Of a DNA stretch of 64,000 nt, positions 1 to 64,000 are shown in pieces; within the stretch, counting starts at the first letter, position 1; every line of letters begins with the position of its first letter. Position numbers and translations under genes: made by a program. Source of the stretch: Thiomicrospira sp. WB1. GTDB taxonomy: Bacteria > Pseudomonadota > Gammaproteobacteria > Thiomicrospirales > Thiomicrospiraceae. The stretch spans positions 1 to 64,000 of the forward strand of contig NZ_LQBN01000001.1 of NCBI RefSeq assembly GCF_001507535.1. The letters are read 5' to 3'. Below the pieces are notes generated by a model. That model saw only the letters and a program-made list of their open reading frames with translations. It was not told the DNA's origin and ran no database searches.

Positions 1-1485
<1,485 letters not shown>

Positions 1486-1882
1486 GATCAATTCCTGGTT
1501 TCGAGTGCTTTGGGTGCCTTTCAACCGTCCTTAAGGGAGTGGCAAGGCTTATTTTTGTCTGCGCGAAAATACGCGTTGGTTTTTTATTAATTCCAATAAT
1601 ACGCCCTTTTTTTTGAAAAAATACTGTCCCAAAGTACAGTGTCACCAATTTTTTTCAGGTTTTTTGGCGCCTCACCTTTGGTCACTCCTTCAGCTGGGCA
1701 CTCTGAGACGAATACAGAATGGATTGGTTTTCAGCTTAAAACGCTAACGGACCCCCCTTGCCATTCAGGGTTTGCTTTTACGTTTGTTTTCATTAGAATG
1801 GAAATAACCCATTGAAATTCTGATCAAAACAAACAGGCCATCTGCCCGGTGATCAGTCTTTAAGACAGTAAGGAGGGTGACA
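1486..1882. other. Divergent intergenic region (adhesin / small protein)
   Basis: No gene seen. It must carry both divergent promoters. A weak sigma70-like pair for the rightward gene is TTTGCT (1771-1776) and TAGAAT (1794-1799) with 17-bp spacing. An AT-rich stretch lies at about 1570-1660 and contains a small inverted repeat ACTGT/ACAGT (1623-1640) that could be an operator. None of these assignments is strong. Confidence 0.3.
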
Positions 1883-2323
1883 ATGATTAACAGTGTGAAC
1901 CCAGCGCTGGCTTCGGCCAACCAAGCCATGGCACAGCAAGCGACCGGCATGACCGATGTGCTCAACACCGACCCCAAAGTGACGGATCGTCAGGGAACAG
2001 CAAATTCGTCGGCCGGCAATACCACCGTCACGCTCTCGGATCAATCACAGGCGAATGCGGTTCAGCAGGTGGACTATCGTGACTTGGCCGCCAGTCAAAC
2101 CGTGAATGCCAATACACCGGTGGAAGACACCAATGTCAACGCCAACCAGACGACGTCAGGTACCACTTACGCGTCAAACCTGGCGGCTCAGGCTAACTAC
2201 AATGCGCAGCAAGCACAGTCTGCCCAATCAGCGCCTGAGAGCAATAATGCTCAGGCCGATGCGCAAACGGTCAACATGGCCGAAGCCAGTGGTCAGCAGG
2301 CCTCAGACCAGACGCTGGTCTAA
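1883..2323 (+). CDS. Small Ala/Gln/Asn-rich protein of unknown function
   Basis: 146 residues starting MINSVNPALASANQ. ATG 1883 is preferred over the in-frame GTG at 1877 because AGGAGG at 1871-1876 is correctly spaced only for the ATG. The protein is hydrophilic and rich in Ala, Gln, Asn, Ser and Thr, with no cysteine, membrane segment or signal peptide, and looks largely disordered. It lies divergent to the adhesin gene. I recognise no family. The excellent ribosome binding site and biased composition support a real, well translated gene. Confidence 0.6.
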   Translation: MINSVNPALASANQAMAQQATGMTDVLNTDPKVTDRQGTANSSAGNTTVTLSDQSQANAVQQVDYRDLAASQTVNANTPVEDTNVNANQTTSGTTYASNLAAQANYNAQQAQSAQSAPESNNAQADAQTVNMAEASGQQASDQTLV

Positions 2324-2353
2324 TGTAGCTGAGCGCGCTCTTACCAGGCTTGG

Positions 2354-2370
2354 TTTTGACCAGGCCTGGT
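2354..2370. repeat. CCAGGCCTGG palindrome, copy 1
   Basis: Exact core at 2360-2369 with a full left arm TTTTGA. It lies 30 bp downstream of the small gene's stop codon, in non-coding DNA. Confidence 0.85.
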
Positions 2371-2595
2371 AACTTTCAGTCTTTCCTTTAGCCTTTCGTC
2401 ACACTTTCAGTACCCTGTTCATATTGTTTCAAGACTTGCGTCTTGTCGCACTCCCCTCTAAGTCGTAAACTTTTATTCAAGCTTTGAATCAATCCGTTTG
2501 AAGCTCAGGTACTTGCTTTCACCACTTGGTGACGAGGCATACCGACCCCGATTCAAAAAGTTTCCTCAGCTTTTGAGTCAAACTCCTCAGATTAC

Positions 2596-2620
2596 AACGG
2601 CGCGACGGCGCCGTTTTTTT
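2596..2620 (+). terminator. Factor-independent terminator
   Basis: Perfect 8-bp stem AACGGCGC / GCGCCGTT with a 4-base loop, followed by a run of T (2614-2620). It probably ends transcription from the small gene at 1883-2323. Confidence 0.8.
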
Positions 2621-2710
2621 ATGCCCTTTTCCTGCCAACCTGGCCTGTTTTGACTGACGGATTCCATTACAATACGCAAAATTCAAGAAAAACAAAAGGG
2701 ACGCAATCCA

Positions 2711-3160
2711 ATGAGTGACAGCCGACATTACCGTCACGGACACGGTTCCGACGCCGAACATTTACAGGATCAGGCGCTTTTTGCTCAGCTTCTGGACCAG
2801 CATCATGAGTTGGAGCGGGAAACCCACGTGGTTGAAAACGGGATTCTGGCACGGACCACCTCAACCAACCCGGAATTGGTCAAAGTGCTTCAAGCCCATG
2901 TCGATGGGATGGAAAAACGCTTTGGTAAAGGCCGGGCGATTCGTTCCTGGGACCCGTTGTTTGCGGCTTTGTTTGAATACCGCGACCAAATCAGCATGGA
3001 ATATTTCCACCGTAAAGATGGCGTGGAAGCCCTGTTGACCACCGATGATCCCAAACTGCTGGAACTGATTCACTGCCATGATCAAACCCTCCACCAATTT
3101 GTGGAACGCGGTGGCGATGCCAGCCGGCATGAAAGCCCTAAACCTGACTGGCTGGATTAA
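2711..3160 (+). CDS. Conserved His-rich helical protein, possibly metal or haem binding
   Basis: 149 residues, hydrophilic, no signal peptide. Visible features are a His/Gly-rich start (HYRHGHG), an LLDQHHELERE segment, the conserved-looking core KRFGKGRAIRSWDPLFAALF and a C-terminal LIHCHDQTLHQFVERG helix. The regularly spaced His and Glu residues resemble small helical proteins that bind metal or haem, and the layout recalls a proteobacterial hypothetical family with a terminal HAxxVxxFVxxG motif. Function is not established. It stands alone between a terminator and the thioredoxin gene. Confidence 0.6.
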   Translation: MSDSRHYRHGHGSDAEHLQDQALFAQLLDQHHELERETHVVENGILARTTSTNPELVKVLQAHVDGMEKRFGKGRAIRSWDPLFAALFEYRDQISMEYFHRKDGVEALLTTDDPKLLELIHCHDQTLHQFVERGGDASRHESPKPDWLD

Positions 3161-3305
3161 GACTCAATCCCTCTGCTTAAATTTTTCCCCGTCGTCCTTA
3201 TCCTAATTGTAAGAGCCGTCCTAGGCACACGATCCCTTAGGGCCTTCTCTGGGTGCTTCGTAGCGTGCACAGGACTCTAAGAACGTTTCAAAGGAAATGC
3301 GAACC

Positions 3306-3731
3306 ATGATTATTATGTGTCCTCATTGCGGCGGCCTGAATCGCGTGGCCGACGAACGTCTGACGCAGTCTCCGAGTTGTGGAAAATGTCATCAAGGCCT
3401 GTTCACAGGCACCCCGATTGAAATGAACGAGGCACAATTTCGGCGCGCCTTACAGAAAACCGATCTGCCCCTGGTGGTCGATTTCTGGGCCGGTTGGTGC
3501 GGCCCCTGCAAAATGTTTGCCCCCACTTTTGCGCAGGCGGCGGCACAGTTAGAACCCAAAGCCCGCTTTATCAAAATCAATACCGAACAGGCCCAAAGCC
3601 TGGCGGGCGAGCTGGGGATTCGCTCGATTCCGACCCTGGCCATCTTCAAAAAGGGTCAGGAAATCACACGCCAGGCGGGCGCCATGGACCTGGGCGGATT
3701 CACAAGCTGGGTCAACCAACACATCAGTTAA
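3306..3731 (+). CDS. trxC: Thioredoxin 2
   Basis: 142-residue cytosolic disulfide reductase of the TrxC type. The N-terminus carries a zinc site formed by two CxxC pairs (Cys5/Cys8 and Cys25/Cys28). The thioredoxin fold has the WCGPCK active site (Cys65/Cys68), VVDFWAGW before it and the cis-Pro segment RSIPTLAIF. ATG 3306 is preferred because AAGGA at 3291-3295 lies 10 bases upstream; an in-frame ATG at 3297 would directly abut that sequence. It is followed 59 bp later by a CnoX-like TPR protein without its own thioredoxin domain. Confidence 0.92.
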   Translation: MIIMCPHCGGLNRVADERLTQSPSCGKCHQGLFTGTPIEMNEAQFRRALQKTDLPLVVDFWAGWCGPCKMFAPTFAQAAAQLEPKARFIKINTEQAQSLAGELGIRSIPTLAIFKKGQEITRQAGAMDLGGFTSWVNQHIS

Positions 3732-3790
3732 GCGCAAAAAACGACCCTGCCTCGGTATAATGAGGTTTTCGCGCAACTTTTGGGTGCCTT

Positions 3791-4378
3791 ATGTCTGAGA
3801 CCGCCAACGCACACATTTTCCAAACCGACACCGACGGCTTTGATCCCGATAAAGCATCGGATCAATTACGCCAGCAGGCCCGTGACCAACATCTGGCGGG
3901 GGATGCCGCCGCTGCGATTCAAACACTGACCCAGGCGATTCAGGAAGACCCCGGCAACCCGCGGGTTGCCATGGACATGATTCAAGTGCTGCTTGACATC
4001 GGTCAGGCGCAATCAGCGCTGGAACTGTTTGAAAAACTGCCCAGCGCCGCGACCCAAAGTGAGATGGGGGAATGCCTCAACGGGCAGCTGACTTTTGCGC
4101 GTCTGGCCAGTCGGACCGAAGGCATGGATGTGCTGAGTCAAAAACTGGAAGAAAACCCGGAAGATGCCAAGGCCCGTTTTGACTTGTCCGTGTGTTTGAT
4201 TGCCGCCCACGCCTATGACGAAGCCATGTCGCATTTGTTTGTGCTTCAGGCCGATGACCCGGACTTTGAACAGGGCGCGCCTCGGGAGCTGATCCTGACT
4301 GTCATTAATTTCCTGTCGCCCAACAACCCCAAACTGGCGCAGAAATACCGCCAAAAACTCAATAATCTTTTGAACTGA
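3791..4378 (+). CDS. CnoX/YbbN-like TPR protein lacking the thioredoxin domain
   Basis: 195 residues. From residue 25 on it matches the C-terminal TPR half of the co-chaperone CnoX (YbbN): LAGDAAAAIQTLTQAIQEDPGNP, ENPEDAKARFDLSVCLIAAHAYDEAMSHL, and the closing AQKYRQKLNNLL. The first residues (AHIFQTDTDGF) resemble the very start of a CnoX thioredoxin domain, but the remaining ~100 residues of that domain, including the CxxC region, are absent. In the family this half binds clients and hands them to GroEL or DnaK. Placement right after trxC suggests thioredoxin 2 could supply the redox function in trans (inference). Confidence 0.75.
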   Translation: MSETANAHIFQTDTDGFDPDKASDQLRQQARDQHLAGDAAAAIQTLTQAIQEDPGNPRVAMDMIQVLLDIGQAQSALELFEKLPSAATQSEMGECLNGQLTFARLASRTEGMDVLSQKLEENPEDAKARFDLSVCLIAAHAYDEAMSHLFVLQADDPDFEQGAPRELILTVINFLSPNNPKLAQKYRQKLNNLLN

Positions 4379-4395
4379 CCTCAAGGACGCATGGC

Positions 4396-4635
4396 ATGGA
4401 AATTGGCTCAAACGAGCATCGCCGCCTTCTAAAACGCGGCATCACTCGCACTGGCATCAAAACCTTTGCGCTGGGGCTGATCCCGGGCCTAATGCTGATG
4501 CTGCCCAATCTGGTTCGCGACAACGATTTTTCCCGCGGTCTTTGGTGGTTGGGATGGGTCTTGATTGGCGCCAGCGCGCTGTATGCCCTGGGCATTGCCA
4601 TCAAAAAATACCGCCAGACCTTGTCCAAGCTGTGA
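4396..4635 (+). CDS. Small two-helix inner-membrane protein
   Basis: 79 residues with a basic N-terminus and two hydrophobic segments (about residues 24-40 and 48-66), ending in a basic tail. It starts 17 bp after the TPR gene, with AAGGA at 4383-4387, so it is probably co-transcribed. It is convergent with the Bat operon to its right. No family recognised. Confidence 0.55.
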   Translation: MEIGSNEHRRLLKRGITRTGIKTFALGLIPGLMLMLPNLVRDNDFSRGLWWLGWVLIGASALYALGIAIKKYRQTLSKL

Positions 4636-4653
4636 ACCACCCATGATCACGCG

Positions 4654-6204
4654 TTAACGCCTGAGACGAATCACGCCCATCCATGGCAGTGTTTTTGACC
4701 AGGCCTGGCAGGTTTTGACCAATGCCTCACAGGCAACCGAACGCTGGTCCGATCGGGCATAACGACACTGATTCAAACAACTGATCCAGGCACGTGCTTC
4801 AGGCGAATGCCCCCGTTTTTCTTCAAACGCCGTCAACCATTGTAGGGGGCTTGCGGACTGACCTTCTTCCCAATCCCGTAACCCGTATTTTGACCAGGCC
4901 TGCACCGCGGTCCAGATCGTTTCATCAGGTCGCTGGGCTCGAACCGCCCGCTTCAATTGCCAGCGCAGTCGCAGATAGGCCCAAAGCCCCACAAACACAT
5001 AACCGATCCACCCCAGGATTGCCAGACTCAGCAACCCTGACAGCCCATAAAGCGTCCACACCAGCCAGCCCGGCAAAACCCAAACCGTCTCCCCCAGCTG
5101 TTGCGTGCTTTGCAACCGGCCCGTGATCGGATCAAATGCCTGCGCCCGGATCGTGGGCAAGGTCACCGGACCCCAGGCATGAATGCGCAGCGGTTGCGTG
5201 ATCAGCGCCCGGCTGCTCAAGCCATTCTCATCCCAGGTTTGCTGACGGTCGACTTGCGCCGACAACCATTCAATCGCCTCATCGCCCTGCATCTGCTGCG
5301 CCAACGATGGCAGCGCATCCGCTGGCAACTGATGCCCGGTGAGCGTGAATTGCCAATGATACTGATCGCCGGCACTCAACAACCATGGCAAACCCGATGT
5401 CTGCAAAGCAATGCGCCCCACCGGAATGGACCAAGGCAAAAAACCCGGCAACGGCCGAACCTGACCCGTCGCAGGCGGTGCGGCAAACGTCCAGTTTTGA
5501 GCCCGCTCATTACGCACCATCAGCAAAGGCCCCTGAAATCGCATTCGACGCGGGGAATCGGTCTGATTGGGTAACGAGCGGCCCAACGATAACTGCCCTC
5601 CTTGTCCGGCATCCGTCATCACAGTGGGCAGACCTTGCGGGCTGGATGGCCATTGCCAGCCCAATGCCTTGGGCGTCTCATCCATCAGCGCGCCATCCGG
5701 CGGATGAATCTGCACGGTCCAACCATCCTCAGCGGCGTCAATCCGTGCCTGCCAGCGCAGCACCTGTCGGGCATACCAGGGTCCGTCCGCGCCGCCGTCA
5801 CATTCCGGGCAGATCTGCCAGTCCACACCCATGGCTGGGTTTTCGGCCACCCACAAAGGTTGCGAGGGCAAGGGAATGGCCGCCGCGGCTTGATCCGGCA
5901 AAATCACTTCTCCGGTGCGATAAGGCAACAGACGCACGGCCAATCCGGTACCGCGCTGGCGGATGCTGGCCACATAAAAATGTTCGCGGATCGGGGCCCA
6001 GTCCAGTTTTGACCAGGCCTGGTTAAAGGCTTCGCTTTGCACGTCCGGCCCGGTCAGTCGCCATTCCACTGCCTCGCCCATCAGGATTTCGCGCTCAGAA
6101 AAGTTGCTGTGCACCAACAGTGCCCAGGCCGACGGCGACACCAGCGCACTCAATAACGCCAAACCGCTCCCAAGCCAAAGCATGCGCCATTCTCGTTTTA
6201 CCAT
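4654..6204 (-). CDS. BatD-like membrane protein (operon 1)
   Basis: 516 residues: signal peptide (about 1-28), a long periplasmic beta-rich region, a transmembrane segment near residues 372-405 and a cytosolic tail. Domain order and position, last in a MoxR/VWA operon, fit the BatD 'oxygen tolerance' family, although sequence resemblance to the paralogue at 29166-30878 is weak by eye. The start ATG overlaps the upstream gene's stop by 7 bp. Two exact copies and one near copy of the CCAGGCCTGG palindrome lie in it and encode QAWSK three times. Likely role (family-based): periplasmic scaffold for the VWA proteins in envelope stress tolerance. Confidence 0.7.
   Translation of the reverse strand: MVKREWRMLWLGSGLALLSALVSPSAWALLVHSNFSEREILMGEAVEWRLTGPDVQSEAFNQAWSKLDWAPIREHFYVASIRQRGTGLAVRLLPYRTGEVILPDQAAAAIPLPSQPLWVAENPAMGVDWQICPECDGGADGPWYARQVLRWQARIDAAEDGWTVQIHPPDGALMDETPKALGWQWPSSPQGLPTVMTDAGQGGQLSLGRSLPNQTDSPRRMRFQGPLLMVRNERAQNWTFAAPPATGQVRPLPGFLPWSIPVGRIALQTSGLPWLLSAGDQYHWQFTLTGHQLPADALPSLAQQMQGDEAIEWLSAQVDRQQTWDENGLSSRALITQPLRIHAWGPVTLPTIRAQAFDPITGRLQSTQQLGETVWVLPGWLVWTLYGLSGLLSLAILGWIGYVFVGLWAYLRLRWQLKRAVRAQRPDETIWTAVQAWSKYGLRDWEEGQSASPLQWLTAFEEKRGHSPEARAWISCLNQCRYARSDQRSVACEALVKTCQAWSKTLPWMGVIRLRR
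4692..4708. repeat. CCAGGCCTGG palindrome, copy 2
   Basis: Exact core 4699-4708 with left arm TTTTTGA, inside the batD-like gene (QAWSK). Confidence 0.85.
4888..4903. repeat. CCAGGCCTGG palindrome, near copy
   Basis: TTTTGA arm plus CCAGGCCTGC, one mismatch in the core; inside the batD-like gene, again encoding QAWSK. Confidence 0.6.
6007..6027. repeat. CCAGGCCTGG palindrome, copy 3
   Basis: Exact core 6013-6022 with left arm TTTTGA and right arm TTAAA; inside the batD-like gene (FNQAWSK). Confidence 0.85.
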
Positions 6205-8168
6205 GGCATCACCCCCGGCAGCGCATGGCCCTTTTCCTGTTCGGCTTGAAAGCCTTCTTCGCGTTCAAACAACCGCTTGAGCAAACCGGCCTGATCATCT
6301 TTCACCGACGCCAAAGCCTGATGCATCACCGCGATTCGGCGACGTTTGGCCTGATGGGCTTTCACCGCCTCCGCCTGACCCGCCTCGCCAGTCAGCCACT
6401 GCGAAGGGGTCGATGATAATTGATAATCGGTTGGGTCCCCTTGCAGCGTCCATTGGTCTTCCGAGGGGTCATCCCGCATGCCCTCTTCCATCTCATCGTC
6501 CATGCCACTGGGACCGCCCCCGCCGGCACTCATTCCGCCATAGAAGGCATTTTCATCCTGGGATCGATTCGGGTCCTGATCCCGTGGCTCGCCGCGCTCA
6601 CTTTCCTCGTCAGGGCGATTTGGATCGGTCTCCAACGTCAGTCGTGCCCGGGCCACCGCCAGGTTATGACGGGCCTGCGATAACGGCTCATAGCGCAAAC
6701 TGTGTTCATAGGCTTCAATCGCTTCGACTAACAGCCCTGCCTGCAGGTAGGCATTCCCCAGATTAAACAACGCACTGGCACGCTGGGAGTGCGTTTGCGC
6801 CAAAAGAATGGCTTCCCGAAACGCTGCCACGGCCATGGATAAATTCGGCACATGATAGGCGGCCACCCCGGCGCCCATTTGCGCGGAAAACCCGCTCTGC
6901 CCCTGATACAGGCGCAGGGCGCGCTCAAAGTCTTTTGCTTTCAAGGCCGCAAAAGCCTGGTGACGTTCAGATGGATGCGCTTCTGCCGCCTGGACAGGCA
7001 CAGCCGCACTGGCCAGCATCAGCCACAAAGCGCCAGCGGTGAAAACGCCGACGACACCACTCATTTCTCTCAGCGAACGGCGAGAGCGGAACACCGGATA
7101 CATCGCCCCCAGCATGGCCAGAAATGCCACCCACAAAAACGGCGCCGAATGATCGATCCATTGCGGGTCGGTTGTCGGCAGAGGACGACTGGCCGCCGGT
7201 TGCACCAGCGTCGAGAGAATCGTGTCCAAGGTATCGGCCTGGCCATCACCGCGCACGTAGGTGGCGCCCAATCGACCGGCCAATGACTGCAAAGCGCCTT
7301 CCTGGAGTCGCGTCTGCACTGGCTGACCCAAATGCTGAAGCCGGCCCCCAAAGCCATCCTGAGCCGAATCATCCGGGATGAAGGTGTCCGAAGGCGTTCC
7401 CATGCCCGTCATCAGGACCGTCGGTTCGCCCGGCAAAGGTGAGGGCCATTCAAAGGCCGGCAGTTGATCGGCATCACTGGCTCGGGGCGGTGGTGTCGCA
7501 GGCCCGTCGGTCAGGACCCAAAGCACACGCGCGTTGCCCGCCACCTGTTGCAGGTGCTGCGCCCCGAACACAATCGCCCGATCCAGGCGTGAGCCCTGAG
7601 TCGGCAGCATGCCCGAATGGGTCAATGCCAGAAAATGACGCAACCAGTCTCGGTCAAAACTCAAGGGACTGACCAGATGCGGCTCAGCGGCATACACCAT
7701 CAATCCCACCCGATCGTCCGGTTTCAGATGCGGCAACACCGACTCCACCAAATTTCGCGCGGCATGAAAGCGATCAGGGCGCACATCCTGTGCTTGCATC
7801 GAGCGCGACACATCCAGTGCCACCAGCAAATCCACCCCCGCTCGATCTGTGGATTGCGCTGACTGCACCAGTGTCCGGGGTCCGGCCAGCGCCACCACCA
7901 ATGCCAACCAGACAATCGCCATCAACCATCCGGGTTGCTTCACCCGCCCGCCAAACCGTCGCAGCCAACCGTGCGACCGCTCACGCGATAGGCTTTCGTC
8001 GGCAGATACCTGCAACCAGGGCAATAGGTCGGCATCTGCATACCCTTGCCAATGGCGACGTTTTTGCCAGACCAGAAACAAAGCGGCCAACCCTGGCACC
8101 AACAAAAACCACAGGGTTTCGGGTGAGCGCCATTGCCAATCCAACCAGTGCCACCAGGCTTGTGTCAT
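6198..8168 (-). CDS. VWA-TPR membrane protein, BatB/BatC fusion (operon 1)
   Basis: 656 residues. Two N-terminal membrane segments (about 18-35 and 80-96) precede a von Willebrand A domain with an intact MIDAS (D119-V-S121-R-S123, and LTDG later). Further membrane segments lie near 338-355 and 375-393. They are followed by a periplasmic TPR region (AFAALKAKDFERALRLYQ, ALFNLGNAYLQAGLLVEAIEAYEHSL) and an acidic, Gly/Asp-rich tail. This combines BatB (VWA) with BatC (TPR). It starts 2 bp after the upstream VWA gene and overlaps the batD-like gene, so it is translationally coupled. Expected to act with MoxR as part of a membrane chaperone-like complex. Confidence 0.85.
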   Translation of the reverse strand: MTQAWWHWLDWQWRSPETLWFLLVPGLAALFLVWQKRRHWQGYADADLLPWLQVSADESLSRERSHGWLRRFGGRVKQPGWLMAIVWLALVVALAGPRTLVQSAQSTDRAGVDLLVALDVSRSMQAQDVRPDRFHAARNLVESVLPHLKPDDRVGLMVYAAEPHLVSPLSFDRDWLRHFLALTHSGMLPTQGSRLDRAIVFGAQHLQQVAGNARVLWVLTDGPATPPPRASDADQLPAFEWPSPLPGEPTVLMTGMGTPSDTFIPDDSAQDGFGGRLQHLGQPVQTRLQEGALQSLAGRLGATYVRGDGQADTLDTILSTLVQPAASRPLPTTDPQWIDHSAPFLWVAFLAMLGAMYPVFRSRRSLREMSGVVGVFTAGALWLMLASAAVPVQAAEAHPSERHQAFAALKAKDFERALRLYQGQSGFSAQMGAGVAAYHVPNLSMAVAAFREAILLAQTHSQRASALFNLGNAYLQAGLLVEAIEAYEHSLRYEPLSQARHNLAVARARLTLETDPNRPDEESERGEPRDQDPNRSQDENAFYGGMSAGGGGPSGMDDEMEEGMRDDPSEDQWTLQGDPTDYQLSSTPSQWLTGEAGQAEAVKAHQAKRRRIAVMHQALASVKDDQAGLLKRLFEREEGFQAEQEKGHALPGVMPW

Positions 8169-8170
8169 GG

Positions 8171-9307
8171 TTACCTCTCTCCCTTATGATCTTTCAGAGT
8201 GGCCTGCGCGGTGAACCGTTCCCGCAGGACCAGCCAGCCAAGGTACCCGACCAGACCCATCAACCACAAGGCGACCAAGTCCGGGGTGAGCCAGTGTTTT
8301 TGATAACCTGCCCTCGTCTGTGCGACCGACACGCCTTCGGCCTGGTCAATCTGACGCAATACAGCCTGCAAATCATCGCCACTGCCGATCTGGTAATAAT
8401 CGCCGCCCGTAGCGTTTGCCATGGCTTTGAGGGGCTGCGGGTCCAGTGGCTGATAGAGCAGGCCACCATGGTCACGCAAATCGGCTTTCAAACTGCCCGC
8501 TCCCACCCCAACGGTGTAAACCGGCAACCCAAGCGCCTGGGCGTAGCCTGCTACATCCTCAAAGGACACGCGTGTGCCCATTTGCTGCCCATCTGACAAC
8601 CACACCACCACTTGCGTTCGATCCGGGTCCGCGAGCGTCTGTGCATCGTCCTCTGTGGTGTGCGTCTGTTGCAGTGCCAACCCCAATGCCGCCCCGGCTG
8701 CTTCGTCATTGCGCCCGGCCAGATAAGGCTTAAGACGCTTGAGCATCATGCGGGCGGCCGTGGCGTCGGAGGTCAGAGGCATCAGGGTATAGGCCTGATC
8801 GGCATACAAAATCGTCGCGAAGCGATTGCCTCGCAAACCGGCGACAAACTGATCCAGCACTTGGCGAATAACCTCAATCCGCTGAGCCGGCTGCCCGCCA
8901 ACCTGATAATCTTTGAGCACCATGGACACCGAGCTTTCCACCACAAACACCACGTCGCGCACCGTCTTGGTCTGGGGCGCCGGGGGATTGGCTTCGCGAT
9001 AATAAGGCTGCGCCAGCGTGACCACCCCCAAACACAATAACAACGCGCGTAGCGCATGCAGATCCCACTGCCTTGATTTCATCGAACGTGAAGCGGCCGG
9101 CCCAAACCGATCCATCAGCGAATGGCGAAAATCACTCTGGCGCTGCTGTTGCAGCCAGGCATAATCGTCCGAACTGACAGACGCATGCCAGGCGCGCCAG
9201 CCCCAAGCGAGGCCCCACACCCCCAAAAGCGCAAACGCCCAGGGCCATTCAAACCAGATCGAGCGCTCACCGCTCAAAATGTCCATCCAGAGTGGCCAAT
9301 CGATCAT
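8171..9307 (-). CDS. VWA-domain membrane protein, BatA-like (operon 1)
   Basis: 378 residues from ATG 9307, which overlaps the DUF4381 stop as ATGA. N-terminal membrane segments (about 21-38 and 86-102), a VWA domain (about 118-320) and a C-terminal membrane segment (LVALWLMGLVGYLGWLVL). The first MIDAS motif reads E124-S-S126-V-S128 instead of DxSxS, so the metal-binding Asp is replaced by Glu; the later WLSDG is intact. The paralogue in operon 2 has the normal Asp. Probably a partner of the MoxR ATPase and the BatB/C protein. Confidence 0.85.
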   Translation of the reverse strand: MIDWPLWMDILSGERSIWFEWPWAFALLGVWGLAWGWRAWHASVSSDDYAWLQQQRQSDFRHSLMDRFGPAASRSMKSRQWDLHALRALLLCLGVVTLAQPYYREANPPAPQTKTVRDVVFVVESSVSMVLKDYQVGGQPAQRIEVIRQVLDQFVAGLRGNRFATILYADQAYTLMPLTSDATAARMMLKRLKPYLAGRNDEAAGAALGLALQQTHTTEDDAQTLADPDRTQVVVWLSDGQQMGTRVSFEDVAGYAQALGLPVYTVGVGAGSLKADLRDHGGLLYQPLDPQPLKAMANATGGDYYQIGSGDDLQAVLRQIDQAEGVSVAQTRAGYQKHWLTPDLVALWLMGLVGYLGWLVLRERFTAQATLKDHKGER

Positions 9308-9813
9308 CGCGTTCGCCTCTTCACCACACGTGGGCGCCATCTTGTCCAGCCGTTCGATCGATGGGATCGGGCCTGATGCATCACCGCCTGCTGCAATGCT
9401 TCAAGGGCCTGTTCCAGTGTTTCACGTGAAACCGGCTCCCGGGAAAAACAAAGTGATTGCAGTCGTTGATGGCTCTCACTGGTCGCATCCAAATACGGCG
9501 CAGATTGGAACAGGGCATAAAGCTGCCAGCGCTGGTTATCGGCGAGTCGTTCACCGGGCAAGGCGGTCGCTTGCCATTGTGCTTGCAATCGAGCCGCCTG
9601 ACGCTGCCAACGGGCCAGAGGGGCAAAACGCCGCCGCCACAACCACCAGGCCAGTATGAACACCAGTCCCAATAATCCCCAACCCAGCCAGACGATCAGC
9701 TGCGCCCAATCCACCCCCGGGTCCATGGGCCAGATAAGCGGTTCAATCGGATCGGCCGGGCCGACCGGAGCGGAATCGAATGGGGCCGACATCGGTGTTT
9801 GGCTGTCTCTCAT
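9304..9813 (-). CDS. DUF4381-like membrane-anchored protein (operon 1)
   Basis: About 169 residues from ATG 9813, preceded by GGAG and overlapping the DUF58 stop (ATGA). It has one membrane segment (LIVWLGWGLLGLVFILAWWLW) and a helical cytosolic part with RWQLYALFQSAPYL and LEALQQAVM. Position between DUF58 and VWA genes and the DPIEPLIWPMDPGVDW start support DUF4381. The first 20 residues are longer and more divergent than in the operon 2 copy. A perfect parS core lies inside the gene and encodes VSRET. Confidence 0.75.
   Translation of the reverse strand: MRDSQTPMSAPFDSAPVGPADPIEPLIWPMDPGVDWAQLIVWLGWGLLGLVFILAWWLWRRRFAPLARWQRQAARLQAQWQATALPGERLADNQRWQLYALFQSAPYLDATSESHQRLQSLCFSREPVSRETLEQALEALQQAVMHQARSHRSNGWTRWRPRVVKRRTR
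9419..9432. promoter_or_regulatory. parS-like site 1 (perfect core)
   Basis: GTTTCACGTGAAAC, a perfect 14-bp palindrome identical to the core of the chromosomal ParB-binding site; 15 of 16 bases match TGTTTCACGTGAAACA. It lies inside the DUF4381 gene. Confidence 0.75.
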
Positions 9814-10817
9814 CGTGCACGCTCCATCATTTTGGCCTGCATCCCGGCAACCGACCGGGCCATTGCTGGCAGTCGATCGCACATATCAAGCGTCATCCAG
9901 GCCACGCCGGATTGGCGCAGACGATCTTCCAGGTCTGAAAAGTAATGATTTGACCAGGCCTGGTATTGAGCACGCAACACGGGCGTCAAAGCGTGGGCAC
10001 GGCCATCCTGGCCATGCAAGCGCAAGCCGGGCATCGATGGCAGCTGACGCTCACTGGCATCCTGCACCCAGACTGCCTGGACCAGCAAAGTTTGTTGCAA
10101 CGTCATCATCAGGGTTTGCGTGGTCGCATCCAGATCGGAAAAATCACTGATCACCACCAGACGATCCCCCGGCTGAGACCGGGCCTGTAAATCAATCAAT
10201 TCATCATAAAGACGCGGGCTCTGCTGCACCTGGGAGGCATTGAGGGGCGGGCAGGGCTGACTGACAAACTGCATAAACGGTTCAAAACTGGCACTGCCTT
10301 CCCAAGTGGGTGAGATGCGCACCTTATGCGACAGCACCACGGCCCGCACTGGCAGGCCTTGAGCCTGAGCCTGCCAAGCGAAATAGCCCGCCGCCCGCAT
10401 GGCCTGAGTGGCTTTCAGGTGACAACGGGTGCCAAAGCGCATGGATTGGCGCAAATCCACCAATAGGGTCCAGCTTTCCTGACGCGACTCCTGATACAAC
10501 TGGGTATAGGCCTCGCCGGTACGGGCCATTAAACGCCAGTTCAAGCGTCGTACCTCATCCCCCGGCTGATAGAGACGGCTTTCTTCATATTCCATGCCCG
10601 CCCCCAGATAGCGACTGGCCTGCTCGCCTTGTTTGAGCGCCGCGCTGTCTTTGGGGTTGGTTGACTGCGGCTGCATCAGGCCCCCGAGCCTCTGCCCAAG
10701 CCGCGTGATGTCTTCGGCACTCAGCAAAGGCTGCTCTACCGCTTGACTCGTTCGAGACGCCCAATCCTGCCGCTTGAACCAGCTCAGCGAAAACAAGGCT
10801 GCCAAAGCACGCCGCAT
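9810..10817 (-). CDS. DUF58 protein (operon 1)
   Basis: About 335 residues. ATG 10817 lies 4 bp after the moxR stop; an in-frame GTG at 10832 overlapping moxR is an alternative. It shows DUF58 hallmarks: GAGMEYEESRLYQPGDEVRRLNWRLMARTGEAYTQLYQESRQESWTLLVDLRQSM, then a VWA-like fold with VVISDFSDL. DUF58 proteins accompany MoxR ATPases and are thought to link them to substrates or membrane partners. A CCAGGCCTGG copy near the 3' end encodes YQAWSN. Confidence 0.88.
   Translation of the reverse strand: MRRALAALFSLSWFKRQDWASRTSQAVEQPLLSAEDITRLGQRLGGLMQPQSTNPKDSAALKQGEQASRYLGAGMEYEESRLYQPGDEVRRLNWRLMARTGEAYTQLYQESRQESWTLLVDLRQSMRFGTRCHLKATQAMRAAGYFAWQAQAQGLPVRAVVLSHKVRISPTWEGSASFEPFMQFVSQPCPPLNASQVQQSPRLYDELIDLQARSQPGDRLVVISDFSDLDATTQTLMMTLQQTLLVQAVWVQDASERQLPSMPGLRLHGQDGRAHALTPVLRAQYQAWSNHYFSDLEDRLRQSGVAWMTLDMCDRLPAMARSVAGMQAKMMERAR
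9949..9964. repeat. CCAGGCCTGG palindrome, copy 4
   Basis: Exact core 9954-9963 with arm TTTGA; inside the DUF58 gene (YQAWSN). Confidence 0.85.
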
Positions 10818-10821
10818 CGGA

Positions 10822-11796
10822 TCAATCAACACGGACCGGGACGGGCACGGCGTCGACGATGGCGTCAATCACCGCCTGAGAGGTCCAGTTTTGGGCACGC
10901 CCCGCAAAACTGACCCGAATGCGATGGCGCAACACATCCCCCACCACGGCAATGGCATCATCCGGCGTCACATAATCGCGATCGGCCAACCAGGCATGCG
11001 CGCTGGCCGCGTGCAACAGCGACAGACTGGCTCGAGGAGACGCCCCGATTTCCAACAGGTCGGCCCACTCGGGATTGTAATCCCCCAAACGACGGGTGGC
11101 ACCGGTCAGGGCGACCATGTATTGCTCCACCGGCTCCGACACATATTGCTCGGCAATTTCATGGCGCGCAGCCAGCACCTTGTCTGGGGTCAGAAACGCT
11201 TCGAATTTTTCCTTGTCTTCGCCAAAGTGATGCGAGCGGTCACGACGCAAAATTTCCAGTTCTTCGTCTTCACTGGGGTAATCCAGCGCCACATGCAACA
11301 TAAACCGATCCAACTGTGCTTCGGGCAAGGGGTAGGTGCCGCTTTGTTCCAGCGGGTTCTGCGTGGCCATCACTATAAACAGATCCGGCAGGGCACGGGT
11401 TTGACCGCCCGCTGTCACCTGCTTTTCGGCCATGGCTTCGAGCAGCGCGGATTGCACTTTGGGGGGCGCCCGATTGATCTCATCGGCCAGGACAATTTCA
11501 TGAAAAATCGGCCCCGGCACAAAGCGCAGCGTGTGGGTATCCGTGTCCAGAATTTCAGAGCCCACCACATCGCCCGGCATCAAATCGGGCGTGAACTGAA
11601 TGCGCTGAAAGCGTGCCTTCACTGCCGTGGACAGCGTTTTCACCGCCGTGGTTTTTGCCAGGCCTGGTGGGCCTTCGAGCAGGATATGACCACCGGTCAA
11701 CAGACCGATCATCATTTTATCCAGCAAGGCTTCCTGGCCCACAATGACGTTTTGCAGATGCTGTTTGAGTGCCTTAAAGGCCTGTTGCGTCGACAT
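10822..11796 (-). CDS. MoxR-family AAA+ ATPase (operon 1)
   Basis: 324 residues from ATG 11796 (GGGAG upstream at good spacing). Walker A EGPPGLAKTT (residues 41-50), Walker B VLADEINRAPPKVQSALLEAM, sensor 1 ATQNPLEQSGTYPLPEAQLDRF, and a C-terminal lid with ASPRASLSLLHAASAHAWL. MoxR ATPases act as chaperones that help assemble or activate proteins together with VWA partners. This is the first gene of a six-gene, tightly overlapping operon. A CCAGGCCTGG core coincides with the Walker A codons. Confidence 0.93.
   Translation of the reverse strand: MSTQQAFKALKQHLQNVIVGQEALLDKMMIGLLTGGHILLEGPPGLAKTTAVKTLSTAVKARFQRIQFTPDLMPGDVVGSEILDTDTHTLRFVPGPIFHEIVLADEINRAPPKVQSALLEAMAEKQVTAGGQTRALPDLFIVMATQNPLEQSGTYPLPEAQLDRFMLHVALDYPSEDEELEILRRDRSHHFGEDKEKFEAFLTPDKVLAARHEIAEQYVSEPVEQYMVALTGATRRLGDYNPEWADLLEIGASPRASLSLLHAASAHAWLADRDYVTPDDAIAVVGDVLRHRIRVSFAGRAQNWTSQAVIDAIVDAVPVPVRVD
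11652..11668. repeat. CCAGGCCTGG palindrome, copy 5 (in Walker A codons)
   Basis: Exact core 11658-11667, but here it encodes Pro-Gly-Leu of the MoxR P-loop rather than QAW and has poor arms. It may be coincidental. Confidence 0.5.
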
Positions 11797-12062
11797 TGCT
11801 TTGCTCCCTGGGCGCTCAAATACACGCATCGTGCGCGCCTTGGCCCTCTATATTCAACTAAACGGTTGATTTTAAGGCCTGGCCCCAAAGGATGCAATCC
11901 AGAGCACTGGGGTCATCCCAGAAAATTTTTATCCGGTCATATCTGAGTTTATCCTCACTGACTTTTGGGACTTTCTGGGCGCAAAACCCAAATTTCAGGT
12001 GAGTTTGGCCCCATTTTTCAGTAAAATCTCGGGTTTTACACCTGATTGATTGCGAACCCCTC

Positions 12063-12776
12063 ATGTATCTAGCGCCATTTTTCCAAGCCGATCACGACAT
12101 CATCACCATCACACCCGAACAAGGCAGCGCGTTTGCCAAGGAAGTGGCCAATGATTTCAATCCGCTCCACGACGCCGATTCACGACGTTTCTGTGTCCCC
12201 GGCGACCTGCTGTTTGCACTGAATCTGGCATGGTATGGCCTGTCACAGCGCATGACCTTTGACTACACCGGCATGGTCGGAAAAGGGGTGGAGCTGATTT
12301 TTCCCCCTTCCGGCCCCGCCGAAGAAGCGTTTGATATCTGCGATCGACAGGGAAAACCGTATCTGAGTATTTCACGCGAAGGCGACATGACCCAGGACAT
12401 GGATTTGATCGAATCCTTCACCCGCGCCTACGTTGCCTTCTCCGGGCAGAGTTTTCCTCACATTCTGGTCCCGCTGATGAAAGCCCATGACGTCATGATT
12501 CACCCCGACAAACCCATGGTGATCTACGAAAACATGGCGTTTGATTTTGAGCGACTGGATGCGAACCATCTCGACCTGAAGCTGGGGGAAAGCACACTGG
12601 AAATGAAGGGCAAGCGTGGGCTGGTGCGCATCAACTTTGATATCGTCGATGGCGAACGCCGCATCGGCTCCGGCTACAAAACCATGGTCCTCAGCGGTCT
12701 GCGCCCCTATGAACAAAGTGGCGTGGACACCTTGATCGAGCGTTACGAAGCGGCCAAAAACGGCTACACCGCTTAA
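12063..12776 (+). CDS. DUF3581 family protein
   Basis: 237 residues with the DUF3581 opening FAKEVANDFNPLHDADSRRFCVPGDLLFALNL. The family is confined mostly to gammaproteobacteria and resembles hot-dog-fold (MaoC-like) proteins, where a D/N-F-N-P-x-H motif is a substrate-site signature; its function is unknown. No clear Shine-Dalgarno lies before ATG 12063. The 266-bp gap to the divergent moxR operon should hold both promoters. Confidence 0.85.
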   Translation: MYLAPFFQADHDIITITPEQGSAFAKEVANDFNPLHDADSRRFCVPGDLLFALNLAWYGLSQRMTFDYTGMVGKGVELIFPPSGPAEEAFDICDRQGKPYLSISREGDMTQDMDLIESFTRAYVAFSGQSFPHILVPLMKAHDVMIHPDKPMVIYENMAFDFERLDANHLDLKLGESTLEMKGKRGLVRINFDIVDGERRIGSGYKTMVLSGLRPYEQSGVDTLIERYEAAKNGYTA

Positions 12777-12874
12777 TATTTCCCAGCAACCAGGTTCTGC
12801 CTCGCTTCTTCTTTCATCGCTTGATTGCCTGGGGTCTCGACAAAAAGCGTTCGAGTTTATTCAACCAAGTGGTA

Positions 12875-12880
12875 TATAAT
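12875..12880 (+). promoter_or_regulatory. -10 box abutting the ArsR-rhodanese start
   Basis: Perfect TATAAT six bases before ATG 12887, with a weak -35 (TCGAGT, 12851-12856, 18-bp spacing) and no Shine-Dalgarno in between. If used, transcription would start at or next to the ATG (leaderless mRNA). Confidence 0.4.
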
Positions 12881-12886
12881 TTTTTT

Positions 12887-13540
12887 ATGCCACAGACCTC
12901 TTTGAAAACCCATTTATTTGAACAGCTTGCCCAGGTCAGCAAGGCATTGGGCCATGCGAACCGGTTGATGATCCTCGACGTGTTGATGCAGACCGATTGC
13001 GATGTGGAAACACTGCAGAACAAAGTCGGCCTCAACTTGGCCAATGTGTCCAAACATTTGCAAAGTCTCAAACAAGCCGGTCTGGTGAAAACCCAGCGCC
13101 AGGGGCAACGTATGATCTACTCCCTGAGTGATCCACGCGTCTACACCCTGGTGGCCAGCTTAAGGGACGTGGCCGAATCTCAACTTGAGAGCATGCAGCG
13201 TTTGCTTGAAGATCACCTGAAATTAAATACCCCTCTGGCTCCCATCTCTCTGAACGAACTGGCGCAACTGCCTCAGCCCTATACCCTGCTGGATGTGCGG
13301 CCGCCTGATGAATTTGCCGCCGGGCACATCCCCTCGGCCATCAACGTCCCAGTTGAATCATTGGCACAGACCCTACCGTCCATCACACCGAATACAACGC
13401 TGGTGGTGTACTGTCGCGGGCCCTATTGCCTCTGGTCGCAAGAGGCGGTGCAAACCCTACAGGCTCAGGGCTGGAAAGCCCATCGTCTGGCCGAAGGCTA
13501 TCTGGAGTGGCAATCGCAACAGGACTCGAAACCACATTGA
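12887..13540 (+). CDS. ArsR-family regulator fused to a rhodanese domain
   Basis: 217 residues. Residues 10-100 are an ArsR winged helix (ALGHANRLMILDVL, NLANVSKHLQSLKQAGLVKTQRQGQRMIYSL). Residues 120-212 are a rhodanese domain (YTLLDVRPPDEFAAGHIPSAINVP) with active-site Cys176 in YCRGPYCLWS. Such fusions are thought to sense reactive sulfur or thiol species. ATG 12887 is chosen because the winged helix begins just after it; in-frame upstream starts (GTG 12869, ATG 12821) have no ribosome site. A sulfide/persulfide-responsive autoregulator is likely, but no target gene is adjacent. Confidence 0.88.
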   Translation: MPQTSLKTHLFEQLAQVSKALGHANRLMILDVLMQTDCDVETLQNKVGLNLANVSKHLQSLKQAGLVKTQRQGQRMIYSLSDPRVYTLVASLRDVAESQLESMQRLLEDHLKLNTPLAPISLNELAQLPQPYTLLDVRPPDEFAAGHIPSAINVPVESLAQTLPSITPNTTLVVYCRGPYCLWSQEAVQTLQAQGWKAHRLAEGYLEWQSQQDSKPH

Positions 13541-13631
13541 ACCCAGATCGGCACGCTCTGAATCCTCAATCTTTACGCATTTTTGGCATAGGCTTTGCTA
13601 AATTTCCCCTCCATGTGACAAGGAGGTGACA

Positions 13632-14777
13632 ATGGGCATTTTTGGCAATAAAGCAGCGTTGAGGCGGCTGGAAAAAGAAAACAAGCGGCTCAGACACGCA
13701 CTTGACCAGTCAGAATCGGATCAACGCGAGGCACTGGAACAACTGAAAGCAGAAAATGCCGCTTTGAAACAGCAGTTGAACGACACCTCAAACCCAGACT
13801 CGGCCGGGGAAACCCTGAACCATCTGCAAGAGCTGACCGTCATCAACCACCAGAGCTTTGATCGCTTTCGGGATCAAATTGCCGGGTTCAGTGGCCAGCT
13901 GAGAGACAAACGCCTGGCCATCGTCAAAGACGGTCACGTGTCACACGAAGCGTCCCAGAACATGAACCAGGTGTCGGACGGGATTGCCCGGCTGTCGGCC
14001 GAAGCCAGCGAGACCTCCGGCTCGGTGACAGAGCTGAAAAACCGCGCCGATGAAATCGGCACCATTATCAGCATGATCGAAGACATTTCCGAACAGACCA
14101 ACCTGCTGGCACTGAACGCCGCCATTGAAGCTGCTCGGGCTGGCGAAGCCGGCCGAGGGTTTGCCGTGGTCGCCGACGAGGTGCGCGGGTTGTCCCAACG
14201 CACGGCCAAAGCCACGGCCGACATTGCCGGTTTGGTTCAGACCAACCAGAAGCAGATGACCGACAGCGAAGAGCGCATGCGCAGTGTCTCAGACAATGCC
14301 ATGGCACTCAAATCGGAAACCGATCAGGCTTCAGAGGTGATTTCGGATTTGATCGCCATGCAGGGCTCGTTGAGCAACAGCCTGGCCGCCAGTGCGTTGC
14401 GCGGGTTTACCATGGCGGCCATGGCGGACCACCTGATTTTCAAAAACGACATTTATCAGGCCTTGCTCGACGTCAAAGACCTGAGCGTGGACGATCTCAA
14501 AGACTCACGCAACTGCCGGCTGGGGCAGTGGTATTATCAGGGCGAAGGTGCGGAATGCTACCGCAAGCTGGATGGATACGCTGATCTGGAAGCCCCTCAC
14601 CAACAGGTCCACAAGTTGGCGCAGGAAATCCTTGAACTCAAAGCCATCGGCGATCTGGATCAGGCATGGGCCCGGGTCAAAGATTTGGAGTCGGCCTCGA
14701 ATCAGGTCGCCACAGCTTTGAACCGCATTGCCGACAGCGGAGATGCCAACGCCGCCATCCTCTGTACCGCACAATAA
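13632..14777 (+). CDS. Soluble methyl-accepting chemotaxis protein with CZB domain
   Basis: 381 residues from ATG 13632, with AGGAGG at 13621-13626. There is no membrane segment. An N-terminal coiled coil ([14 protein letters not shown]) leads to the MCP signalling hairpin ([42 protein letters not shown]). The C-terminus is a CZB zinc-binding domain ([45 protein letters not shown]). CZB receptors respond to zinc, or to oxidants such as hypochlorite through the zinc-binding Cys. No che genes are nearby, so it presumably signals to an array encoded elsewhere. Confidence 0.92.
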
Positions 14778-14780
14778 TGC

Positions 14781-16043
14781 CTAAAGGCTTTCCACCCGGT
14801 TGCGGCCCTTTTTCTTGGCCAGGTACAGGGCCTGATCGGCCCGTTTGAGCAACATCATTTCCCCCTCTCCGCTGTGATAACCGGTGGCCCCGATACTGAC
14901 CGTGACCCGACCGGCCCCGGGAAACTCAATCCCGGCAATCAGTTTTCGGATTTTTTCCGCCAAAAGCTCCGTACGGGTTTTGTTGAGTTCCAGCGCGATC
15001 AATAAAAATTCCTCACCGCCCCAACGACCCAGTTGGTCAGATTCCCGGACCTCTTCCTGAACGGCTTCGGCCATGCGGCGCAACACCTCGTCCCCGACAT
15101 CATGCCCAAACGTGTCGTTGATCTCCTTGAAGTGATCCACATCAAACATAATCAACCCAAACTGATTGTCATAGCGATCCGCCCGTTTGATTTCGGCGTC
15201 CAACACCATCGACAAATGCCGTCGGTTAAACAAATGCGTCAGTGGATCCTTCATCGCCAGTTCATTCAACTGCTGCTGCATCTTGACCTGCTGAGAGACA
15301 TCCTTGCCGGTGGAAACAAAATACTCAATCGTCCCTTCTGCATGAAAGATGGGACTGATCGTGGTTTCTTCATGGTAAGTAGAGCCGTCTTTACAGCGGT
15401 TGATGATGCGGTTGTGATACACATGGCCCGCCAGAATGGTGTCCCAGAGTTCTTTGGCTTTCTTGGGATCCTGAAGCTCGGATTTCAGCATGCTGGGTTT
15501 TTTGCCCAGCATTTCGTGCTCGCTGTAACCGGTTTTGTCCTGCAGAGCCTGATTGACGAACACCATCCGCCCTTCACGGTCGGTGATTTTGACCAGGTCG
15601 CCCGTCTGTTCCACCACCCGGGCAAAAATGTCAAGGCGCTCACGATCCTGGACCTGCTCGGTCACGTCGACCATTTTGCCCAGAAGGTGGGTCACGATGC
15701 CAGCCTCGTTACGCTCAAAGGTGATGCGCATGTCCACCCAGGCATAATGCTGATCGGCTTTTTTAAGTCGGATCTGGCGAGTCACATAGGCCTCTCCCCC
15801 GGTCACCGCCTCCGCCACGGAGGATTCCAACAGACGCAAATCATCGGGATGCACCAAGTCACGATAACTGAGGCGGTTTTCATAAAACGCCGCCGGGGTA
15901 TAACCAAACACCTCGAAATTGTCGGATAAATATTCCACCGGCCAGCCGTTCTGATATCGGCAATAGAAGATCACCGTATCGCTGTGATTGAGGAGAGTCA
16001 GGATTTTCGCCGGCAATTGGGCGTTATGGGTAGGTTGCCACAT
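14781..16043 (-). CDS. PAS-PAS-GGDEF diguanylate cyclase
   Basis: About 420 residues, cytosolic. Two PAS domains (around residues 20-135 and 145-255; the second contains VNQALQDKTGYSEHEMLGKKPSML and a PAC-like FVSTGKDVSQQV) precede a GGDEF domain with an intact LGRWGGEEFLLIAL active site, so c-di-GMP synthesis is expected. The start is uncertain: ATG 16043 and ATG 16109 are both in frame, and neither has a clear ribosome site. It is convergent with the chemoreceptor gene (3 bp apart) and divergent from the endonuclease. Confidence 0.88.
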   Translation of the reverse strand: MWQPTHNAQLPAKILTLLNHSDTVIFYCRYQNGWPVEYLSDNFEVFGYTPAAFYENRLSYRDLVHPDDLRLLESSVAEAVTGGEAYVTRQIRLKKADQHYAWVDMRITFERNEAGIVTHLLGKMVDVTEQVQDRERLDIFARVVEQTGDLVKITDREGRMVFVNQALQDKTGYSEHEMLGKKPSMLKSELQDPKKAKELWDTILAGHVYHNRIINRCKDGSTYHEETTISPIFHAEGTIEYFVSTGKDVSQQVKMQQQLNELAMKDPLTHLFNRRHLSMVLDAEIKRADRYDNQFGLIMFDVDHFKEINDTFGHDVGDEVLRRMAEAVQEEVRESDQLGRWGGEEFLLIALELNKTRTELLAEKIRKLIAGIEFPGAGRVTVSIGATGYHSGEGEMMLLKRADQALYLAKKKGRNRVESL

Positions 16044-16177
16044 AAATACGTATGTTAAAGCAATTACCCCACAGAAATAAGGCATTTCCCCAAATCTTTC
16101 TGATTGCATATAAGCCCGGTTTATTCAAACACAATCCACGTCAGCAGTGGATCGCCGGATGCTTTAAAATATCGGCT

Positions 16178-17074
16178 ATGAAACGATTTGCATGGTCTCA
16201 ATTCTGGCAACACCTGAAGCGCCAACCCGCATGGCTGCGCTGGGGCTTTTTCTGGCTGCCTTCGTTCAGTGGCCTGCTGGTGGTCGGACTGTTGCTGGTT
16301 TATTTGTATGAGGTCAAGGCTGCCCGCCCGGCTCTGGCTTACGCCGGTGTGCCCAAAATTGACCAGGCCTGGTCAAAAATGGCCCATGTGCTGCGCAACG
16401 ACGCCTACCTTGTCGGCTACAGTGAAACCCTGAAAAACCCCCTTTGGGTAGGATACTGGGTCACCGATCAAACGCAATCATTCGGCAAGCGCCCACGCTT
16501 TGAAGCCGACTGGCGCACACTTTCTTATGTCCACTACCATGACTTTTCGGGCAGTGGATACAACAGGGGGCATATGGCGCCCAACTACCTCATTGGCTCC
16601 CGGTACGGTCGCAATGCTCAGAAACAAACCTTTCTGATGAGCAACATCACCCCGCAAAAACCCCAATTCAATCAGAAAATATGGCAACGACTGGAAGAAG
16701 TCAGTGCCGACAAATTCACGCAGCACTTCGCGCGATTTTATGTGGTGACCGGTCCTGTGTTCGATGCCTCACCCCAAACCCTGCGCAATCGGAACGGCGA
16801 CACCGGCATCGCGATTCCCAGCGCGTTTTACAAAATTTTCATCACCGAAACCACCGAGGGCACCCCGTCGGCTCTGGCGTTTCTGATGCCCCAGAACGCC
16901 CCGCCAAACGCACCTTTAAGCCAATACGTCACCAGCATTGATGCGATTGAGGCGCGCACCCAAATCGATTTTTTCCATGCCTTGCCCGATGACGTCGAAG
17001 ACCAAGTTGAAGCGCAGTCATCGCCCGAAGACTGGCATCTGAACCGTTACGCGCAATTGCCCCCCAGGTACTGA
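16178..17074 (+). CDS. Membrane-anchored DNA/RNA non-specific endonuclease
   Basis: 298 residues from ATG 16178, giving a basic N-terminus and one membrane anchor (about 25-45). The catalytic domain is of the beta-beta-alpha metal type: GYNRGHMAPNYLIGSRYG (His132) and MSNITPQKPQFNQKIWQRLE. The usual DRGH motif reads NRGH, with Asn129 replacing Asp. Likely a periplasm-facing nuclease. A near-perfect CCAGGCCTGG palindrome encodes IDQAWSK just after the anchor. It is followed 3 bp later by the lytic transglycosylase gene, so the two are probably co-transcribed. Confidence 0.88.
   Translation: MKRFAWSQFWQHLKRQPAWLRWGFFWLPSFSGLLVVGLLLVYLYEVKAARPALAYAGVPKIDQAWSKMAHVLRNDAYLVGYSETLKNPLWVGYWVTDQTQSFGKRPRFEADWRTLSYVHYHDFSGSGYNRGHMAPNYLIGSRYGRNAQKQTFLMSNITPQKPQFNQKIWQRLEEVSADKFTQHFARFYVVTGPVFDASPQTLRNRNGDTGIAIPSAFYKIFITETTEGTPSALAFLMPQNAPPNAPLSQYVTSIDAIEARTQIDFFHALPDDVEDQVEAQSSPEDWHLNRYAQLPPRY
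16357..16378. repeat. CCAGGCCTGG palindrome, copy 6
   Basis: Exact core 16363-16372 with arms AATTGA and TCAAAA; inside the endonuclease gene (IDQAWSK). Confidence 0.9.
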
Positions 17075-17077
17075 TCC

Positions 17078-18220
17078 ATGCAACGTCGTCACTTTTTACA
17101 ACAGTTTTTTATCGCTTCCGGTCTTGGACTGGCTGGGTGTCAGCCTCATGAAATTCGTCGAGGCATCACCCTTGCCCAAAAACTGGAAAACGGCGATGTC
17201 GGCTCGGCGGTGGCCTCACAAATCCCCGGCAGTGGCGTGGCGCCGGTGGATCAACTGGTGCGCCGACAGCTGGCAGGATTGATTGACGAGCTGGTGGCCA
17301 AATGGGGCGATGAAAAAGTGGCCACCCCCAAAGAATACGTCAAGTACACTGACCATTACCTGACCCGAGCGATCATCAACTTTGACAGCGGCTCAATCCG
17401 GGTGGAAACCATTGATCCGGAGCAGTCCCGCCAGAAATTACGCGACGGCATTATTTCGACCTTACTCACCCCGGAAAACCCGGCCAAAGTGGACCTGCTG
17501 TCGGACCAGTCGGTGGAAACCGGGCAAACGCCGTTTTTGAAAGGGCTGGTGGTGGACACAGAGGGCAAAGCCATCTGGACTCAGTGGCGGGCGGGCCGTT
17601 ATGCCGATCACTTGCTGCAAACCACCTACCAACAGGACCGTTATCACGACAAAGACCGGCATTTTGTGATCTTTCACATGGTTAAGCAGCATCGGGCGCA
17701 ACAGGCCAATCATTACGCCGATGCGGTCCTGCGCCAGAGTCGCCGTTTTGGGGTGCCGACGGATTTGACCTACGCCATCATCGAAACCGAAAGCAGCTTT
17801 AACCCCTATGCCATGAGCCACATTCCCGCTTACGGGTTGATGCAGATCGTGCCCACCACCGCCGGGCGCGATGCCTATGAGCTGTTGCACAAAAAACCGG
17901 GCACACCCTCAAAAAACTACCTGTTTCAACCCAACAAAAACATTGAGATGGGCACCGCCTACCTGCATATTCTCAACACACGCTATCTGGCCCGCGTGAC
18001 CGATCCGAAGGCACGCCAATACTGCGTCATTGCCGGTTACAACACCGGCAGCGGGAATGTGCTCAAGGCCTTTGCCCGCAACCGCGACCGGGCCTTCGCC
18101 AAAATCAATGCCCTGACCCCCAACCAGGTGTATCAGCACCTGCGCCAACACCTTGAGTACGCCGAGGCCCGGAACTACCTCAAAAAAGTCACCCAGGCGC
18201 GTAAACGCTATCAGGCCTGA
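17078..18220 (+). CDS. MltC-like lytic murein transglycosylase (lipoprotein)
   Basis: 380 residues. A lipoprotein signal peptide ends in GLAGC (Cys21), an MltC-type N-terminal domain follows (DHYLTRAIINFDSGSIRVETID), then an SLT domain with catalytic Glu238 in IIETESSFNPYAMSHIPAYGLMQIVPTTAG and the CVIAGYNTGSGNVLKAF motif. It cleaves peptidoglycan glycan strands to 1,6-anhydromuramic ends and should sit on the inner face of the outer membrane. It lies 3 bp after the endonuclease gene. Confidence 0.92.
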   Translation: MQRRHFLQQFFIASGLGLAGCQPHEIRRGITLAQKLENGDVGSAVASQIPGSGVAPVDQLVRRQLAGLIDELVAKWGDEKVATPKEYVKYTDHYLTRAIINFDSGSIRVETIDPEQSRQKLRDGIISTLLTPENPAKVDLLSDQSVETGQTPFLKGLVVDTEGKAIWTQWRAGRYADHLLQTTYQQDRYHDKDRHFVIFHMVKQHRAQQANHYADAVLRQSRRFGVPTDLTYAIIETESSFNPYAMSHIPAYGLMQIVPTTAGRDAYELLHKKPGTPSKNYLFQPNKNIEMGTAYLHILNTRYLARVTDPKARQYCVIAGYNTGSGNVLKAFARNRDRAFAKINALTPNQVYQHLRQHLEYAEARNYLKKVTQARKRYQA

Positions 18221-18664
18221 TCAAGTCGATCGGTTGAAAACATCTCCATAACATCCAGAACGAAGCCAAAGAACCTCGGGAAAACCGCCGAAATACCTGG
18301 CCAACCACCCCGCCAACTCACAAAGATCCCTCCGCTTGGGGTTTCCCTGTCCCATCACAAAGCTTTCGTCGTGCTTCTTAGTTTTGACAGAGGATGAGCC
18401 CTTGCGCGGTCCGAGCGAAGCGAGTTCGCAAGGGCCCTGTGGCAAAGCTTAGAACGTACAGAAAACGTGTGCCGGGGGTGCTTTTTTGGTTCGTTTTTTG
18501 CACAAGCAAACGAAGGACTCGGCGCCCGCAGGGGTAAGCCGAGAAAAAATGAACAGCATCAGCCTCGCGAAGGCAACAGAACAGAGCAGCATACCAAGAT
18601 TGGCCAAATCCATTGTCCGCCGGGAACATGGCACTTGCCCGCAGGACAGACTATAATAACGCCA
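18221..18664. repeat. Intergenic mosaic of hairpin-forming repeats
   Basis: 444 bp without a convincing gene. It contains at least three inverted repeats: a 9-bp perfect stem GCCCTTGCG/CGCAAGGGC (18398-18435) around GAGCGAAGCGAG; TTCGTTT/AAACGAA (18490-18514) in a T-rich block; and CTCGGC/GCCGAG (18518-18543). This arrangement recalls dispersed intergenic repeats of gammaproteobacteria, but I cannot name a family. The right end holds the cmoA promoter candidate. Confidence 0.5.
18652..18657 (+). promoter_or_regulatory. -10 box just upstream of cmoA
   Basis: Perfect TATAAT ending 7 bases before the cmoA ATG at 18665; no good -35 and no Shine-Dalgarno. Use of this promoter would give a leaderless or near-leaderless cmoA mRNA. 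Confidence 0.4.
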
Positions 18665-19390
18665 ATGAAAGATACCCTTTTTGCTCAGCCCCATGAAGCC
18701 CTGGGCAGTTTCCAGTTCAACGAATCCGTCGCGGCGGTGTTCCCCGATATGATTCAGCGTTCGGTGCCCGGTTATCAGACCATTCTCACCGGCATCGGGG
18801 AGCTGACGGCGCTGTATGCCCAGCCTGACACCCAGCTTTACGATCTCGGGTGCTCGCTGGGGGCGGCCACCCTGACCATGCGCCGACAGTGCCCGCAAAC
18901 CTGTCGCCTGGTCGCCATTGATAACGCACCGGCCATGATCGAACGCGCGCGCACCTATCTGGAAGGCTATCACTCACAAACACCCGTGGAGCTGGTCTGT
19001 GGTGATGTGCAGGATCAAAGCATTGAAAACGCCAGTGTGGTCGTGATCAACTTCACGCTGCAATTCATTGATCCGCAGGATCGTTTGGCATTACTCAAAC
19101 GCATTCATGCCGGACTCAAACCAGGCGGCATACTGATTCTGTCGGAAAAAATACACTTTGACCAGACACCGGTACAAACCGCCATTGAGCACCTGCATCT
19201 TCAGTTCAAACGCGCCAACGGCTATTCGGAATTGGAAATCGGGCAAAAGCGCAACGCATTGGAAGATGTTCTGATCAGTGACAGCCGTGCGGCTCATCTG
19301 GCTCGTTTGCAAGAGGCCGGGTTTGAACAGGCCGACACCTGGTTTCAGGCCTATAATTTTGCCTCGTTTCTGGCAATCAAAACCGCTTAA
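18665..19390 (+). CDS. cmoA: Carboxy-S-adenosyl-L-methionine synthase
   Basis: 241 residues beginning MKDTLFAQPHEALGSFQFNESVAAVFPDMIQRSVPGYQ, typical of CmoA. It has the SAM-binding motif LYDLGCSLGAAT and VVVINFTLQFI. CmoA converts SAM and prephenate to carboxy-SAM, which CmoB uses to make the cmo5U34 wobble modification of tRNAs. The start at 18665 is set by family homology; the frame is open upstream but that part is repeat DNA. cmoB follows after 19 bp. Confidence 0.95.
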   Translation: MKDTLFAQPHEALGSFQFNESVAAVFPDMIQRSVPGYQTILTGIGELTALYAQPDTQLYDLGCSLGAATLTMRRQCPQTCRLVAIDNAPAMIERARTYLEGYHSQTPVELVCGDVQDQSIENASVVVINFTLQFIDPQDRLALLKRIHAGLKPGGILILSEKIHFDQTPVQTAIEHLHLQFKRANGYSELEIGQKRNALEDVLISDSRAAHLARLQEAGFEQADTWFQAYNFASFLAIKTA

Positions 19391-19402
19391 CCCATCGTAA
19401 AG

Positions 19403-19416
19403 GTTTCATGTGAAAC
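19403..19416. promoter_or_regulatory. parS-like site 2 (one mismatch)
   Basis: GTTTCATGTGAAAC, one base off the parS core. It spans the cmoB GTG start codon (19410) and the base beside its AAAGG ribosome binding sequence. Confidence 0.55.
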
Positions 19417-20405
19417 ATTTCTGGCAAGATTACGACACCTTTTGGCCAGCCTTGGTAGACGTCCAACTTGAGCACTGGGCCGATGCCCTGATGCCACAGC
19501 TTGAGGCCGCCCTGGACCCCAATGCCAACGGCAACCTGCCCAGATGGCTGCCTGCGTTGGAAAGGCTGGATCACTGGCCGCCCTCAGAGCATGCCGTTCT
19601 CGATCAATCCGTTGTTCGGGCAGAATCCCGGTCGCCGGTTGTCCCACGCGATGAATTGATTGATGCCTTAAAAGCATTGATGCCTTGGCGAAAAGGACCG
19701 TTTGAAATCGAGGGCGTTTACATTGACACCGAATGGCGCTCTGACTACAAATGGGATCGGGTGGCGCTGCACCTGAGCGACTTGACCCATCGTCGCGTGC
19801 TCGACATCGGTTGTGGCAGCGGGTATCACCTCTGGCGCATGCTCGGTGCCGGGGCACGCTTTGTCGTGGGTGTGGACCCCGGCCTGCAATTTATGGCTCA
19901 GTTTCTCACCATCAAACATTTCCTGGGACAGGCGTTACCCGCCTGGTTCCTGCCTCTCACGCTGGAACAATTGCCCATGACGCAGCGGTGTCAGCAGTTT
20001 GATACGGTGTTTTCCATGGGGGTCCTTTACCACCGGCGCTCGCCCATCGATCATCTGATCGACCTCAAACGCCACCTGCGCCCGGGCGGTGAACTGGTGC
20101 TGGAAACCCTGGTGGTTCCGGATGAGTACGGTCAGCTGCTGGTCCCCAAAGACCGTTATGCCCAGATGAACAATGTCTGGTTCCTGCCCTCGGTGCCCGA
20201 ATTGCAACGCTGGCTGGAAAAATGCGGGTATCGGAACGTTCGCTGTGTGGACGTCAACCAAACCACACCGCAAGAACAACGTAGCACCGACTGGATGCAA
20301 TGGAAATCCTTGCCCGATTTTCTGCACCCGCAAGACCCCAATCAAACCGTGGAAGGTTATCCGGCTCCCAGACGCGCGGTCATGCTGGCCAACACGCCGC
20401 GATAG
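19410..20405 (+). CDS. cmoB: tRNA U34 carboxymethyltransferase
   Basis: 331 residues. The N-terminus HFWQDYDTFWPALVDVQ and the methyltransferase core RRVLDIGCGSGYHLWRMLGAGARFVVGVDP, then FSMGVLYHRRSPIDHL and KDRYAQMNNVWFLPSVPEL, are diagnostic of CmoB. It transfers the carboxymethyl group from carboxy-SAM to 5-hydroxyuridine-34 of tRNA. GTG 19410 is chosen, with AAAGG at 19399-19403; no in-frame ATG fits the family start. The start codon sits inside a parS-like palindrome. Confidence 0.95.
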   Translation: MKHFWQDYDTFWPALVDVQLEHWADALMPQLEAALDPNANGNLPRWLPALERLDHWPPSEHAVLDQSVVRAESRSPVVPRDELIDALKALMPWRKGPFEIEGVYIDTEWRSDYKWDRVALHLSDLTHRRVLDIGCGSGYHLWRMLGAGARFVVGVDPGLQFMAQFLTIKHFLGQALPAWFLPLTLEQLPMTQRCQQFDTVFSMGVLYHRRSPIDHLIDLKRHLRPGGELVLETLVVPDEYGQLLVPKDRYAQMNNVWFLPSVPELQRWLEKCGYRNVRCVDVNQTTPQEQRSTDWMQWKSLPDFLHPQDPNQTVEGYPAPRRAVMLANTPR

Positions 20406-20471
20406 AAAGGTGTGGAACGTATGCATCCACAGGGGGCATGCTAAAATGCATAGAAAAACGAGAAAACGAGC

Positions 20472-21362
20472 ATGCCCGCCATGATGACCCAGCCTCCCCT
20501 ATCCCCTTCTCATCGGGGTCGATACGCCCTCTCACACCTGCTGTTGTTGCTGGGGTTTTTGACTGGGCTGTCTCTCACCCAGGGGTGCGAACAAAGCGAC
20601 CCAGACACTGTTCCTGAAAAAACGCTGGTGATTTATTCCGGCATCACCATGGTCAAACCCATTCAAGCTCTGGCAGACACCTTTGAATCCCGCCATCCCG
20701 GGGTCAGCGTTCGCATTAAGCAAGGCGCCAGCGAATACCTCTACAACACACTCAAGATCGAACAAAAAGGCGACCTTTATTTTCCGGGCAGCCATAGTTA
20801 TCGCCTGGCATTTGCCCAGGAAGGTTTTTTTGAAAACCACGCACTGGTCGGGTACAACCGGGTCGCTATGGTCGTCGCCATAGGCAATCCCAAACAGCTC
20901 AGCAATGACCTGACCCACCTCACCGATCCTGATTTATCGGTGGTGCTGTCTTCGCCCGAATCCGGTGCCATCGGCCGGAATGTCAAATCCGTCCTGGACC
21001 GGGTCGGGCTAACCGAACAGGTGTATCGCAACGTCACTTACTTCACCACCGATTCGCATCGATTAAGCAGCGCCATCAAACGGGGCCATGCTGACCTGGC
21101 ATTAAACTGGTACGCCACCACACTCTGGCCTGAAAACCAGAGCGACATCGAAGGCATGCTGTTGCCCGAGGAAGTTGCCGCAAAAAAACGTCTGGAGCTG
21201 ATCCGCCTGTCATTTGCTCAGGAACCGGCGCTGGCCAACGCATTCATGCAACTGGCGACGTCCCGCGAGGGCATTGAGACCTTCCATCGGTTTGGCTTTC
21301 TGACCGATGACGAACGCCAGGCTCATTTGTCAGCCTTATCATCGCAAAAGGGCACGCCATGA
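20472..21362 (+). CDS. ModA-like periplasmic substrate-binding protein
   Basis: 296 residues with a long hydrophobic leader (about 18-35) and a possible but non-canonical lipobox (TQGC, Cys39). The mature part has a type II periplasmic-binding fold look: LVIYSGITMVKPIQALADTFESRHPGVSVRIKQGAS and DLYFPGSHSYR, as in ModA-like or Fe3+-like binders. There is no ABC permease or ATPase beside it. Instead it overlaps the hybrid kinase start by ATGA, so it most likely feeds ligand information to that kinase (inference). The ligand is unknown. Confidence 0.75.
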   Translation: MPAMMTQPPLSPSHRGRYALSHLLLLLGFLTGLSLTQGCEQSDPDTVPEKTLVIYSGITMVKPIQALADTFESRHPGVSVRIKQGASEYLYNTLKIEQKGDLYFPGSHSYRLAFAQEGFFENHALVGYNRVAMVVAIGNPKQLSNDLTHLTDPDLSVVLSSPESGAIGRNVKSVLDRVGLTEQVYRNVTYFTTDSHRLSSAIKRGHADLALNWYATTLWPENQSDIEGMLLPEEVAAKKRLELIRLSFAQEPALANAFMQLATSREGIETFHRFGFLTDDERQAHLSALSSQKGTP

Positions 21363-23683
21363 AATCCACGTTGATCCGACGGACCCCGCGCAATCTCTTC
21401 CTGCTTCTGATGGTGTTTGTGGTGGGATTTGGACTGCAAGCCATTCTCAACCACAGTATCGACCGTTTTATTTCAGCATTAGATCAGAAGGTAGCCAATG
21501 CCGAAGTGGAAACCCTCATCGGGCAACAAATCAAACTGGATATTTATAAAATCGAATCCGATTTTTACCAGCTGGCCACCTTTCCCAACCAGCACTTGCG
21601 CCGGATTATTCTGGAAGACATCCGTGCCCAGCAAGCCGACATTGCCAAGGCGTTAAATACGCTGAACCAGGGCGGCACCTATCGCCATCAGATCGATCTC
21701 AACCTGCCCAACACCGACACCGAATACGAAATCCTGACCTATGAACCCCCGAGCAAGGAACATTTTTCTTTCGCGCGCGCCGACATTCTGCCCAAATTTC
21801 CGCTCATCAACCACAAAGCCCGCGAATTGGCCGATCAACTGGCCGACATTGATCGACAGATTGCCGAAACCCCTCAGGCGTTGACCCAAGCCATCGACCA
21901 CCTGAAACTGGAGGTCAAATTTTTCAAGCCGCTCTTTCACCGACTCAAAGAAGACGCCAATCGCATCAGCTATAACGCCAAGCAAAATTTCCAAGCACTG
22001 CAGGCGGATGTGACCAGACAAAAAAACGCCTACCGCCAAATCCAGATGATTTTAACCCTGACCACGTTATTACTGGGGCTGGCGTTTTTCTGGTCACTGA
22101 GCCGCAACATCCGCAAAACCACCGAACAGATCGAAGCCAGCCACGACTACACCCACGACATCCTGGCATCGCAGGACACCCTGATCATTGTCAATGACGG
22201 CAAAAAACTGGTGGATGCCAGTGGCGGGTTTTTCAAATTCTTTCAGGGCTATGACACCATTGAAGCTTTCCGTCGGGATTACGACTGCGTCTGCGATTTG
22301 TTTGCACGCGAACCTGGTTATTTATACAAATTTGACGATCAGGACTGGTTGGACTATGTATTGCAACACCCCAACACCATCCATAAAGCCAAAGTCTGCT
22401 ATCAGGACAGACAGACGGTGTTTCAAGTGTCTGTGGCCAAATCACGCCACGACCAGCGCTACATCATCTCCATGTTCGACATCACCGAAAACGAACGCAT
22501 CAATCAGGCACTGGCCGAACAGAAAGACAAAGCCCTGGCCGCAACCGAAGCCAAAGGGCAGTTTCTGGCCAATATGAGCCACGAAATACGCACCCCCATG
22601 AATGCAATTCTGGGCTTTATCAGTCTGCTCAAGGAAAAACCACTCGATGCCGAAGCACGGGAATACCTCCAAACCATCGACAACGCCAGTCAGTCTTTGC
22701 TAGGCATCATCAATGACATTTTGGACTTGAGCAAAATTGAGAGCGGGCATCTGCGCATTGACCCATCGGAATTTGATCCGCACAAAGAATTCAATGTCAC
22801 CGCCGATCTGTTCAAAGCCCGTAGCAGCGAAAAGAACATCTATTTTGAACTGACCTTGCCCAAGCAACTGCCACCGGGTCTGAAAACCGATGTGCTGCGG
22901 CTCAAGCAAGTGCTCAACAATCTCCTGTCCAATGCAGTCAAGTTCACCGAACCCAATCACCGAATCCAACTGCAGATCGACTATCAGGAAAACGACCCCA
23001 AAAATCACCAGGCCTGGTTGCATTTCAACGTAACGGACGAGGGCATCGGCATGACGCCGGAACAACTGGAAAAAGTCTTCGAAGCCTTCACTCAGGCCGA
23101 ATCCCATACCATGCGTCAGTACGGAGGCACCGGCCTGGGCCTGACCATCAGCGCCAGGCTGGTGGAAATGCTCGGGGGCCAACTCAAAGCCACCTCAACG
23201 CCCGGTCGAGGAAGCTGTTTTTATTTTGCCATTCCGGTGGAAAAAGTCGCTCGCCCCATTGAAACGTCCAAAGACGACTCACAGGCCCCATCTTTGCGTG
23301 GGCATGTGTTACTGGTGGAGGACAACCAAACCAACCAATTACTGATGTCGGCCATTCTCAAAAAAATCGGCCTCACCTTGGACATTGCTTCGGATGGGTT
23401 CGAAGCCATTGAGTGCGTGCAAAAGCACGATTACGACCTGGTTCTCATGGACGAAAACATGCCCAACCTAAATGGCATTGAAGCGACTCGGGAAATCCGT
23501 CAATTGGGCACCCGCTATGAAACCTTGCCCATCATTGCCCTGACCGCCAATGCGATGACTGGCGACCGCGAACGCTTTCTGGCCGCCGGCATGGACGAAT
23601 ACCTCTCCAAACCCGTTAACCTGTCCAAACTGATCGAGGTAGTGCAGCCTTTTCTGTCCGCACCGCAAGCCCGCAAGGAATGA
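21359..23683 (+). CDS. Hybrid histidine kinase with receiver domain
   Basis: 774 residues. Membrane segments near 12-32 and 228-246 flank a periplasmic helical sensor of about 190 residues. A PAS-like region follows (DTLIIVNDGKKLVDASGGFFKFF), then a HisKA with His408 in ANMSHEIRTPMN and an ATPase domain (VLNNLLSNAVKFTE, DEGIGM, GGTGLGLTIS). The C-terminal receiver has phospho-acceptor Asp698 in LVLMDENMPNLNG and the conserved Lys in YLSKPVN. No output protein is adjacent, so the phosphorelay partner is elsewhere. It is translationally coupled to the upstream substrate-binding protein. A CCAGGCCTGG copy encodes HQAWLH. Confidence 0.93.
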   Translation: MKSTLIRRTPRNLFLLLMVFVVGFGLQAILNHSIDRFISALDQKVANAEVETLIGQQIKLDIYKIESDFYQLATFPNQHLRRIILEDIRAQQADIAKALNTLNQGGTYRHQIDLNLPNTDTEYEILTYEPPSKEHFSFARADILPKFPLINHKARELADQLADIDRQIAETPQALTQAIDHLKLEVKFFKPLFHRLKEDANRISYNAKQNFQALQADVTRQKNAYRQIQMILTLTTLLLGLAFFWSLSRNIRKTTEQIEASHDYTHDILASQDTLIIVNDGKKLVDASGGFFKFFQGYDTIEAFRRDYDCVCDLFAREPGYLYKFDDQDWLDYVLQHPNTIHKAKVCYQDRQTVFQVSVAKSRHDQRYIISMFDITENERINQALAEQKDKALAATEAKGQFLANMSHEIRTPMNAILGFISLLKEKPLDAEAREYLQTIDNASQSLLGIINDILDLSKIESGHLRIDPSEFDPHKEFNVTADLFKARSSEKNIYFELTLPKQLPPGLKTDVLRLKQVLNNLLSNAVKFTEPNHRIQLQIDYQENDPKNHQAWLHFNVTDEGIGMTPEQLEKVFEAFTQAESHTMRQYGGTGLGLTISARLVEMLGGQLKATSTPGRGSCFYFAIPVEKVARPIETSKDDSQAPSLRGHVLLVEDNQTNQLLMSAILKKIGLTLDIASDGFEAIECVQKHDYDLVLMDENMPNLNGIEATREIRQLGTRYETLPIIALTANAMTGDRERFLAAGMDEYLSKPVNLSKLIEVVQPFLSAPQARKE
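23007..23018. repeat. CCAGGCCTGG palindrome, copy 7
   Basis: Exact core 23008-23017 with only A/T as flanking matches; inside the kinase ATPase domain (HQAWLH). Confidence 0.7.
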
Positions 23684-23702
23684 AGGAAGTGGGCATGGGT
23701 CA

Positions 23703-23730
23703 TTGCGTCTGCCCCCGACCTCATTATAAT
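23703..23730 (+). promoter_or_regulatory. Sigma70-type promoter for Bat operon 2
   Basis: TTGCGT (23703-23708), 16-bp spacer, perfect TATAAT (23725-23730). It lies 78 bp upstream of the moxR start, in the only gap before the six-gene operon. Confidence 0.6.
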
Positions 23731-23807
23731 TGATAGATTCCCGGTCCGGGCACGTCGGATCACGCACTCGCCTGTCGGTCAGGCACACGAGAAAAGATGA
23801 GGTACTC

Positions 23808-24776
23808 ATGACGCATGCCTTGCAAACGCTATGCCAAACCCTTTTACAACAGCTCAACACCCAGATCATCGGTCAGGGGCATTTGACCGAACGAATGCTG
23901 ATGACGCTGCTCTGCGATGGGCACCTACTGGTCGAAGGTCCGCCGGGCCTGGCCAAAACCCGTGCCATCAAAACCCTGGCGGCCATGATCGAAGGCGATT
24001 ACCATCGCATTCAGTTCACCCCGGATCTGCTGCCCTCCGACATCACCGGCACCGAAATCTATCGCCAGGAAACCGGCCAGTTTGAACTGCAGAAAGGGCC
24101 GATTTTTCAGAATCTGGTTCTGGCCGACGAAATCAACCGCGCGCCGGCCAAAGTCCAATCCGCTTTATTGGAGGCCATGGCCGAAGAACAGGTCACCGTA
24201 GGCAAACACACCCTGAAACTGGAAAAACTGTTTATGGTTATGGCCACCCAGAACCCGATCGAACAGGAAGGCACCTACCCCTTGCCCGAAGCCCAGCTGG
24301 ACCGGTTTCTGATGCATGTGCGCATTGATTACCCTGACCGGGATGCGGAAAAGGCCATTCTCACGCTGACCGAAAACGAAGCCCGCCAAGAGGGCCAGAC
24401 CACTGACTTGCCCCGCTTGACTCAGGCCGATCTGTTTGCCGCCCGACAGGCCATCCTTGACGTGCATTTGAACGAAAGTCTTCAAACCTACATCATTGAA
24501 CTGGTCATGGCCAGCCGTGAACCCGATCACTATGACGCGAATCTGGCGCGCTACATTGATTATGGCGTCAGCCCCCGCGCTACCCTGGCACTGGCACGAA
24601 CGGCTCGCGCCCACGCCTGGCTCAATGGGCGGGACTATGTCACCCCGGATGACGTTCAGGCTGTGGTGCACGACATTTTCCGCCACCGTTTGCTCTTGAG
24701 TTTTGAAGCGGAAGCCGCGGATCAGACGCCTGATTCAGTGGTGGATGCCCTGCTGGAACGCGTCCCGGTGGTCTGA
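23808..24776 (+). CDS. MoxR-family AAA+ ATPase (operon 2)
   Basis: 322 residues from ATG 23808, with GAGG five bases upstream. Walker A EGPPGLAKTR, Walker B VLADEINRAPAKVQSALLEAMAEEQVTVG, ATQNPIEQEGTYPLPEAQLDRF, and the lid motif GVSPRATLALARTARAHAWLNGRDYVTPDDVQ. It is a paralogue of the MoxR at 10822-11796, and this copy looks closer to the canonical family sequence. It heads a plus-strand operon of six overlapping genes with the same order as operon 1. Confidence 0.94.
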   Translation: MTHALQTLCQTLLQQLNTQIIGQGHLTERMLMTLLCDGHLLVEGPPGLAKTRAIKTLAAMIEGDYHRIQFTPDLLPSDITGTEIYRQETGQFELQKGPIFQNLVLADEINRAPAKVQSALLEAMAEEQVTVGKHTLKLEKLFMVMATQNPIEQEGTYPLPEAQLDRFLMHVRIDYPDRDAEKAILTLTENEARQEGQTTDLPRLTQADLFAARQAILDVHLNESLQTYIIELVMASREPDHYDANLARYIDYGVSPRATLALARTARAHAWLNGRDYVTPDDVQAVVHDIFRHRLLLSFEAEAADQTPDSVVDALLERVPVV

Positions 24777-24780
24777 CGCC

Positions 24781-25686
24781 ATGGCTCGCCTTTATAACGA
24801 TCTCAATGAATTGACCGCCCTGAGGTTTCATGTGAAACATCGACGACTGGTGCGTCAACAGAAACTGGTATCGCAAAAAGGCGGGGCGCATCAGGCCGTG
24901 CGCAAAGGCCGCGGCATGACCTTCAGTGAAGTGCGCGAATACCAGCCGGGCGATGACGTGCGTCACATCGACTGGAAAGTGACCGCCCGCCAGCAGAAAG
25001 CCCATACCAAAGTCTTTACCGAAGAGCTAGAAAAGCCCGTCATTGCCCTGTGTGAACAGACACCGGTCATGTTTTTTGGCAGTCAGGTCCGATTCAAGTC
25101 GGTTCAAGCGCTGAATCTGGCCACCGCGCTCGGCTGGATCACTCTGCACCAGGGCGACCGTTTTGGTGGCTGGGGTTTTAATGCGCAAACCCACGCCTTC
25201 ACCCCCCCCAAACACCAGCACCGCAGCCTGATGCGCTTCATTCAACAGACGCAACACCTTCAGACCGCCCTGAAAGCGCCCGGTCTACCCGATCCGCTGG
25301 CCTGGACCCGTCAGCTGGAAGCGCTCAGCCCCAGCCTTCGCCCTGGCTCGCGTCTGATTCTGATTGGCCATCTGCTGGATCAACCCGATGCGTTTTTTGC
25401 CCGCTTGCGTCAATTACAGAAACATCAACAGCTTGACCTGATTCACGTTTTTGATCCGTTGGAGTGTGACTTACCGTTCAATGGCATGCTCAGCGTCACC
25501 GACGGGCAAACCCAAACCCAGCTCAACAGCCAGAGTGACCGTGTTCACCAAGCCTGGCGAAGCGGTTTTGACCAGGCCTGGTCAAAATTGGAAGCCCGCT
25601 GCCGTCAACTGCATTTTCCCCTGATGGCCATCAACGGTCAACAGGACCCGGTCACCGCCTTACAGCAAGCAGGGATGATTCGCTGA
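24781..25686 (+). CDS. DUF58 protein (operon 2)
   Basis: 301 residues from ATG 24781, 4 bp after moxR. Hallmark region GRGMTFSEVREYQPGDDVRHIDWKVTARQQKAHTKVFTEELEKPVIALCEQTPVMFFGSQVRFKS. It is a likely membrane-peripheral partner of MoxR. A parS-like site near the 5' end encodes RFHVKH, and a perfect 22-bp copy of the dispersed palindrome near the 3' end encodes FDQAWSK. The stop overlaps the next start by one base (TGATG). Confidence 0.92.
   Translation: MARLYNDLNELTALRFHVKHRRLVRQQKLVSQKGGAHQAVRKGRGMTFSEVREYQPGDDVRHIDWKVTARQQKAHTKVFTEELEKPVIALCEQTPVMFFGSQVRFKSVQALNLATALGWITLHQGDRFGGWGFNAQTHAFTPPKHQHRSLMRFIQQTQHLQTALKAPGLPDPLAWTRQLEALSPSLRPGSRLILIGHLLDQPDAFFARLRQLQKHQQLDLIHVFDPLECDLPFNGMLSVTDGQTQTQLNSQSDRVHQAWRSGFDQAWSKLEARCRQLHFPLMAINGQQDPVTALQQAGMIR
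24825..24838. promoter_or_regulatory. parS-like site 3 (one mismatch)
   Basis: GTTTCATGTGAAAC, same variant as site 2, inside the DUF58 gene. Confidence 0.55.
25566..25587. repeat. CCAGGCCTGG palindrome, copy 8 (perfect 22 bp)
   Basis: Core 25572-25581 with both complete arms, TTTTGA on the left and TCAAAA on the right. It is the reference copy for the consensus; inside the DUF58 gene (FDQAWSK). Confidence 0.95.
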
Positions 25687-26189
25687 TGCCGGCGCTGACA
25701 CCTCAACAACAGGCCCTGCTGGCGCAACTCCAAGATATCCACCTGCCGGAGCCGGTCGGTTGGTGGCCACCCTCGCAAACGCTGATTGGTTTGCTGGTGG
25801 GCCTGGGTGGTATTCTGATCGGCCTACTCTGGTACTATCTCACCCAGCGACGTCACAACCGCTATCGACGCGAAGCCTTAGCCCGACTGGACCGGATCGA
25901 ATCCGAATCCGAATCAGAGATTGACCGGTTGCAAGCCATTCAGGCGCTGCTCAAACAGGTGGCGATCACGCAGTACGGCCGCACACGAGTGGCCGCACTC
26001 ACGGATCGAAACTGGGCCGATTTTCTGCACCAGACGGCGCTTTACCTGCCTCAACCCGAGCATCTGGTCGATACCTTCAACTGGGCCTATCAATACCAAC
26101 AAGATGCCTCGTTGCCCGACACCGCACCAGAGCGCATCCAAGCCGTTCGTGCTTACGCACGACGCTGGATCAAGGGGCATCACAAATGA
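25686..26189 (+). CDS. DUF4381 membrane protein (operon 2)
   Basis: 167 residues with the DUF4381 signature LQDIHLPEPVGWWPP near the start, one membrane helix (LIGLLVGLGGILIGLLWYYL) and a helical cytosolic region (LLKQVAITQYGRTRVAALTDRNWADFL). It starts with TGATG on DUF58 and ends with ATGA into the VWA gene. Function in the MoxR-Bat complex is unknown. Confidence 0.9.
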   Translation: MPALTPQQQALLAQLQDIHLPEPVGWWPPSQTLIGLLVGLGGILIGLLWYYLTQRRHNRYRREALARLDRIESESESEIDRLQAIQALLKQVAITQYGRTRVAALTDRNWADFLHQTALYLPQPEHLVDTFNWAYQYQQDASLPDTAPERIQAVRAYARRWIKGHHK

Positions 26190-27217
26190 TCGAGACCCTG
26201 ATTCAATTCTGGCAACATCTGGACTGGCTCACGCCCTGGTTGATTGCACTCGCCGCCTTGCCGTGGCTGCTCAAGCGTCTGTTGCCACCCAAAAAAAACC
26301 AGACATTGCCCCTGCATGCGCCGCACCTGCTCAATCAGTGGCAGCAGGCACCCAAAGCCGGATGGCAAACGCCTCGTCAGGCCAATCGCATCCCCCCGCT
26401 TCTGGCCCTGGTCTGGCTGTGTCTGCTGCTTGCAGCCATGCGCCCGGTCTGGTTTCTGGACAATCAACCATTTCAGGCCAGCGGCCGCGATATGATGCTT
26501 GCCGTGGATCTGTCCGGCAGCATGGAAAAACAGGACATGCGCATCGGCGTGGATTATGTGGACCGTCTTACGGCGGTCAAACACGTAGTCAAGGATTTCA
26601 TCGAACAACGCCAGGGGGATCGCATGGGACTGGTGGTCTTCGGCACACAGGCCTTTTTGCAAAGCCCTCTGACGCATGATCTGGCCACCGTGCGCACCCT
26701 GCTGGCCGAAACCGCCATCGGCATGGCCGGCAACAACACCGCCATCGGCGATGCCATCGGCATCAGCCTCAAACACCTGCAAGCGACCGATCAGACCAAT
26801 GCGGTCCTGATTCTGCTCACCGATGGCTCCAACACCGCCGGACAGGTCACGCCGATTGATGCCGCCCAGCAGGCCGAAGCCGCCGGACTCAAAATCCACA
26901 CCATCGCCTTTGGTGACGCCGACCCCAATACACGCGGCAGCATCGAGGAATTTTTGTTCAGCCGCCAGAGCAACATTGACCTTCAGACTCTGAAAACCAT
27001 TGCCGAAAACACCGGCGGAGAGTTTTTCATCGCCAACGAGACCGAGCAACTGGAAAGCATCTATCAGACCATTGATGAGCTGGAAGCCACCGAGCATGAT
27101 CTCAACAGTTACCGTCTGCGTCAGGAACTCTATTACTGGCCTCTTGGCGCGGCGCTGATTTTCAGCTGGCTGTTTGCCTTACAACGTCTCTGGCCCAGTG
27201 TACGGAGGCCCGAATGA
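26186..27217 (+). CDS. VWA-domain membrane protein, BatA-like (operon 2)
   Basis: 343 residues. Membrane segments near 14-30 and 70-88, VWA domain with intact MIDAS D108-L-S110-G-S112 and LLTDGSNTAG, and a C-terminal membrane segment (YYWPLGAALIFSWLFALQRLW). Expected to bind partner proteins through the metal site and anchor the complex to the inner membrane. It overlaps both neighbours by ATGA. Confidence 0.92.
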   Translation: MIETLIQFWQHLDWLTPWLIALAALPWLLKRLLPPKKNQTLPLHAPHLLNQWQQAPKAGWQTPRQANRIPPLLALVWLCLLLAAMRPVWFLDNQPFQASGRDMMLAVDLSGSMEKQDMRIGVDYVDRLTAVKHVVKDFIEQRQGDRMGLVVFGTQAFLQSPLTHDLATVRTLLAETAIGMAGNNTAIGDAIGISLKHLQATDQTNAVLILLTDGSNTAGQVTPIDAAQQAEAAGLKIHTIAFGDADPNTRGSIEEFLFSRQSNIDLQTLKTIAENTGGEFFIANETEQLESIYQTIDELEATEHDLNSYRLRQELYYWPLGAALIFSWLFALQRLWPSVRRPE

Positions 27218-29172
27218 ACGACGCCCTGTTCCATTTTCTTCGTCCGCACTGGCTGTGGGCTCTGCTCCCGCTATTGTGGCTGCTCTGGGCGCTTTGGCGG
27301 AGCCGCCGAGCCAGCAATCGCTGGCAATCGTTGATTGATCCGGCGTTCCATCGTGTATTGCTGGGCGAAACCTCTCAGGCACAGCGTTCCTATCTCTGGC
27401 TGGTCGGTCTGGGCCTGCTCTGGTTTGTCGCCATTGTGGCGCTGGCCGGACCAACTTGGAGCAAGGTCGATACGCCGGCGGAAAAAACCCGCCAGGGCAT
27501 GGTGGTCCTACAGGATTTATCCTTGAGTCAGCACGCGGACGACCTCACGCCCAACCGACTGACCCGGGCCCGTTATCTGCTGACCGATCAACTGGCTCAA
27601 CGGCCCTGGCTGCACACGGGGCTGGTAGGCTATGCGGGCAGTGCCCACGCGATTACGCCGATCAGCGAAGACAATGAAACCCTGCTCACGATGTTGCCGG
27701 TACTGGACCCGGTCATCATGCCCGAATACGGAGCCGATGCAGTCGAAGGCTTTCAGCTGGCCAATCGATTGCTTGAGGGCGCCCAGATCGACCGCAAACA
27801 TCTGCTCTGGATCACCGATGATGTGGAAGCTGATGAAATCGACCCACTGACCGACTTTGTGACCACGCATCAAATCGATTTGCGCATCCTGGTGGTGGGC
27901 ACACAAAACGGTGGTGTGATCCAGGTGCCGGAATACGGTCTGATCAAAGACAAACAGGGCACAGCGGTTCGCCCGGGCGTGCCGCTCGATCGGTTTGAAA
28001 CCCTGGCCCGTCAGACCCAAAGCCCAATGATGCAGTTAACCCAGACACCGATTGATCCGACGCCACTGTTTCCCTCACCGCTGATGGCGCAGACCGTTGG
28101 CGAAAGCGAGCGAACTCAGACACGCGATCAATGGCTGGATCAGGGACTTTGGCTGTTGTGGTTGTTGGTCCCGGGGTTGTTGATCGGCTTTCGAAAAGGG
28201 GTGCTTTTATCCTGGTCGCCCGTCGCTTTGATGGCCACGGCCAGTGTTTACCTGAGCCTGCTGATGCCAGCACCGGTTTATGCCGACCCGACGTCATCAC
28301 AGCAGGAACTGAGCCTGCTGGAAGTGCTTAAATCAGGCGATCAGCAAGGCTATGAAAAATTTCAGCAAAAGGATTTTGCCGCCGCCGCCGATCGCTTTGA
28401 AGACCCGATGTGGCGCGGGGCCAGTCTGTATCGACAGGGCGATTACCAGGGCGCACTGAAAGCCTTCAATCAGGCCAGCGGCGCCGAGGCGCACTACAAC
28501 CGGGGGAATGCTCTGACCCAGCTGGGCCGTTATGACGAGGCCATCAAAGCCTACGATCAGGCCCTGACCAGACAGCCCGATCACGCGGGCGCACAACACA
28601 ACCGCGAACTGGTGCAAACGCTTAAAAACGTACCACCACCCAAACCCGATGAGCAACCCGCCGGACAAAACCCCGGCGATAACCAGGGCGCACCGGATCA
28701 GACCCCACCCAAACAGGCCGACACTGGTCAACAGGGGCAGCAAAGTGATCAGGCCGAAAGCCAGAATCAGAGCGGTGAGGGCTCTGCGCCCGGTCAATCC
28801 GCGCAAAACGATCTGGATCAACGTCAACAGGCGCCTCAGACCGATCCTGCAAAGCCAGAAACGAATACGGACCATCGCGATTCAACTCAGGCCAAAGCGC
28901 AGGGAAGCGCGGCAGAAACTCAGACCAAGCCGGATTCAAAAGCGGATAATGTCCCCCGTGAGACGATGAAAACGGCCGAGCAAGACCAAAACGAGAAAGC
29001 CCAGGCGCAAAATGCTCAAGCGCGCGAGGCGGAACAGGCCCGACAGACCTGGCTCAATCAAATCCCCGATGAACCGGCCCTGTTTCTGAAACGTAAATTC
29101 GACTATCAGTACCAGCAACGTCAGTCCTCCCATGAGGACGAAACGGCATCGCAAGATAAGAAAATATGGTGA
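27214..29172 (+). CDS. VWA-TPR membrane protein, BatB/BatC fusion (operon 2)
   Basis: 652 residues. Two N-terminal membrane segments, a VWA domain with MIDAS D101-L-S103-L-S105, membrane segments near 310-350, then a TPR block (YRQGDYQGALKAFNQ, AHYNRGNALTQLGRYDEAIKAYDQALTRQPDH). A roughly 150-residue Gln/Pro/Asn-rich disordered tail follows. It corresponds to BatB fused to BatC. It overlaps the batA-like gene (ATGA) and the batD gene (7 bp). Confidence 0.9.
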   Translation: MNDALFHFLRPHWLWALLPLLWLLWALWRSRRASNRWQSLIDPAFHRVLLGETSQAQRSYLWLVGLGLLWFVAIVALAGPTWSKVDTPAEKTRQGMVVLQDLSLSQHADDLTPNRLTRARYLLTDQLAQRPWLHTGLVGYAGSAHAITPISEDNETLLTMLPVLDPVIMPEYGADAVEGFQLANRLLEGAQIDRKHLLWITDDVEADEIDPLTDFVTTHQIDLRILVVGTQNGGVIQVPEYGLIKDKQGTAVRPGVPLDRFETLARQTQSPMMQLTQTPIDPTPLFPSPLMAQTVGESERTQTRDQWLDQGLWLLWLLVPGLLIGFRKGVLLSWSPVALMATASVYLSLLMPAPVYADPTSSQQELSLLEVLKSGDQQGYEKFQQKDFAAAADRFEDPMWRGASLYRQGDYQGALKAFNQASGAEAHYNRGNALTQLGRYDEAIKAYDQALTRQPDHAGAQHNRELVQTLKNVPPPKPDEQPAGQNPGDNQGAPDQTPPKQADTGQQGQQSDQAESQNQSGEGSAPGQSAQNDLDQRQQAPQTDPAKPETNTDHRDSTQAKAQGSAAETQTKPDSKADNVPRETMKTAEQDQNEKAQAQNAQAREAEQARQTWLNQIPDEPALFLKRKFDYQYQQRQSSHEDETASQDKKIW

Positions 29173-30878
29173 TCCGCATGAAACCGCGCAAACCTAGCCA
29201 CCATACGCCTGAACGCCGCCGGATACTCAACCGCATCATTCTGGTGATCCTGGTCGCGGTCATGCTGCTGCTCCTGATCCCCCAGCTACACGCCAGCGAC
29301 AAACAATTAACGGCCGACGTGGATCGCACCCGGATTGAAATGGGCGATGTGCTCAAACTCAAAGTGCAGACCAATTTTGAAACCACCGGCACCCCGGATT
29401 TCAGTCAGCTACAGGATCAGTTTGAAATATTGGGACGCCAGCGCAGCAGTCGCATTGAAATCAGCAATGGCCGCTACAAAGCTTTTTCCCGCTGGGATCT
29501 GCACCTGAGTCCCCGACAACAGGGCGAGCTGGTGATTCCGCCGTTTGAGGTCGATGACGCCATCAGTGCACCTTTAACCATTGAGGTCCGCCCTCCGAGC
29601 CAACAAAACGACGTCCGGCGCGGAGCCAGCTTTGTTGAATCTTTTGTCGAGGCCAAATCGGTCTATGTACAACAACAGGTACACTATACACTGCGGTTCT
29701 ATCACCTGGGCCAGTTCATCAACGGCAACATCCGACCGCCGCGTTTTGACGAGGCTTTGTCCTTTTCTCTGCGCAACCAGTTTCAATATCAAAAACAGAT
29801 CGGCGCCCATCGCTACGAGGTCTATGAATGGACCTGGGTGTTTTACCCACAGAAAAGCGGCACCTACACCCTGCCACCCCAGGGATTTGATGGGCGCATT
29901 CAATATCGCGGCCAGTTGCGGCTGGTGCAGGACCGTACTCAGCCCATCCAGATTGAAGTCAAACCCATTCCCGATGCCTTTCCTGCCTCCGAACCCTGGC
30001 TGCCGGCCCAGTCCGTTCAGCTGACACAGCAGTTTGACGGTCCGCGCCAACCCAGTGTGGGTGAAACCGTCCAACGCACACTCACTCTGCGGGCCAAAGG
30101 TCTGTTGGCCTCTCAGTTGCCCGAAGTGATCAGTCAGGCCTCGGAGGGCCTGTCGCTCTACCCGAAAAAACCCGCGCTTGATAATCAGGCTCACCAGCAA
30201 ACCGTCATCAGCGAACGCCAACAAACCATTGAAGCAGTGGCCAATGCCTCGGGAGCCCAGCGCTTTGCCCCCATTACCCTGCACTGGTGGAACACCAACA
30301 CCGATCAACTGGAAACCCTGACTTTGCCGGAACGACGCATCGAGGTGAGTGCTGCCGTCGGTCAAACCGGCCAGGTTTTTTTACCCGAAGCGACGCCCTC
30401 TTATTCGGAAACCAGCCGTACTGACTCGGACACGACTTGGACGCCACCGAAATGGTGGTTGTGGGGACTGGTCCCTCTGTTGCTGGCAGCGCTTTTTGTG
30501 ATGATGCGATACCGCCAGCCAGGTCGTCAAACCCAAACTGAGCCCTCTGACAAGCTTCCTTCCAAGCACACGGTGTTGGCGCATAAGATCAAACAGGCAA
30601 ATCGACTTTGCGACCCCGACACCCTTGAACCAACCGACGTGTATCGACAATTGCAGCAGCAACTGCAAGCGAATCCGAACATGAACCAACTGGCAGCGGT
30701 ACAAGACTTGAACCAGGCGCTTCAAGCCCATCTGTTTGCCGACAAACCTTTACCCCAGGAGGCGTTGATCACTTTAAAAACCCAAGTCTGCGAGGCCGAG
30801 GTGCCAGACAACAAACAACCCGCTCGGGCCGCGTCACAACTGCAACCGCTTTATCCCAACAAATCGAATCAACCATAG
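29166..30878 (+). CDS. BatD oxygen-tolerance family protein (operon 2)
   Basis: 570 residues. Signal/anchor near 20-42, then the BatD periplasmic domain: DRTRIEMGDVLKLKVQTNFETTGTPDFSQLQDQFEILGRQRSS, FSRWDLHLSPRQQGELVIPPF and YVQQQVHYTLRFYHL. A membrane segment lies near 425-442 (WWLWGLVPLLLAALFVMM), followed by a cytosolic tail. It is last in the operon. The family is named for Bacteroides aerotolerance but is widespread; its biochemical role is undefined. Confidence 0.92.
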   Translation: MVIRMKPRKPSHHTPERRRILNRIILVILVAVMLLLLIPQLHASDKQLTADVDRTRIEMGDVLKLKVQTNFETTGTPDFSQLQDQFEILGRQRSSRIEISNGRYKAFSRWDLHLSPRQQGELVIPPFEVDDAISAPLTIEVRPPSQQNDVRRGASFVESFVEAKSVYVQQQVHYTLRFYHLGQFINGNIRPPRFDEALSFSLRNQFQYQKQIGAHRYEVYEWTWVFYPQKSGTYTLPPQGFDGRIQYRGQLRLVQDRTQPIQIEVKPIPDAFPASEPWLPAQSVQLTQQFDGPRQPSVGETVQRTLTLRAKGLLASQLPEVISQASEGLSLYPKKPALDNQAHQQTVISERQQTIEAVANASGAQRFAPITLHWWNTNTDQLETLTLPERRIEVSAAVGQTGQVFLPEATPSYSETSRTDSDTTWTPPKWWLWGLVPLLLAALFVMMRYRQPGRQTQTEPSDKLPSKHTVLAHKIKQANRLCDPDTLEPTDVYRQLQQQLQANPNMNQLAAVQDLNQALQAHLFADKPLPQEALITLKTQVCEAEVPDNKQPARAASQLQPLYPNKSNQP

Positions 30879-30986
30879 ACAGAGTCGGGGTCACCCAACC
30901 ATTGGATGCCAAATGACGGGCAAGAATGCACCGATTCACGCCTTGAGTTGGGATAAAATGGAATAACACACTCGAAAATCAGAGCC

Positions 30987-32105
30987 ATGAAAACGTTTCT
31001 AACCCCGTTTCACCATCGCCTTAACCTTGATCAGAGTTCGCCCGACTACCATCGAGCCATTTTTTTATGGTATTACCTCTGGACCATGGCATCGCTCTTT
31101 GCGTTTTTCAGCGTCTTCAACCTGACCAAAACGCTCAATTACCCCGTGGCACTGGCGGAAATCCTATTGTTTGTCGGTCTGATGGGGCTGGTATACCGTT
31201 TTCAGAACCGTGAAACCATGCAGCAGGTGGTCTGGATTTTTGTGGGGTTAATGACCTTTTTTGCCCTGTTTTACGCGGTTGCTTCGATTAAAACCAATGA
31301 TCCGTTTGTCTGGATGCCCTTGTTTATATTCAGCAACTTTTTTCTGCTGGGTTCCAAACATGGTTTACGCATCAATCTGTTTTTTCTGATACTGTTTCTG
31401 GGCTATCTGTGGTCCCCCTTTCTTCAGTCCTTAACAGTGACCGGCAAAATCAACAGCACCCTGGCGCTTGTGAGCATTTTTATCGCGATGTATTTTTATG
31501 AAATCAGCCGTGAAAACGCTTACCAAAAACTCAATCTCCGCAGCCGACAGATATACCGAAGTTCCATCACCGATGCCCTGACCCGATTGCCCAACCGTAC
31601 CAGTTTGGATCAACAGTTCCAGCGCTTGTTCACGGAGAAAACACCTCAGTCGGACTGGCATCTGCTCATTCTGGATCTCGATCACTTCAAACGCCTGAAT
31701 GATCGGCTGGGACATCTGGCTGGCGACGACGCCTTAAAAAAGGTCGCAGGGGTGCTCAACCGATATCAAGCGCAAGCCATGGCACTGGGTCGTTGGGGCG
31801 GTGAAGAATTTTTGCTTGCGATGAATCGGCCAGCCAAGCAAGTCAGTGATCTCGCGGAAGCCATCCGCCGAGAAGTTGAAACCCTCTCACCGGCGTTGGG
31901 AGAAAAGCGTGATCTGACCATCAGTATCGGCATTGCCCGCTGGCAGGCATCGTTTCGCAGCATCGATGACTGGATTGCCGCAGCGGATAAACAGCTATAC
32001 CAGGCCAAAGCCAGGGGCCGCAATCGTGTGGCAATGGCTGAACCGAGGGCAAGAAGCGTGTCACACGAACCCTTTCCCAAACCCTCAAATGGGGAAGCGG
32101 GTTAA
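30987..32105 (+). CDS. Membrane GGDEF diguanylate cyclase
   Basis: 372 residues with about six membrane segments between residues 30 and 175 and a C-terminal GGDEF domain (DALTRLPNRTSLDQQF, DLDHFKRLNDRLGHLAGDDAL, LGRWGGEEFLLAM). The intact GGEEF implies c-di-GMP synthesis; the membrane sensor type is not recognised. Its stop codon overlaps the stop of the convergent aas gene. Confidence 0.9.
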   Translation: MKTFLTPFHHRLNLDQSSPDYHRAIFLWYYLWTMASLFAFFSVFNLTKTLNYPVALAEILLFVGLMGLVYRFQNRETMQQVVWIFVGLMTFFALFYAVASIKTNDPFVWMPLFIFSNFFLLGSKHGLRINLFFLILFLGYLWSPFLQSLTVTGKINSTLALVSIFIAMYFYEISRENAYQKLNLRSRQIYRSSITDALTRLPNRTSLDQQFQRLFTEKTPQSDWHLLILDLDHFKRLNDRLGHLAGDDALKKVAGVLNRYQAQAMALGRWGGEEFLLAMNRPAKQVSDLAEAIRREVETLSPALGEKRDLTISIGIARWQASFRSIDDWIAAADKQLYQAKARGRNRVAMAEPRARSVSHEPFPKPSNGEAG

Positions 32106-34363
32106 GACTTGCTTGATTCAAAATGCCCTTCGGCAATCTTCTGCACGGCCGGGTAATCCGTTTTGCCGGTGCCCAGCACGGGAATGCTTTCCACCAGAAT
32201 CACTGTCCGCGGCACCATCAGGTCGGAAACATTCGCATTTTGTGCCGCTTGGCGAATGCCCTGGCGACTCAGGGATTCATCATTGGTCACCAGAATCAGT
32301 TGCTCCCCTTTGCGTGCATCCGCCACCGCCACCACCACATGGTGGCCTTCCGGATGGGCCGCGTTGATATAGCTTTCCACCGCCGTCAGTGAAATCATTT
32401 CACCGGCGATTTTGGCAAATCGTTTGGCCCGTCCCCGGATCTGTACAAAGCCGTCATCATCCATGGTCACCACATCGCCGGTGTCATGCCAGCCGTCTTT
32501 GGGCGGCTGCAATTCACCCGGCGCGGTGTGGAGCAAGTACCCCAGCATGATATTGGGCCCGGCCACCTCCAGACTCCCGCCCTCGGAAATGCCTTCGATC
32601 GGGCGCAATCGGGCCCTGACCCCGGGCACCAGCTGGCCGACGGTACCATGCTTAAAACTTTGCGGAATGTTGACGGCCAGCACCGGCGAGGTTTCGGTGA
32701 CACCATAGCCTTCAAAAATGGGGGTCAGAAAACGATCGGCATACAAGCGTCGCGTTTCGGGACGCAGTTTTTCCGCCCCGGCCACCAGATAACGCACGCT
32801 GTAAAAATCATAGGGATCGGCTTTTTTGGCATAGCCATTGAAAAAGGTGTCCGTGCCAAAAAGCAGCTTCACATTAAGGTGATACACTTTTTCCGGGATC
32901 ACCGCATAATGCAACGGCGACGGATACAAATACACTTTTGCCCCTTTGAGCACTGGCCACAACAACCCGGCGGTCAGACCGAAACTGTGGAAACAGGGCA
33001 AAGCATTCAACAATTGTTCATTCGGCAGCAGCGTTAACATCGCCGAAACCTGATTGATGTTGGCGACCAGATTATCATGAGACAACACCACGCCTTTGGG
33101 CACGCCTTCCGATCCAGAGGTGAACAGCACCACCGCCTCATCCTCTGGTTGTCTGGCTTGTCCTAGTAGGGTTTTCGGGCGTGTCAGCAAAGCGGCGACC
33201 TTATCACGCCAGGTCACGGTTTCACGCACATCTTCCAAATACACCACCGATACCAGATCGGACAAAGCGTCCAGAGTCTCGCCCAGATCAAACGCGTCCA
33301 CAAACTTACGCGATGTGATCACTGTGTCCAGCTGGGCGGTTTGACAGGCCGAACGCATCGGGCCCAAGCCCGCTGTAAAATTCAGCAAAGCCGGCACCCG
33401 ACCATACGCCTGCAAACCAAAAAAGGTGACCGCCAACCCGGCCACATTGGGCAACAACACACCCACACGAGTCGATTCCGAGGCCGGGTGCGACAATGAC
33501 GCATTGAGTTTTTTGCCCAGAATCATCGCCCCCAGCCGCAGCTTTTTACGCGTCAAGGCAACCTCATTAATGTCTTCGACACAGACCTCACCGGTCTGAT
33601 CGGCCTGTTCGGATGCGAGCAACGCCTGCCAAAGATTCATCGGATGGTGATGCGCTTCAAACCCGGCATCGCGCATCAACAGAAACAACGCATTTTTATA
33701 AGCTTTGTGACGATTTTTACCTTGCTTGACACGCTCCGGCACAGACAGAAACCGGGGCGCGAGCAGTGTCATTCGAATGCGAGGAAACCAGCGCAGCGGT
33801 GTGTAGGCCTGGCGGGTACCATCCAGATAAGAAAAGCGTGAAAATTGTGCGCCGTTAATGTGCAAAGGCAGAATCTGGGCGCCGGCTTTGTGCGCCACCA
33901 GACCCGTGCCCTCATAAATTTTCATCAGACTGCCAGTGGTGGTAATACGCCCTTCCGGAAAGATCATGCATTGACGCCCTGCTTTCAATGCTTTGATCAC
34001 GCGTTTGACCGCATAAGGGTTATAGAAGTTGACTTTGAAATGTTCAACAAAGCTCAACAAAAAGCGCTCATGCCACTTGCGGGTATGACCCTCATCAATC
34101 ATAAAAGCCGTCTGCCCGGGCACAAACACACTGATCAGAACGCCATCAATGAGCGATACATGATTGGCGACCAACAACAAAGGGGCTTCTGACTCTTTTG
34201 CACGGCGGTAATGGTTCAGACCTTCCACCTGGACCCGATATAATAATTTCAGTAGCCCTTTAAACGCCCAACGCATCAGACGATGCCGTAAACCAGGCTG
34301 ATAATGTTTCAGCCCCGAGTCGGACACACCGGATGCGGATGGATTGTGCACTGATTGACTCAT
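32102..34363 (-). CDS. aas: Bifunctional acyl-ACP synthetase / 2-acyl-GPE acyltransferase
   Basis: About 753 residues from ATG 34363 (MSQSVHN), with GGAG upstream and an ATGA overlap with lplT. The N-terminal PlsC-like acyltransferase has NHVSLIDG and FPEGRITTTGS. The C-terminal AMP-binding acyl-activating half has LFTSGSEGVPKGVVLSHDN, EGYGVTETSPVLAVN, and GWHDTGDVVTMDDDGFVQIRGRAKRFAKIAGEMISL. It reacylates lysophosphatidylethanolamine imported by LplT. The order fadL-lplT-aas suggests use of exogenous fatty acids and lysolipids. Confidence 0.93.
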   Translation of the reverse strand: MSQSVHNPSASGVSDSGLKHYQPGLRHRLMRWAFKGLLKLLYRVQVEGLNHYRRAKESEAPLLLVANHVSLIDGVLISVFVPGQTAFMIDEGHTRKWHERFLLSFVEHFKVNFYNPYAVKRVIKALKAGRQCMIFPEGRITTTGSLMKIYEGTGLVAHKAGAQILPLHINGAQFSRFSYLDGTRQAYTPLRWFPRIRMTLLAPRFLSVPERVKQGKNRHKAYKNALFLLMRDAGFEAHHHPMNLWQALLASEQADQTGEVCVEDINEVALTRKKLRLGAMILGKKLNASLSHPASESTRVGVLLPNVAGLAVTFFGLQAYGRVPALLNFTAGLGPMRSACQTAQLDTVITSRKFVDAFDLGETLDALSDLVSVVYLEDVRETVTWRDKVAALLTRPKTLLGQARQPEDEAVVLFTSGSEGVPKGVVLSHDNLVANINQVSAMLTLLPNEQLLNALPCFHSFGLTAGLLWPVLKGAKVYLYPSPLHYAVIPEKVYHLNVKLLFGTDTFFNGYAKKADPYDFYSVRYLVAGAEKLRPETRRLYADRFLTPIFEGYGVTETSPVLAVNIPQSFKHGTVGQLVPGVRARLRPIEGISEGGSLEVAGPNIMLGYLLHTAPGELQPPKDGWHDTGDVVTMDDDGFVQIRGRAKRFAKIAGEMISLTAVESYINAAHPEGHHVVVAVADARKGEQLILVTNDESLSRQGIRQAAQNANVSDLMVPRTVILVESIPVLGTGKTDYPAVQKIAEGHFESSKS

Positions 34364-35664
34364 ACTGTCTCCTGCAAAACGCGACGCCGTCGGTGGGACC
34401 AAAGACTGACAGCAAACACCATGACACTCAGCATCCATAACAAGGTTAACAAACCGGCACCCAGGGCATAAACCGCCATGATCCAGAGTGCGGACAACAC
34501 CATAAACAAGGCATTGACGATGTTATTGACCGCCAGCACCCTGGCGCGTTGAGCTCTGGGAGAACGCTGAAGAAGCAAGGTATAAAGCGGCACAATCAGG
34601 CGTCCGCCCACCGCAGAAATGGCCATCAATGACAAGGCAAACATAATGCCCTGCGGCAAGGATAAAAAAGCCGTCAACGTCAGCAGGGTTTCATGTGAAA
34701 CTTGATCACCCATGGGAGCCACAGGAAACGACACCAACTGCCAGGCTGTCAACGCCACCAGCAGAGCCAGCAGCAACCAGCTTCGTCCCAGTCCCCCAAC
34801 GTCGCGGAGGCTTTCGATACGCGGATGACGCCAGACAATCCAGAGCGCCCCCAGGCCAATGCCCAGAGCAAAACTGACCAGCAGGGCCACCGCCACTGAC
34901 TCATCACCGCCCAACCCGTCTTTGACCAATACCGGGATCTGGCTCAAAAAGGTCGCGCCCACAAACCAAAAACAGGCAATCGACAAAATCGCAAACCAGG
35001 CCTGGTCAAATGTCCGGGTTTGAACCACTTCCTGCCAGGTGAGCCGCCATAAGTGGCGCTCCAATGGCATCTCAGGCGATTGGGCCCGGGTTTGTGGCAG
35101 GGTCAAAGCCGTTAACCAACCCACAATGGCCAGCGAAACCACTGCCAGTGCCATCCAGTAAGGGCCCTGATCCACCATCACCACCCAGCCGCCCATAAGC
35201 GTGCCCAGCAAAATCGCAACAAAGGTCGAGGCATTAAACCAGCCATTGGCATGCATCAGGCGCGCCGAACCCAGGTATTCCGGCAGAATCGCGTATTTGA
35301 TCGGCCCAAAAAACGTCGACTGAACGCCCATAAAAAACAGCGTGCCCAGCAACAAAGGCGTGGATTGCGCAATCAAGGCCATGGCCCCAAACAACATGAT
35401 CAGAACCTCGGCCAGCTTGATTCGTTTGATCAGCTCGCTTTTGGCATAACGATCGGCCAGTTGCCCGGCAAACGCCGAAAACAGGAAAAACGGCAGAATA
35501 AAGATGCCCGCCGCCATCGCCACCAGAAACCCGGCGTCTTCGCCCGATTCCACCAGCGAAAAGGTGATCAGCATCACCAATGCATTTTTATACAGATTGT
35601 CGTTAAAAGCCCCGGCAAACTGGACCCAAAACAGAGAAAAGAAGGCAGGCGTGCGCAAAGACAT
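34360..35664 (-). CDS. lplT: Lysophospholipid transporter, MFS family
   Basis: 434 residues, about 12 membrane segments, starting LRTPAFFSLFWVQFAGAFNDNLYKNALVMLITF as in LplT. It flips lysophospholipids across the inner membrane for Aas. The start ATG directly abuts the fadL stop and its end overlaps aas. It carries a parS-like site and a CCAGGCCTGG copy (FDQAWFA). Confidence 0.92.
   Translation of the reverse strand: MSLRTPAFFSLFWVQFAGAFNDNLYKNALVMLITFSLVESGEDAGFLVAMAAGIFILPFFLFSAFAGQLADRYAKSELIKRIKLAEVLIMLFGAMALIAQSTPLLLGTLFFMGVQSTFFGPIKYAILPEYLGSARLMHANGWFNASTFVAILLGTLMGGWVVMVDQGPYWMALAVVSLAIVGWLTALTLPQTRAQSPEMPLERHLWRLTWQEVVQTRTFDQAWFAILSIACFWFVGATFLSQIPVLVKDGLGGDESVAVALLVSFALGIGLGALWIVWRHPRIESLRDVGGLGRSWLLLALLVALTAWQLVSFPVAPMGDQVSHETLLTLTAFLSLPQGIMFALSLMAISAVGGRLIVPLYTLLLQRSPRAQRARVLAVNNIVNALFMVLSALWIMAVYALGAGLLTLLWMLSVMVFAVSLWSHRRRRVLQETV
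34688..34701. promoter_or_regulatory. parS-like site 4 (one mismatch)
   Basis: GTTTCATGTGAAAC inside lplT, third copy of this variant. Confidence 0.5.
34995..35010. repeat. CCAGGCCTGG palindrome, copy 9
   Basis: Exact core 34996-35005 with right arm TCAAA; inside lplT (FDQAWFA). Confidence 0.85.
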
Positions 35665-36975
35665 TTAATAACGCCACACTAGTTGTGCACTGAAAATATT
35701 CACCGTCGAGGTGTAATCGCCTTTGAGCGTATTGGTACCAAGTCGATTGGTCTGAGCATAATCGACCTTAGCTTTGTTGGCCCACAGATGGCTGTAACCC
35801 AAGTCCAGGGTCCAGTCCCGAGCCAGATCATACCCCAGCCCGACGGAAACCCAGCGCCGATCCACATCCGGCGTGCGAGGCGAACGCTGTTCCTTGCCCG
35901 GAACGGGCGTATTGTCGTAGGCCAGTCCCGTGCGCAAACGTAACGCCTCACTGGCATGATAGACCGTGCCCAAACTGTAGCGCCAGCTGTCGTTGAAATC
36001 CTGATTGGATTCGGAATCGGGAGACTGGTTGTTAAACTCTACCACCAGTTCGTCATACCCCGACCACTGCGTCCAGGTCGTCCCGGCTAAAACTTGCCAG
36101 TTGGCATTAACCCGATAATCCATAGCCAAAGTGGCGGAGGCAGGCAAGGTCACTGATGCACTGGCACCGGCATCATAAAAAATTTGATTCAGCGTTGCCC
36201 CGCCCAAAGCTGGAATGCCGACGGTGTCGTTGATGTCGTCGTAATCCACCTTGCCAGACACCTCATGATTCATTCTTGAGCGGTAACTTAGCCCGATGTT
36301 CAACTGCGCCATCGGTTGAAACATGACCCCCGCATTCCAGCCAAACGCCCAACTGTCGCCCGTGACTTTGGCATTGGCATCGCCGTCGCCTAAATTGCTC
36401 TGATTGATTTTCTGCTCCAGCACCACATCCACATACTGTGCGTTCAACCCCAGCCCGATTTGCCACTGATCGTTGATCGCCGTGCTCCAGGCCGGATTGA
36501 TATTGACGGTTTTAAGGTCGGTTTCGGTGGCGTGATAACGCCCGGCCCAATCTTCGTCATAAGAAATATGCTGGCCAAACGGCACATTGACGCCCAAGCC
36601 GAAGGTATGCTCGCCCAAACGATGCGCCCAGTAAAGATTGGGCACCACGCCCACCGTGGCCCCATCATCGCCTCCCGAACCTGCATCAGCGGTACCATAA
36701 TAAGTGGAGCCGTCATCACGAAAACGCGCCGAGGGCGCAATCACATGCCCGGCGACCGCCATCTGATTAGAAGACAGGTTGGCCAGCACCGCCGGGTTAA
36801 ACCACATCGAACTCACGTCCTGACGTTCCGCCGCCGCCCCGGCATACGACAGCCCCTGACCACTGGCCGACTGTTCGATCAATTGAAAGCCGGAAGCCAG
36901 CGCATTTTGAGCCCCCAAACACAATGGCAACAAACAAACACAGGAACAAAAGACCCGGCGCGGCAATGACGTCAT
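35665..36975 (-). CDS. FadL-family outer-membrane fatty acid/hydrocarbon transporter
   Basis: 436 residues from ATG 36975, whose AAAAGGG ribosome site lies just upstream. The signal peptide is cleaved after ALA and the mature start SGFQLIEQSASGQGLSYAGAAAERQDVSSMWFNPA is the FadL hallmark. A beta-barrel follows, ending in aromatic residues (AQLVWRY). It transports hydrophobic molecules through the outer membrane. It lies first in a fadL-lplT-aas operon with zero-gap and overlapping junctions. The substrate cannot be read from sequence. Confidence 0.9.
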   Translation of the reverse strand: MTSLPRRVFCSCVCLLPLCLGAQNALASGFQLIEQSASGQGLSYAGAAAERQDVSSMWFNPAVLANLSSNQMAVAGHVIAPSARFRDDGSTYYGTADAGSGGDDGATVGVVPNLYWAHRLGEHTFGLGVNVPFGQHISYDEDWAGRYHATETDLKTVNINPAWSTAINDQWQIGLGLNAQYVDVVLEQKINQSNLGDGDANAKVTGDSWAFGWNAGVMFQPMAQLNIGLSYRSRMNHEVSGKVDYDDINDTVGIPALGGATLNQIFYDAGASASVTLPASATLAMDYRVNANWQVLAGTTWTQWSGYDELVVEFNNQSPDSESNQDFNDSWRYSLGTVYHASEALRLRTGLAYDNTPVPGKEQRSPRTPDVDRRWVSVGLGYDLARDWTLDLGYSHLWANKAKVDYAQTNRLGTNTLKGDYTSTVNIFSAQLVWRY

Positions 36976-37113
36976 GGTAAAAACCCTTTTCAACAAAAAT
37001 TCAGTCGCATTTTAGCAACTGATCGGCGTGGGGGAATTGAATCTGATTATGGGGTATTAAATTTGAGCGCTTACTCAGCCTTTGGCTAGCCTCGGGCATG
37101 ACCGAGTCATGCA

Positions 37114-37137
37114 TTTTTCACCAGGCCTGGTGAAAAA
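37114..37137. terminator. CCAGGCCTGG palindrome, copy 10, probable prlC terminator
   Basis: Perfect 24-bp palindrome: core 37121-37130, arms TTTTTCA and TGAAAAA. It lies 22 bp past the prlC stop. On either strand it gives a GC-rich stem ending in T-rich arms, so it could end prlC transcription. Confidence 0.7.
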
Positions 37138-37158
37138 CACACCGCTCGACCTGATCAA

Positions 37159-39228
37159 TCACGCGGCTTTGATCCCGCTGTGACGCAGCAAGGCATCAAT
37201 TTGAGGTTCACGCCCGCGGAACTGCTTAAACAATGCCATCGGATCCACCGAACCTCCGGCGGCCAGAATGGTGTTTTTAAAACGCGCGCCCGTGTCCGGA
37301 TTCAAAATCCCGGTTTCTTCAAACAGGCTGAAGGCATCGCTTGAGAGCACTTCGGCCCATTTGTAGCTGTAATAGCCCGCGGCGTACCCCCCGGCAAAAA
37401 TGTGTGCAAAGCTGTGGGGAAAGCGATGATACGCCGGTGGCTTGACCACAGCGACCTGCTCGCGCACCTTGTTCAGATGCGCCAGAATGGCCTGACTGTC
37501 TTCGACCGGCTCGGCGGCATGCAACCCAAAATCAAACAGTGAAAATTCGAGCTGGCGCACCATCATCATGGCCGACTGAAACCCGCGACTATCACGCAGA
37601 CGCGTCAGCAGTTCATCAGGCAAGGTTTCCCCCGTGTCCACATGCGCCGTCATCAGGTCAATGCCTTCCCGTTCCCAACAGAAATTTTCCATAAACTGAG
37701 ACGGCAGCTCCACCGCATCCCAGGGCACGCCATTGATGCCGGAGACATCAAAATGTTCCATTTCGGTCAGCATGTGATGCAAACCGTGACCGAATTCGTG
37801 GAACAGGGTGGTGACCTCATCATGGGTCAGGCAAGAGGGTGCATCCCCTACCGGAGGCGTAAAATTACACACCAGATACGCCACCGGTACCTGTAACCCC
37901 ATTTCCGGATCCTGCCAGCGACTGATGGCCGAATCCATCCAGGCCCCGCCGCGTTTGTGTTCGCGTGCATACAGATCCAGATAAAACCCGGCTTTTAATT
38001 GATCGGCTTCGTCCACCAGCTCAAAATAGCGCACGTCCTCATGCCAGACAGAGACCCCGCTCTTTTCACGCACCCGCACGCCAAACAAGCGTTCGGTCAC
38101 CGCAAACAGGCCTTCGATCACTTTGATCACCGGAAAATAAGGTTTGAGCGCTTCTTTGGACAGATTCAGGGTGGCTTGTTTGTATTTTTCCGATGCATAG
38201 GCCACATCCCAGGGCTGAAATTCATCGATGCCCAGTTCGGTTTTGGCAAAAACGGTCAAATCGGCCAACTCTTTTTCTGCCTGAGGTTTGGAACGCGCGC
38301 CCAAATCCTGCAAAAATTGAAACACCGCATCGGTCGAACCGGCCATTTTGGTGGCCAACGACAATTCGGCATAAGACTCAAATCCGAGCAGTTGCGCTTT
38401 CTGGTGACGCAATTGCAGGATTTCCGGCATCACAGCGCTGTTATCGAATTCAGTGTTGTCCGCCTGATCCGAGGCACGCGTGGCAAACGCCCGATAGACT
38501 TCTTCTCGCAATGCACGGTTGTCGGCATAGGTCATCACCGCCAGATAGGACGGAATGTCCAGTGTCACCAACCAGCCCTGCTGGTCTTTTTGTGTGGCCA
38601 GTTGTGCCAACAGTCCCATCGACGCCTCGGGCAAGCCACTGAGTTCGCTTTCATCGGTGATCAGTTTTGACCAGGCCTGAGTGCCTTTGAGGACGTTGTT
38701 GCCGAACTCACTGCTCAATTGCGACAAACGCTGGGAAATCCGTTTGTATTCGCCCTGTTGCGCCTCGGGCAAATCAATCCCCGACAGTTTGAAATCACGC
38801 AAGGCGTCTTCGATCACCTTTTTCTGCGCCAGCGAATAATGGATGTATTCTTGCGAATTCGCCAGCTGGGTGAATTTATCAAACAAGCCTTTATTCTGTC
38901 CGATCTGCGTGCTGTAGTCGCTGACCATTTCCAGGCAGCCGGTGTAAGCCTCATGCCAGAGATCGGAATTTTTCACGCCATCCAGATGACTGACCGGCCC
39001 CCAGACACGTTCAAACCGATTGTGCAAGCGTTCTAACGGCACCACAAACGTCTCCCAGGTCGGATCGGCGGCATCCGCCACTAACGCGTCAATCGCTGCC
39101 AGATTTTCTGAAATCACCGTTTCCACCGCAGGGGCGATGTGTTCCACGTGAAACGACTCGAATTTGGGCAAACCGCTCACATCCAAGAGTGGGTTGGCAT
39201 CCGTTGTGTGCAATACCTGTGCTGTCAT
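37159..39228 (-). CDS. prlC: Oligopeptidase A (M3 metallopeptidase)
   Basis: 689 residues. Zinc-binding HEFGHGLHHML with the downstream Glu in SQFMENFCWE and the MSINGVPWDAVELPSQ-type loop (GINGVPWDAVELPSQF), plus RHQKAQLLGFESYAELSLATKMA, identify the thimet-like oligopeptidase family. It degrades short cytosolic peptides, including cleaved signal peptides. It contains a near-copy of the dispersed palindrome (TQAWSK) and a parS-like site close to the 5' end. Confidence 0.95.
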   Translation of the reverse strand: MTAQVLHTTDANPLLDVSGLPKFESFHVEHIAPAVETVISENLAAIDALVADAADPTWETFVVPLERLHNRFERVWGPVSHLDGVKNSDLWHEAYTGCLEMVSDYSTQIGQNKGLFDKFTQLANSQEYIHYSLAQKKVIEDALRDFKLSGIDLPEAQQGEYKRISQRLSQLSSEFGNNVLKGTQAWSKLITDESELSGLPEASMGLLAQLATQKDQQGWLVTLDIPSYLAVMTYADNRALREEVYRAFATRASDQADNTEFDNSAVMPEILQLRHQKAQLLGFESYAELSLATKMAGSTDAVFQFLQDLGARSKPQAEKELADLTVFAKTELGIDEFQPWDVAYASEKYKQATLNLSKEALKPYFPVIKVIEGLFAVTERLFGVRVREKSGVSVWHEDVRYFELVDEADQLKAGFYLDLYAREHKRGGAWMDSAISRWQDPEMGLQVPVAYLVCNFTPPVGDAPSCLTHDEVTTLFHEFGHGLHHMLTEMEHFDVSGINGVPWDAVELPSQFMENFCWEREGIDLMTAHVDTGETLPDELLTRLRDSRGFQSAMMMVRQLEFSLFDFGLHAAEPVEDSQAILAHLNKVREQVAVVKPPAYHRFPHSFAHIFAGGYAAGYYSYKWAEVLSSDAFSLFEETGILNPDTGARFKNTILAAGGSVDPMALFKQFRGREPQIDALLRHSGIKAA
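38665..38680. repeat. CCAGGCCTGG palindrome, near copy
   Basis: TTTTGA arm followed by CCAGGCCTGA (38671-38680), one core mismatch; inside prlC (TQAWSK). Confidence 0.6.
39141..39154. promoter_or_regulatory. parS-like site 5
   Basis: GTTCCACGTGAAAC. With flanks it matches the Bacillus-type parS TGTTCCACGTGAAACA at 15 of 16 positions, and the GTTTCACGTGAAAC core at 13 of 14. Inside the 5' part of prlC. Confidence 0.65.
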
Positions 39229-39380
39229 AAACCGTCCATTGAATCTTAGGATTAAACAGAGACGATGATAGCGTGAATCGGGTTGGTATCCAAATTCGAT
39301 GCAGGCAAACGCTGGGCGGCGTCACCGATCTGTGATAGGGTTTTAATCCTCTTTCAGCACGGCATAGCACAGTAAACTCT

Positions 39381-39803
39381 ATGAAAACCTATCAGCGAAC
39401 CTTAAATTTTCATCAGTCCTCTCGCGGGACCTACAACATCACCACCAACATCAACGAAGTGGTCAAACAAAGCGGGATCAAAACCGGGTTGTGTCAGGCG
39501 TTTATTCAGCACACCTCGGCCTCGCTGATGATCACTGAAAACGCCGATCCTCTGGTGCGGGAAGACATTGAAACCTGGATGCAGACGCATGTAAAAGATG
39601 GGGACCCGGCCTACAAACACGATTACGAAGGCCCGGATGACATGTCGGCGCATCTTCGGACCCTGCTGACACAGACCAGCCAGACCCTGCCGGTGACCAA
39701 CGGCCATTTAAATCTGGGTACCTGGCAGGGAATCTTTCTGTACGAACATCGAACCGGTGTGTTCAGCCGCCATGTGGTGGTCACCGTGCAGGGCGAAGCA
39801 TAA
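39381..39803 (+). CDS. YjbQ family protein (secondary thiamine-phosphate synthase family)
   Basis: 140 residues covering the whole YjbQ/UPF0047 fold: FIQHTSASLMITENADPLVREDIETWM, HDYEGPDDMSAHLRTLL and GTWQGIFLYEHRTGVFSRHVVVTV. Family members show weak thiamine-phosphate synthase activity; the physiological role is unclear. Single gene, divergent from prlC. Confidence 0.9.
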   Translation: MKTYQRTLNFHQSSRGTYNITTNINEVVKQSGIKTGLCQAFIQHTSASLMITENADPLVREDIETWMQTHVKDGDPAYKHDYEGPDDMSAHLRTLLTQTSQTLPVTNGHLNLGTWQGIFLYEHRTGVFSRHVVVTVQGEA

Positions 39804-39836
39804 AACGCTTCACCCGATGTGTGATCGTGCAATGCG

Positions 39837-40115
39837 TTAAAACGAGCCGCCGCGTTCGATTCGCTCATACCCCAATTGGATCATGCAATCGGTGTAGGTG
39901 AGTGGCACCGCCTTCTGGCTGCGCACCTGAACACTGGACACACCCTGCTCGTTTTCCCATTGACCCAGGGCTTCCTGTTTGCAATAGAGCTGATCGGCCC
40001 GAAACTGATCCATGCTCTGACCGGGTTTTTTGGCAAATTTCTGCGGGCCACTGCAGGCGGACAGGCCGGCCAGGGCAAAAATAACTAGGCCTGGTAAAAA
40101 AAGAGATTTCTTCAA
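39837..40115 (-). CDS. Small lipoprotein of unknown function
   Basis: About 92 residues from TTG 40115, giving MKKSLFLPGLVIFALAGLSAC as a textbook lipoprotein signal. AAGGAA sits about 12 bases before this TTG, whereas the longer frame from ATG 40148 would put a basic stretch in front of the signal. The mature part is short and contains two more Cys. It lies 17 bp after the Na/Pi cotransporter stop. An imperfect palindrome copy lies in the signal-peptide codons. Confidence 0.7.
   Translation of the reverse strand: MKKSLFLPGLVIFALAGLSACSGPQKFAKKPGQSMDQFRADQLYCKQEALGQWENEQGVSSVQVRSQKAVPLTYTDCMIQLGYERIERGGSF
40085..40102. repeat. CCAGGCCTGG palindrome, near copy
   Basis: CTAGGCCTGG (40085-40094) followed by TAAAAAAA; in the lipoprotein signal-peptide codons (LPGLVI), so it may be coincidental. 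Confidence 0.4.
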
Positions 40116-40131
40116 AACAGACTGCTTCCTT

Positions 40132-41937
40132 TTATTGGTTCGCCCCATTCGAGGTGGCCGAGGTATTCAACTGATAACGCGCCACCCGTTTGGCCAGGGT
40201 GTGCAAACGCTTGAATGCATCCACAATTTGCATTTCCAGTCGGAAAATCATCACCCGCTGATCATCGGCTTTAAAGCGTCGAGTCTGATGCTCCAATGCG
40301 TTCTGGATCAGATGGTCGATTTTGGATTTGACCGCCAGCACTTCATGCGCGGCCTCATCACTGGCTTCCACCTGGGATTTCAATGCATGATCAATGCCGT
40401 GGCCGACTTCACGCGCCAGGTCACCCAACAGATTCAACATGGTTTCACTGGGCTGAATCCGGTTTTCAAACGCCTGGTGTTTGGCCTGAATGATGCCGTT
40501 GTCCACCGTTTCAATCATGGACTCCAGGATATTGGTGACACTGATCAGGCGCATGTAGCGATTCTGTTGCTTGTCGTCCAGATCCGCCTGGGAAATACGC
40601 CCCAGATAATACAGAATCTTGCGCTGGTAAGTCAGCAGCTTGTCGGTGTAATTGTCCTCATAGGCAATGCGATTCAGGTTGGTGAATTCTTTGGCATCAA
40701 TGGTGTGTTTGAAGAATTTTTCAAACTTTTCACGAAACACACCCAGCTCGGACACCGCCGCGTCCATGGCCATGTCGGGTGATTTCAGCAGGGTCTCGTC
40801 CAGAAACTGGGGCGAAAAATTCCGCTGTGCCTTGTCGCTTTCCCCGATGGGCACCAGTTTATACACCACCCAGATAAACAAAGGAATCAAAGGCAAGAAC
40901 AACAACAGAGCGGTGGCTTTGAAAATGGTGTTGGCGTTGGCAATTTCGCGCGGGGTATTGGCCGCCAGCGTGGCCATTTCATCCAGCCCAGTCGCGGTGG
41001 GCGAGACGCTGCTGGCCAGATACGCCAACACCCCAATGAAGGGTAACCAGATCAAGACCCCGAGCACATTAAAGCCCACATGCACCAGCGCCGTGCGCAC
41101 CGCATCGCGCGACTTTCCGATGGAGGCTAGCATGGCGGTGAAACAGGTGCCGATGTCGGCCCCCATCACCAACGCAATCCCGGCTGGCAAGGTCAGAAAC
41201 CCATTGCCCGCCATCACAATCACAATGCCGATGGTGGCCGACGACGACTGGACCAGCGCGGTGAACAACATGCCCACCAGAATCCCGTAAAACGGGTTCT
41301 GCAGTTCGCGCATCACTTCCAGAAACGGCTCGTAATCGCGCAACGGCGCCATGCCTTCGCTCATCACGTTCATACCGAAAAAGATCAGGCCCAAGCCCAG
41401 AACCAGTTCACCGATGCTGCGGGTTTTGCTGAGTTTGGCCACAAATTTGGTTACAAACCCGACCGCGATCATCGCCAGCGCCAGATTGGTGATTTTAAAG
41501 GCCACAATCTGCGCGGTGATGGTGGTCCCCAGATTGGCCCCCATGATGATACTCGCCGCCTGGGCCACAGTAATCAGACCGGCGGAGACAAAGCCCACCA
41601 CCAACACAGTGGTGACGGACGATGATTGAATCACGGCGGTCACAATCGCCCCGGAAATGGCCCCGGTCACGCGATTGACCGTCAGTTTTTCCAGCAGGGT
41701 TTTCATTTTTTCCCCGGCGACGGCCAGCAGGCCTTTGATCAACAAATCCAGACCGAACAGAAACAGCGCCAGCCCCCCGAGCAATTCCATCGACATGGGC
41801 AGCCAATCGAGCTCGGTGGTCGCATTCTGCGGGAGCGGGCCAGCTTGCGCCGCCCAGGACGGCGATGCCCATAACCACCAGGCCGCCATCAACGAGACCA
41901 CACTGAATAATGTCCAGACAATCCGTTGAGCGCTCAT
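40132..41937 (-). CDS. Na/phosphate cotransporter-like protein with PhoU-like tail
   Basis: About 601 residues from ATG 41937 (MSAQRIVW); ATG 41985 is a longer alternative. A signal-like first helix, then two inverted Na/Pi repeats with the conserved QSSS motifs (VIQSSSVTTVLVVGF and ALVQSSSATIGIVIV). A helical PhoU-like cytosolic domain follows (about 380-600). The family imports phosphate with sodium, or in many bacteria exports or senses it. No pho genes are adjacent. Confidence 0.9.
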   Translation of the reverse strand: MSAQRIVWTLFSVVSLMAAWWLWASPSWAAQAGPLPQNATTELDWLPMSMELLGGLALFLFGLDLLIKGLLAVAGEKMKTLLEKLTVNRVTGAISGAIVTAVIQSSSVTTVLVVGFVSAGLITVAQAASIIMGANLGTTITAQIVAFKITNLALAMIAVGFVTKFVAKLSKTRSIGELVLGLGLIFFGMNVMSEGMAPLRDYEPFLEVMRELQNPFYGILVGMLFTALVQSSSATIGIVIVMAGNGFLTLPAGIALVMGADIGTCFTAMLASIGKSRDAVRTALVHVGFNVLGVLIWLPFIGVLAYLASSVSPTATGLDEMATLAANTPREIANANTIFKATALLLFLPLIPLFIWVVYKLVPIGESDKAQRNFSPQFLDETLLKSPDMAMDAAVSELGVFREKFEKFFKHTIDAKEFTNLNRIAYEDNYTDKLLTYQRKILYYLGRISQADLDDKQQNRYMRLISVTNILESMIETVDNGIIQAKHQAFENRIQPSETMLNLLGDLAREVGHGIDHALKSQVEASDEAAHEVLAVKSKIDHLIQNALEHQTRRFKADDQRVMIFRLEMQIVDAFKRLHTLAKRVARYQLNTSATSNGANQ

Positions 41938-42181
41938 TTCCGTCGGCCCATACCATCGAAACCATGAAAACCAATAATGTTGCAAAGCGTGCTCCGGTTT
42001 TATTCAAAAAAGACTACGCCATTATGTCACTGTGTCAGGCCGCTGTCACATGATTGTCATCTAATTTCATCCACCCGGGTTTCACCGGTTGAAAGCGTTT
42101 TTGGCCGATGCTTTAGGATTGACAGCCGACCCGGTTGTGGTAACCTTTTCAGTCTATAAATAAAATGAATCAGCAACGTTC

Positions 42182-44995
42182 ATGAATCTATTGGCTTTCA
42201 ATCTTCCGCTGGTGGTTTTGCTCCCCTTTGTGGGCGCCGCCTTCGCCGCCTGGGCTTCCCGTCTCAATCGCCTGGGCGCGGCCTACACCAGTGGTCTGGT
42301 CACCCTTTTGTCGTTGGCATTGCTGATGCCATCGGTGCCCTTGCCGTTTCATGATCAAACTCTGATCCAGACCTGGGACTGGGTGCCTGATCTGGGTCTG
42401 TATTTTTCTTTCCGACTGGATGGGCTGGCGCTGCTGTTTGCTCTGCTGATTCTGGTCATCGGGCTCCTGGTCATTTTTTATGCCCGTTATTACCTGTCTG
42501 CCAAAGATTGCATGGGGCGGTTCTTTGCCTACCTGCTCATGTTCATGGGCTCGATGCTGGGGATTGTGCTTTCGGAAAACGTGATCCAACTGGTGATTTT
42601 CTGGGAACTGACCTCCATCACCTCCTTTTTGCTGATCAGTTACTGGCAGCATCGCAAGGAGGCCCGTCAGGGCGCTCGCATGGCACTGGCGATCACCGGG
42701 GCCGGTGGTTTGGCTCTGCTGGGGGGCATGATTCTGCTGGGCGAAATGGTGGGCAGCTACCAATTGACGCACATTCTGGCAGCGGGCGATCTGATCCGGG
42801 CGCATGACTGGTATCTGCCCGCACTGATTCTGATTCTTCTCGGTGTGTTCACCAAATCCGCGCAATTTCCGTTTCATTTCTGGCTGCCTCATGCCATGGC
42901 CGCACCCACGCCTGTATCGGCTTATCTGCATTCGGCGACCATGGTCAAAGCCGGGATTTTCATTCTGGCCCGTTTCTTCCCGGCCTTGTCCGGCACGATT
43001 GAATGGACACTTCTGGTGGGCGGTGCCGGGCTGATCACCCTGTTGATCGGCGCGTACACCGCTTTGTTCAAGCATGACCTCAAAGGCTTGCTGGCTTATT
43101 CCACCATCAGCCATCTGGGACTGATCACACTGCTGTTTGGGTTTGGCACCCAACTGGCCGCGGTGGCCGCGATTTTCCATATCATTAACCACGCGACCTT
43201 CAAGGCGTCTCTGTTTATGGTGGCCGGCATTGTGGACCACGAAACCGGCACCCGCGACATGCGCCGACTGGGCGGATTGATTCATTATATGCCCCATACC
43301 GCGACCCTGGCGATGGTCGCGGCCGCAGCCATGGCGGGTGTTCCCCTTCTGAATGGTTTCCTGAGTAAGGAAATGCTGTTTGATCAGGCGGTGATCGCTT
43401 CGTCCATTTCGCATTGGGCTTTGTTGCTGCCGGTACTGGTGACGATTGCGGGCTTGCTCTCGGTGGCCTATTCGGTGCGTTTCATCATGGACACGTTTTT
43501 TGGTCAGCCCAAAAGCGATCTGCTTCACACCCCGCATGAGCCACCCCGCTTTATGAAAATTCCGGTGGACATTCTGGTGGTGGTCTGTCTGGCCGTGGGC
43601 ATCCTGCCGGCCTTGACGGTCTCGCCGATTCTGGAAACCGCAGTGGCGGGTACGCTTCAGGCCGAGGTACCGGATTTCAGTCTGGCCATCTGGCATGGGT
43701 TTAACGCACCTCTGATGATGAGCATCGCGGCCCTGATCGGGGGCGTGGCGCTGTTTCTCAAACGGGATACACTCTTTCAGTTGTACCAGCGACATGAGCA
43801 CGTGGATGCCAAACGTTATTTTCAGGCCAGTCTGCAGGGCATCCTGAACCTGGCTCAAACCGTCACACAGCGTTTTGATAAAGGCTCACTCCAACACGCC
43901 AGTGCCTGGGTGATTGCGGTCAGCCTGGCCGCCGGCATCGTTGGGTTTGCCGGTTTCAACGGCTCTCTGCTGGGTGAAACGCCGGTGCAGTCTGTGGACA
44001 CCCTCACCGTCATCGTGGGGCTGCTGGGCGCTCTGGCCGCTTTGATGACGGCCATCTGGCATCGAAAACGCTTTGTCAGTCTGGTTGTGATCGGGGTCGT
44101 GGGGCTGGTAATTGCCATCGGATTTGTGAAATTTTCCGCGCCGGATCTGGCACTGACCCAGCTTTCGGTGGAAGTGGTGACCATCGTATTGCTGTTGCTG
44201 GCGCTCTACTTTTTACCGCAAGCCTCCCCCAAAGAAATCAACCGGGTCCGTTTGTGGCGGGACGCTCTGCTGGCCGGTGTTTCCGGCATTGGCGCCACCC
44301 TGCTGACCCTGTCGGTACTGACGCGTGATTTTGATTCCATTTCCACTTATTTCCTGGAAAACAGCGTCCCCGGCGGCGGCGGCACCAATGTGGTCAATGT
44401 GATTCTGGTGGATTTCCGTGGCTTTGATACCTTGGGCGAAATTGTGGTGCTGGCACTGGCTGGGCTCGGGATTTACAGCCTGTTACAGGGCATGACCCTG
44501 CCGGCGCCCAAAAATGATCTGCGCGGTCGCCTGTGGAACCCGGACAAACACCCATTAATTTTACAGACCCTGACCCGATTGCTGTTGCCATTAATGCTGA
44601 TGGTGGCGGTATTTGTGTTCCTGCGCGGCCACAACCTGCCAGGCGGTGGCTTTATTGCCGGACTGATCGCCTCGGTGGCTTTGATAGTGCAATATCTGGC
44701 CAACGGCATTGACTGGACCCGAACCCGTTTGCAGATCGATATGCATTGGGCCATCGGACTGGGACTGTTGATTGCGATTGCCACCGGTCTGGTGATGATG
44801 GCCATGGGTTATCCGTTCCTGACCTCGGCGTTCCGCCACATGCACTGGCCAGTGGTTGGTGAATTTGAACTGGCCAGTGCCATTGCCTTTGATCTGGGCG
44901 TGTTCCTGGTCGTGGTCGGGGCCACAGTGCTCAGTCTGGTGCAACTGGGTCGATTGAGTCATTCTTCTCATGCGGGGTCGACATGGAAATCCTGA
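42182..44995 (+). CDS. mrpA: Na+/H+ antiporter subunit A fused to subunit B
   Basis: 937 residues. Residues 1-780 are the NuoL-like MrpA core ([70 protein letters not shown]). The C-terminus carries an MrpB-type domain ([26 protein letters not shown]). The A-B fusion is known in many proteobacterial seven-subunit Mrp systems. It forms part of a proton-driven Na+ (or K+) extrusion complex. It heads the operon mrpA-C-D-E-F-G. The upstream gap contains a TTGACA (42119-42124) and a TATAAA (42155-42160), but their spacing is not canonical. Confidence 0.95.
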
Positions 44996-45405
44996 TTGCG
45001 TTTGTCATTGGCGCCATGACCGCCAGCGGTGTGTTTCTGACCCTGCGGGGCCGAACCTTTCCGGTGGTGCTGGGCCTGACCCTACTGGCCTATGCGGTCA
45101 ATGTATTTTTGTTTGCCATGGGCCGTTTGACTGTGGGGCTTCCAGCGGTGATTGACCCAACTCAGGGTGGTTATGCCGATCCCCTGCCTCAAGCGTTGGT
45201 CCTGACGGCCATTGTCATCGCGTTCGGCATGACGGCGTTTCTGATTGTCTTGGCGTTAAAAGCCCGGGCTGAAATGGGCAATGACCATGTGGATGGCCTG
45301 CATCTGTCCGAAGACGAAGCGTCTCTGAAAAACACCCTGCCGCCCAGATCACAAAGAGCCAGTCGCAAGGCACGACACGCTGATCAACAGGAGGCCGGAC
45401 AATGA
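44983..45405 (+). CDS. mrpC: Na+/H+ antiporter subunit C
   Basis: 140 residues, three membrane helices, NuoK-like, with the conserved [21 protein letters not shown]. It overlaps mrpA by 13 bp and mrpD by 4 bp. The C-terminal tail is hydrophilic and basic. Confidence 0.93.
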
Positions 45406-46946
45406 CCGATTGGCCAAGTTTGCCGTTTCTGGCGCTGCTGGTGCCCTTGCTCGGCGGCACCCTCATTCTGCTGGCGAAACCATTTGGCTTGCGCCTACAA
45501 CGCATCCTTGGGCTTTTGCTGACGCTGGGTCTGCTGTTTGTGAGCGTGGATTTGCTGGAAGTCGCGTTTGAACAGGGCCATCGTGTGTACACGCTTGGTA
45601 ACTGGGCCGCACCTTATGGCATCGTCTTAGTGCTGGATGCTTTATCAGCCATGATGGTCAGTCTCACCACGGTGCTGGCACTGGCCGCGCTCTGGTACGC
45701 CATTGCCAGCGGCATCGATCGTCAGGGCGCGCACTTTCATGTGCTCTTTCAGATTCAGTTGTTCGGCTTGAACGGCGCGTTTCTGACCGGGGATGTCTTC
45801 AACCTGTTTGTCTTCTTTGAAGTGCTTTTGCTGGCCTCTTACGGTCTGTTGCTTCACGGCGGCGGGCGTCTGCGTACGCGAGGTGGCCTGCATTATGTGG
45901 TGATCAACCTGATCGGCTCAACCCTGTTCCTGTTTGCGGTCGGGGCGCTCTACGGGTTGCTTGGGACCTTGAACATGGCCGACATGGCACAGGCGGTGGC
46001 TGACCTGCCCACCTCGGATCTGGCACCCGTGGCCGCAGCCGGTCTGTTGTTGCTGGTGGTGTTTGCAATCAAGGCGGCTTTCTTTCCACTTTATCTGTGG
46101 CTGCCCGGGGCTTACGCCGAAACCTCGGCGCCTGTGGCCGCTTTGTTTGCCATTATGACCAAAGTGGGCCTGTATGCCATCATCCGCGTGCATGGCACCG
46201 TTTTCGGGCCGGAAGCGGGCGAATTGGCCTTTTATCATCAACCCTTTGTGCTCACAGCCGGCCTGATCGGGCTGGGCATGGCGGCCTTGGGTGTCATGGC
46301 GGCCAAAGGATTGAGAAATCAAGTGGCCTATCTGGTCCTGGCCTCGGTGGCCACCCTGTTGATTGGTGTCGGCTTAAACACACCTCAGGCACTGGGTGCC
46401 ACGCTTTATTACCTGATCCATTCCACGCTGGTCGCCGCGGCGCTCTTCCTGCTGGCAGACCTGATTGCCAAAGGGCGTGGCAGCTATGCCGATCGGTTTG
46501 AATCGGCTCCGGCCATGCCTCAAGCGGTCTTGCTGGGTGGTTTTTTCCTGTTCGGCGCCATTGCCATGACCGGCATGCCGCCTTTGTCCGGGTTTATGGG
46601 TAAAGTCTTTATTCTGGATGCGGCGCTGGCGCATGACTGGTCGGCCTGGGTACTGGGCATGATTCTGGTCAGCAGCCTGCTGATGATTGTGGCCATGGCC
46701 CGCAGCGGTTCCCTGTTGTTTTACAATACATTGGATGGCGCCAGTAACGGGGAAGCATTGAATCGACCGGGGCTGGTTTCAGTGCTGGGGTTGTTTCTGA
46801 TCAGCGTTGGCATGGTGGTGTTTGCCGGACCGATTCTGGGTATGACGGAGGCGATCGCCGAACGCGCTTATGACGTGGGACCTTATGTGGATCAGGTCCT
46901 CAATACGCCGACGCAGGATGCCCAATGGCTGAAGGGAGGCCATTAA
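45402..46946 (+). CDS. mrpD: Na+/H+ antiporter subunit D
   Basis: 514 residues, NuoN/L-like with about 14 membrane helices: GVFNLFVFFEVLLLASYGLLLHGGG-like segment (residues GDVFNLFVFFEVLLLASYGL), KAAFFPLYLWLPGAYAETSAPVAALFAIMTKVGLYAIIRV and TGMPPLSGFMGK. It is a proton or sodium channel subunit of the Mrp complex. It overlaps mrpC (ATGA) and directly abuts mrpE. Confidence 0.94.
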   Translation: MTDWPSLPFLALLVPLLGGTLILLAKPFGLRLQRILGLLLTLGLLFVSVDLLEVAFEQGHRVYTLGNWAAPYGIVLVLDALSAMMVSLTTVLALAALWYAIASGIDRQGAHFHVLFQIQLFGLNGAFLTGDVFNLFVFFEVLLLASYGLLLHGGGRLRTRGGLHYVVINLIGSTLFLFAVGALYGLLGTLNMADMAQAVADLPTSDLAPVAAAGLLLLVVFAIKAAFFPLYLWLPGAYAETSAPVAALFAIMTKVGLYAIIRVHGTVFGPEAGELAFYHQPFVLTAGLIGLGMAALGVMAAKGLRNQVAYLVLASVATLLIGVGLNTPQALGATLYYLIHSTLVAAALFLLADLIAKGRGSYADRFESAPAMPQAVLLGGFFLFGAIAMTGMPPLSGFMGKVFILDAALAHDWSAWVLGMILVSSLLMIVAMARSGSLLFYNTLDGASNGEALNRPGLVSVLGLFLISVGMVVFAGPILGMTEAIAERAYDVGPYVDQVLNTPTQDAQWLKGGH

Positions 46947-47456
46947 ATGAGTGCGAACATGAAAAAATCCCGCTGGTTACCGCATCCGTTTTTAAGTGTG
47001 GCGTTATGGCTGATCTGGCTGTTGCTGAACAACACCTTTTCCGCCGGACACATGGTTCTGGGTGCGGTATTGGCGATTGTGATTCCCATACTGACCGCTG
47101 GTTTCTGGCAGGAACGGGTTTGTGTCAGAGCGCCCATGACGTTGCTGAAATACCTGCTGGTGGTGTTGTGGGACATCCTGGTGGCCAATGTAGTGGTGGC
47201 CAAATTGATCCTCAGCCCCAATCGAACCCTGCAACCCGGCTTTTTTGTGATTGATCTGGACGCCCGGCACCCGCTGGCGATCAGCCTGCTGGCCAACACC
47301 ATTTCATTGACCCCGGGCACCGTGTCCTGTGATCTGTCCAAAGATCGAAAACAACTGTTGGTGCACGCGCTGCATCTTGAAGACGAAGCCGGCACCATTG
47401 CTGATATCAAAACCCGTTACGAAGCTCCCCTCAACAAGGTATTGCCCCCATGTTAG
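46947..47456 (+). CDS. mrpE: Na+/H+ antiporter subunit E
   Basis: 169 residues, two to three membrane helices, with the typical MrpE elements FSAGHMVLGAVLAIVIP, LLKYLLVVLWDILVANVVVAKLIL and ISLTPGTVSCDLSKDRKQLLVHALHL. It starts immediately after the mrpD stop and overlaps mrpF by 7 bp. Confidence 0.93.
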   Translation: MSANMKKSRWLPHPFLSVALWLIWLLLNNTFSAGHMVLGAVLAIVIPILTAGFWQERVCVRAPMTLLKYLLVVLWDILVANVVVAKLILSPNRTLQPGFFVIDLDARHPLAISLLANTISLTPGTVSCDLSKDRKQLLVHALHLEDEAGTIADIKTRYEAPLNKVLPPC

Positions 47457-47719
47457 ATACGGTCTTGCAAATCGCTCTGGCGGCGGTGGCACTGGCGATG
47501 TTGCTCAGTGCCTGGCGTCTGATTGCCGGTCCGTCCAAACCGGATCGGATTCTGGCGCTGGACACCCTCTACATTAATACCATCGCCCTGCTGATTCTGC
47601 TTGGGTTATGGTTGGACAGTGCTTTGTATTTTGAAGCCGCCCTGCTGATTGCGGTCATGGGTTTTGTGGGAACCGTGGCTCTGAGCAAATACCTGCTCAG
47701 AGGCGATATCATGGAGTAA
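47450..47719 (+). CDS. mrpF: Na+/H+ antiporter subunit F
   Basis: 89 residues, three membrane helices, with GPSKPDRILALDTLYIN and ALLIAVMGFVGTVALSKYLLRGDIME, diagnostic of MrpF/PhaF. Confidence 0.93.
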   Translation: MLDTVLQIALAAVALAMLLSAWRLIAGPSKPDRILALDTLYINTIALLILLGLWLDSALYFEAALLIAVMGFVGTVALSKYLLRGDIME

Positions 47720-47723
47720 TGCG

Positions 47724-48053
47724 ATGGAATGGCTACTGAGTGCACTGATTCTGATTGGCGCCGGATTTACCCTGGTGGGGTCCATTGGTCTGGCCAAACT
47801 GCCGGATTTTTATACCCGTCTGCACGGCCCGACCAAAGCCACCACTCTGGGCGTGGGGGCGATCTTAATCGCTTCCGCCGTTTATTTCAGTCTTCATCAG
47901 AGTCTGAGCCTGCATGAATTGCTGATTACCCTGTTTCTGTTTATCACGGCTCCGGTCAGCGCCCACCTGATGGCCAAAGCCGCCATTCACATCCGAACCC
48001 GATCCATTCAGCGCACCCAGAACAAGCCCGAATTTGATTCGGAGCATCGATAG
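47724..48053 (+). CDS. mrpG: Na+/H+ antiporter subunit G
   Basis: 109 residues, three membrane helices, with GAGFTLVGSIGLAKLPDFYTRLHGPTKATTLGVGAIL and LFLFITAPVSAHLMAKAA. Last gene of the operon, 4 bp after mrpF. A perfect palindrome that could act as terminator follows 18 bp later. Confidence 0.93.
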   Translation: MEWLLSALILIGAGFTLVGSIGLAKLPDFYTRLHGPTKATTLGVGAILIASAVYFSLHQSLSLHELLITLFLFITAPVSAHLMAKAAIHIRTRSIQRTQNKPEFDSEHR

Positions 48054-48071
48054 GTCGCCAGTTAAACAACG

Positions 48072-48093
48072 TTTTTACCAGGCCTGGTAAAAA
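48072..48093. terminator. CCAGGCCTGG palindrome, copy 11, probable bidirectional terminator
   Basis: Perfect 22-bp palindrome: core 48078-48087 with arms TTTTTA and TAAAAA. It fills the 46-bp gap between the convergent mrpG and mlaA stop codons. The GC-rich stem and T-rich arm on both strands suit termination from both sides. Confidence 0.75.
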
Positions 48094-48099
48094 GCGCCT

Positions 48100-48882
48100 T
48101 TATTCAAAGTTAAAATCATCCAGCGGCGCCAAGGGCGGTTGCCCGTTATAAAGTTTATTGACGCGGTTCTGGAAATAACTTTCGCGCATGAACACATACG
48201 GATCCGGCTGTTGTTTGACCTGTTCGATCAGCGGCATCAGCTTAACGTATTGAACAAACCCATTGCCCACGCTCATGGCAATGCGATCACGCGTATTAAA
48301 ATCCAACAGATAAGGGTAGGCCGGATCATAGGTGGCGTCCACGCTCAACCCGGCCAGTCCGCGTGTGCTGCTCGGCCCCAGAAACGGCAGCATCAGATAA
48401 TTGGCCTCATTCCAAACCCCCCAGACATACAGGGTTTGTCCAAAATCCTCGTCCTGGTGCGCCAATCCGGCTTCGGTGCCGATGTCCAGTAACCCGCCCA
48501 ACCCCAATGTCGTATTGAGCGCAAACCGCATCAGGCTGGTGAGGCCACTTTCGATGTTCCCCTGCAAAAACCCGTTGACCATGTTCAGGGGTTCGCCCAG
48601 GTTCTGGAAAAAATTGCTGACACCGGTTTGTGCCGGAGAGGGAACGTATCGTTTGTAAGCGGTGCCCAAAGGATGGAAGATCGCGTCATTAAACGCCATA
48701 TTAAAGGCATAGACAGGTCGATTAAACGCTTCATAAGGGTCACGGTCATTAAACGCTTTGGATTCGCTCTGTTGCGCTTTGATCTCGTCGGCATAATACA
48801 AAACATCGTACTCCGCCTGAGCGGAACTGAAAAACAGGGCGTTCAGCCAAAGTGAAGCGACCATTAGAAGACGTGGTTGCAT
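48100..48882 (-). CDS. mlaA: MlaA/VacJ-like outer-membrane lipid asymmetry protein
   Basis: 260 residues. The MlaA core is clear: DPYEAFNRPVYAFNMAFNDAIFHPLGTAYKRYVPSPAQTGVSNFFQNLGEPLNMVNGFLQGN, then RFALNTTLGLGGLLDIGTEAGL and FGQTLYVWGVWNEANYLMLPFLGPSSTRGL. MlaA removes mislocalised phospholipids from the outer leaflet for the Mla pathway. The signal peptide ends SSAQA with no lipobox Cys, although the family is usually lipoprotein. No other mla genes are nearby. Confidence 0.92.
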   Translation of the reverse strand: MQPRLLMVASLWLNALFFSSAQAEYDVLYYADEIKAQQSESKAFNDRDPYEAFNRPVYAFNMAFNDAIFHPLGTAYKRYVPSPAQTGVSNFFQNLGEPLNMVNGFLQGNIESGLTSLMRFALNTTLGLGGLLDIGTEAGLAHQDEDFGQTLYVWGVWNEANYLMLPFLGPSSTRGLAGLSVDATYDPAYPYLLDFNTRDRIAMSVGNGFVQYVKLMPLIEQVKQQPDPYVFMRESYFQNRVNKLYNGQPPLAPLDDFNFE

Positions 48883-48920
48883 GCGTGGTTTCCAAAAATT
48901 TACGTAGCGATAAAAATATT

Positions 48921-49841
48921 TTAATCGCTTTGACAGCGATCTGTACAGGGAATGTGACTGGATTGTAACGTTTTTTTAAAGGCGTTCAATGCATCCAGAT
49001 TGGGAAAACTTTTACGCCAGGCCAGAACCACGGTGCGTTTGGCATCTTTTTCAGCCAGGGGGAGATAAGTGAGTAATTCATCGCTGTTCTGACAAGCACT
49101 GCAAGGCAAAATCGTCACACCAGCACCTGAGGCCACCATATAACGAATGGTTTCCAGCGAACCGCCTTCCAATGTCTTTTGCAAAGACTGATCATTGGCA
49201 CGGGCCTGAGACAATAATGGGTAGGCATCAAAAATCTGATCGCGAAAACAGTGCCCGGCGCCCAAAAGCAACAGGGTTTCATTTTCCAAATCACTTAAAT
49301 CAATGGAGGCTTTTTCGGCCAAAGGGTGCTGTTTGGGCAGGGAAGCGTAAAAAGGTTCTTCATACAAAGGCAGGCACTCAATGTTGGGTTCATCAAAGGG
49401 CAGGGACACCAATACCGCATCCAACTCACCGGATTGCAGTTTTTTGGCCAATTCATAGGTGTAATTTTCTTCAATGGTCAGGCGGACCGATTGCTTAACT
49501 GCATGAAACGCTGAAATCACATGCGGCAATAAATAAGGCCCAATGGTATAAATGGCCCCGATCTTTAATTCGGCGGTTTGAGATTGCTCGGCTTGTGCCA
49601 GTTCTTTGATGGATTTGGCTTCCTGAAGCATTTTTTGAGCAATGGGCAGAATTTTTTCACCGATCGGCGTTAATAAGACATTCTGTTTACGTCGTTCGAA
49701 TAGCGTAACGTCGAGTTCGGTTTCCAGTTTTTTGATCGCGACACTGAGAGTGGGTTGAGACACAAAACATTGTTCCGATGCTTTTCGAAAGTGTTTTTGT
49801 TTGGCTAATTCACAAAAGTATTTGAGTTCATTCAGTGTCAT
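48921..49841 (-). CDS. OxyR-like LysR-family regulator
   Basis: 306 residues. N-terminal LysR helix-turn-helix (ELKYFCELAKQKHFRKASEQCFVSQPTLSVAIKKLE) and an OxyR-type effector domain (LLLLGAGHCFRDQIFDAYPLL, SLETIRYMVASGAGVTILP). Cys198 aligns with the peroxidatic Cys199 of E. coli OxyR, but the position of resolving Cys208 is Tyr207. Two other Cys lie at 247 and 250 (LPCSACQ). It probably senses peroxide or another thiol oxidant with altered chemistry. No catalase or peroxiredoxin gene is adjacent. Confidence 0.85.
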   Translation of the reverse strand: MTLNELKYFCELAKQKHFRKASEQCFVSQPTLSVAIKKLETELDVTLFERRKQNVLLTPIGEKILPIAQKMLQEAKSIKELAQAEQSQTAELKIGAIYTIGPYLLPHVISAFHAVKQSVRLTIEENYTYELAKKLQSGELDAVLVSLPFDEPNIECLPLYEEPFYASLPKQHPLAEKASIDLSDLENETLLLLGAGHCFRDQIFDAYPLLSQARANDQSLQKTLEGGSLETIRYMVASGAGVTILPCSACQNSDELLTYLPLAEKDAKRTVVLAWRKSFPNLDALNAFKKTLQSSHIPCTDRCQSD

Positions 49842-50189
49842 GATCAGCGTGTTCGTCTGTGGTTAAGGAAAAGATAAAGCTTGTTGTTATTACTGTTATG
49901 CACACCGTATTCCGTGCATAAGTCGGGTTTTGCTAAATGTATCATACGCTTGGCTTGTGTACACCCATGCGGGGAAAACGATGTAACGTTTTTGTATGCG
50001 CTGTGGGCCTTTTGTGAATAAGTCGGATGAAACGCAAACATGAGCTCAAACCTTCAAAGTTCTCCACAAAATTTTGCGATTATGCACAGGGCTTAAGCAT
50101 TCGGTCCATAGGATTATCCCGTTTTTATCCACACGTGACCAGACACGATTCATTGAACCGGTTGATGGGTCATGCCATCGCAGAAAGGG
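49842..50189. other. Candidate replication-origin-like region: cluster of DnaA boxes
   Basis: 348-bp non-coding gap between the oxyR-like start and the 3' end of the GGDEF-EAL gene. Four exact matches to TTWTNCACA: TTATGCACA at 49896-49904 and 50080-50088, TTATTCACA on the minus strand at 50013-50021, and TTATCCACA at 50125-50133. One-mismatch boxes lie at 49858-49866, 49913-49921 and 50060-50068. An AT-rich stretch lies at about 49866-49895. The oxyR promoter must also be here. No dnaA, dnaN or mnmG is adjacent, so an oriC call is tentative. Confidence 0.5.
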
Positions 50190-52235
50190 TCAGATTTCAA
50201 TCAAACGAAGAAAGTCGGATTGCTTGAGGGGTTTATGGAAGAAGTAGCCCTGACAGAGCTCACAGGCGTTTTCCAGGAGGAACTCGACCTGTTCCTGGGT
50301 TTCCACGCCTTCAGCGATCACATTGATGTTTAAGTGATCGGTCAGGTTAATGATGGTTTTGGCAATGGCCACGGCTTTGACTTGATTGGGCAGCTCATCC
50401 ACAAAGGATTTATCAATCTTAAGCTGATCGATGGGCAGGTTTTTCAAATAGCTCAAAGAAGAAAAACCAGTGCCGAAATCATCCAGTGAAATGTGGAACC
50501 CAAGTTCTTTCAATTGTTTGAGGACATAGATACTGTGAGTCAGATTTTCCAGGAACACCCCTTCGGTGATTTCCAGTTTGATCGATTCCGGACGCACGGC
50601 ATGGGTTTCCAACAGCGTTTCCATGGTCTGAACCAGTTTGGGGTCAAAGAAGTGTTTGGGACTCAGGTTAAGGGAAACCGTCAGCGTTTGATCCAGTTGG
50701 TGCTGTTCAATAAAGGCAAACACCGATTCAAACAGCCAGTTGGAAATGGGGATGATGGTCAGATTGTCTTCCGCCAGAGGGATGAAACGCGCCGGAGAAA
50801 TCAGCTCGCCCCGGAAAATCCAGCGTAACAGGACTTCGGCCCCCACGATTTTACCGGTTTTGGCTTCGATTTGAGGTTGCAGCAACCAGTAGAATTCGTT
50901 TTTGGCAACGGCATTTTCCAGACCTTCTTCCAGCAACAGGTCGTCTTTGACCTTGTTTTCCATTTCGGTTTCAAACAAGGTGACCTGGTTGCGACCGCTT
51001 TCTTTGGAAGCATACAAGGCAATGTCGGCACGGCGAATCACTTCATTGATGTTGAAATCACGCTGACCGTCAAACAGGTCAATGCCGATTGAGACCGAGG
51101 TTTTATGATAGAGATCATCCAGCTGATAGGGTTTCCCTAGGGCTTCGTGCAGGGTTTTGGCCAGTTTTTGCGAATGCAGACTGGCTTCATATAAAGTGTC
51201 CCCGATGTTTTCATAAATGATGACAAATTCATCCCCGCCAAACCGAAAAGCCTGTCCGTTCTTTTCCAGAATCTGGGTGATGCGGTTGGCGATTTTCTGT
51301 AAAAGCAGATCCCCCAGTTCATGACCGTAGGAATCATTGAGTTGTTTGAATTTGTCCACGTCCAGGAATAACAGAGCGGAAAAATAGCGGCCTTTTCGAG
51401 CCCGGTGGATGGCGCTGTTGAGTTCCTCTTCCAAAAGCGCTCGACTGCTCAGCCCAGTCAGCGTGTCGTTGTAAGCCAGTTTTTCAATTTCTCTCAAGTT
51501 GGCCTTGTTTTCCTGAAACTGCTGGTAAATTTTTTCTTCCATCCGATTGAAATTACGCATCAGACTGCCAATTTCATCGTTTTCGGTGTTCGCAAACGGA
51601 TTGACTGATTTTTCCGGATCGACTTGCTGGGTGGCTTCAATCAGTGTTTTGATCCGACGTGTGAGGTTATTGCCCAGAATCCAGGCAATGATGGCGCCGA
51701 TCAAAATCGCCACAAAAGTATAAATCAGACCTTCCTGAGTCAGATTGATCAGGTTTTTTTGCAGATGGCGGGTGCTCATGCCCACTTTGACATACCCAAT
51801 GGTGTCTTCGCCAATTTGAATGGGGGCGGTGGCATCGATGAGTTGACTGGCCTCGAGATAGCGAATTTTAACCGGATGAGTCGGGTCAATGCGTTGCAGA
51901 TTCTGCAGGTATTTGCCCACGGTGTTTTGGTTGGTATGCGCCACGATCAGGCCTTCCGGATTGAAAATCATGGCATAACGCAGATTTTCATAACTGGATT
52001 GGGACTGGATGACTTCCTGCAGACCGACCACATTATTGGAGAGCATCCATTCGGTGGTGTTGGTGGCGATGGTCTGAGCCAGGGAATGGGTTTGTGTGGT
52101 CAGCTGTTGGACCAGGAAATCGCGTTCTTTGTAGACCAGGTCAAAAATAAACACACTCATCATCAGGGCGTGCACAATCGTCACCCCCATGATCAGCTGG
52201 TGTTTAATCCGTTTTGGCCAGAGTCTGGTGAACAC
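50190..52235 (-). CDS. Membrane GGDEF-EAL c-di-GMP enzyme
   Basis: 681 residues, start GTG 52235, overlapping the stop of the PhnD-like gene by one base. Membrane segments near 12-32 and 172-192 enclose a periplasmic sensor (LAQTIATNTTEWMLSNNVVGLQEVIQSQ), then a HAMP-like linker. The GGDEF domain has RFGGDEFVII. The EAL domain reads EVLLRW in place of EAL-x-R-W but keeps DDFGTGFSSLSYLKNLPIDQLKIDKSF and AEGVE, so phosphodiesterase activity is plausible. Probably tuned by ligand binding to the co-translated PhnD-like protein. Confidence 0.92.
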   Translation of the reverse strand: MFTRLWPKRIKHQLIMGVTIVHALMMSVFIFDLVYKERDFLVQQLTTQTHSLAQTIATNTTEWMLSNNVVGLQEVIQSQSSYENLRYAMIFNPEGLIVAHTNQNTVGKYLQNLQRIDPTHPVKIRYLEASQLIDATAPIQIGEDTIGYVKVGMSTRHLQKNLINLTQEGLIYTFVAILIGAIIAWILGNNLTRRIKTLIEATQQVDPEKSVNPFANTENDEIGSLMRNFNRMEEKIYQQFQENKANLREIEKLAYNDTLTGLSSRALLEEELNSAIHRARKGRYFSALLFLDVDKFKQLNDSYGHELGDLLLQKIANRITQILEKNGQAFRFGGDEFVIIYENIGDTLYEASLHSQKLAKTLHEALGKPYQLDDLYHKTSVSIGIDLFDGQRDFNINEVIRRADIALYASKESGRNQVTLFETEMENKVKDDLLLEEGLENAVAKNEFYWLLQPQIEAKTGKIVGAEVLLRWIFRGELISPARFIPLAEDNLTIIPISNWLFESVFAFIEQHQLDQTLTVSLNLSPKHFFDPKLVQTMETLLETHAVRPESIKLEITEGVFLENLTHSIYVLKQLKELGFHISLDDFGTGFSSLSYLKNLPIDQLKIDKSFVDELPNQVKAVAIAKTIINLTDHLNINVIAEGVETQEQVEFLLENACELCQGYFFHKPLKQSDFLRLIEI

Positions 52236-53182
52236 TAATCGTTATCCTCGTTATCTCTGGGGTGTGCAAGCAGCGCATTGTCGCCAATTTCCGCCCGAAA
52301 CGTCTTCATAAAACGTTGGATCGGTTCATAGGTGCCGTTGTCGGCGGGGAACACCTGTTTTATGTTCATCAGATTCAGTAATTCACGTCCACGTTCATGT
52401 GTGTGCAATTGCGTGAGCAGTTGCTGAATTTTTTCCGCATGGCGCGCACTGACGGTTTCGGTGCGGTAAGAAAAGCTGTTGTTGGGCAGCGGTTCGGTCT
52501 GCCAGCCGATTTTCAGGGCTTTGGCGATGTCTGGTCGGTTTTTTTGCAGGTCATACCAGGGGATGGGCCAGGTGGCCCCGGCCGCGGTCAGTTTCAGATA
52601 AACGTTCATGATACTGGATTCCTGTGACCCTACATACAAGGTCGTTGTGTCGTTTTTCAGATCCAGCCCCTGCTGATGCAGAAAGTATTGCGGCATCATG
52701 GTGGCCGCGAGCGCCGTGGGCGCCGGGTAGGAGATCTTTTGGCCGCGCAGGTCGTCAATGGTTTTCACATCACTGTCTTTTCGAACCAGAATCAGGCCGC
52801 GAAAATTATCATTGGTGCCCATTTGAGCCAGGGTCTGATAGCCATACTGGTAATGGGTAATGGTCTGGTATGGGTTGGGCAAGGTCAGATCAAACGCTTT
52901 TTGCGCCAGCTTTTCATCATAACTGGGGTAATCTTTGGAGGCCTGAACGCGGATGGTGACCCCATCCAAATGTTCGCTCAGGTATTTGGCCAGCGGGTTG
53001 AAGACCGAGTAGAGTTTTTTGGGGTTATGCAAAGGATGCACGCCCAGGGTATAAACGGTTTTATTGGATTCAGGGGCCTGATCGCCGTATTGAGGGAGCA
53101 CAGCGTTTTCTTCGTGCGATTGATCGCATCCGCTTAAACCAAAAACGAATGTCAACAACAGCAACCAACTGAATCTGTGCAT
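52235..53182 (-). CDS. PhnD-like periplasmic binding lipoprotein
   Basis: 315 residues from ATG 53182, with AAGGA upstream. The lipoprotein signal ends FGLSGC (Cys19). The mature part is of the PhnD/phosphate-phosphite-phosphonate binder type: YTLGVHPLHNPKKLYSVFNPLAKYLSEHL, FDLTLPNPYQTITHYQYGYQTLAQMG and GLILVRKDSDVKTIDDLRGQKISYPAPTALAATMMPQYFL. There are no transporter genes nearby. The overlap with the GGDEF-EAL gene indicates a signalling rather than uptake role (inference). Confidence 0.85.
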   Translation of the reverse strand: MHRFSWLLLLTFVFGLSGCDQSHEENAVLPQYGDQAPESNKTVYTLGVHPLHNPKKLYSVFNPLAKYLSEHLDGVTIRVQASKDYPSYDEKLAQKAFDLTLPNPYQTITHYQYGYQTLAQMGTNDNFRGLILVRKDSDVKTIDDLRGQKISYPAPTALAATMMPQYFLHQQGLDLKNDTTTLYVGSQESSIMNVYLKLTAAGATWPIPWYDLQKNRPDIAKALKIGWQTEPLPNNSFSYRTETVSARHAEKIQQLLTQLHTHERGRELLNLMNIKQVFPADNGTYEPIQRFMKTFRAEIGDNALLAHPRDNEDND

Positions 53183-53198
53183 GGGCGTTCCTTTTGCT

Positions 53199-53537
53199 TT
53201 AAAAGTGTAAGGCGTCGTCTTCTTCAATCAAACTGATGTGGGGATTCATGGCGTTACGCAAAGAGCGTTTGAAAATTAATTTGTTCTGCACGGGTTCGGG
53301 CAAATCGGTAAAACGGATTAATTCCTTGTCGATCATCACATCGATGACGTCTTCAATCACCCGGACCATATCCATGTCCAGCTTGGCCAGCAGTTCCCGC
53401 ATCATGGTTTCGTTCTGACTGTTTTCGACAAACGCTTTGATTTCAGGGGAAAACAGACTCGCTTCCTCATAGCCGGGTGAGGGAGAAAATTGCAGGTCTT
53501 CAATGTTTTGAGCGTCGTTGCGTTTGACGTAAATCAT
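53199..53537 (-). CDS. Small conserved acidic protein of unknown function
   Basis: 112 residues from ATG 53537, with GAGG six bases upstream. It starts MIYVKRNDAQNIEDL and has a conserved-looking DMVRVIEDVIDVMIDKELIRFTDLPEPVQNKLIFKRSLR region. It resembles a gammaproteobacterial family that databases often mislabel as tryptophan synthase beta-like; nothing in it supports that enzyme activity. It is located 16 bp before phnD-like and 21 bp after the acetolactate synthase, probably in one transcript. Confidence 0.7.
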   Translation of the reverse strand: MIYVKRNDAQNIEDLQFSPSPGYEEASLFSPEIKAFVENSQNETMMRELLAKLDMDMVRVIEDVIDVMIDKELIRFTDLPEPVQNKLIFKRSLRNAMNPHISLIEEDDALHF

Positions 53538-53558
53538 CACGTGCCTCGCTTTTGGGCA

Positions 53559-55202
53559 TTAATTGGTCATTTCCGAAATCACATTGCCCAACAGATCGGT
53601 CAGGCGGTCGTTTTCGGAATAATCAACCGGGCAATCGATCAAAGTCACCGTGGGCGTTTCGATCGCGGTTTTCAGGGCCGGCAGCAGTTCATCGGCGGAT
53701 TGAATGCGAACCCCTCTGGCGCCGAAAGACTGCGCAAACTGAACAAAGTCGGGGTTTTGAAAATCAATGTAAGCACTGCGCTCATAGCGTCGTTTCTGTT
53801 TCCATTCAATCAAACCATATTGGCTGTCGTTCCAGATCAGTATCACGATGGGCGTTTTTTCACGCAGGGCGGTTTCCAGCTCCTGAATGTTCATCATCAG
53901 ACCGGCGTCACCGGTGACGGCGACCACGGCTTTGTCGGGATGTGCCAGCTTGGCACCGATGGCGCCGGGTAAGGCGATGCCCATGCTGGCAAAACCATTG
54001 GAAATAATGCAGGTGTTGGGTTGCTCGGCCCGGAAAAAACGCGCCATCCACATTTTGTGTGCGCCGACATCACAGATGGTAATCGCATCCTTGTCCAATG
54101 CGGTGCGCAGATCCCAGATGATTTTCTGTGGCTTTAACGGCCAGGCCTGGTTGTTTTCGAACTGATCCATTTCCGCAATCATGGCCTGGCGCAGCGGGAA
54201 AGGTCGCGGAGGCGTATCGCTGGCAGGCAGATGCTTGGTCAGCGCTTTGAGGTTGCGTCCGATGTTGCCCACCAGCTCCACGTCCGGCATGTAGCTGTAA
54301 TCCACTTCCGCCGCACAGGTGTCAATGTGAACGATGGTGTGTTCACGATTGGGGTTCCACAAGTGGGGGTGGTATTCGACCATGTCAAAGCCGACACAAA
54401 TCACCAGATCACTGTTGGCAAAGCCGCCGTTTTCGTAGTCACCTTTCTGCAGCCCGGTGGTGCCCATCGACAGTGGGTTTTTGTAATGGGGTACCGAGCC
54501 TTTGGCCATGAAGGTATTGACCAGCGGAATCTGGCAGTGCTCGGCAAACGCCTGCAATTGCGCACTGGCATTGGCTCGGGCCACGCCATTGCCTACCAGA
54601 ATCATCGGGCTTTGGGCGCGTTGAATGATGTCGGCAGCCTGCTGGATCAGTTTGTGGTCCGCCAGCGACAGACGGCTGGGGATCACCGGCAAGGGCGTTT
54701 CCGGTGTGGGCATTTCCTGAATGTTTTCCGGAAAATCTATAAACGCGGCCCCAGGTTTTTCAGTTTGCGCCAGCTTGAAGGCTTTGCGCACCACTTCGGG
54801 CAGGGTTTCCGGTTCGAGCACCTGGGTGGCGTATTTGGAAATGGGTTTGAACAGACTGACCAGGTCGACCACCTGATGGGATTCTTTATGCAATCGCGTG
54901 GTCGCGGCCTGGCCGGCAATGGCGACAATGGGGGAGCGGTCCATATTGGCGTCCGCGACACCGGTCACCAGATTGGTGGCCCCTGGCCCTAGGGTAGACA
55001 AACAAACGCCTGCCTGACCGGTAATGCGACCGTAAACGTCTGCCATAAACGCGGCGCCTTGTTCGTGTCGACAGGTGATAAAACGAATGTCGGCATCCAG
55101 CAGGGCATCGAGAATGTCCATATTCTCTTCGCCCGGCACCCCGAAGACAAATTCCACGCCTTCGTTTTCCAGACATTGAACAAAGCGCTTGGCGGCTTTC
55201 AT
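53559..55202 (-). CDS. Acetolactate synthase, large (catabolic-type) subunit
   Basis: 547 residues from ATG 55202 (MKAAKRF), with AAGGA upstream. It is a thiamine-diphosphate enzyme: catalytic Glu47 in CRHEQGAAFMADVYGR, GPGATNLVTGVADA, and the diphosphate site GDAGLMMNIQELETALREKTPIVILIWND. It condenses two pyruvates to acetolactate. The absence of a regulatory-subunit gene and the AlsS-like sequence point to the single-subunit type, but substrate choice within this family is hard to tell. A CCAGGCCTGG copy encodes NNQAWP. Confidence 0.85.
   Translation of the reverse strand: MKAAKRFVQCLENEGVEFVFGVPGEENMDILDALLDADIRFITCRHEQGAAFMADVYGRITGQAGVCLSTLGPGATNLVTGVADANMDRSPIVAIAGQAATTRLHKESHQVVDLVSLFKPISKYATQVLEPETLPEVVRKAFKLAQTEKPGAAFIDFPENIQEMPTPETPLPVIPSRLSLADHKLIQQAADIIQRAQSPMILVGNGVARANASAQLQAFAEHCQIPLVNTFMAKGSVPHYKNPLSMGTTGLQKGDYENGGFANSDLVICVGFDMVEYHPHLWNPNREHTIVHIDTCAAEVDYSYMPDVELVGNIGRNLKALTKHLPASDTPPRPFPLRQAMIAEMDQFENNQAWPLKPQKIIWDLRTALDKDAITICDVGAHKMWMARFFRAEQPNTCIISNGFASMGIALPGAIGAKLAHPDKAVVAVTGDAGLMMNIQELETALREKTPIVILIWNDSQYGLIEWKQKRRYERSAYIDFQNPDFVQFAQSFGARGVRIQSADELLPALKTAIETPTVTLIDCPVDYSENDRLTDLLGNVISEMTN
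54141..54151. repeat. CCAGGCCTGG palindrome, copy 12
   Basis: Exact core 54141-54150, degenerate arms; inside the acetolactate synthase gene (NNQAWP). Confidence 0.7.
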
Positions 55203-55244
55203 CAAACTTCCTTGCTGTTTGGCGGTCGAATCAAAGCAAAAACC

Positions 55245-55261
55245 ACCAGGCCTGGTCAAAA
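55245..55261. repeat. CCAGGCCTGG palindrome, copy 13
   Basis: Exact core 55246-55255 with right arm TCAAAA; intergenic, 43 bp upstream of the acetolactate synthase start. Confidence 0.85.
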
Positions 55262-55320
55262 TGGCACTGGCTGGATGCTGGTTGAGGTTTTTTAGAGCGC
55301 TTTGCGTGAGTCAGGGACGA

Positions 55321-55428
55321 GCTAAAAATGAGAGAAAATTTTGTTGTTCAAGGCGGGAAATGCAGGCCATGGCAGGGCCATGGTCAAATTTTCCAACGCA
55401 GAACAGCGGAATTTTAGCCATTTTTAGC
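55321..55428. repeat. Long imperfect inverted repeat, possible structured RNA or element
   Basis: Outer arms GCTAAAAATG (55321-55330) and CATTTTTAGC (55419-55428) are perfectly complementary. Inside, TGTTC/GAACA (55345-55349 and 55401-55405) and GAAAATTTTG against CAAATTTTC pair in the same nested order, and a GGCCATGG/CCATGG pair lies at the apex. The whole block can fold into one extended hairpin on either strand. Confidence 0.5.
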
Positions 55429-55531
55429 CGTGATTTGACCTCGCGCACAGAGCTCTTATTAAGTAATTATCCGATTATAAACCCAAAGCAGGGCAAAAAG
55501 CGACCACGACGGATCGCTTGGGGAAGATAGG

Positions 55532-56149
55532 TTATTTTTTGAGGAGGGTGTTGACCACTTCCCACAGATTGTCATGGGAACCGGCCATCGGCACATCGGT
55601 GAGCCATTGGCCGTTCACCACCATGGCTGGCACCCCGTTGATGCCGTAATCGTTGGTAAGCTGGCGGGCCTGACTGACTGCACTTTTGACCTGAAAGCTG
55701 TCAAACATGGCTTTGTAGTCTTTGGCCGAAACCCCCATAGGCTCGACAAAATCTGCCAGGGCATCAATGCTGAACACCTGTTTGCGATCTCGATGCACCG
55801 CATCAAAATAGGCCCGATGAAAGTCGTCTTCAATGCCAAGGAATTTGGCGGTGTAAAACACATGCGCCATAAACACCCAGTTGGGGTTGTCGAGCACAGC
55901 GGGAATGCGTTCAAAGGTGACGGAATCGGGCTTGGCTGCCAGCCAGTCATGCACGCTGTCTTCCAGATCGTAGCAGTGGGAGCAGCCATAGTAGAAGAGC
56001 TCGGTCACTTTGTTTGATTGGCCGGATTTGGGATTGGGCACTTTTTTGTAGTGCTGTCCCAGTTCAAAGTCGGCGGCCTGCGCCCCCGACAGGGTCAAAG
56101 CGCAGGCTGACGCACCGACAGTGGCCAGAAATCGACGTCGATTCAACAT
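55532..56149 (-). CDS. dsbA: Periplasmic thiol:disulfide interchange protein DsbA
   Basis: 205 residues from ATG 56149, with AAAGGA upstream. A basic, RRRF-containing signal peptide is cleaved after AQA. The thioredoxin-like domain has a C56-S-H-C59 active site (FYYGCSHCYDLE; most DsbA proteins have CPHC) and the cis-Pro loop GVPAMVVNG. It oxidises periplasmic proteins. It lies last in resB-ccsA-dsbA, 13 bp after ccsA, which links disulfide formation to cytochrome c assembly. Confidence 0.92.
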   Translation of the reverse strand: MLNRRRFLATVGASACALTLSGAQAADFELGQHYKKVPNPKSGQSNKVTELFYYGCSHCYDLEDSVHDWLAAKPDSVTFERIPAVLDNPNWVFMAHVFYTAKFLGIEDDFHRAYFDAVHRDRKQVFSIDALADFVEPMGVSAKDYKAMFDSFQVKSAVSQARQLTNDYGINGVPAMVVNGQWLTDVPMAGSHDNLWEVVNTLLKK

Positions 56150-56162
56150 AAAACAGTGTCCT

Positions 56163-57338
56163 TTAGAGTTCGCCATAGGAATGCAGGCCGGACAGGAACA
56201 TGTTCACACCCAAAAAGGCAAAGGTGGTGATAAACAGACCGATCACGGCCCACCAGGCCATAGGCTTACCGCGCCAGCCTTTGGACATGCGAATGTGCAA
56301 CCAGGCGGCGTAGTTCAACCAGACAATCAACGCCCAGGTTTCTTTGGGGTCCCATGACCAGTAGCCACCCCAGGCTTCGGCCGCCCACATGGCGCCGAGA
56401 ACGGTCGCAATGGTAAACCAGGCAAAACCAAGGGCGATGGTTTTGTACATCAGGTCATCCATGCTTTCAAGGCTGGGCATGCGCTGTACAAAACTGGCTT
56501 GCGAGTTGGATTCCTTGAGTTTGGCCACAATCAGGTAGGCAATCCCCACCATGGCCGCAATGGAAAAGGCGCCATAGCCGACAAAATTGGCGGGCACGTG
56601 GATTTTCATCCAGTAGCTTTTCAAAGCAGGCACCAGCGGTTGAATTTCGTGGGCACCGCGATCAAACGTATACCAGAGCAAAAACGCCACCGAGGCACTG
56701 ACGATCAGCATCACAAACCCGCCCATGGCGCGGGTGCGCATTTTCTGTTCGTAGAACAGGTAAATCAGGGTCGTCATCACCGCAAACAGGATAAACACTT
56801 CATACAGGCTGCTCACCGGAATGTGACCGTAATCGGGGTTGATCAGATAAGATTCATGCCAACGCACCATCATGCCAACGGTGCCCATGACCGCGCCGGC
56901 CCAAGCCAGGAAACTGGCAAATTGATTGATGGATTCCGATTTGGCAAACAGCCCGCCAAAGTAAGCGGCGGTGGCGATCACAAACAAGGCGCTCATCCAC
57001 ATAATCGCCGATTGGCTTGAAATCAGGTACTTGAGGAAAAAGGCGGTTTCATTGGCTTCGTAAACATTGCCGTTTTGGATGTAGATCCAGATCGCCAGCA
57101 ATGAGAGCACAGCGGTGGCGTAAGAGTAGGGTTGAATGCTGGGCCAGAAGCGGCCGAACCAGATCCAGAACGCGGCAAACCCGATCAGAATGCCTATTTC
57201 ATAGACATCCATCAGCGACCCGAACACGTCCCAGGCAAAGTAACTGCCCAGCAGGATCAGTGCGGTCCAGATGGTATCACGCAAGCCCCAGGGTTGGCGT
57301 TCGGTTTTCATCTCCAGAGAGGCATTGGCTGTGCTCAT
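56163..57338 (-). CDS. ccsA: Cytochrome c biogenesis protein CcsA/ResC
   Basis: 391 residues from ATG 57338. About eight membrane helices with the haem-handling tryptophan-rich motif AEAWGGYWSWDPKETWALIVWLNYAAWLHIR. With ResB it forms the system II haem export and ligation complex that attaches haem to apocytochromes c in the periplasm. The start is chosen by an AGG eight bases upstream; it lies 9 bp after resB. Confidence 0.94.
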   Translation of the reverse strand: MSTANASLEMKTERQPWGLRDTIWTALILLGSYFAWDVFGSLMDVYEIGILIGFAAFWIWFGRFWPSIQPYSYATAVLSLLAIWIYIQNGNVYEANETAFFLKYLISSQSAIMWMSALFVIATAAYFGGLFAKSESINQFASFLAWAGAVMGTVGMMVRWHESYLINPDYGHIPVSSLYEVFILFAVMTTLIYLFYEQKMRTRAMGGFVMLIVSASVAFLLWYTFDRGAHEIQPLVPALKSYWMKIHVPANFVGYGAFSIAAMVGIAYLIVAKLKESNSQASFVQRMPSLESMDDLMYKTIALGFAWFTIATVLGAMWAAEAWGGYWSWDPKETWALIVWLNYAAWLHIRMSKGWRGKPMAWWAVIGLFITTFAFLGVNMFLSGLHSYGEL

Positions 57339-57347
57339 AGTGGTCAC

Positions 57348-59351
57348 CTATTGTTTAATTCCGGTCTGTGCCTGCAGGGCGTCGACCAATCGATTGAATT
57401 CCTTTTCCGTCTCCGGCAGCGGTTTGGTGTCCTTACCGGCGACGGTCAGCGTCTGATGATGGTTGTCAAAGGCCAGCCAGACGCGCTTCTGGCGCATATA
57501 AAACAGGAAGAATACCCCGATTATAAGTAAAGTACTGCCAAAATAAACGACATCTTTCCCGGGGGATTTTGTGATCTGCAGACCTGTCGACTGAATGTGG
57601 GTAAAGTCCTTGAGCTCAAAAAACAATGGCGGGCCGTAATTGGACAGGCTGTTGAGCACCACCATGGCGTCCTCGAACCATTGTTTGTTGAAGTCGGAGA
57701 TGGTTTCCAGGTCCTGTGTTTCTTCTTTTTCCAGCACGCTCAGATACAGCGTCTGCAAAGCCAGAGACGTCTGGTTGATGTAATAATCACGCACGCGTTT
57801 CTGGTCTTCGGCCGGCACGTTTTCTTCCACAAAGCGGGTAATACCGGTAAAGCCCTGACGGCGGAACAGCATCAGCAACTGATTCATCAGTTTCAGCTGC
57901 ATTTCATGGGTGCGTTCGTCCACGCCTTCGGCCGGTAAGGCATCCTTCAAGGTGGCCTGAGTCCGATCCGGGTCATTGATCAGCGTCAGGAATTCAAAAA
58001 AGCGATCCAGCTTTCGGTTCTCGTCCGCGGGCAGGAACAGGTAGCGGAAAGGTTCCGCAGTGGCGGTGCGCATGCCGGTCATGTAAAACCAGCGGCCTTC
58101 CTGCTGGCTGGGCACCATAAAGTTTTCGTATTCCCAGGCCTTGCCTTCCTCGTTGCGTACTTTGAAGATGATGGAGGGGCCATTGTTGTGCATTTTTTTG
58201 CCGGTTTTGGCCTGTTCTTCTTCGCTGTTGGGCACAATGTTATGCAGTTTGAAATCGTTGAATTCAATGCGGAATTTGCCCACCGGGGTGTTGATGGTTT
58301 CGATCTGATCCACAGAGGTGTTGAGTTCAAGCGGTTTGAATTCACGCGCCAGCAACGGGTGGACTTGCAAATCTAATTTGGATCCGCCATCCCCGAACGA
58401 TGATTGATAAATCGCGTAGTTTTTATAATAAAGCGGTTTATTGACCTCAATGGTTTTGCGGATGGGTTCATCCAGCTCCGGGGAAGTCAAAACCAGATCC
58501 GAGGCATAGTTTTTGGGCATGCCGGTGTCGTAATACTGAATGCGGAAATCTTCGACATCGATGGTAAACGGCAGTTTCTGCACCAGAAAACCGCGATCAT
58601 AGGGCAAAAACAACACATCGGTTTTCTGACCTTCGGCCACATTAACGGTCCCGCGGAAGGAGAAGTTTTCGTCGCCCACCCAGGATTTCTGCGGAATCTG
58701 GCTCAATGGCACCGAACGGGTTTCCGGGGCCAGGTTGCCGCTGAGTTCGCGCGCTTTGAGCAACAGATTACTGTCCATGAGGCCGCCCACACAGATCACG
58801 ATGATCGACACATGCGTCAGGATGTAACCCCAACGGTTCCAGCGCCCTTTCATCCCGGCGATCGTACGCCCGTCATCGCGCTCATGCTGTTTGACCTTGT
58901 AACCCTGTTGTTCCAGCAACTGGGTGGCCTGATCGGCGTCAAAATGATCCGGGGTATACGTGATCGACTGTGGTTGGTGTTTGTAGGCATTCAGCGACAA
59001 CCCTTCGCTGAACTGCTTCATGTCTTTCAGAAAACCGGGGGTGTTTCGAGTCAGGCACACACCCGTGGAAATCAACAGAAACAGCAACACCAGAATGAAC
59101 CAGGCCGCGCCATAGACGTGAAACAGCCCCAGTGAATTGAACACCTGAGTCCAGAAAGGCCCGAATTTGATGATGTAATCCTGAAACGGCTGGTTTTGCT
59201 GCAAAACCGTGCCGATGACCGAAGCAATCGCCAGCATCATCAAAAGGGTCACGGCCAGGTTCATCGAACCGAGGAAAGCGCCCCATTGAATGCGATGCTG
59301 TTTTTTTGGGGCCGTGTCAGGCTTGGCGTTTTGGTTGTCTGGCTGGCTCAT
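57348..59351 (-). CDS. resB: Cytochrome c biogenesis protein ResB (Ccs1)
   Basis: 667 residues. Four membrane segments: near 27-47 (MNLAVTLLMMLAIASVIGTVL), 82-100, around 180-198 and a C-terminal one (YFGSTLLIIGVFFLFYMRQKRVW), with a large periplasmic domain between the third and fourth. N-terminal TVLQQNQPFQDYIIKFGPFW is typical of ResB. It partners CcsA in system II cytochrome c maturation. Divergent from engB. Confidence 0.93.
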   Translation of the reverse strand: MSQPDNQNAKPDTAPKKQHRIQWGAFLGSMNLAVTLLMMLAIASVIGTVLQQNQPFQDYIIKFGPFWTQVFNSLGLFHVYGAAWFILVLLFLLISTGVCLTRNTPGFLKDMKQFSEGLSLNAYKHQPQSITYTPDHFDADQATQLLEQQGYKVKQHERDDGRTIAGMKGRWNRWGYILTHVSIIVICVGGLMDSNLLLKARELSGNLAPETRSVPLSQIPQKSWVGDENFSFRGTVNVAEGQKTDVLFLPYDRGFLVQKLPFTIDVEDFRIQYYDTGMPKNYASDLVLTSPELDEPIRKTIEVNKPLYYKNYAIYQSSFGDGGSKLDLQVHPLLAREFKPLELNTSVDQIETINTPVGKFRIEFNDFKLHNIVPNSEEEQAKTGKKMHNNGPSIIFKVRNEEGKAWEYENFMVPSQQEGRWFYMTGMRTATAEPFRYLFLPADENRKLDRFFEFLTLINDPDRTQATLKDALPAEGVDERTHEMQLKLMNQLLMLFRRQGFTGITRFVEENVPAEDQKRVRDYYINQTSLALQTLYLSVLEKEETQDLETISDFNKQWFEDAMVVLNSLSNYGPPLFFELKDFTHIQSTGLQITKSPGKDVVYFGSTLLIIGVFFLFYMRQKRVWLAFDNHHQTLTVAGKDTKPLPETEKEFNRLVDALQAQTGIKQ

Positions 59352-59436
59352 GGCAACTTATTCTGGTCAGAAGGATTCAAAAGATTGTAAAGTATACCGA
59401 CTTTGAAACCATTGATAAACAATGAAAGGAACCCCC

Positions 59437-60045
59437 ATGCCGCACCCACTGTATCAGAAAGCGCACTTTCTGACCTCGGCCCCCACGTTGGCCGCCTGCC
59501 CGCCGGATACAGGGCTGGAAGTGGCGTTTGCCGGTCGCTCCAATGCCGGTAAATCCAGCGCGATCAATGTGCTCACCTCACAGAAAAGTCTGTGCCGGAC
59601 CAGTAAAACCCCGGGTCGCACCCAGCTGATCAACTTTTTTGAATGCGACGAGCAACGGCGACTGGTGGATTTGCCCGGTTATGGCTACGCCAAAGTGGAT
59701 GTCCAGACCAAACTGGCCTGGCAGGCGCATCTGACCGATTACATCGAACAGCGTCAGGCCCTGCAGGGACTGGTGCAACTGGTCGACAGTCGCCGACCGC
59801 CAACCGAGATCGATTTGTTGTTGCTGGAATGGACGCTGGAAATGAACCTGCCGGTGCATGTGCTACTGACCAAAGCCGACAAACTCAAACGCGGTGCGGC
59901 CAAACAATCATTGATGCGCATGCAGCAATTGACCCAAAACGAATTTCCCCACGCCAGCGTGCAACTGTTCTCAGCGCTCAAACGCGAAGGCCTTGACCAG
60001 GCCTGGTCAAAACTGGACCAGTGGTTTCAGTTTGGGCGGGATTAA
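59437..60045 (+). CDS. engB: Ribosome biogenesis GTP-binding protein EngB/YsxC
   Basis: 202 residues from ATG 59437, with AAAGGA seven bases upstream. TRAFAC GTPase motifs: G1 [14 protein letters not shown]2 TPGRTQ, G3 [10 protein letters not shown]4 TKAD, G5 FSALKR. It helps assemble the large ribosomal subunit and is usually essential. A near-complete palindrome copy at the 3' end encodes LDQAWSK. It is the last core-genome-like gene before the AT-rich gap and the defence-like operon. Confidence 0.95.
59993..60012. repeat. CCAGGCCTGG palindrome, copy 14
   Basis: Exact core 59997-60006 with arms TTGA and TCAAAA; inside engB (LDQAWSK). It is the last copy in the window. Confidence 0.9.
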
Positions 60046-60386
60046 ATCAGTGAATAGCATTATTTGACGCCAGCTTGATATTTACTGTTTGTGCGTATAT
60101 CTTAGTATCTATAAAAACTGAGGCTTAAGTTACATGCCAGCAGTAAGGTTGAAAAATTGGTAGCATCTCCTTTTCCAGAAAAAATAGGTAATACTCTATA
60201 ACCCGTTAAATCATCAGGTTTAATCAATAAGCTGGCAAATAATAATGATAAGAGCGCCAATACCCAATAATTAGGTAATATTTCTATACAAAAATGTTAT
60301 GTGTATACGCTATGAATGTTATCGAAATCTTGTCATCCAAGGCACCGTGTTAATGTCCTCTTATATTTTTTTGAGAACCGTGAAGT
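60046..60386. other. AT-rich gap between engB and the defence-like operon
   Basis: 341 bp, clearly more AT-rich than the flanking genes, with no convincing gene. Weak promoter-like pairs reading rightward include TTGATA (60075-60080) with TATCTT (60098-60103, 17-bp spacing). No tRNA, integrase or direct repeat was recognised. It probably marks the edge of an acquired segment. Confidence 0.45.
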
Positions 60387-61577
60387 ATGCCTGAAGAGCT
60401 TGCTTTCCACAGCAGAGTCTGCGGATCAGACCATTCTGACGCTGATATCGTTTTCATCCATGGCCTAACGGGAGATCCTGAAGAGACTTGGCAATCTGAA
60501 GAAACCGGTGAGTTCTGGCCTGAGTGGCTTTGCGACGATATTCCTAACGTGGCCGTCCATTCCCTGGGCTATCCAGTCAGTTTTTTTGGCAAGTGGGCAA
60601 AAAAGGAGATGAACCTCTACGAGCGAGCGGCCAATGTGCTCGAGGCCATGGTTGGCCGAGGAATTGGAGAAAGTCCGCTGGTTTTCGTATGCCATAGTCT
60701 TGGAGGGATTCTCGCCAAGCAGATTATCCGGACGGCATCTGATTCTGATGACGAAGACTGGAAGCAAATTGCCTATTCTCTCCGAATGGTTGTGTTCTTG
60801 GCTACGCCTCATAAAGGCTCGTCATTGGCGTCAGTTCTTCATGCTTTCATGCCGCATTTTTCCTCGCGTCATGTTAGTCTACTTACCGATGATTCTGGAG
60901 CATTGACTGAATTGAATCAGTATTATCGGAACTTCGCCAGTGGACATAGCGAGTTAAAAACGGTGGCCTTTGTCGAGACATTCAAGACTCAGAAAGCAGC
61001 GATAGTCGTTCCGAAAGATTCTGCCGACCCAGGGGTTCAAGGAACTCAGCCTATTCCTGTCGATAAGGATCATATCAATATCAGCAAGCCCAAGAACAAA
61101 GAGGATGTCGTCTATATGAGTTTGGAGCGTCGCATTTCCAAGATGCTCCCCAAAGCGACCGGCAGCGGCAATGGAGGGTTTCCTGCAGACGACTACGGCG
61201 AACAATCCGAAGATGACCGACGGGACTTGTTACAAAAGCTAATTGACGCGGGGAGGCAGCATGAATACTCAAACGCTAACCGCTACCAAAACAGTTTCGC
61301 TCGTAACTACGCGAAACTGGGTCTTTATACAGAAGAACGCGATCGGAACGACGGCCTGCTTTCCGAAGTAGAACAGCATTTCATGACCCACATCTACCAC
61401 CCTCTAATTTGCAAGGGTGCGCCCGATGGCAGTGTGCAAGATGCCTTGCAAGAAAAAGTCATTAACCCGATCTGGTCTCGGCACCAGCATGTCCGCAATT
61501 TTTCTCACAAAACGGTCCTCGCTGCCTTGTACTTTTTGACGGAGCAGTGCTACATCCGTTGGGACCCGGAACAATGA
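60387..61577 (+). CDS. SERAC1-like alpha/beta hydrolase with C-terminal partner domain (ABC-3C effector candidate)
   Basis: 396 residues. Residues 18-235 are an alpha/beta hydrolase of the SERAC1/PGAP1-like type: VFIHGLTGDPEETWQ, nucleophile Ser104 in FVCHSLGGILAKQ, FLATPHKGSSLA, and a probable catalytic His229 in KDHINISKP. Residues about 265-396 form a helical domain with no hydrolase features (YQNSFARNYAKLGLYTEERDRNDGLLSEVEQHFMTHIYHPLI, then FSHKTVLAALYFLTEQCYIRWDPEQ). This could be the CTD that couples ABC-three-component effectors to the ATPase. Predicted role: esterase or lipase effector. The stop overlaps the next start (ATGA). Confidence 0.8.
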   Translation: MPEELAFHSRVCGSDHSDADIVFIHGLTGDPEETWQSEETGEFWPEWLCDDIPNVAVHSLGYPVSFFGKWAKKEMNLYERAANVLEAMVGRGIGESPLVFVCHSLGGILAKQIIRTASDSDDEDWKQIAYSLRMVVFLATPHKGSSLASVLHAFMPHFSSRHVSLLTDDSGALTELNQYYRNFASGHSELKTVAFVETFKTQKAAIVVPKDSADPGVQGTQPIPVDKDHINISKPKNKEDVVYMSLERRISKMLPKATGSGNGGFPADDYGEQSEDDRRDLLQKLIDAGRQHEYSNANRYQNSFARNYAKLGLYTEERDRNDGLLSEVEQHFMTHIYHPLICKGAPDGSVQDALQEKVINPIWSRHQHVRNFSHKTVLAALYFLTEQCYIRWDPEQ

Positions 61578-62080
61578 TGACTAGGATCTGGTATCCGCAG
61601 CTTGATATTTACCACGCGATTCGGCGGATTGCGGCGTTGCTGTATTTTTGGGAGAAGAAGACGGCCCCTTTGGAGCGTCTGTACATCTTCGATTTCTACT
61701 TCGCCAATCCACCGCTTCTGCATAACGTACACATGCCTGCCGATGTTCGAGAAACATTTAAAGAGCTGGTGATTCAGAAGCCCGAAAAAACGTTCTTAAC
61801 GTACCCGACGCCATCCATTCTCTTTCACAAAATGGAGTCAATTCAAAAGAAAGCCGTTCAAGCCATGGTGGCCAAAAACCTCTTGAGCTCGGAGGCACTC
61901 CATAAAGGGAAGGCTTCGCTATCCAGTCTCGGTGAAGAGTTCGTAGAATCTCGCGTTGTGGGTAGGCTTTCTGAGAAAGACGCCAAGTTGATCGAGTTCT
62001 TGGCAAGAAGCTTCAGTCAAGTCGCCGAAGGAGATTCGGTAGATCTGCGAAAAAGAACCGGATTGAGAAGGATGGTTTAA
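61574..62080 (+). CDS. Small middle component of an ABC-three-component-like system
   Basis: 168 residues from ATG 61574, overlapping the upstream stop by 4 bp. Mostly helical: YHAIRRIAALLYFWEKKTAPLERLYIFDFYFANPPLLH, then LTYPTPSILFHKMESIQKKAVQAMVAKNLL, then KASLSSLGEEFVESRVVGRLSEKDAKLIEFLARSF. No enzymatic motif. Size, helical/winged-helix look and the position between a hydrolase-CTD gene and an SMC-like ATPase match the 'middle component' of ABC-3C predicted conflict systems. Which middle-component family it belongs to cannot be decided by eye. Confidence 0.7.
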   Translation: MMTRIWYPQLDIYHAIRRIAALLYFWEKKTAPLERLYIFDFYFANPPLLHNVHMPADVRETFKELVIQKPEKTFLTYPTPSILFHKMESIQKKAVQAMVAKNLLSSEALHKGKASLSSLGEEFVESRVVGRLSEKDAKLIEFLARSFSQVAEGDSVDLRKRTGLRRMV

Positions 62081-62083
62081 TAC

Positions 62084-63982
62084 ATGAATTGCCCGCGATT
62101 CACACTCAACAGACTACGCGTATTGCGTCATGGCCATGTTGCCTATGACCAAGAGTTTCATGAAGGCGTCAACATTATCCGTGGCGAGAATGGATCGGGA
62201 AAATCGACGATCGCTGACTTCATCTTCTACGCACTCGGGGGTGAGTTTGATTCTTGGAAGGAGGCTGCCGCACGCTGCGACGAGGTGCAGGCAGAGGTGG
62301 TTACAAACCATGGAAAGCTAACTCTCATAAGGGAAATCGGAAACAAGACCACGCCCATCAAAGTATTTTTTGGCGCATTTGAACAAGCGGAAAACCATGC
62401 GTTGGCTGGCTGGGAAACTTTCCCTATTCGAAGATCCGAGAAACGCGAGAGCTTTTCTCAAGTTCTGTTTCGCTCACTTAATATTCCTGAGGCTCAAAGT
62501 GTCGGTGCCTCGAATATTACAATGCATCAAGTCATGCGCCTGTTGTACTCAGATCAAAGGACTCCCTCGACTCGGCTGTTCCGGTTTGAGTCTTTTGACA
62601 GGCTAGATATTCGCGAAGCGGTTGGTGATCTGATCTGCGGAATTAGCGGCTATGAGGTCTATGAAATCAGCCTAAAGCTCCGGGACTTGGATGCCGAGTT
62701 CGCAAAGGTGAGCCAGAGGCTGACGTCACTAATTCAGGCGTTACCTCATAACGTTGATCTTAATCAGCCGGACAAAATCCATAGCCAATGCCGTCAATTA
62801 GATGAAAAAAAGTCGGTGGCATATCAAGAGATTGAAAATGTTGACTCTTTGGTGGACCAAGGTTACTCCAAAGACTTTCTGAAGGAACGGCAATCGGCAC
62901 AGCAAAGCTTGGTTAAGAAGAAGAGAGTGATGGCCTCCTTAGAGGACTCCATTACGAAACATGAGCTGGAGTTAACAGAGCTCACAAAGTATCAAAAATT
63001 TCTCGCAGAACAGGTTGAGCAAGTTAAAGTCGCCGAGAGCACCTTTCAGGCAATCGGTGCAATTGAATTTACCCGTTGTCCCGCGTGCTTGTCGCATCTT
63101 CAGCCAGTATCCGACCCAAATGTCTGCAATGTCTGCGGGCAACATACTGATCCTGAGAAAGAAAAATCGAAGTACAACCAGATTCGGCTTGATCTTGAAA
63201 TTCAATTGCGCGAGTCAAAACAACTTTTCTCAGAACATGAGGCAAGACTCTCCAAGGATCGCGTCGAACTTCGCAGGGTTAAAGGGAGCTATTCGAAAAG
63301 CCTATCCGAGTACTCGACCAAATTTGACCTGAGCTCTTCGCCGCGAGACGCCTTCCTGGCAGAGCGCTATCAGCGTATCGGACAGATTGATCAAGAACTC
63401 ACCCACCTGACAGGTATGTTGTCTGTTGCGGAAGAAGTTCAATCGCTATCTAATCGTAAGCAGGAACTGCAAGGACAAATCACGGACCTTTCGGATCGCC
63501 GAAAAGTGCTAGAACGTCGAGCGCAAAAAAGACGGAGTAAGGCGCTTAATGCTGTTTCTGAATGGGGGCGATTGTTGCTTAGAAGCGACCTCGATCGACA
63601 GCCCGAGTTCGAGAACCCAGAGCTCGTTGAGCTCAATTTCCGGGATGATGCAATGTTCGTCGATGGGCAAATGAATTTTGCAGAAAGCAGCAACGTCTTC
63701 CTTAAGAACACAGCAATTTTCAGCCTGTTCATGGCTGCTGGTAACGATGAGCTATTCAACCATCCACGATTCATTTTGCTCGACAACGTCGAGGACAAGG
63801 GGATGGAGGTTGAGAGAAGTCACTTGTTCCAGCGCCTGATCGTCGAACATTCGACCGAACTACGTAAACGCCACCAGGTCATCTATACCACATCAATGAT
63901 GAACCCCGACCTAGAACTCGATGACTATGTCATTGGGCCACACTATACGCACGATAAACGAACGCTCAGTCTCAAAAGTTAA
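62084..63982 (+). CDS. SMC/Rad50-like ABC ATPase with zinc hook (ABC-3C ATPase candidate)
   Basis: 632 residues, starting 3 bp after the middle gene. Residues 28-50: IIRGENGSGKSTIADFIFYALGG (Walker A). Two coiled-coil arms (about 200-330 and 360-500) flank a zinc site with Cys332/335 and Cys348/351 (CPAC and CNVC). The C-terminal lobe has a Walker B-like FILLDNVEDKGME (Asp567, with Asn where a catalytic Glu usually follows) and VIYTTSMM where SMC proteins have a switch His. Likely a sensor or motor that controls the hydrolase. Complete within the window. Confidence 0.85.
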   Translation: MNCPRFTLNRLRVLRHGHVAYDQEFHEGVNIIRGENGSGKSTIADFIFYALGGEFDSWKEAAARCDEVQAEVVTNHGKLTLIREIGNKTTPIKVFFGAFEQAENHALAGWETFPIRRSEKRESFSQVLFRSLNIPEAQSVGASNITMHQVMRLLYSDQRTPSTRLFRFESFDRLDIREAVGDLICGISGYEVYEISLKLRDLDAEFAKVSQRLTSLIQALPHNVDLNQPDKIHSQCRQLDEKKSVAYQEIENVDSLVDQGYSKDFLKERQSAQQSLVKKKRVMASLEDSITKHELELTELTKYQKFLAEQVEQVKVAESTFQAIGAIEFTRCPACLSHLQPVSDPNVCNVCGQHTDPEKEKSKYNQIRLDLEIQLRESKQLFSEHEARLSKDRVELRRVKGSYSKSLSEYSTKFDLSSSPRDAFLAERYQRIGQIDQELTHLTGMLSVAEEVQSLSNRKQELQGQITDLSDRRKVLERRAQKRRSKALNAVSEWGRLLLRSDLDRQPEFENPELVELNFRDDAMFVDGQMNFAESSNVFLKNTAIFSLFMAAGNDELFNHPRFILLDNVEDKGMEVERSHLFQRLIVEHSTELRKRHQVIYTTSMMNPDLELDDYVIGPHYTHDKRTLSLKS

Positions 63983-64000
63983 TGATTAGGGCACAGACCA

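Follow-up and report, generated by a model that had tools for sequence, protein, structure and literature searches.

The chromosomal origin of E. coli, oriC, sits away from dnaA, between mnmG and mioC, and the gene on the side of its AT-rich unwinding element (DUE), mnmG, is transcribed away from the origin. In the E. coli genome (NC_000913), one strand of oriC reads TTGAT, 19 nt, TTATCCACA, 14 nt and TAATAAGA, and the elements follow one another in the order DUE, box R1, IHF site, boxes of the same direction and boxes of the opposite direction. Loci of the datA/DARS type combine DnaA boxes with an IHF site, have no DUE and lie away from the GC skew minimum. In PMC10316083, E. coli oriC is described as two halves with opposed box directions, and the motifs TTGT and TTATT are described as binding E. 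coli DnaA. PMC8287927 describes a basal unwinding system of the B. subtilis type, composed of a DnaA box, a spacer of 13–14 nt and a 3-nt-periodic element.

The present study deals with the first 64,000 bp of contig NZ_LQBN01000001.1 (positions 1–64,000) of Thiomicrospira sp. WB1, hereafter the window; the genome is labelled G000. The gap at 49842–50189, flanked by a gene of an OxyR-like LysR regulator and by the end of a sCache-GGDEF-EAL gene, is very probably the chromosomal replication origin (oriC), the core of which would have moved from the place between dnaA and dnaN in an ancestor of the family (the Thiomicrospira/Thiomicrorhabdus group). This reading is supported by anatomy, conservation, skew and homology, as far as these can be judged from sequence. 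It seems that the mechanism is ordinary (DnaA, IHF, DUE opening) and the place is unusual. No description of an oxyR-side origin was found in the literature searched, which covered neither the T. crunogena genome paper nor the DoriC entries.

Anatomy of the gap beside the oxyR-like gene

The dense cluster of DnaA boxes reported at 49858–50133 by the initial annotation was confirmed, and comprises four exact matches to TTWTNCACA and three boxes with one mismatch (Table 1). The excess is local: two further exact matches lie elsewhere in the window, so that six were found in the whole 64 kb against 5.03 expected. Exact TTATNCACA occurs at 48 places in the 2,279,450 bp of the genome, and therefore 0.006 would be expected in 276 bp; among the genome-wide matches listed, no other trio lies within 300 bp. 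The Poisson probability of at least four exact boxes in 276 bp is about 5e-11, a value for one given stretch that is uncorrected for scanning. In the 144 kb of G000 that were scored for box clusters, the gap reached 11 and the runner-up, upstream of dnaA, 4, and no rival 300-bp stretch came near the box density of the gap. The window contains no tRNA or tmRNA genes. The initial annotation was also right in calling the neighbouring gene oxyR-like, as the best NCBIfam match of its product is OxyR (E 2.6e-65), though below the cut-off (221 against 329 bits). The AT-rich stretch that it had placed beside the boxes is present, but is modest only, with a GC content of 0.37 in 49842–49898, 0.44 in the whole gap and 0.54 in the window.

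Table 1. Features of the window that bear on the putative origin; positions are those of the window.
Feature	Position	Strand	Basis and remarks
OxyR-like LysR regulator	48921..49841	-	ORF; HTH_1 and LysR_substrate domains; transcription leads away from the DUE end of the putative origin
Putative AT-rich DUE, GC 0.37	49842..49898		Coincides with the AT-rich stretch that precedes oxyR in the 30-locus alignment
One-mismatch DnaA box TTAACCACA	49858..49866	-	On the DUE side; most relatives have no box at that column (alignment, by eye)
3-nt-periodic T-rich repeat TTGTTGTTATTACTGTTA	49881..49898	+	TTGT/TTATT motifs; complementary A every 3 nt in 30 aligned loci
Exact DnaA box TTATGCACA	49896..49904	+	TTWTNCACA search; overlaps the T-rich repeat
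R1-like DnaA box TTATGCACG	49913..49921	-	One mismatch to TTATNCACA; triplet repeat 14 nt away, as in E. coli
IHF-like site CAAGCGTATGATA	49940..49952	-	One mismatch to the consensus YAANNNNTTGATW; R1-like box 19 nt away, as in E. coli
Degenerate box GTGTACACA at the R5M-like place	49956..49964	-	Weak here; TTANNCACA-like in many relatives
Exact DnaA box TTATTCACA	50013..50021	-	Oriented like the R1-like box; forms the conserved inverted pair with the box at 50060
One-mismatch box TTCTCCACA	50060..50068	+	Second arm of the inverted pair; step 47 bp here, 36 bp in 22/30 loci
Exact DnaA box TTATGCACA	50080..50088	+	TTWTNCACA search; opposite direction to the R1-like box
Exact DnaA box TTATCCACA	50125..50133	+	TTWTNCACA search; opposite direction to the R1-like box
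sCache-GGDEF-EAL gene	50190..52235	-	ORF and domains; gene end is the other boundary of the putative origin
Nearest parS-like site, one mismatch	39141..39154		Motif search
Other parS-like sites in the window	9419, 19403, 24825, 34688		Motif search

Reading from the oxyR-like gene, the gap presents the putative DUE with TTN repeats, the R1-like box, the IHF-like site, boxes of the same direction and boxes of the opposite direction, which is the order of E. coli oriC. The names R1 and R5M are used here for boxes of the gap by analogy with E. coli, and YAANNNNTTGATW serves as the IHF consensus. Outward from the DUE, the box directions are minus at 49913, 49956 (the degenerate box) and 50013, and plus at 50060, 50080 and 50125, a pattern resembling the opposed halves of E. 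coli oriC; the DUE side carries two extra boxes, at 49858 (-) and 49896 (+). The 14-nt and 19-nt spacings of E. coli oriC are also those of the oxyR-side core. The arrangement corresponds to an E. coli-type left half (DUE-R1-IHF-R5M) in the way in which DUE, R1 and an IHF site predicted from its consensus are ordered and spaced. By its sequence, the stretch beside the R1-like box would serve as an unwinding element carrying DnaA single-strand motifs, moderately AT-rich in G000.

This geometry recurs in 30 aligned loci of the family. Counting from the R1-like box (0), TTAT stands at 0–3 in 27 loci, the IHF-like consensus lies at -31 to -20 in 26 (one mismatch allowed), and the ACA end of the degenerate box falls at -37 to -35 in 28; the 19 nt between the IHF motif and the R1-like box are free of gaps in the alignment. 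On the other side of the box, an A recurs at 24, 27, 30, 33, 36 and 39 (30, 25, 30, 26, 30 and 29 of the 30 loci, respectively), and a realignment gave a spacer of 13 or 14 nt between box and repeat. Several details differ from E. coli oriC. The distance between R5M-like box and IHF site is shorter in the family by roughly one helical turn, the GATC-bearing 13-mers of E. coli were not seen in the family DUE (both by eye), an inverted box pair 36 bp apart is typical of the family and unlike E. coli oriC, and the neighbouring genes are not mnmG and mioC.

The box, the spacer of 13–14 nt and the 3-nt-periodic element of the B. subtilis-type basal unwinding system are also found in the oxyR-side core. 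DnaA-trios were sought as at least three 3'-GAT-5'-like trios within 16 nt of the box with the middle A on the canonical strand, which we infer from T. maritima sequences. The 3-nt period is clear in the family loci, but the recurring A lies on the complementary strand, and only the box-proximal TTATTAG of some relatives fits (by eye). A reading of the periodic A as DnaA-trios was dropped, since T. maritima sequences and E. coli put the A on the other strand; the element is therefore described as TTN repeats of the T-rich strand. It seems that this strand fits the E. coli motif TT[G/A]T(T) better than it fits DnaA-trios.

Conservation in the family and likeness to dnaA-dnaN origins

The 700 bp upstream of oxyR contain at least one exact box in 29 of the 30 family loci, and at least two in 24. 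The core was directly upstream of oxyR in all 40 loci read (the 30 aligned loci and ten profile matches), and the place beside oxyR is constant in six of the seven genera searched. The inverted pair TGTGNATAA-N27-TTATNCACA is present as a single copy in 29 of the 62 family genomes, and its reversed control has zero occurrences in the same 62. The pair adjoins the profile match described below in 28 of the 29 genomes; in the remaining one, G057, pair and match are on separate contigs. G000 has no exact pair. With one mismatch allowed per box, the 36-bp step of the pair is found in 22 of the 30 loci, and in G000 the step is 47 bp.

The cores of the 30 aligned family loci were turned into a sequence-only profile of 106 positions; its E-values are rough because the calibration was shortened. 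A single strong match (E ≤ 5.1e-7) was found in 51 of the 62 family genomes, 30 of which had supplied the training sequences, a distribution in keeping with one conserved core per chromosome. Ten of the 21 untrained matches were examined, and all ten lay directly upstream of oxyR, on the oxyR strand. The 11 family genomes with no strong match are four g2 and seven g3 assemblies of 79–94% completeness. Weak matches are present in three of the four g2 genomes (E 1.5e-4, 0.008 and 0.034), two of them upstream of a permease-like gene and not of oxyR (L333, AEC family; L332, by eye) and the third at a contig end. The g2 permease-like gene is followed by an NlpC-like gene (by eye) and mlaA, which also follows oxyR in the window.

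Of 17 further oxyR matches, 15 were read (four of g2 and eleven of other families), and no cluster and at most one exact box were found in the 500 bp upstream (290 bp in one case). The core is present at five of 80 named oxyR loci, namely those of Thiomicrorhabdus heinhorstiae, placed in Piscirickettsiaceae by NCBI, Thiomicrospira sp. ALE5 and three MAGs called Thiomicrospira, Thiomicrorhabdus and Thiotrichales. Three of the five probably duplicate family genomes already searched and would not be independent. The core is absent from the other 75 named loci, among which L182 has no DNA upstream of oxyR.

In a search of 274 genomes of the class, the profile had a match with E ≤ 0.01 in 94, three of them family members, and none in 180. 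The 27 best non-family loci were read, and so was a second match in G308; a further 64 non-family genomes have weaker matches. Among these best 27, the match lies between dnaA and dnaN in 22; the other five are beside dnaN (L317), between rpmH and dnaA with an extra frame between (L304), before rpmH (L327) and elsewhere (L320, L325). The dnaN strand is the match strand in all 23 loci with dnaN. A profile made from oxyR-side cores thus finds the dnaA-dnaN origins of other Gammaproteobacteria in the same orientation, with the DUE towards dnaN. In the family, oxyR takes the place of dnaN, at 20–98 kb from dnaA in 17 genomes (contigs beginning at dnaA being taken as circular). E. coli oriC matches the profile weakly (12.7 bits, E 0.006). 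Since the profile finds dnaA-dnaN origins elsewhere in the class, the ordinary origin core of the class seems to have been moved to oxyR in the family. The resemblance suggests that the oxyR-side core is homologous to the dnaA-dnaN origin of other Gammaproteobacteria.

In two other families, too, an origin core seems to lie away from dnaA, at 11 kb in L325 (G308, C1 3407968) and 25 kb in L320 (G262, C9 99849). A local skew minimum lies near the match and not at dnaA in both genomes, at 0.6 kb in G308 and at 3.7 kb in G262, the latter from 54 kb only. A second, weaker match in G308 lies downstream of dnaA (C1 3396309, E 0.0049), and this genome perhaps represents an intermediate state.

GC skew, the boxes upstream of dnaA and other readings of the gap

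GC skew in the window is negative over roughly the first 40 kb and mostly positive beyond, and all 20 stretches sampled at 64–980 kb of the G000 contig are positive, including those at dnaA (128 kb) and mnmG (170 kb). The cumulative minimum lies 0.1–6.5 kb from the oxyR start in seven of eight genomes (G010 0.1, G033 0.8, G013 1.1, G018 1.2, G032 1.9, G026 4.6 and G000 6.5 kb) and 15–111 kb from dnaA in all eight. G005 is a weak case, with the minimum at 22.5 kb and a cumulative skew nearly flat between it and oxyR (-2402 against -2275). The gap cannot be singled out by skew alone, because the minimum is 6.5 kb off in G000 and 22.5 kb off in G005, its nearest relative. Of the nine parS-like sites of the genome (at most one mismatch), six are within 41 kb of the gap, at 9–69 kb of the contig, and the remaining ones are at 208 kb and on contig C4; the nearest is 10.7 kb away, which bears out the distance of about 11 kb noted earlier. 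The initial annotation had proposed an oriC at an unusual location, to be given up if the skew minimum and a classic oriC lay elsewhere. The sign change is near the gap and not at dnaA or mnmG, the dnaA-dnaN gap of G000 (about 105 bp) contains no match to the origin profile, and the proposal gains support from the skew, the DUE/IHF/R1 geometry and the likeness to dnaA-dnaN origins.

The reading that survives best beside this one puts the origin at dnaA and makes the oxyR gap a secondary DnaA-binding region. Upstream of dnaA, boxes TTATCCACA, TTATCCACA and TTATTCACA form a row of uniform direction, with steps of 24 and 30 bp, in seven of 11 family genomes. G010 has the same steps and another last box, G033 has steps of 25 and 30 bp, and G000 (at C1 about 128970–129010, outside the window) and G005 have the first two exact boxes only. 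This conserved cluster scores higher than the oxyR gap in five of seven genomes, but not in G000. Its boxes, however, all point one way, and the last runs into the -10-like GGTATAAT or a one-base variant in eight of the 11 (by eye). Among the 11 genomes, the origin profile matches near it in G033 only, and weakly (E 0.029; 0.0016 in a smaller search), and the skew around dnaA is of one sign in all eight genomes (4- or 5-kb windows; a 20-kb stretch in G000). An origin at dnaA is accordingly rated very improbable. The arrangement likely represents an autoregulated dnaA promoter, and may retain part of an earlier origin located there.

A DnaA-titration site, as put forward earlier, or a reactivation site, both of the datA/DARS type, would bind many DnaA molecules together with IHF and not open, and would show a box cluster and an IHF-like site as found here. 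The suggestion fails to explain the conserved DUE and TTN repeat at a fixed distance from the R1-like box, the IHF/R1 geometry, the skew minimum nearby and the likeness to dnaA-dnaN origins; unlike datA/DARS, the gap has a putative DUE and lies near that minimum. We consider this reading still less probable than an origin at dnaA.

It is scarcely credible that the gap is a DnaA-regulated promoter of the oxyR-like gene and nothing else, as had also been suggested. The constant position of the core upstream of oxyR is what such a promoter would require, but two of the three weak g2 matches precede a permease gene, the core precedes dnaN in other families, and the skew and the DUE/IHF/R1 geometry are left unexplained. 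DnaA control of oxyR may be a side effect of the origin. A chance cluster in an AT-richer gap, for which the shortness of the motif speaks and nothing more, is refuted by the conservation of the boxes upstream of oxyR (29 and 24 of the 30 loci) and has the Poisson probability given above against it, so that its likelihood is practically nil.

Proposed working of the putative origin and its neighbourhood

With the gap taken as oriC, DnaA would fill two box arrays pointing towards each other, with an IHF-induced bend separating the R1-like box from the box that follows. The filament of DnaA would then capture the T-rich strand of the TTN repeats beside oxyR and open the DUE, where the helicase would be loaded, and two forks would depart in both directions. 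The core would have moved from dnaA-dnaN to oxyR in the ancestor of the family, a direction that we infer.

The gene on the DUE side reads away from the core in all 40 oxyR loci, in all 23 dnaN loci and, as mnmG, in E. coli; the same holds for the permease-like gene of two g2 loci, rpmH in L327 and the neighbours in L320 and L325. These amount to about five independent moves, and the rule is therefore suggestive only. An extension of it, offered as a doubtful speculation, is that relocation always lands the DUE against an away-reading promoter, and that in this family the promoter of an OxyR-like regulator having lost its resolving cysteine would feed transcription-driven negative supercoiling to the DUE, so that initiation would be redox-tuned.

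The origin of the family would be placed where standard practice does not look. Of the 16 relatives with a located dnaA, ten (G002, G008, G010, G013, G015, G018, G022, G030, G031 and G058) have contigs numbered from a point no more than 1 kb from dnaA, the oxyR site being 29–98 kb off, and ori-to-ter measures counted from base 1 would therefore be offset. The family would also provide an example of an origin gone from dnaA with a similar core at both ends, and the profile points to two further moved origins, in the families of G308 and G262. How and why origins leave dnaA thereby becomes testable by comparison.

Two observations concern the neighbouring genes. At the position of the resolving cysteine, which we take to be C208 of E. 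coli OxyR, the OxyR-like regulator (window and L013–L042) has Tyr or Phe in all 28 family loci with the motif, the motif not being found in two of the 30; in the comparison loci L136–L215, some of which are family members, Cys is present in 73 of the 79 with the motif. At 60387–63982, a gene with an ABC-three-component C-terminal domain CTD9 and a serine-esterase-like domain is followed by an AAA/SMC-like gene, and the two possibly make up an ABC-3C defence system beside the putative origin.
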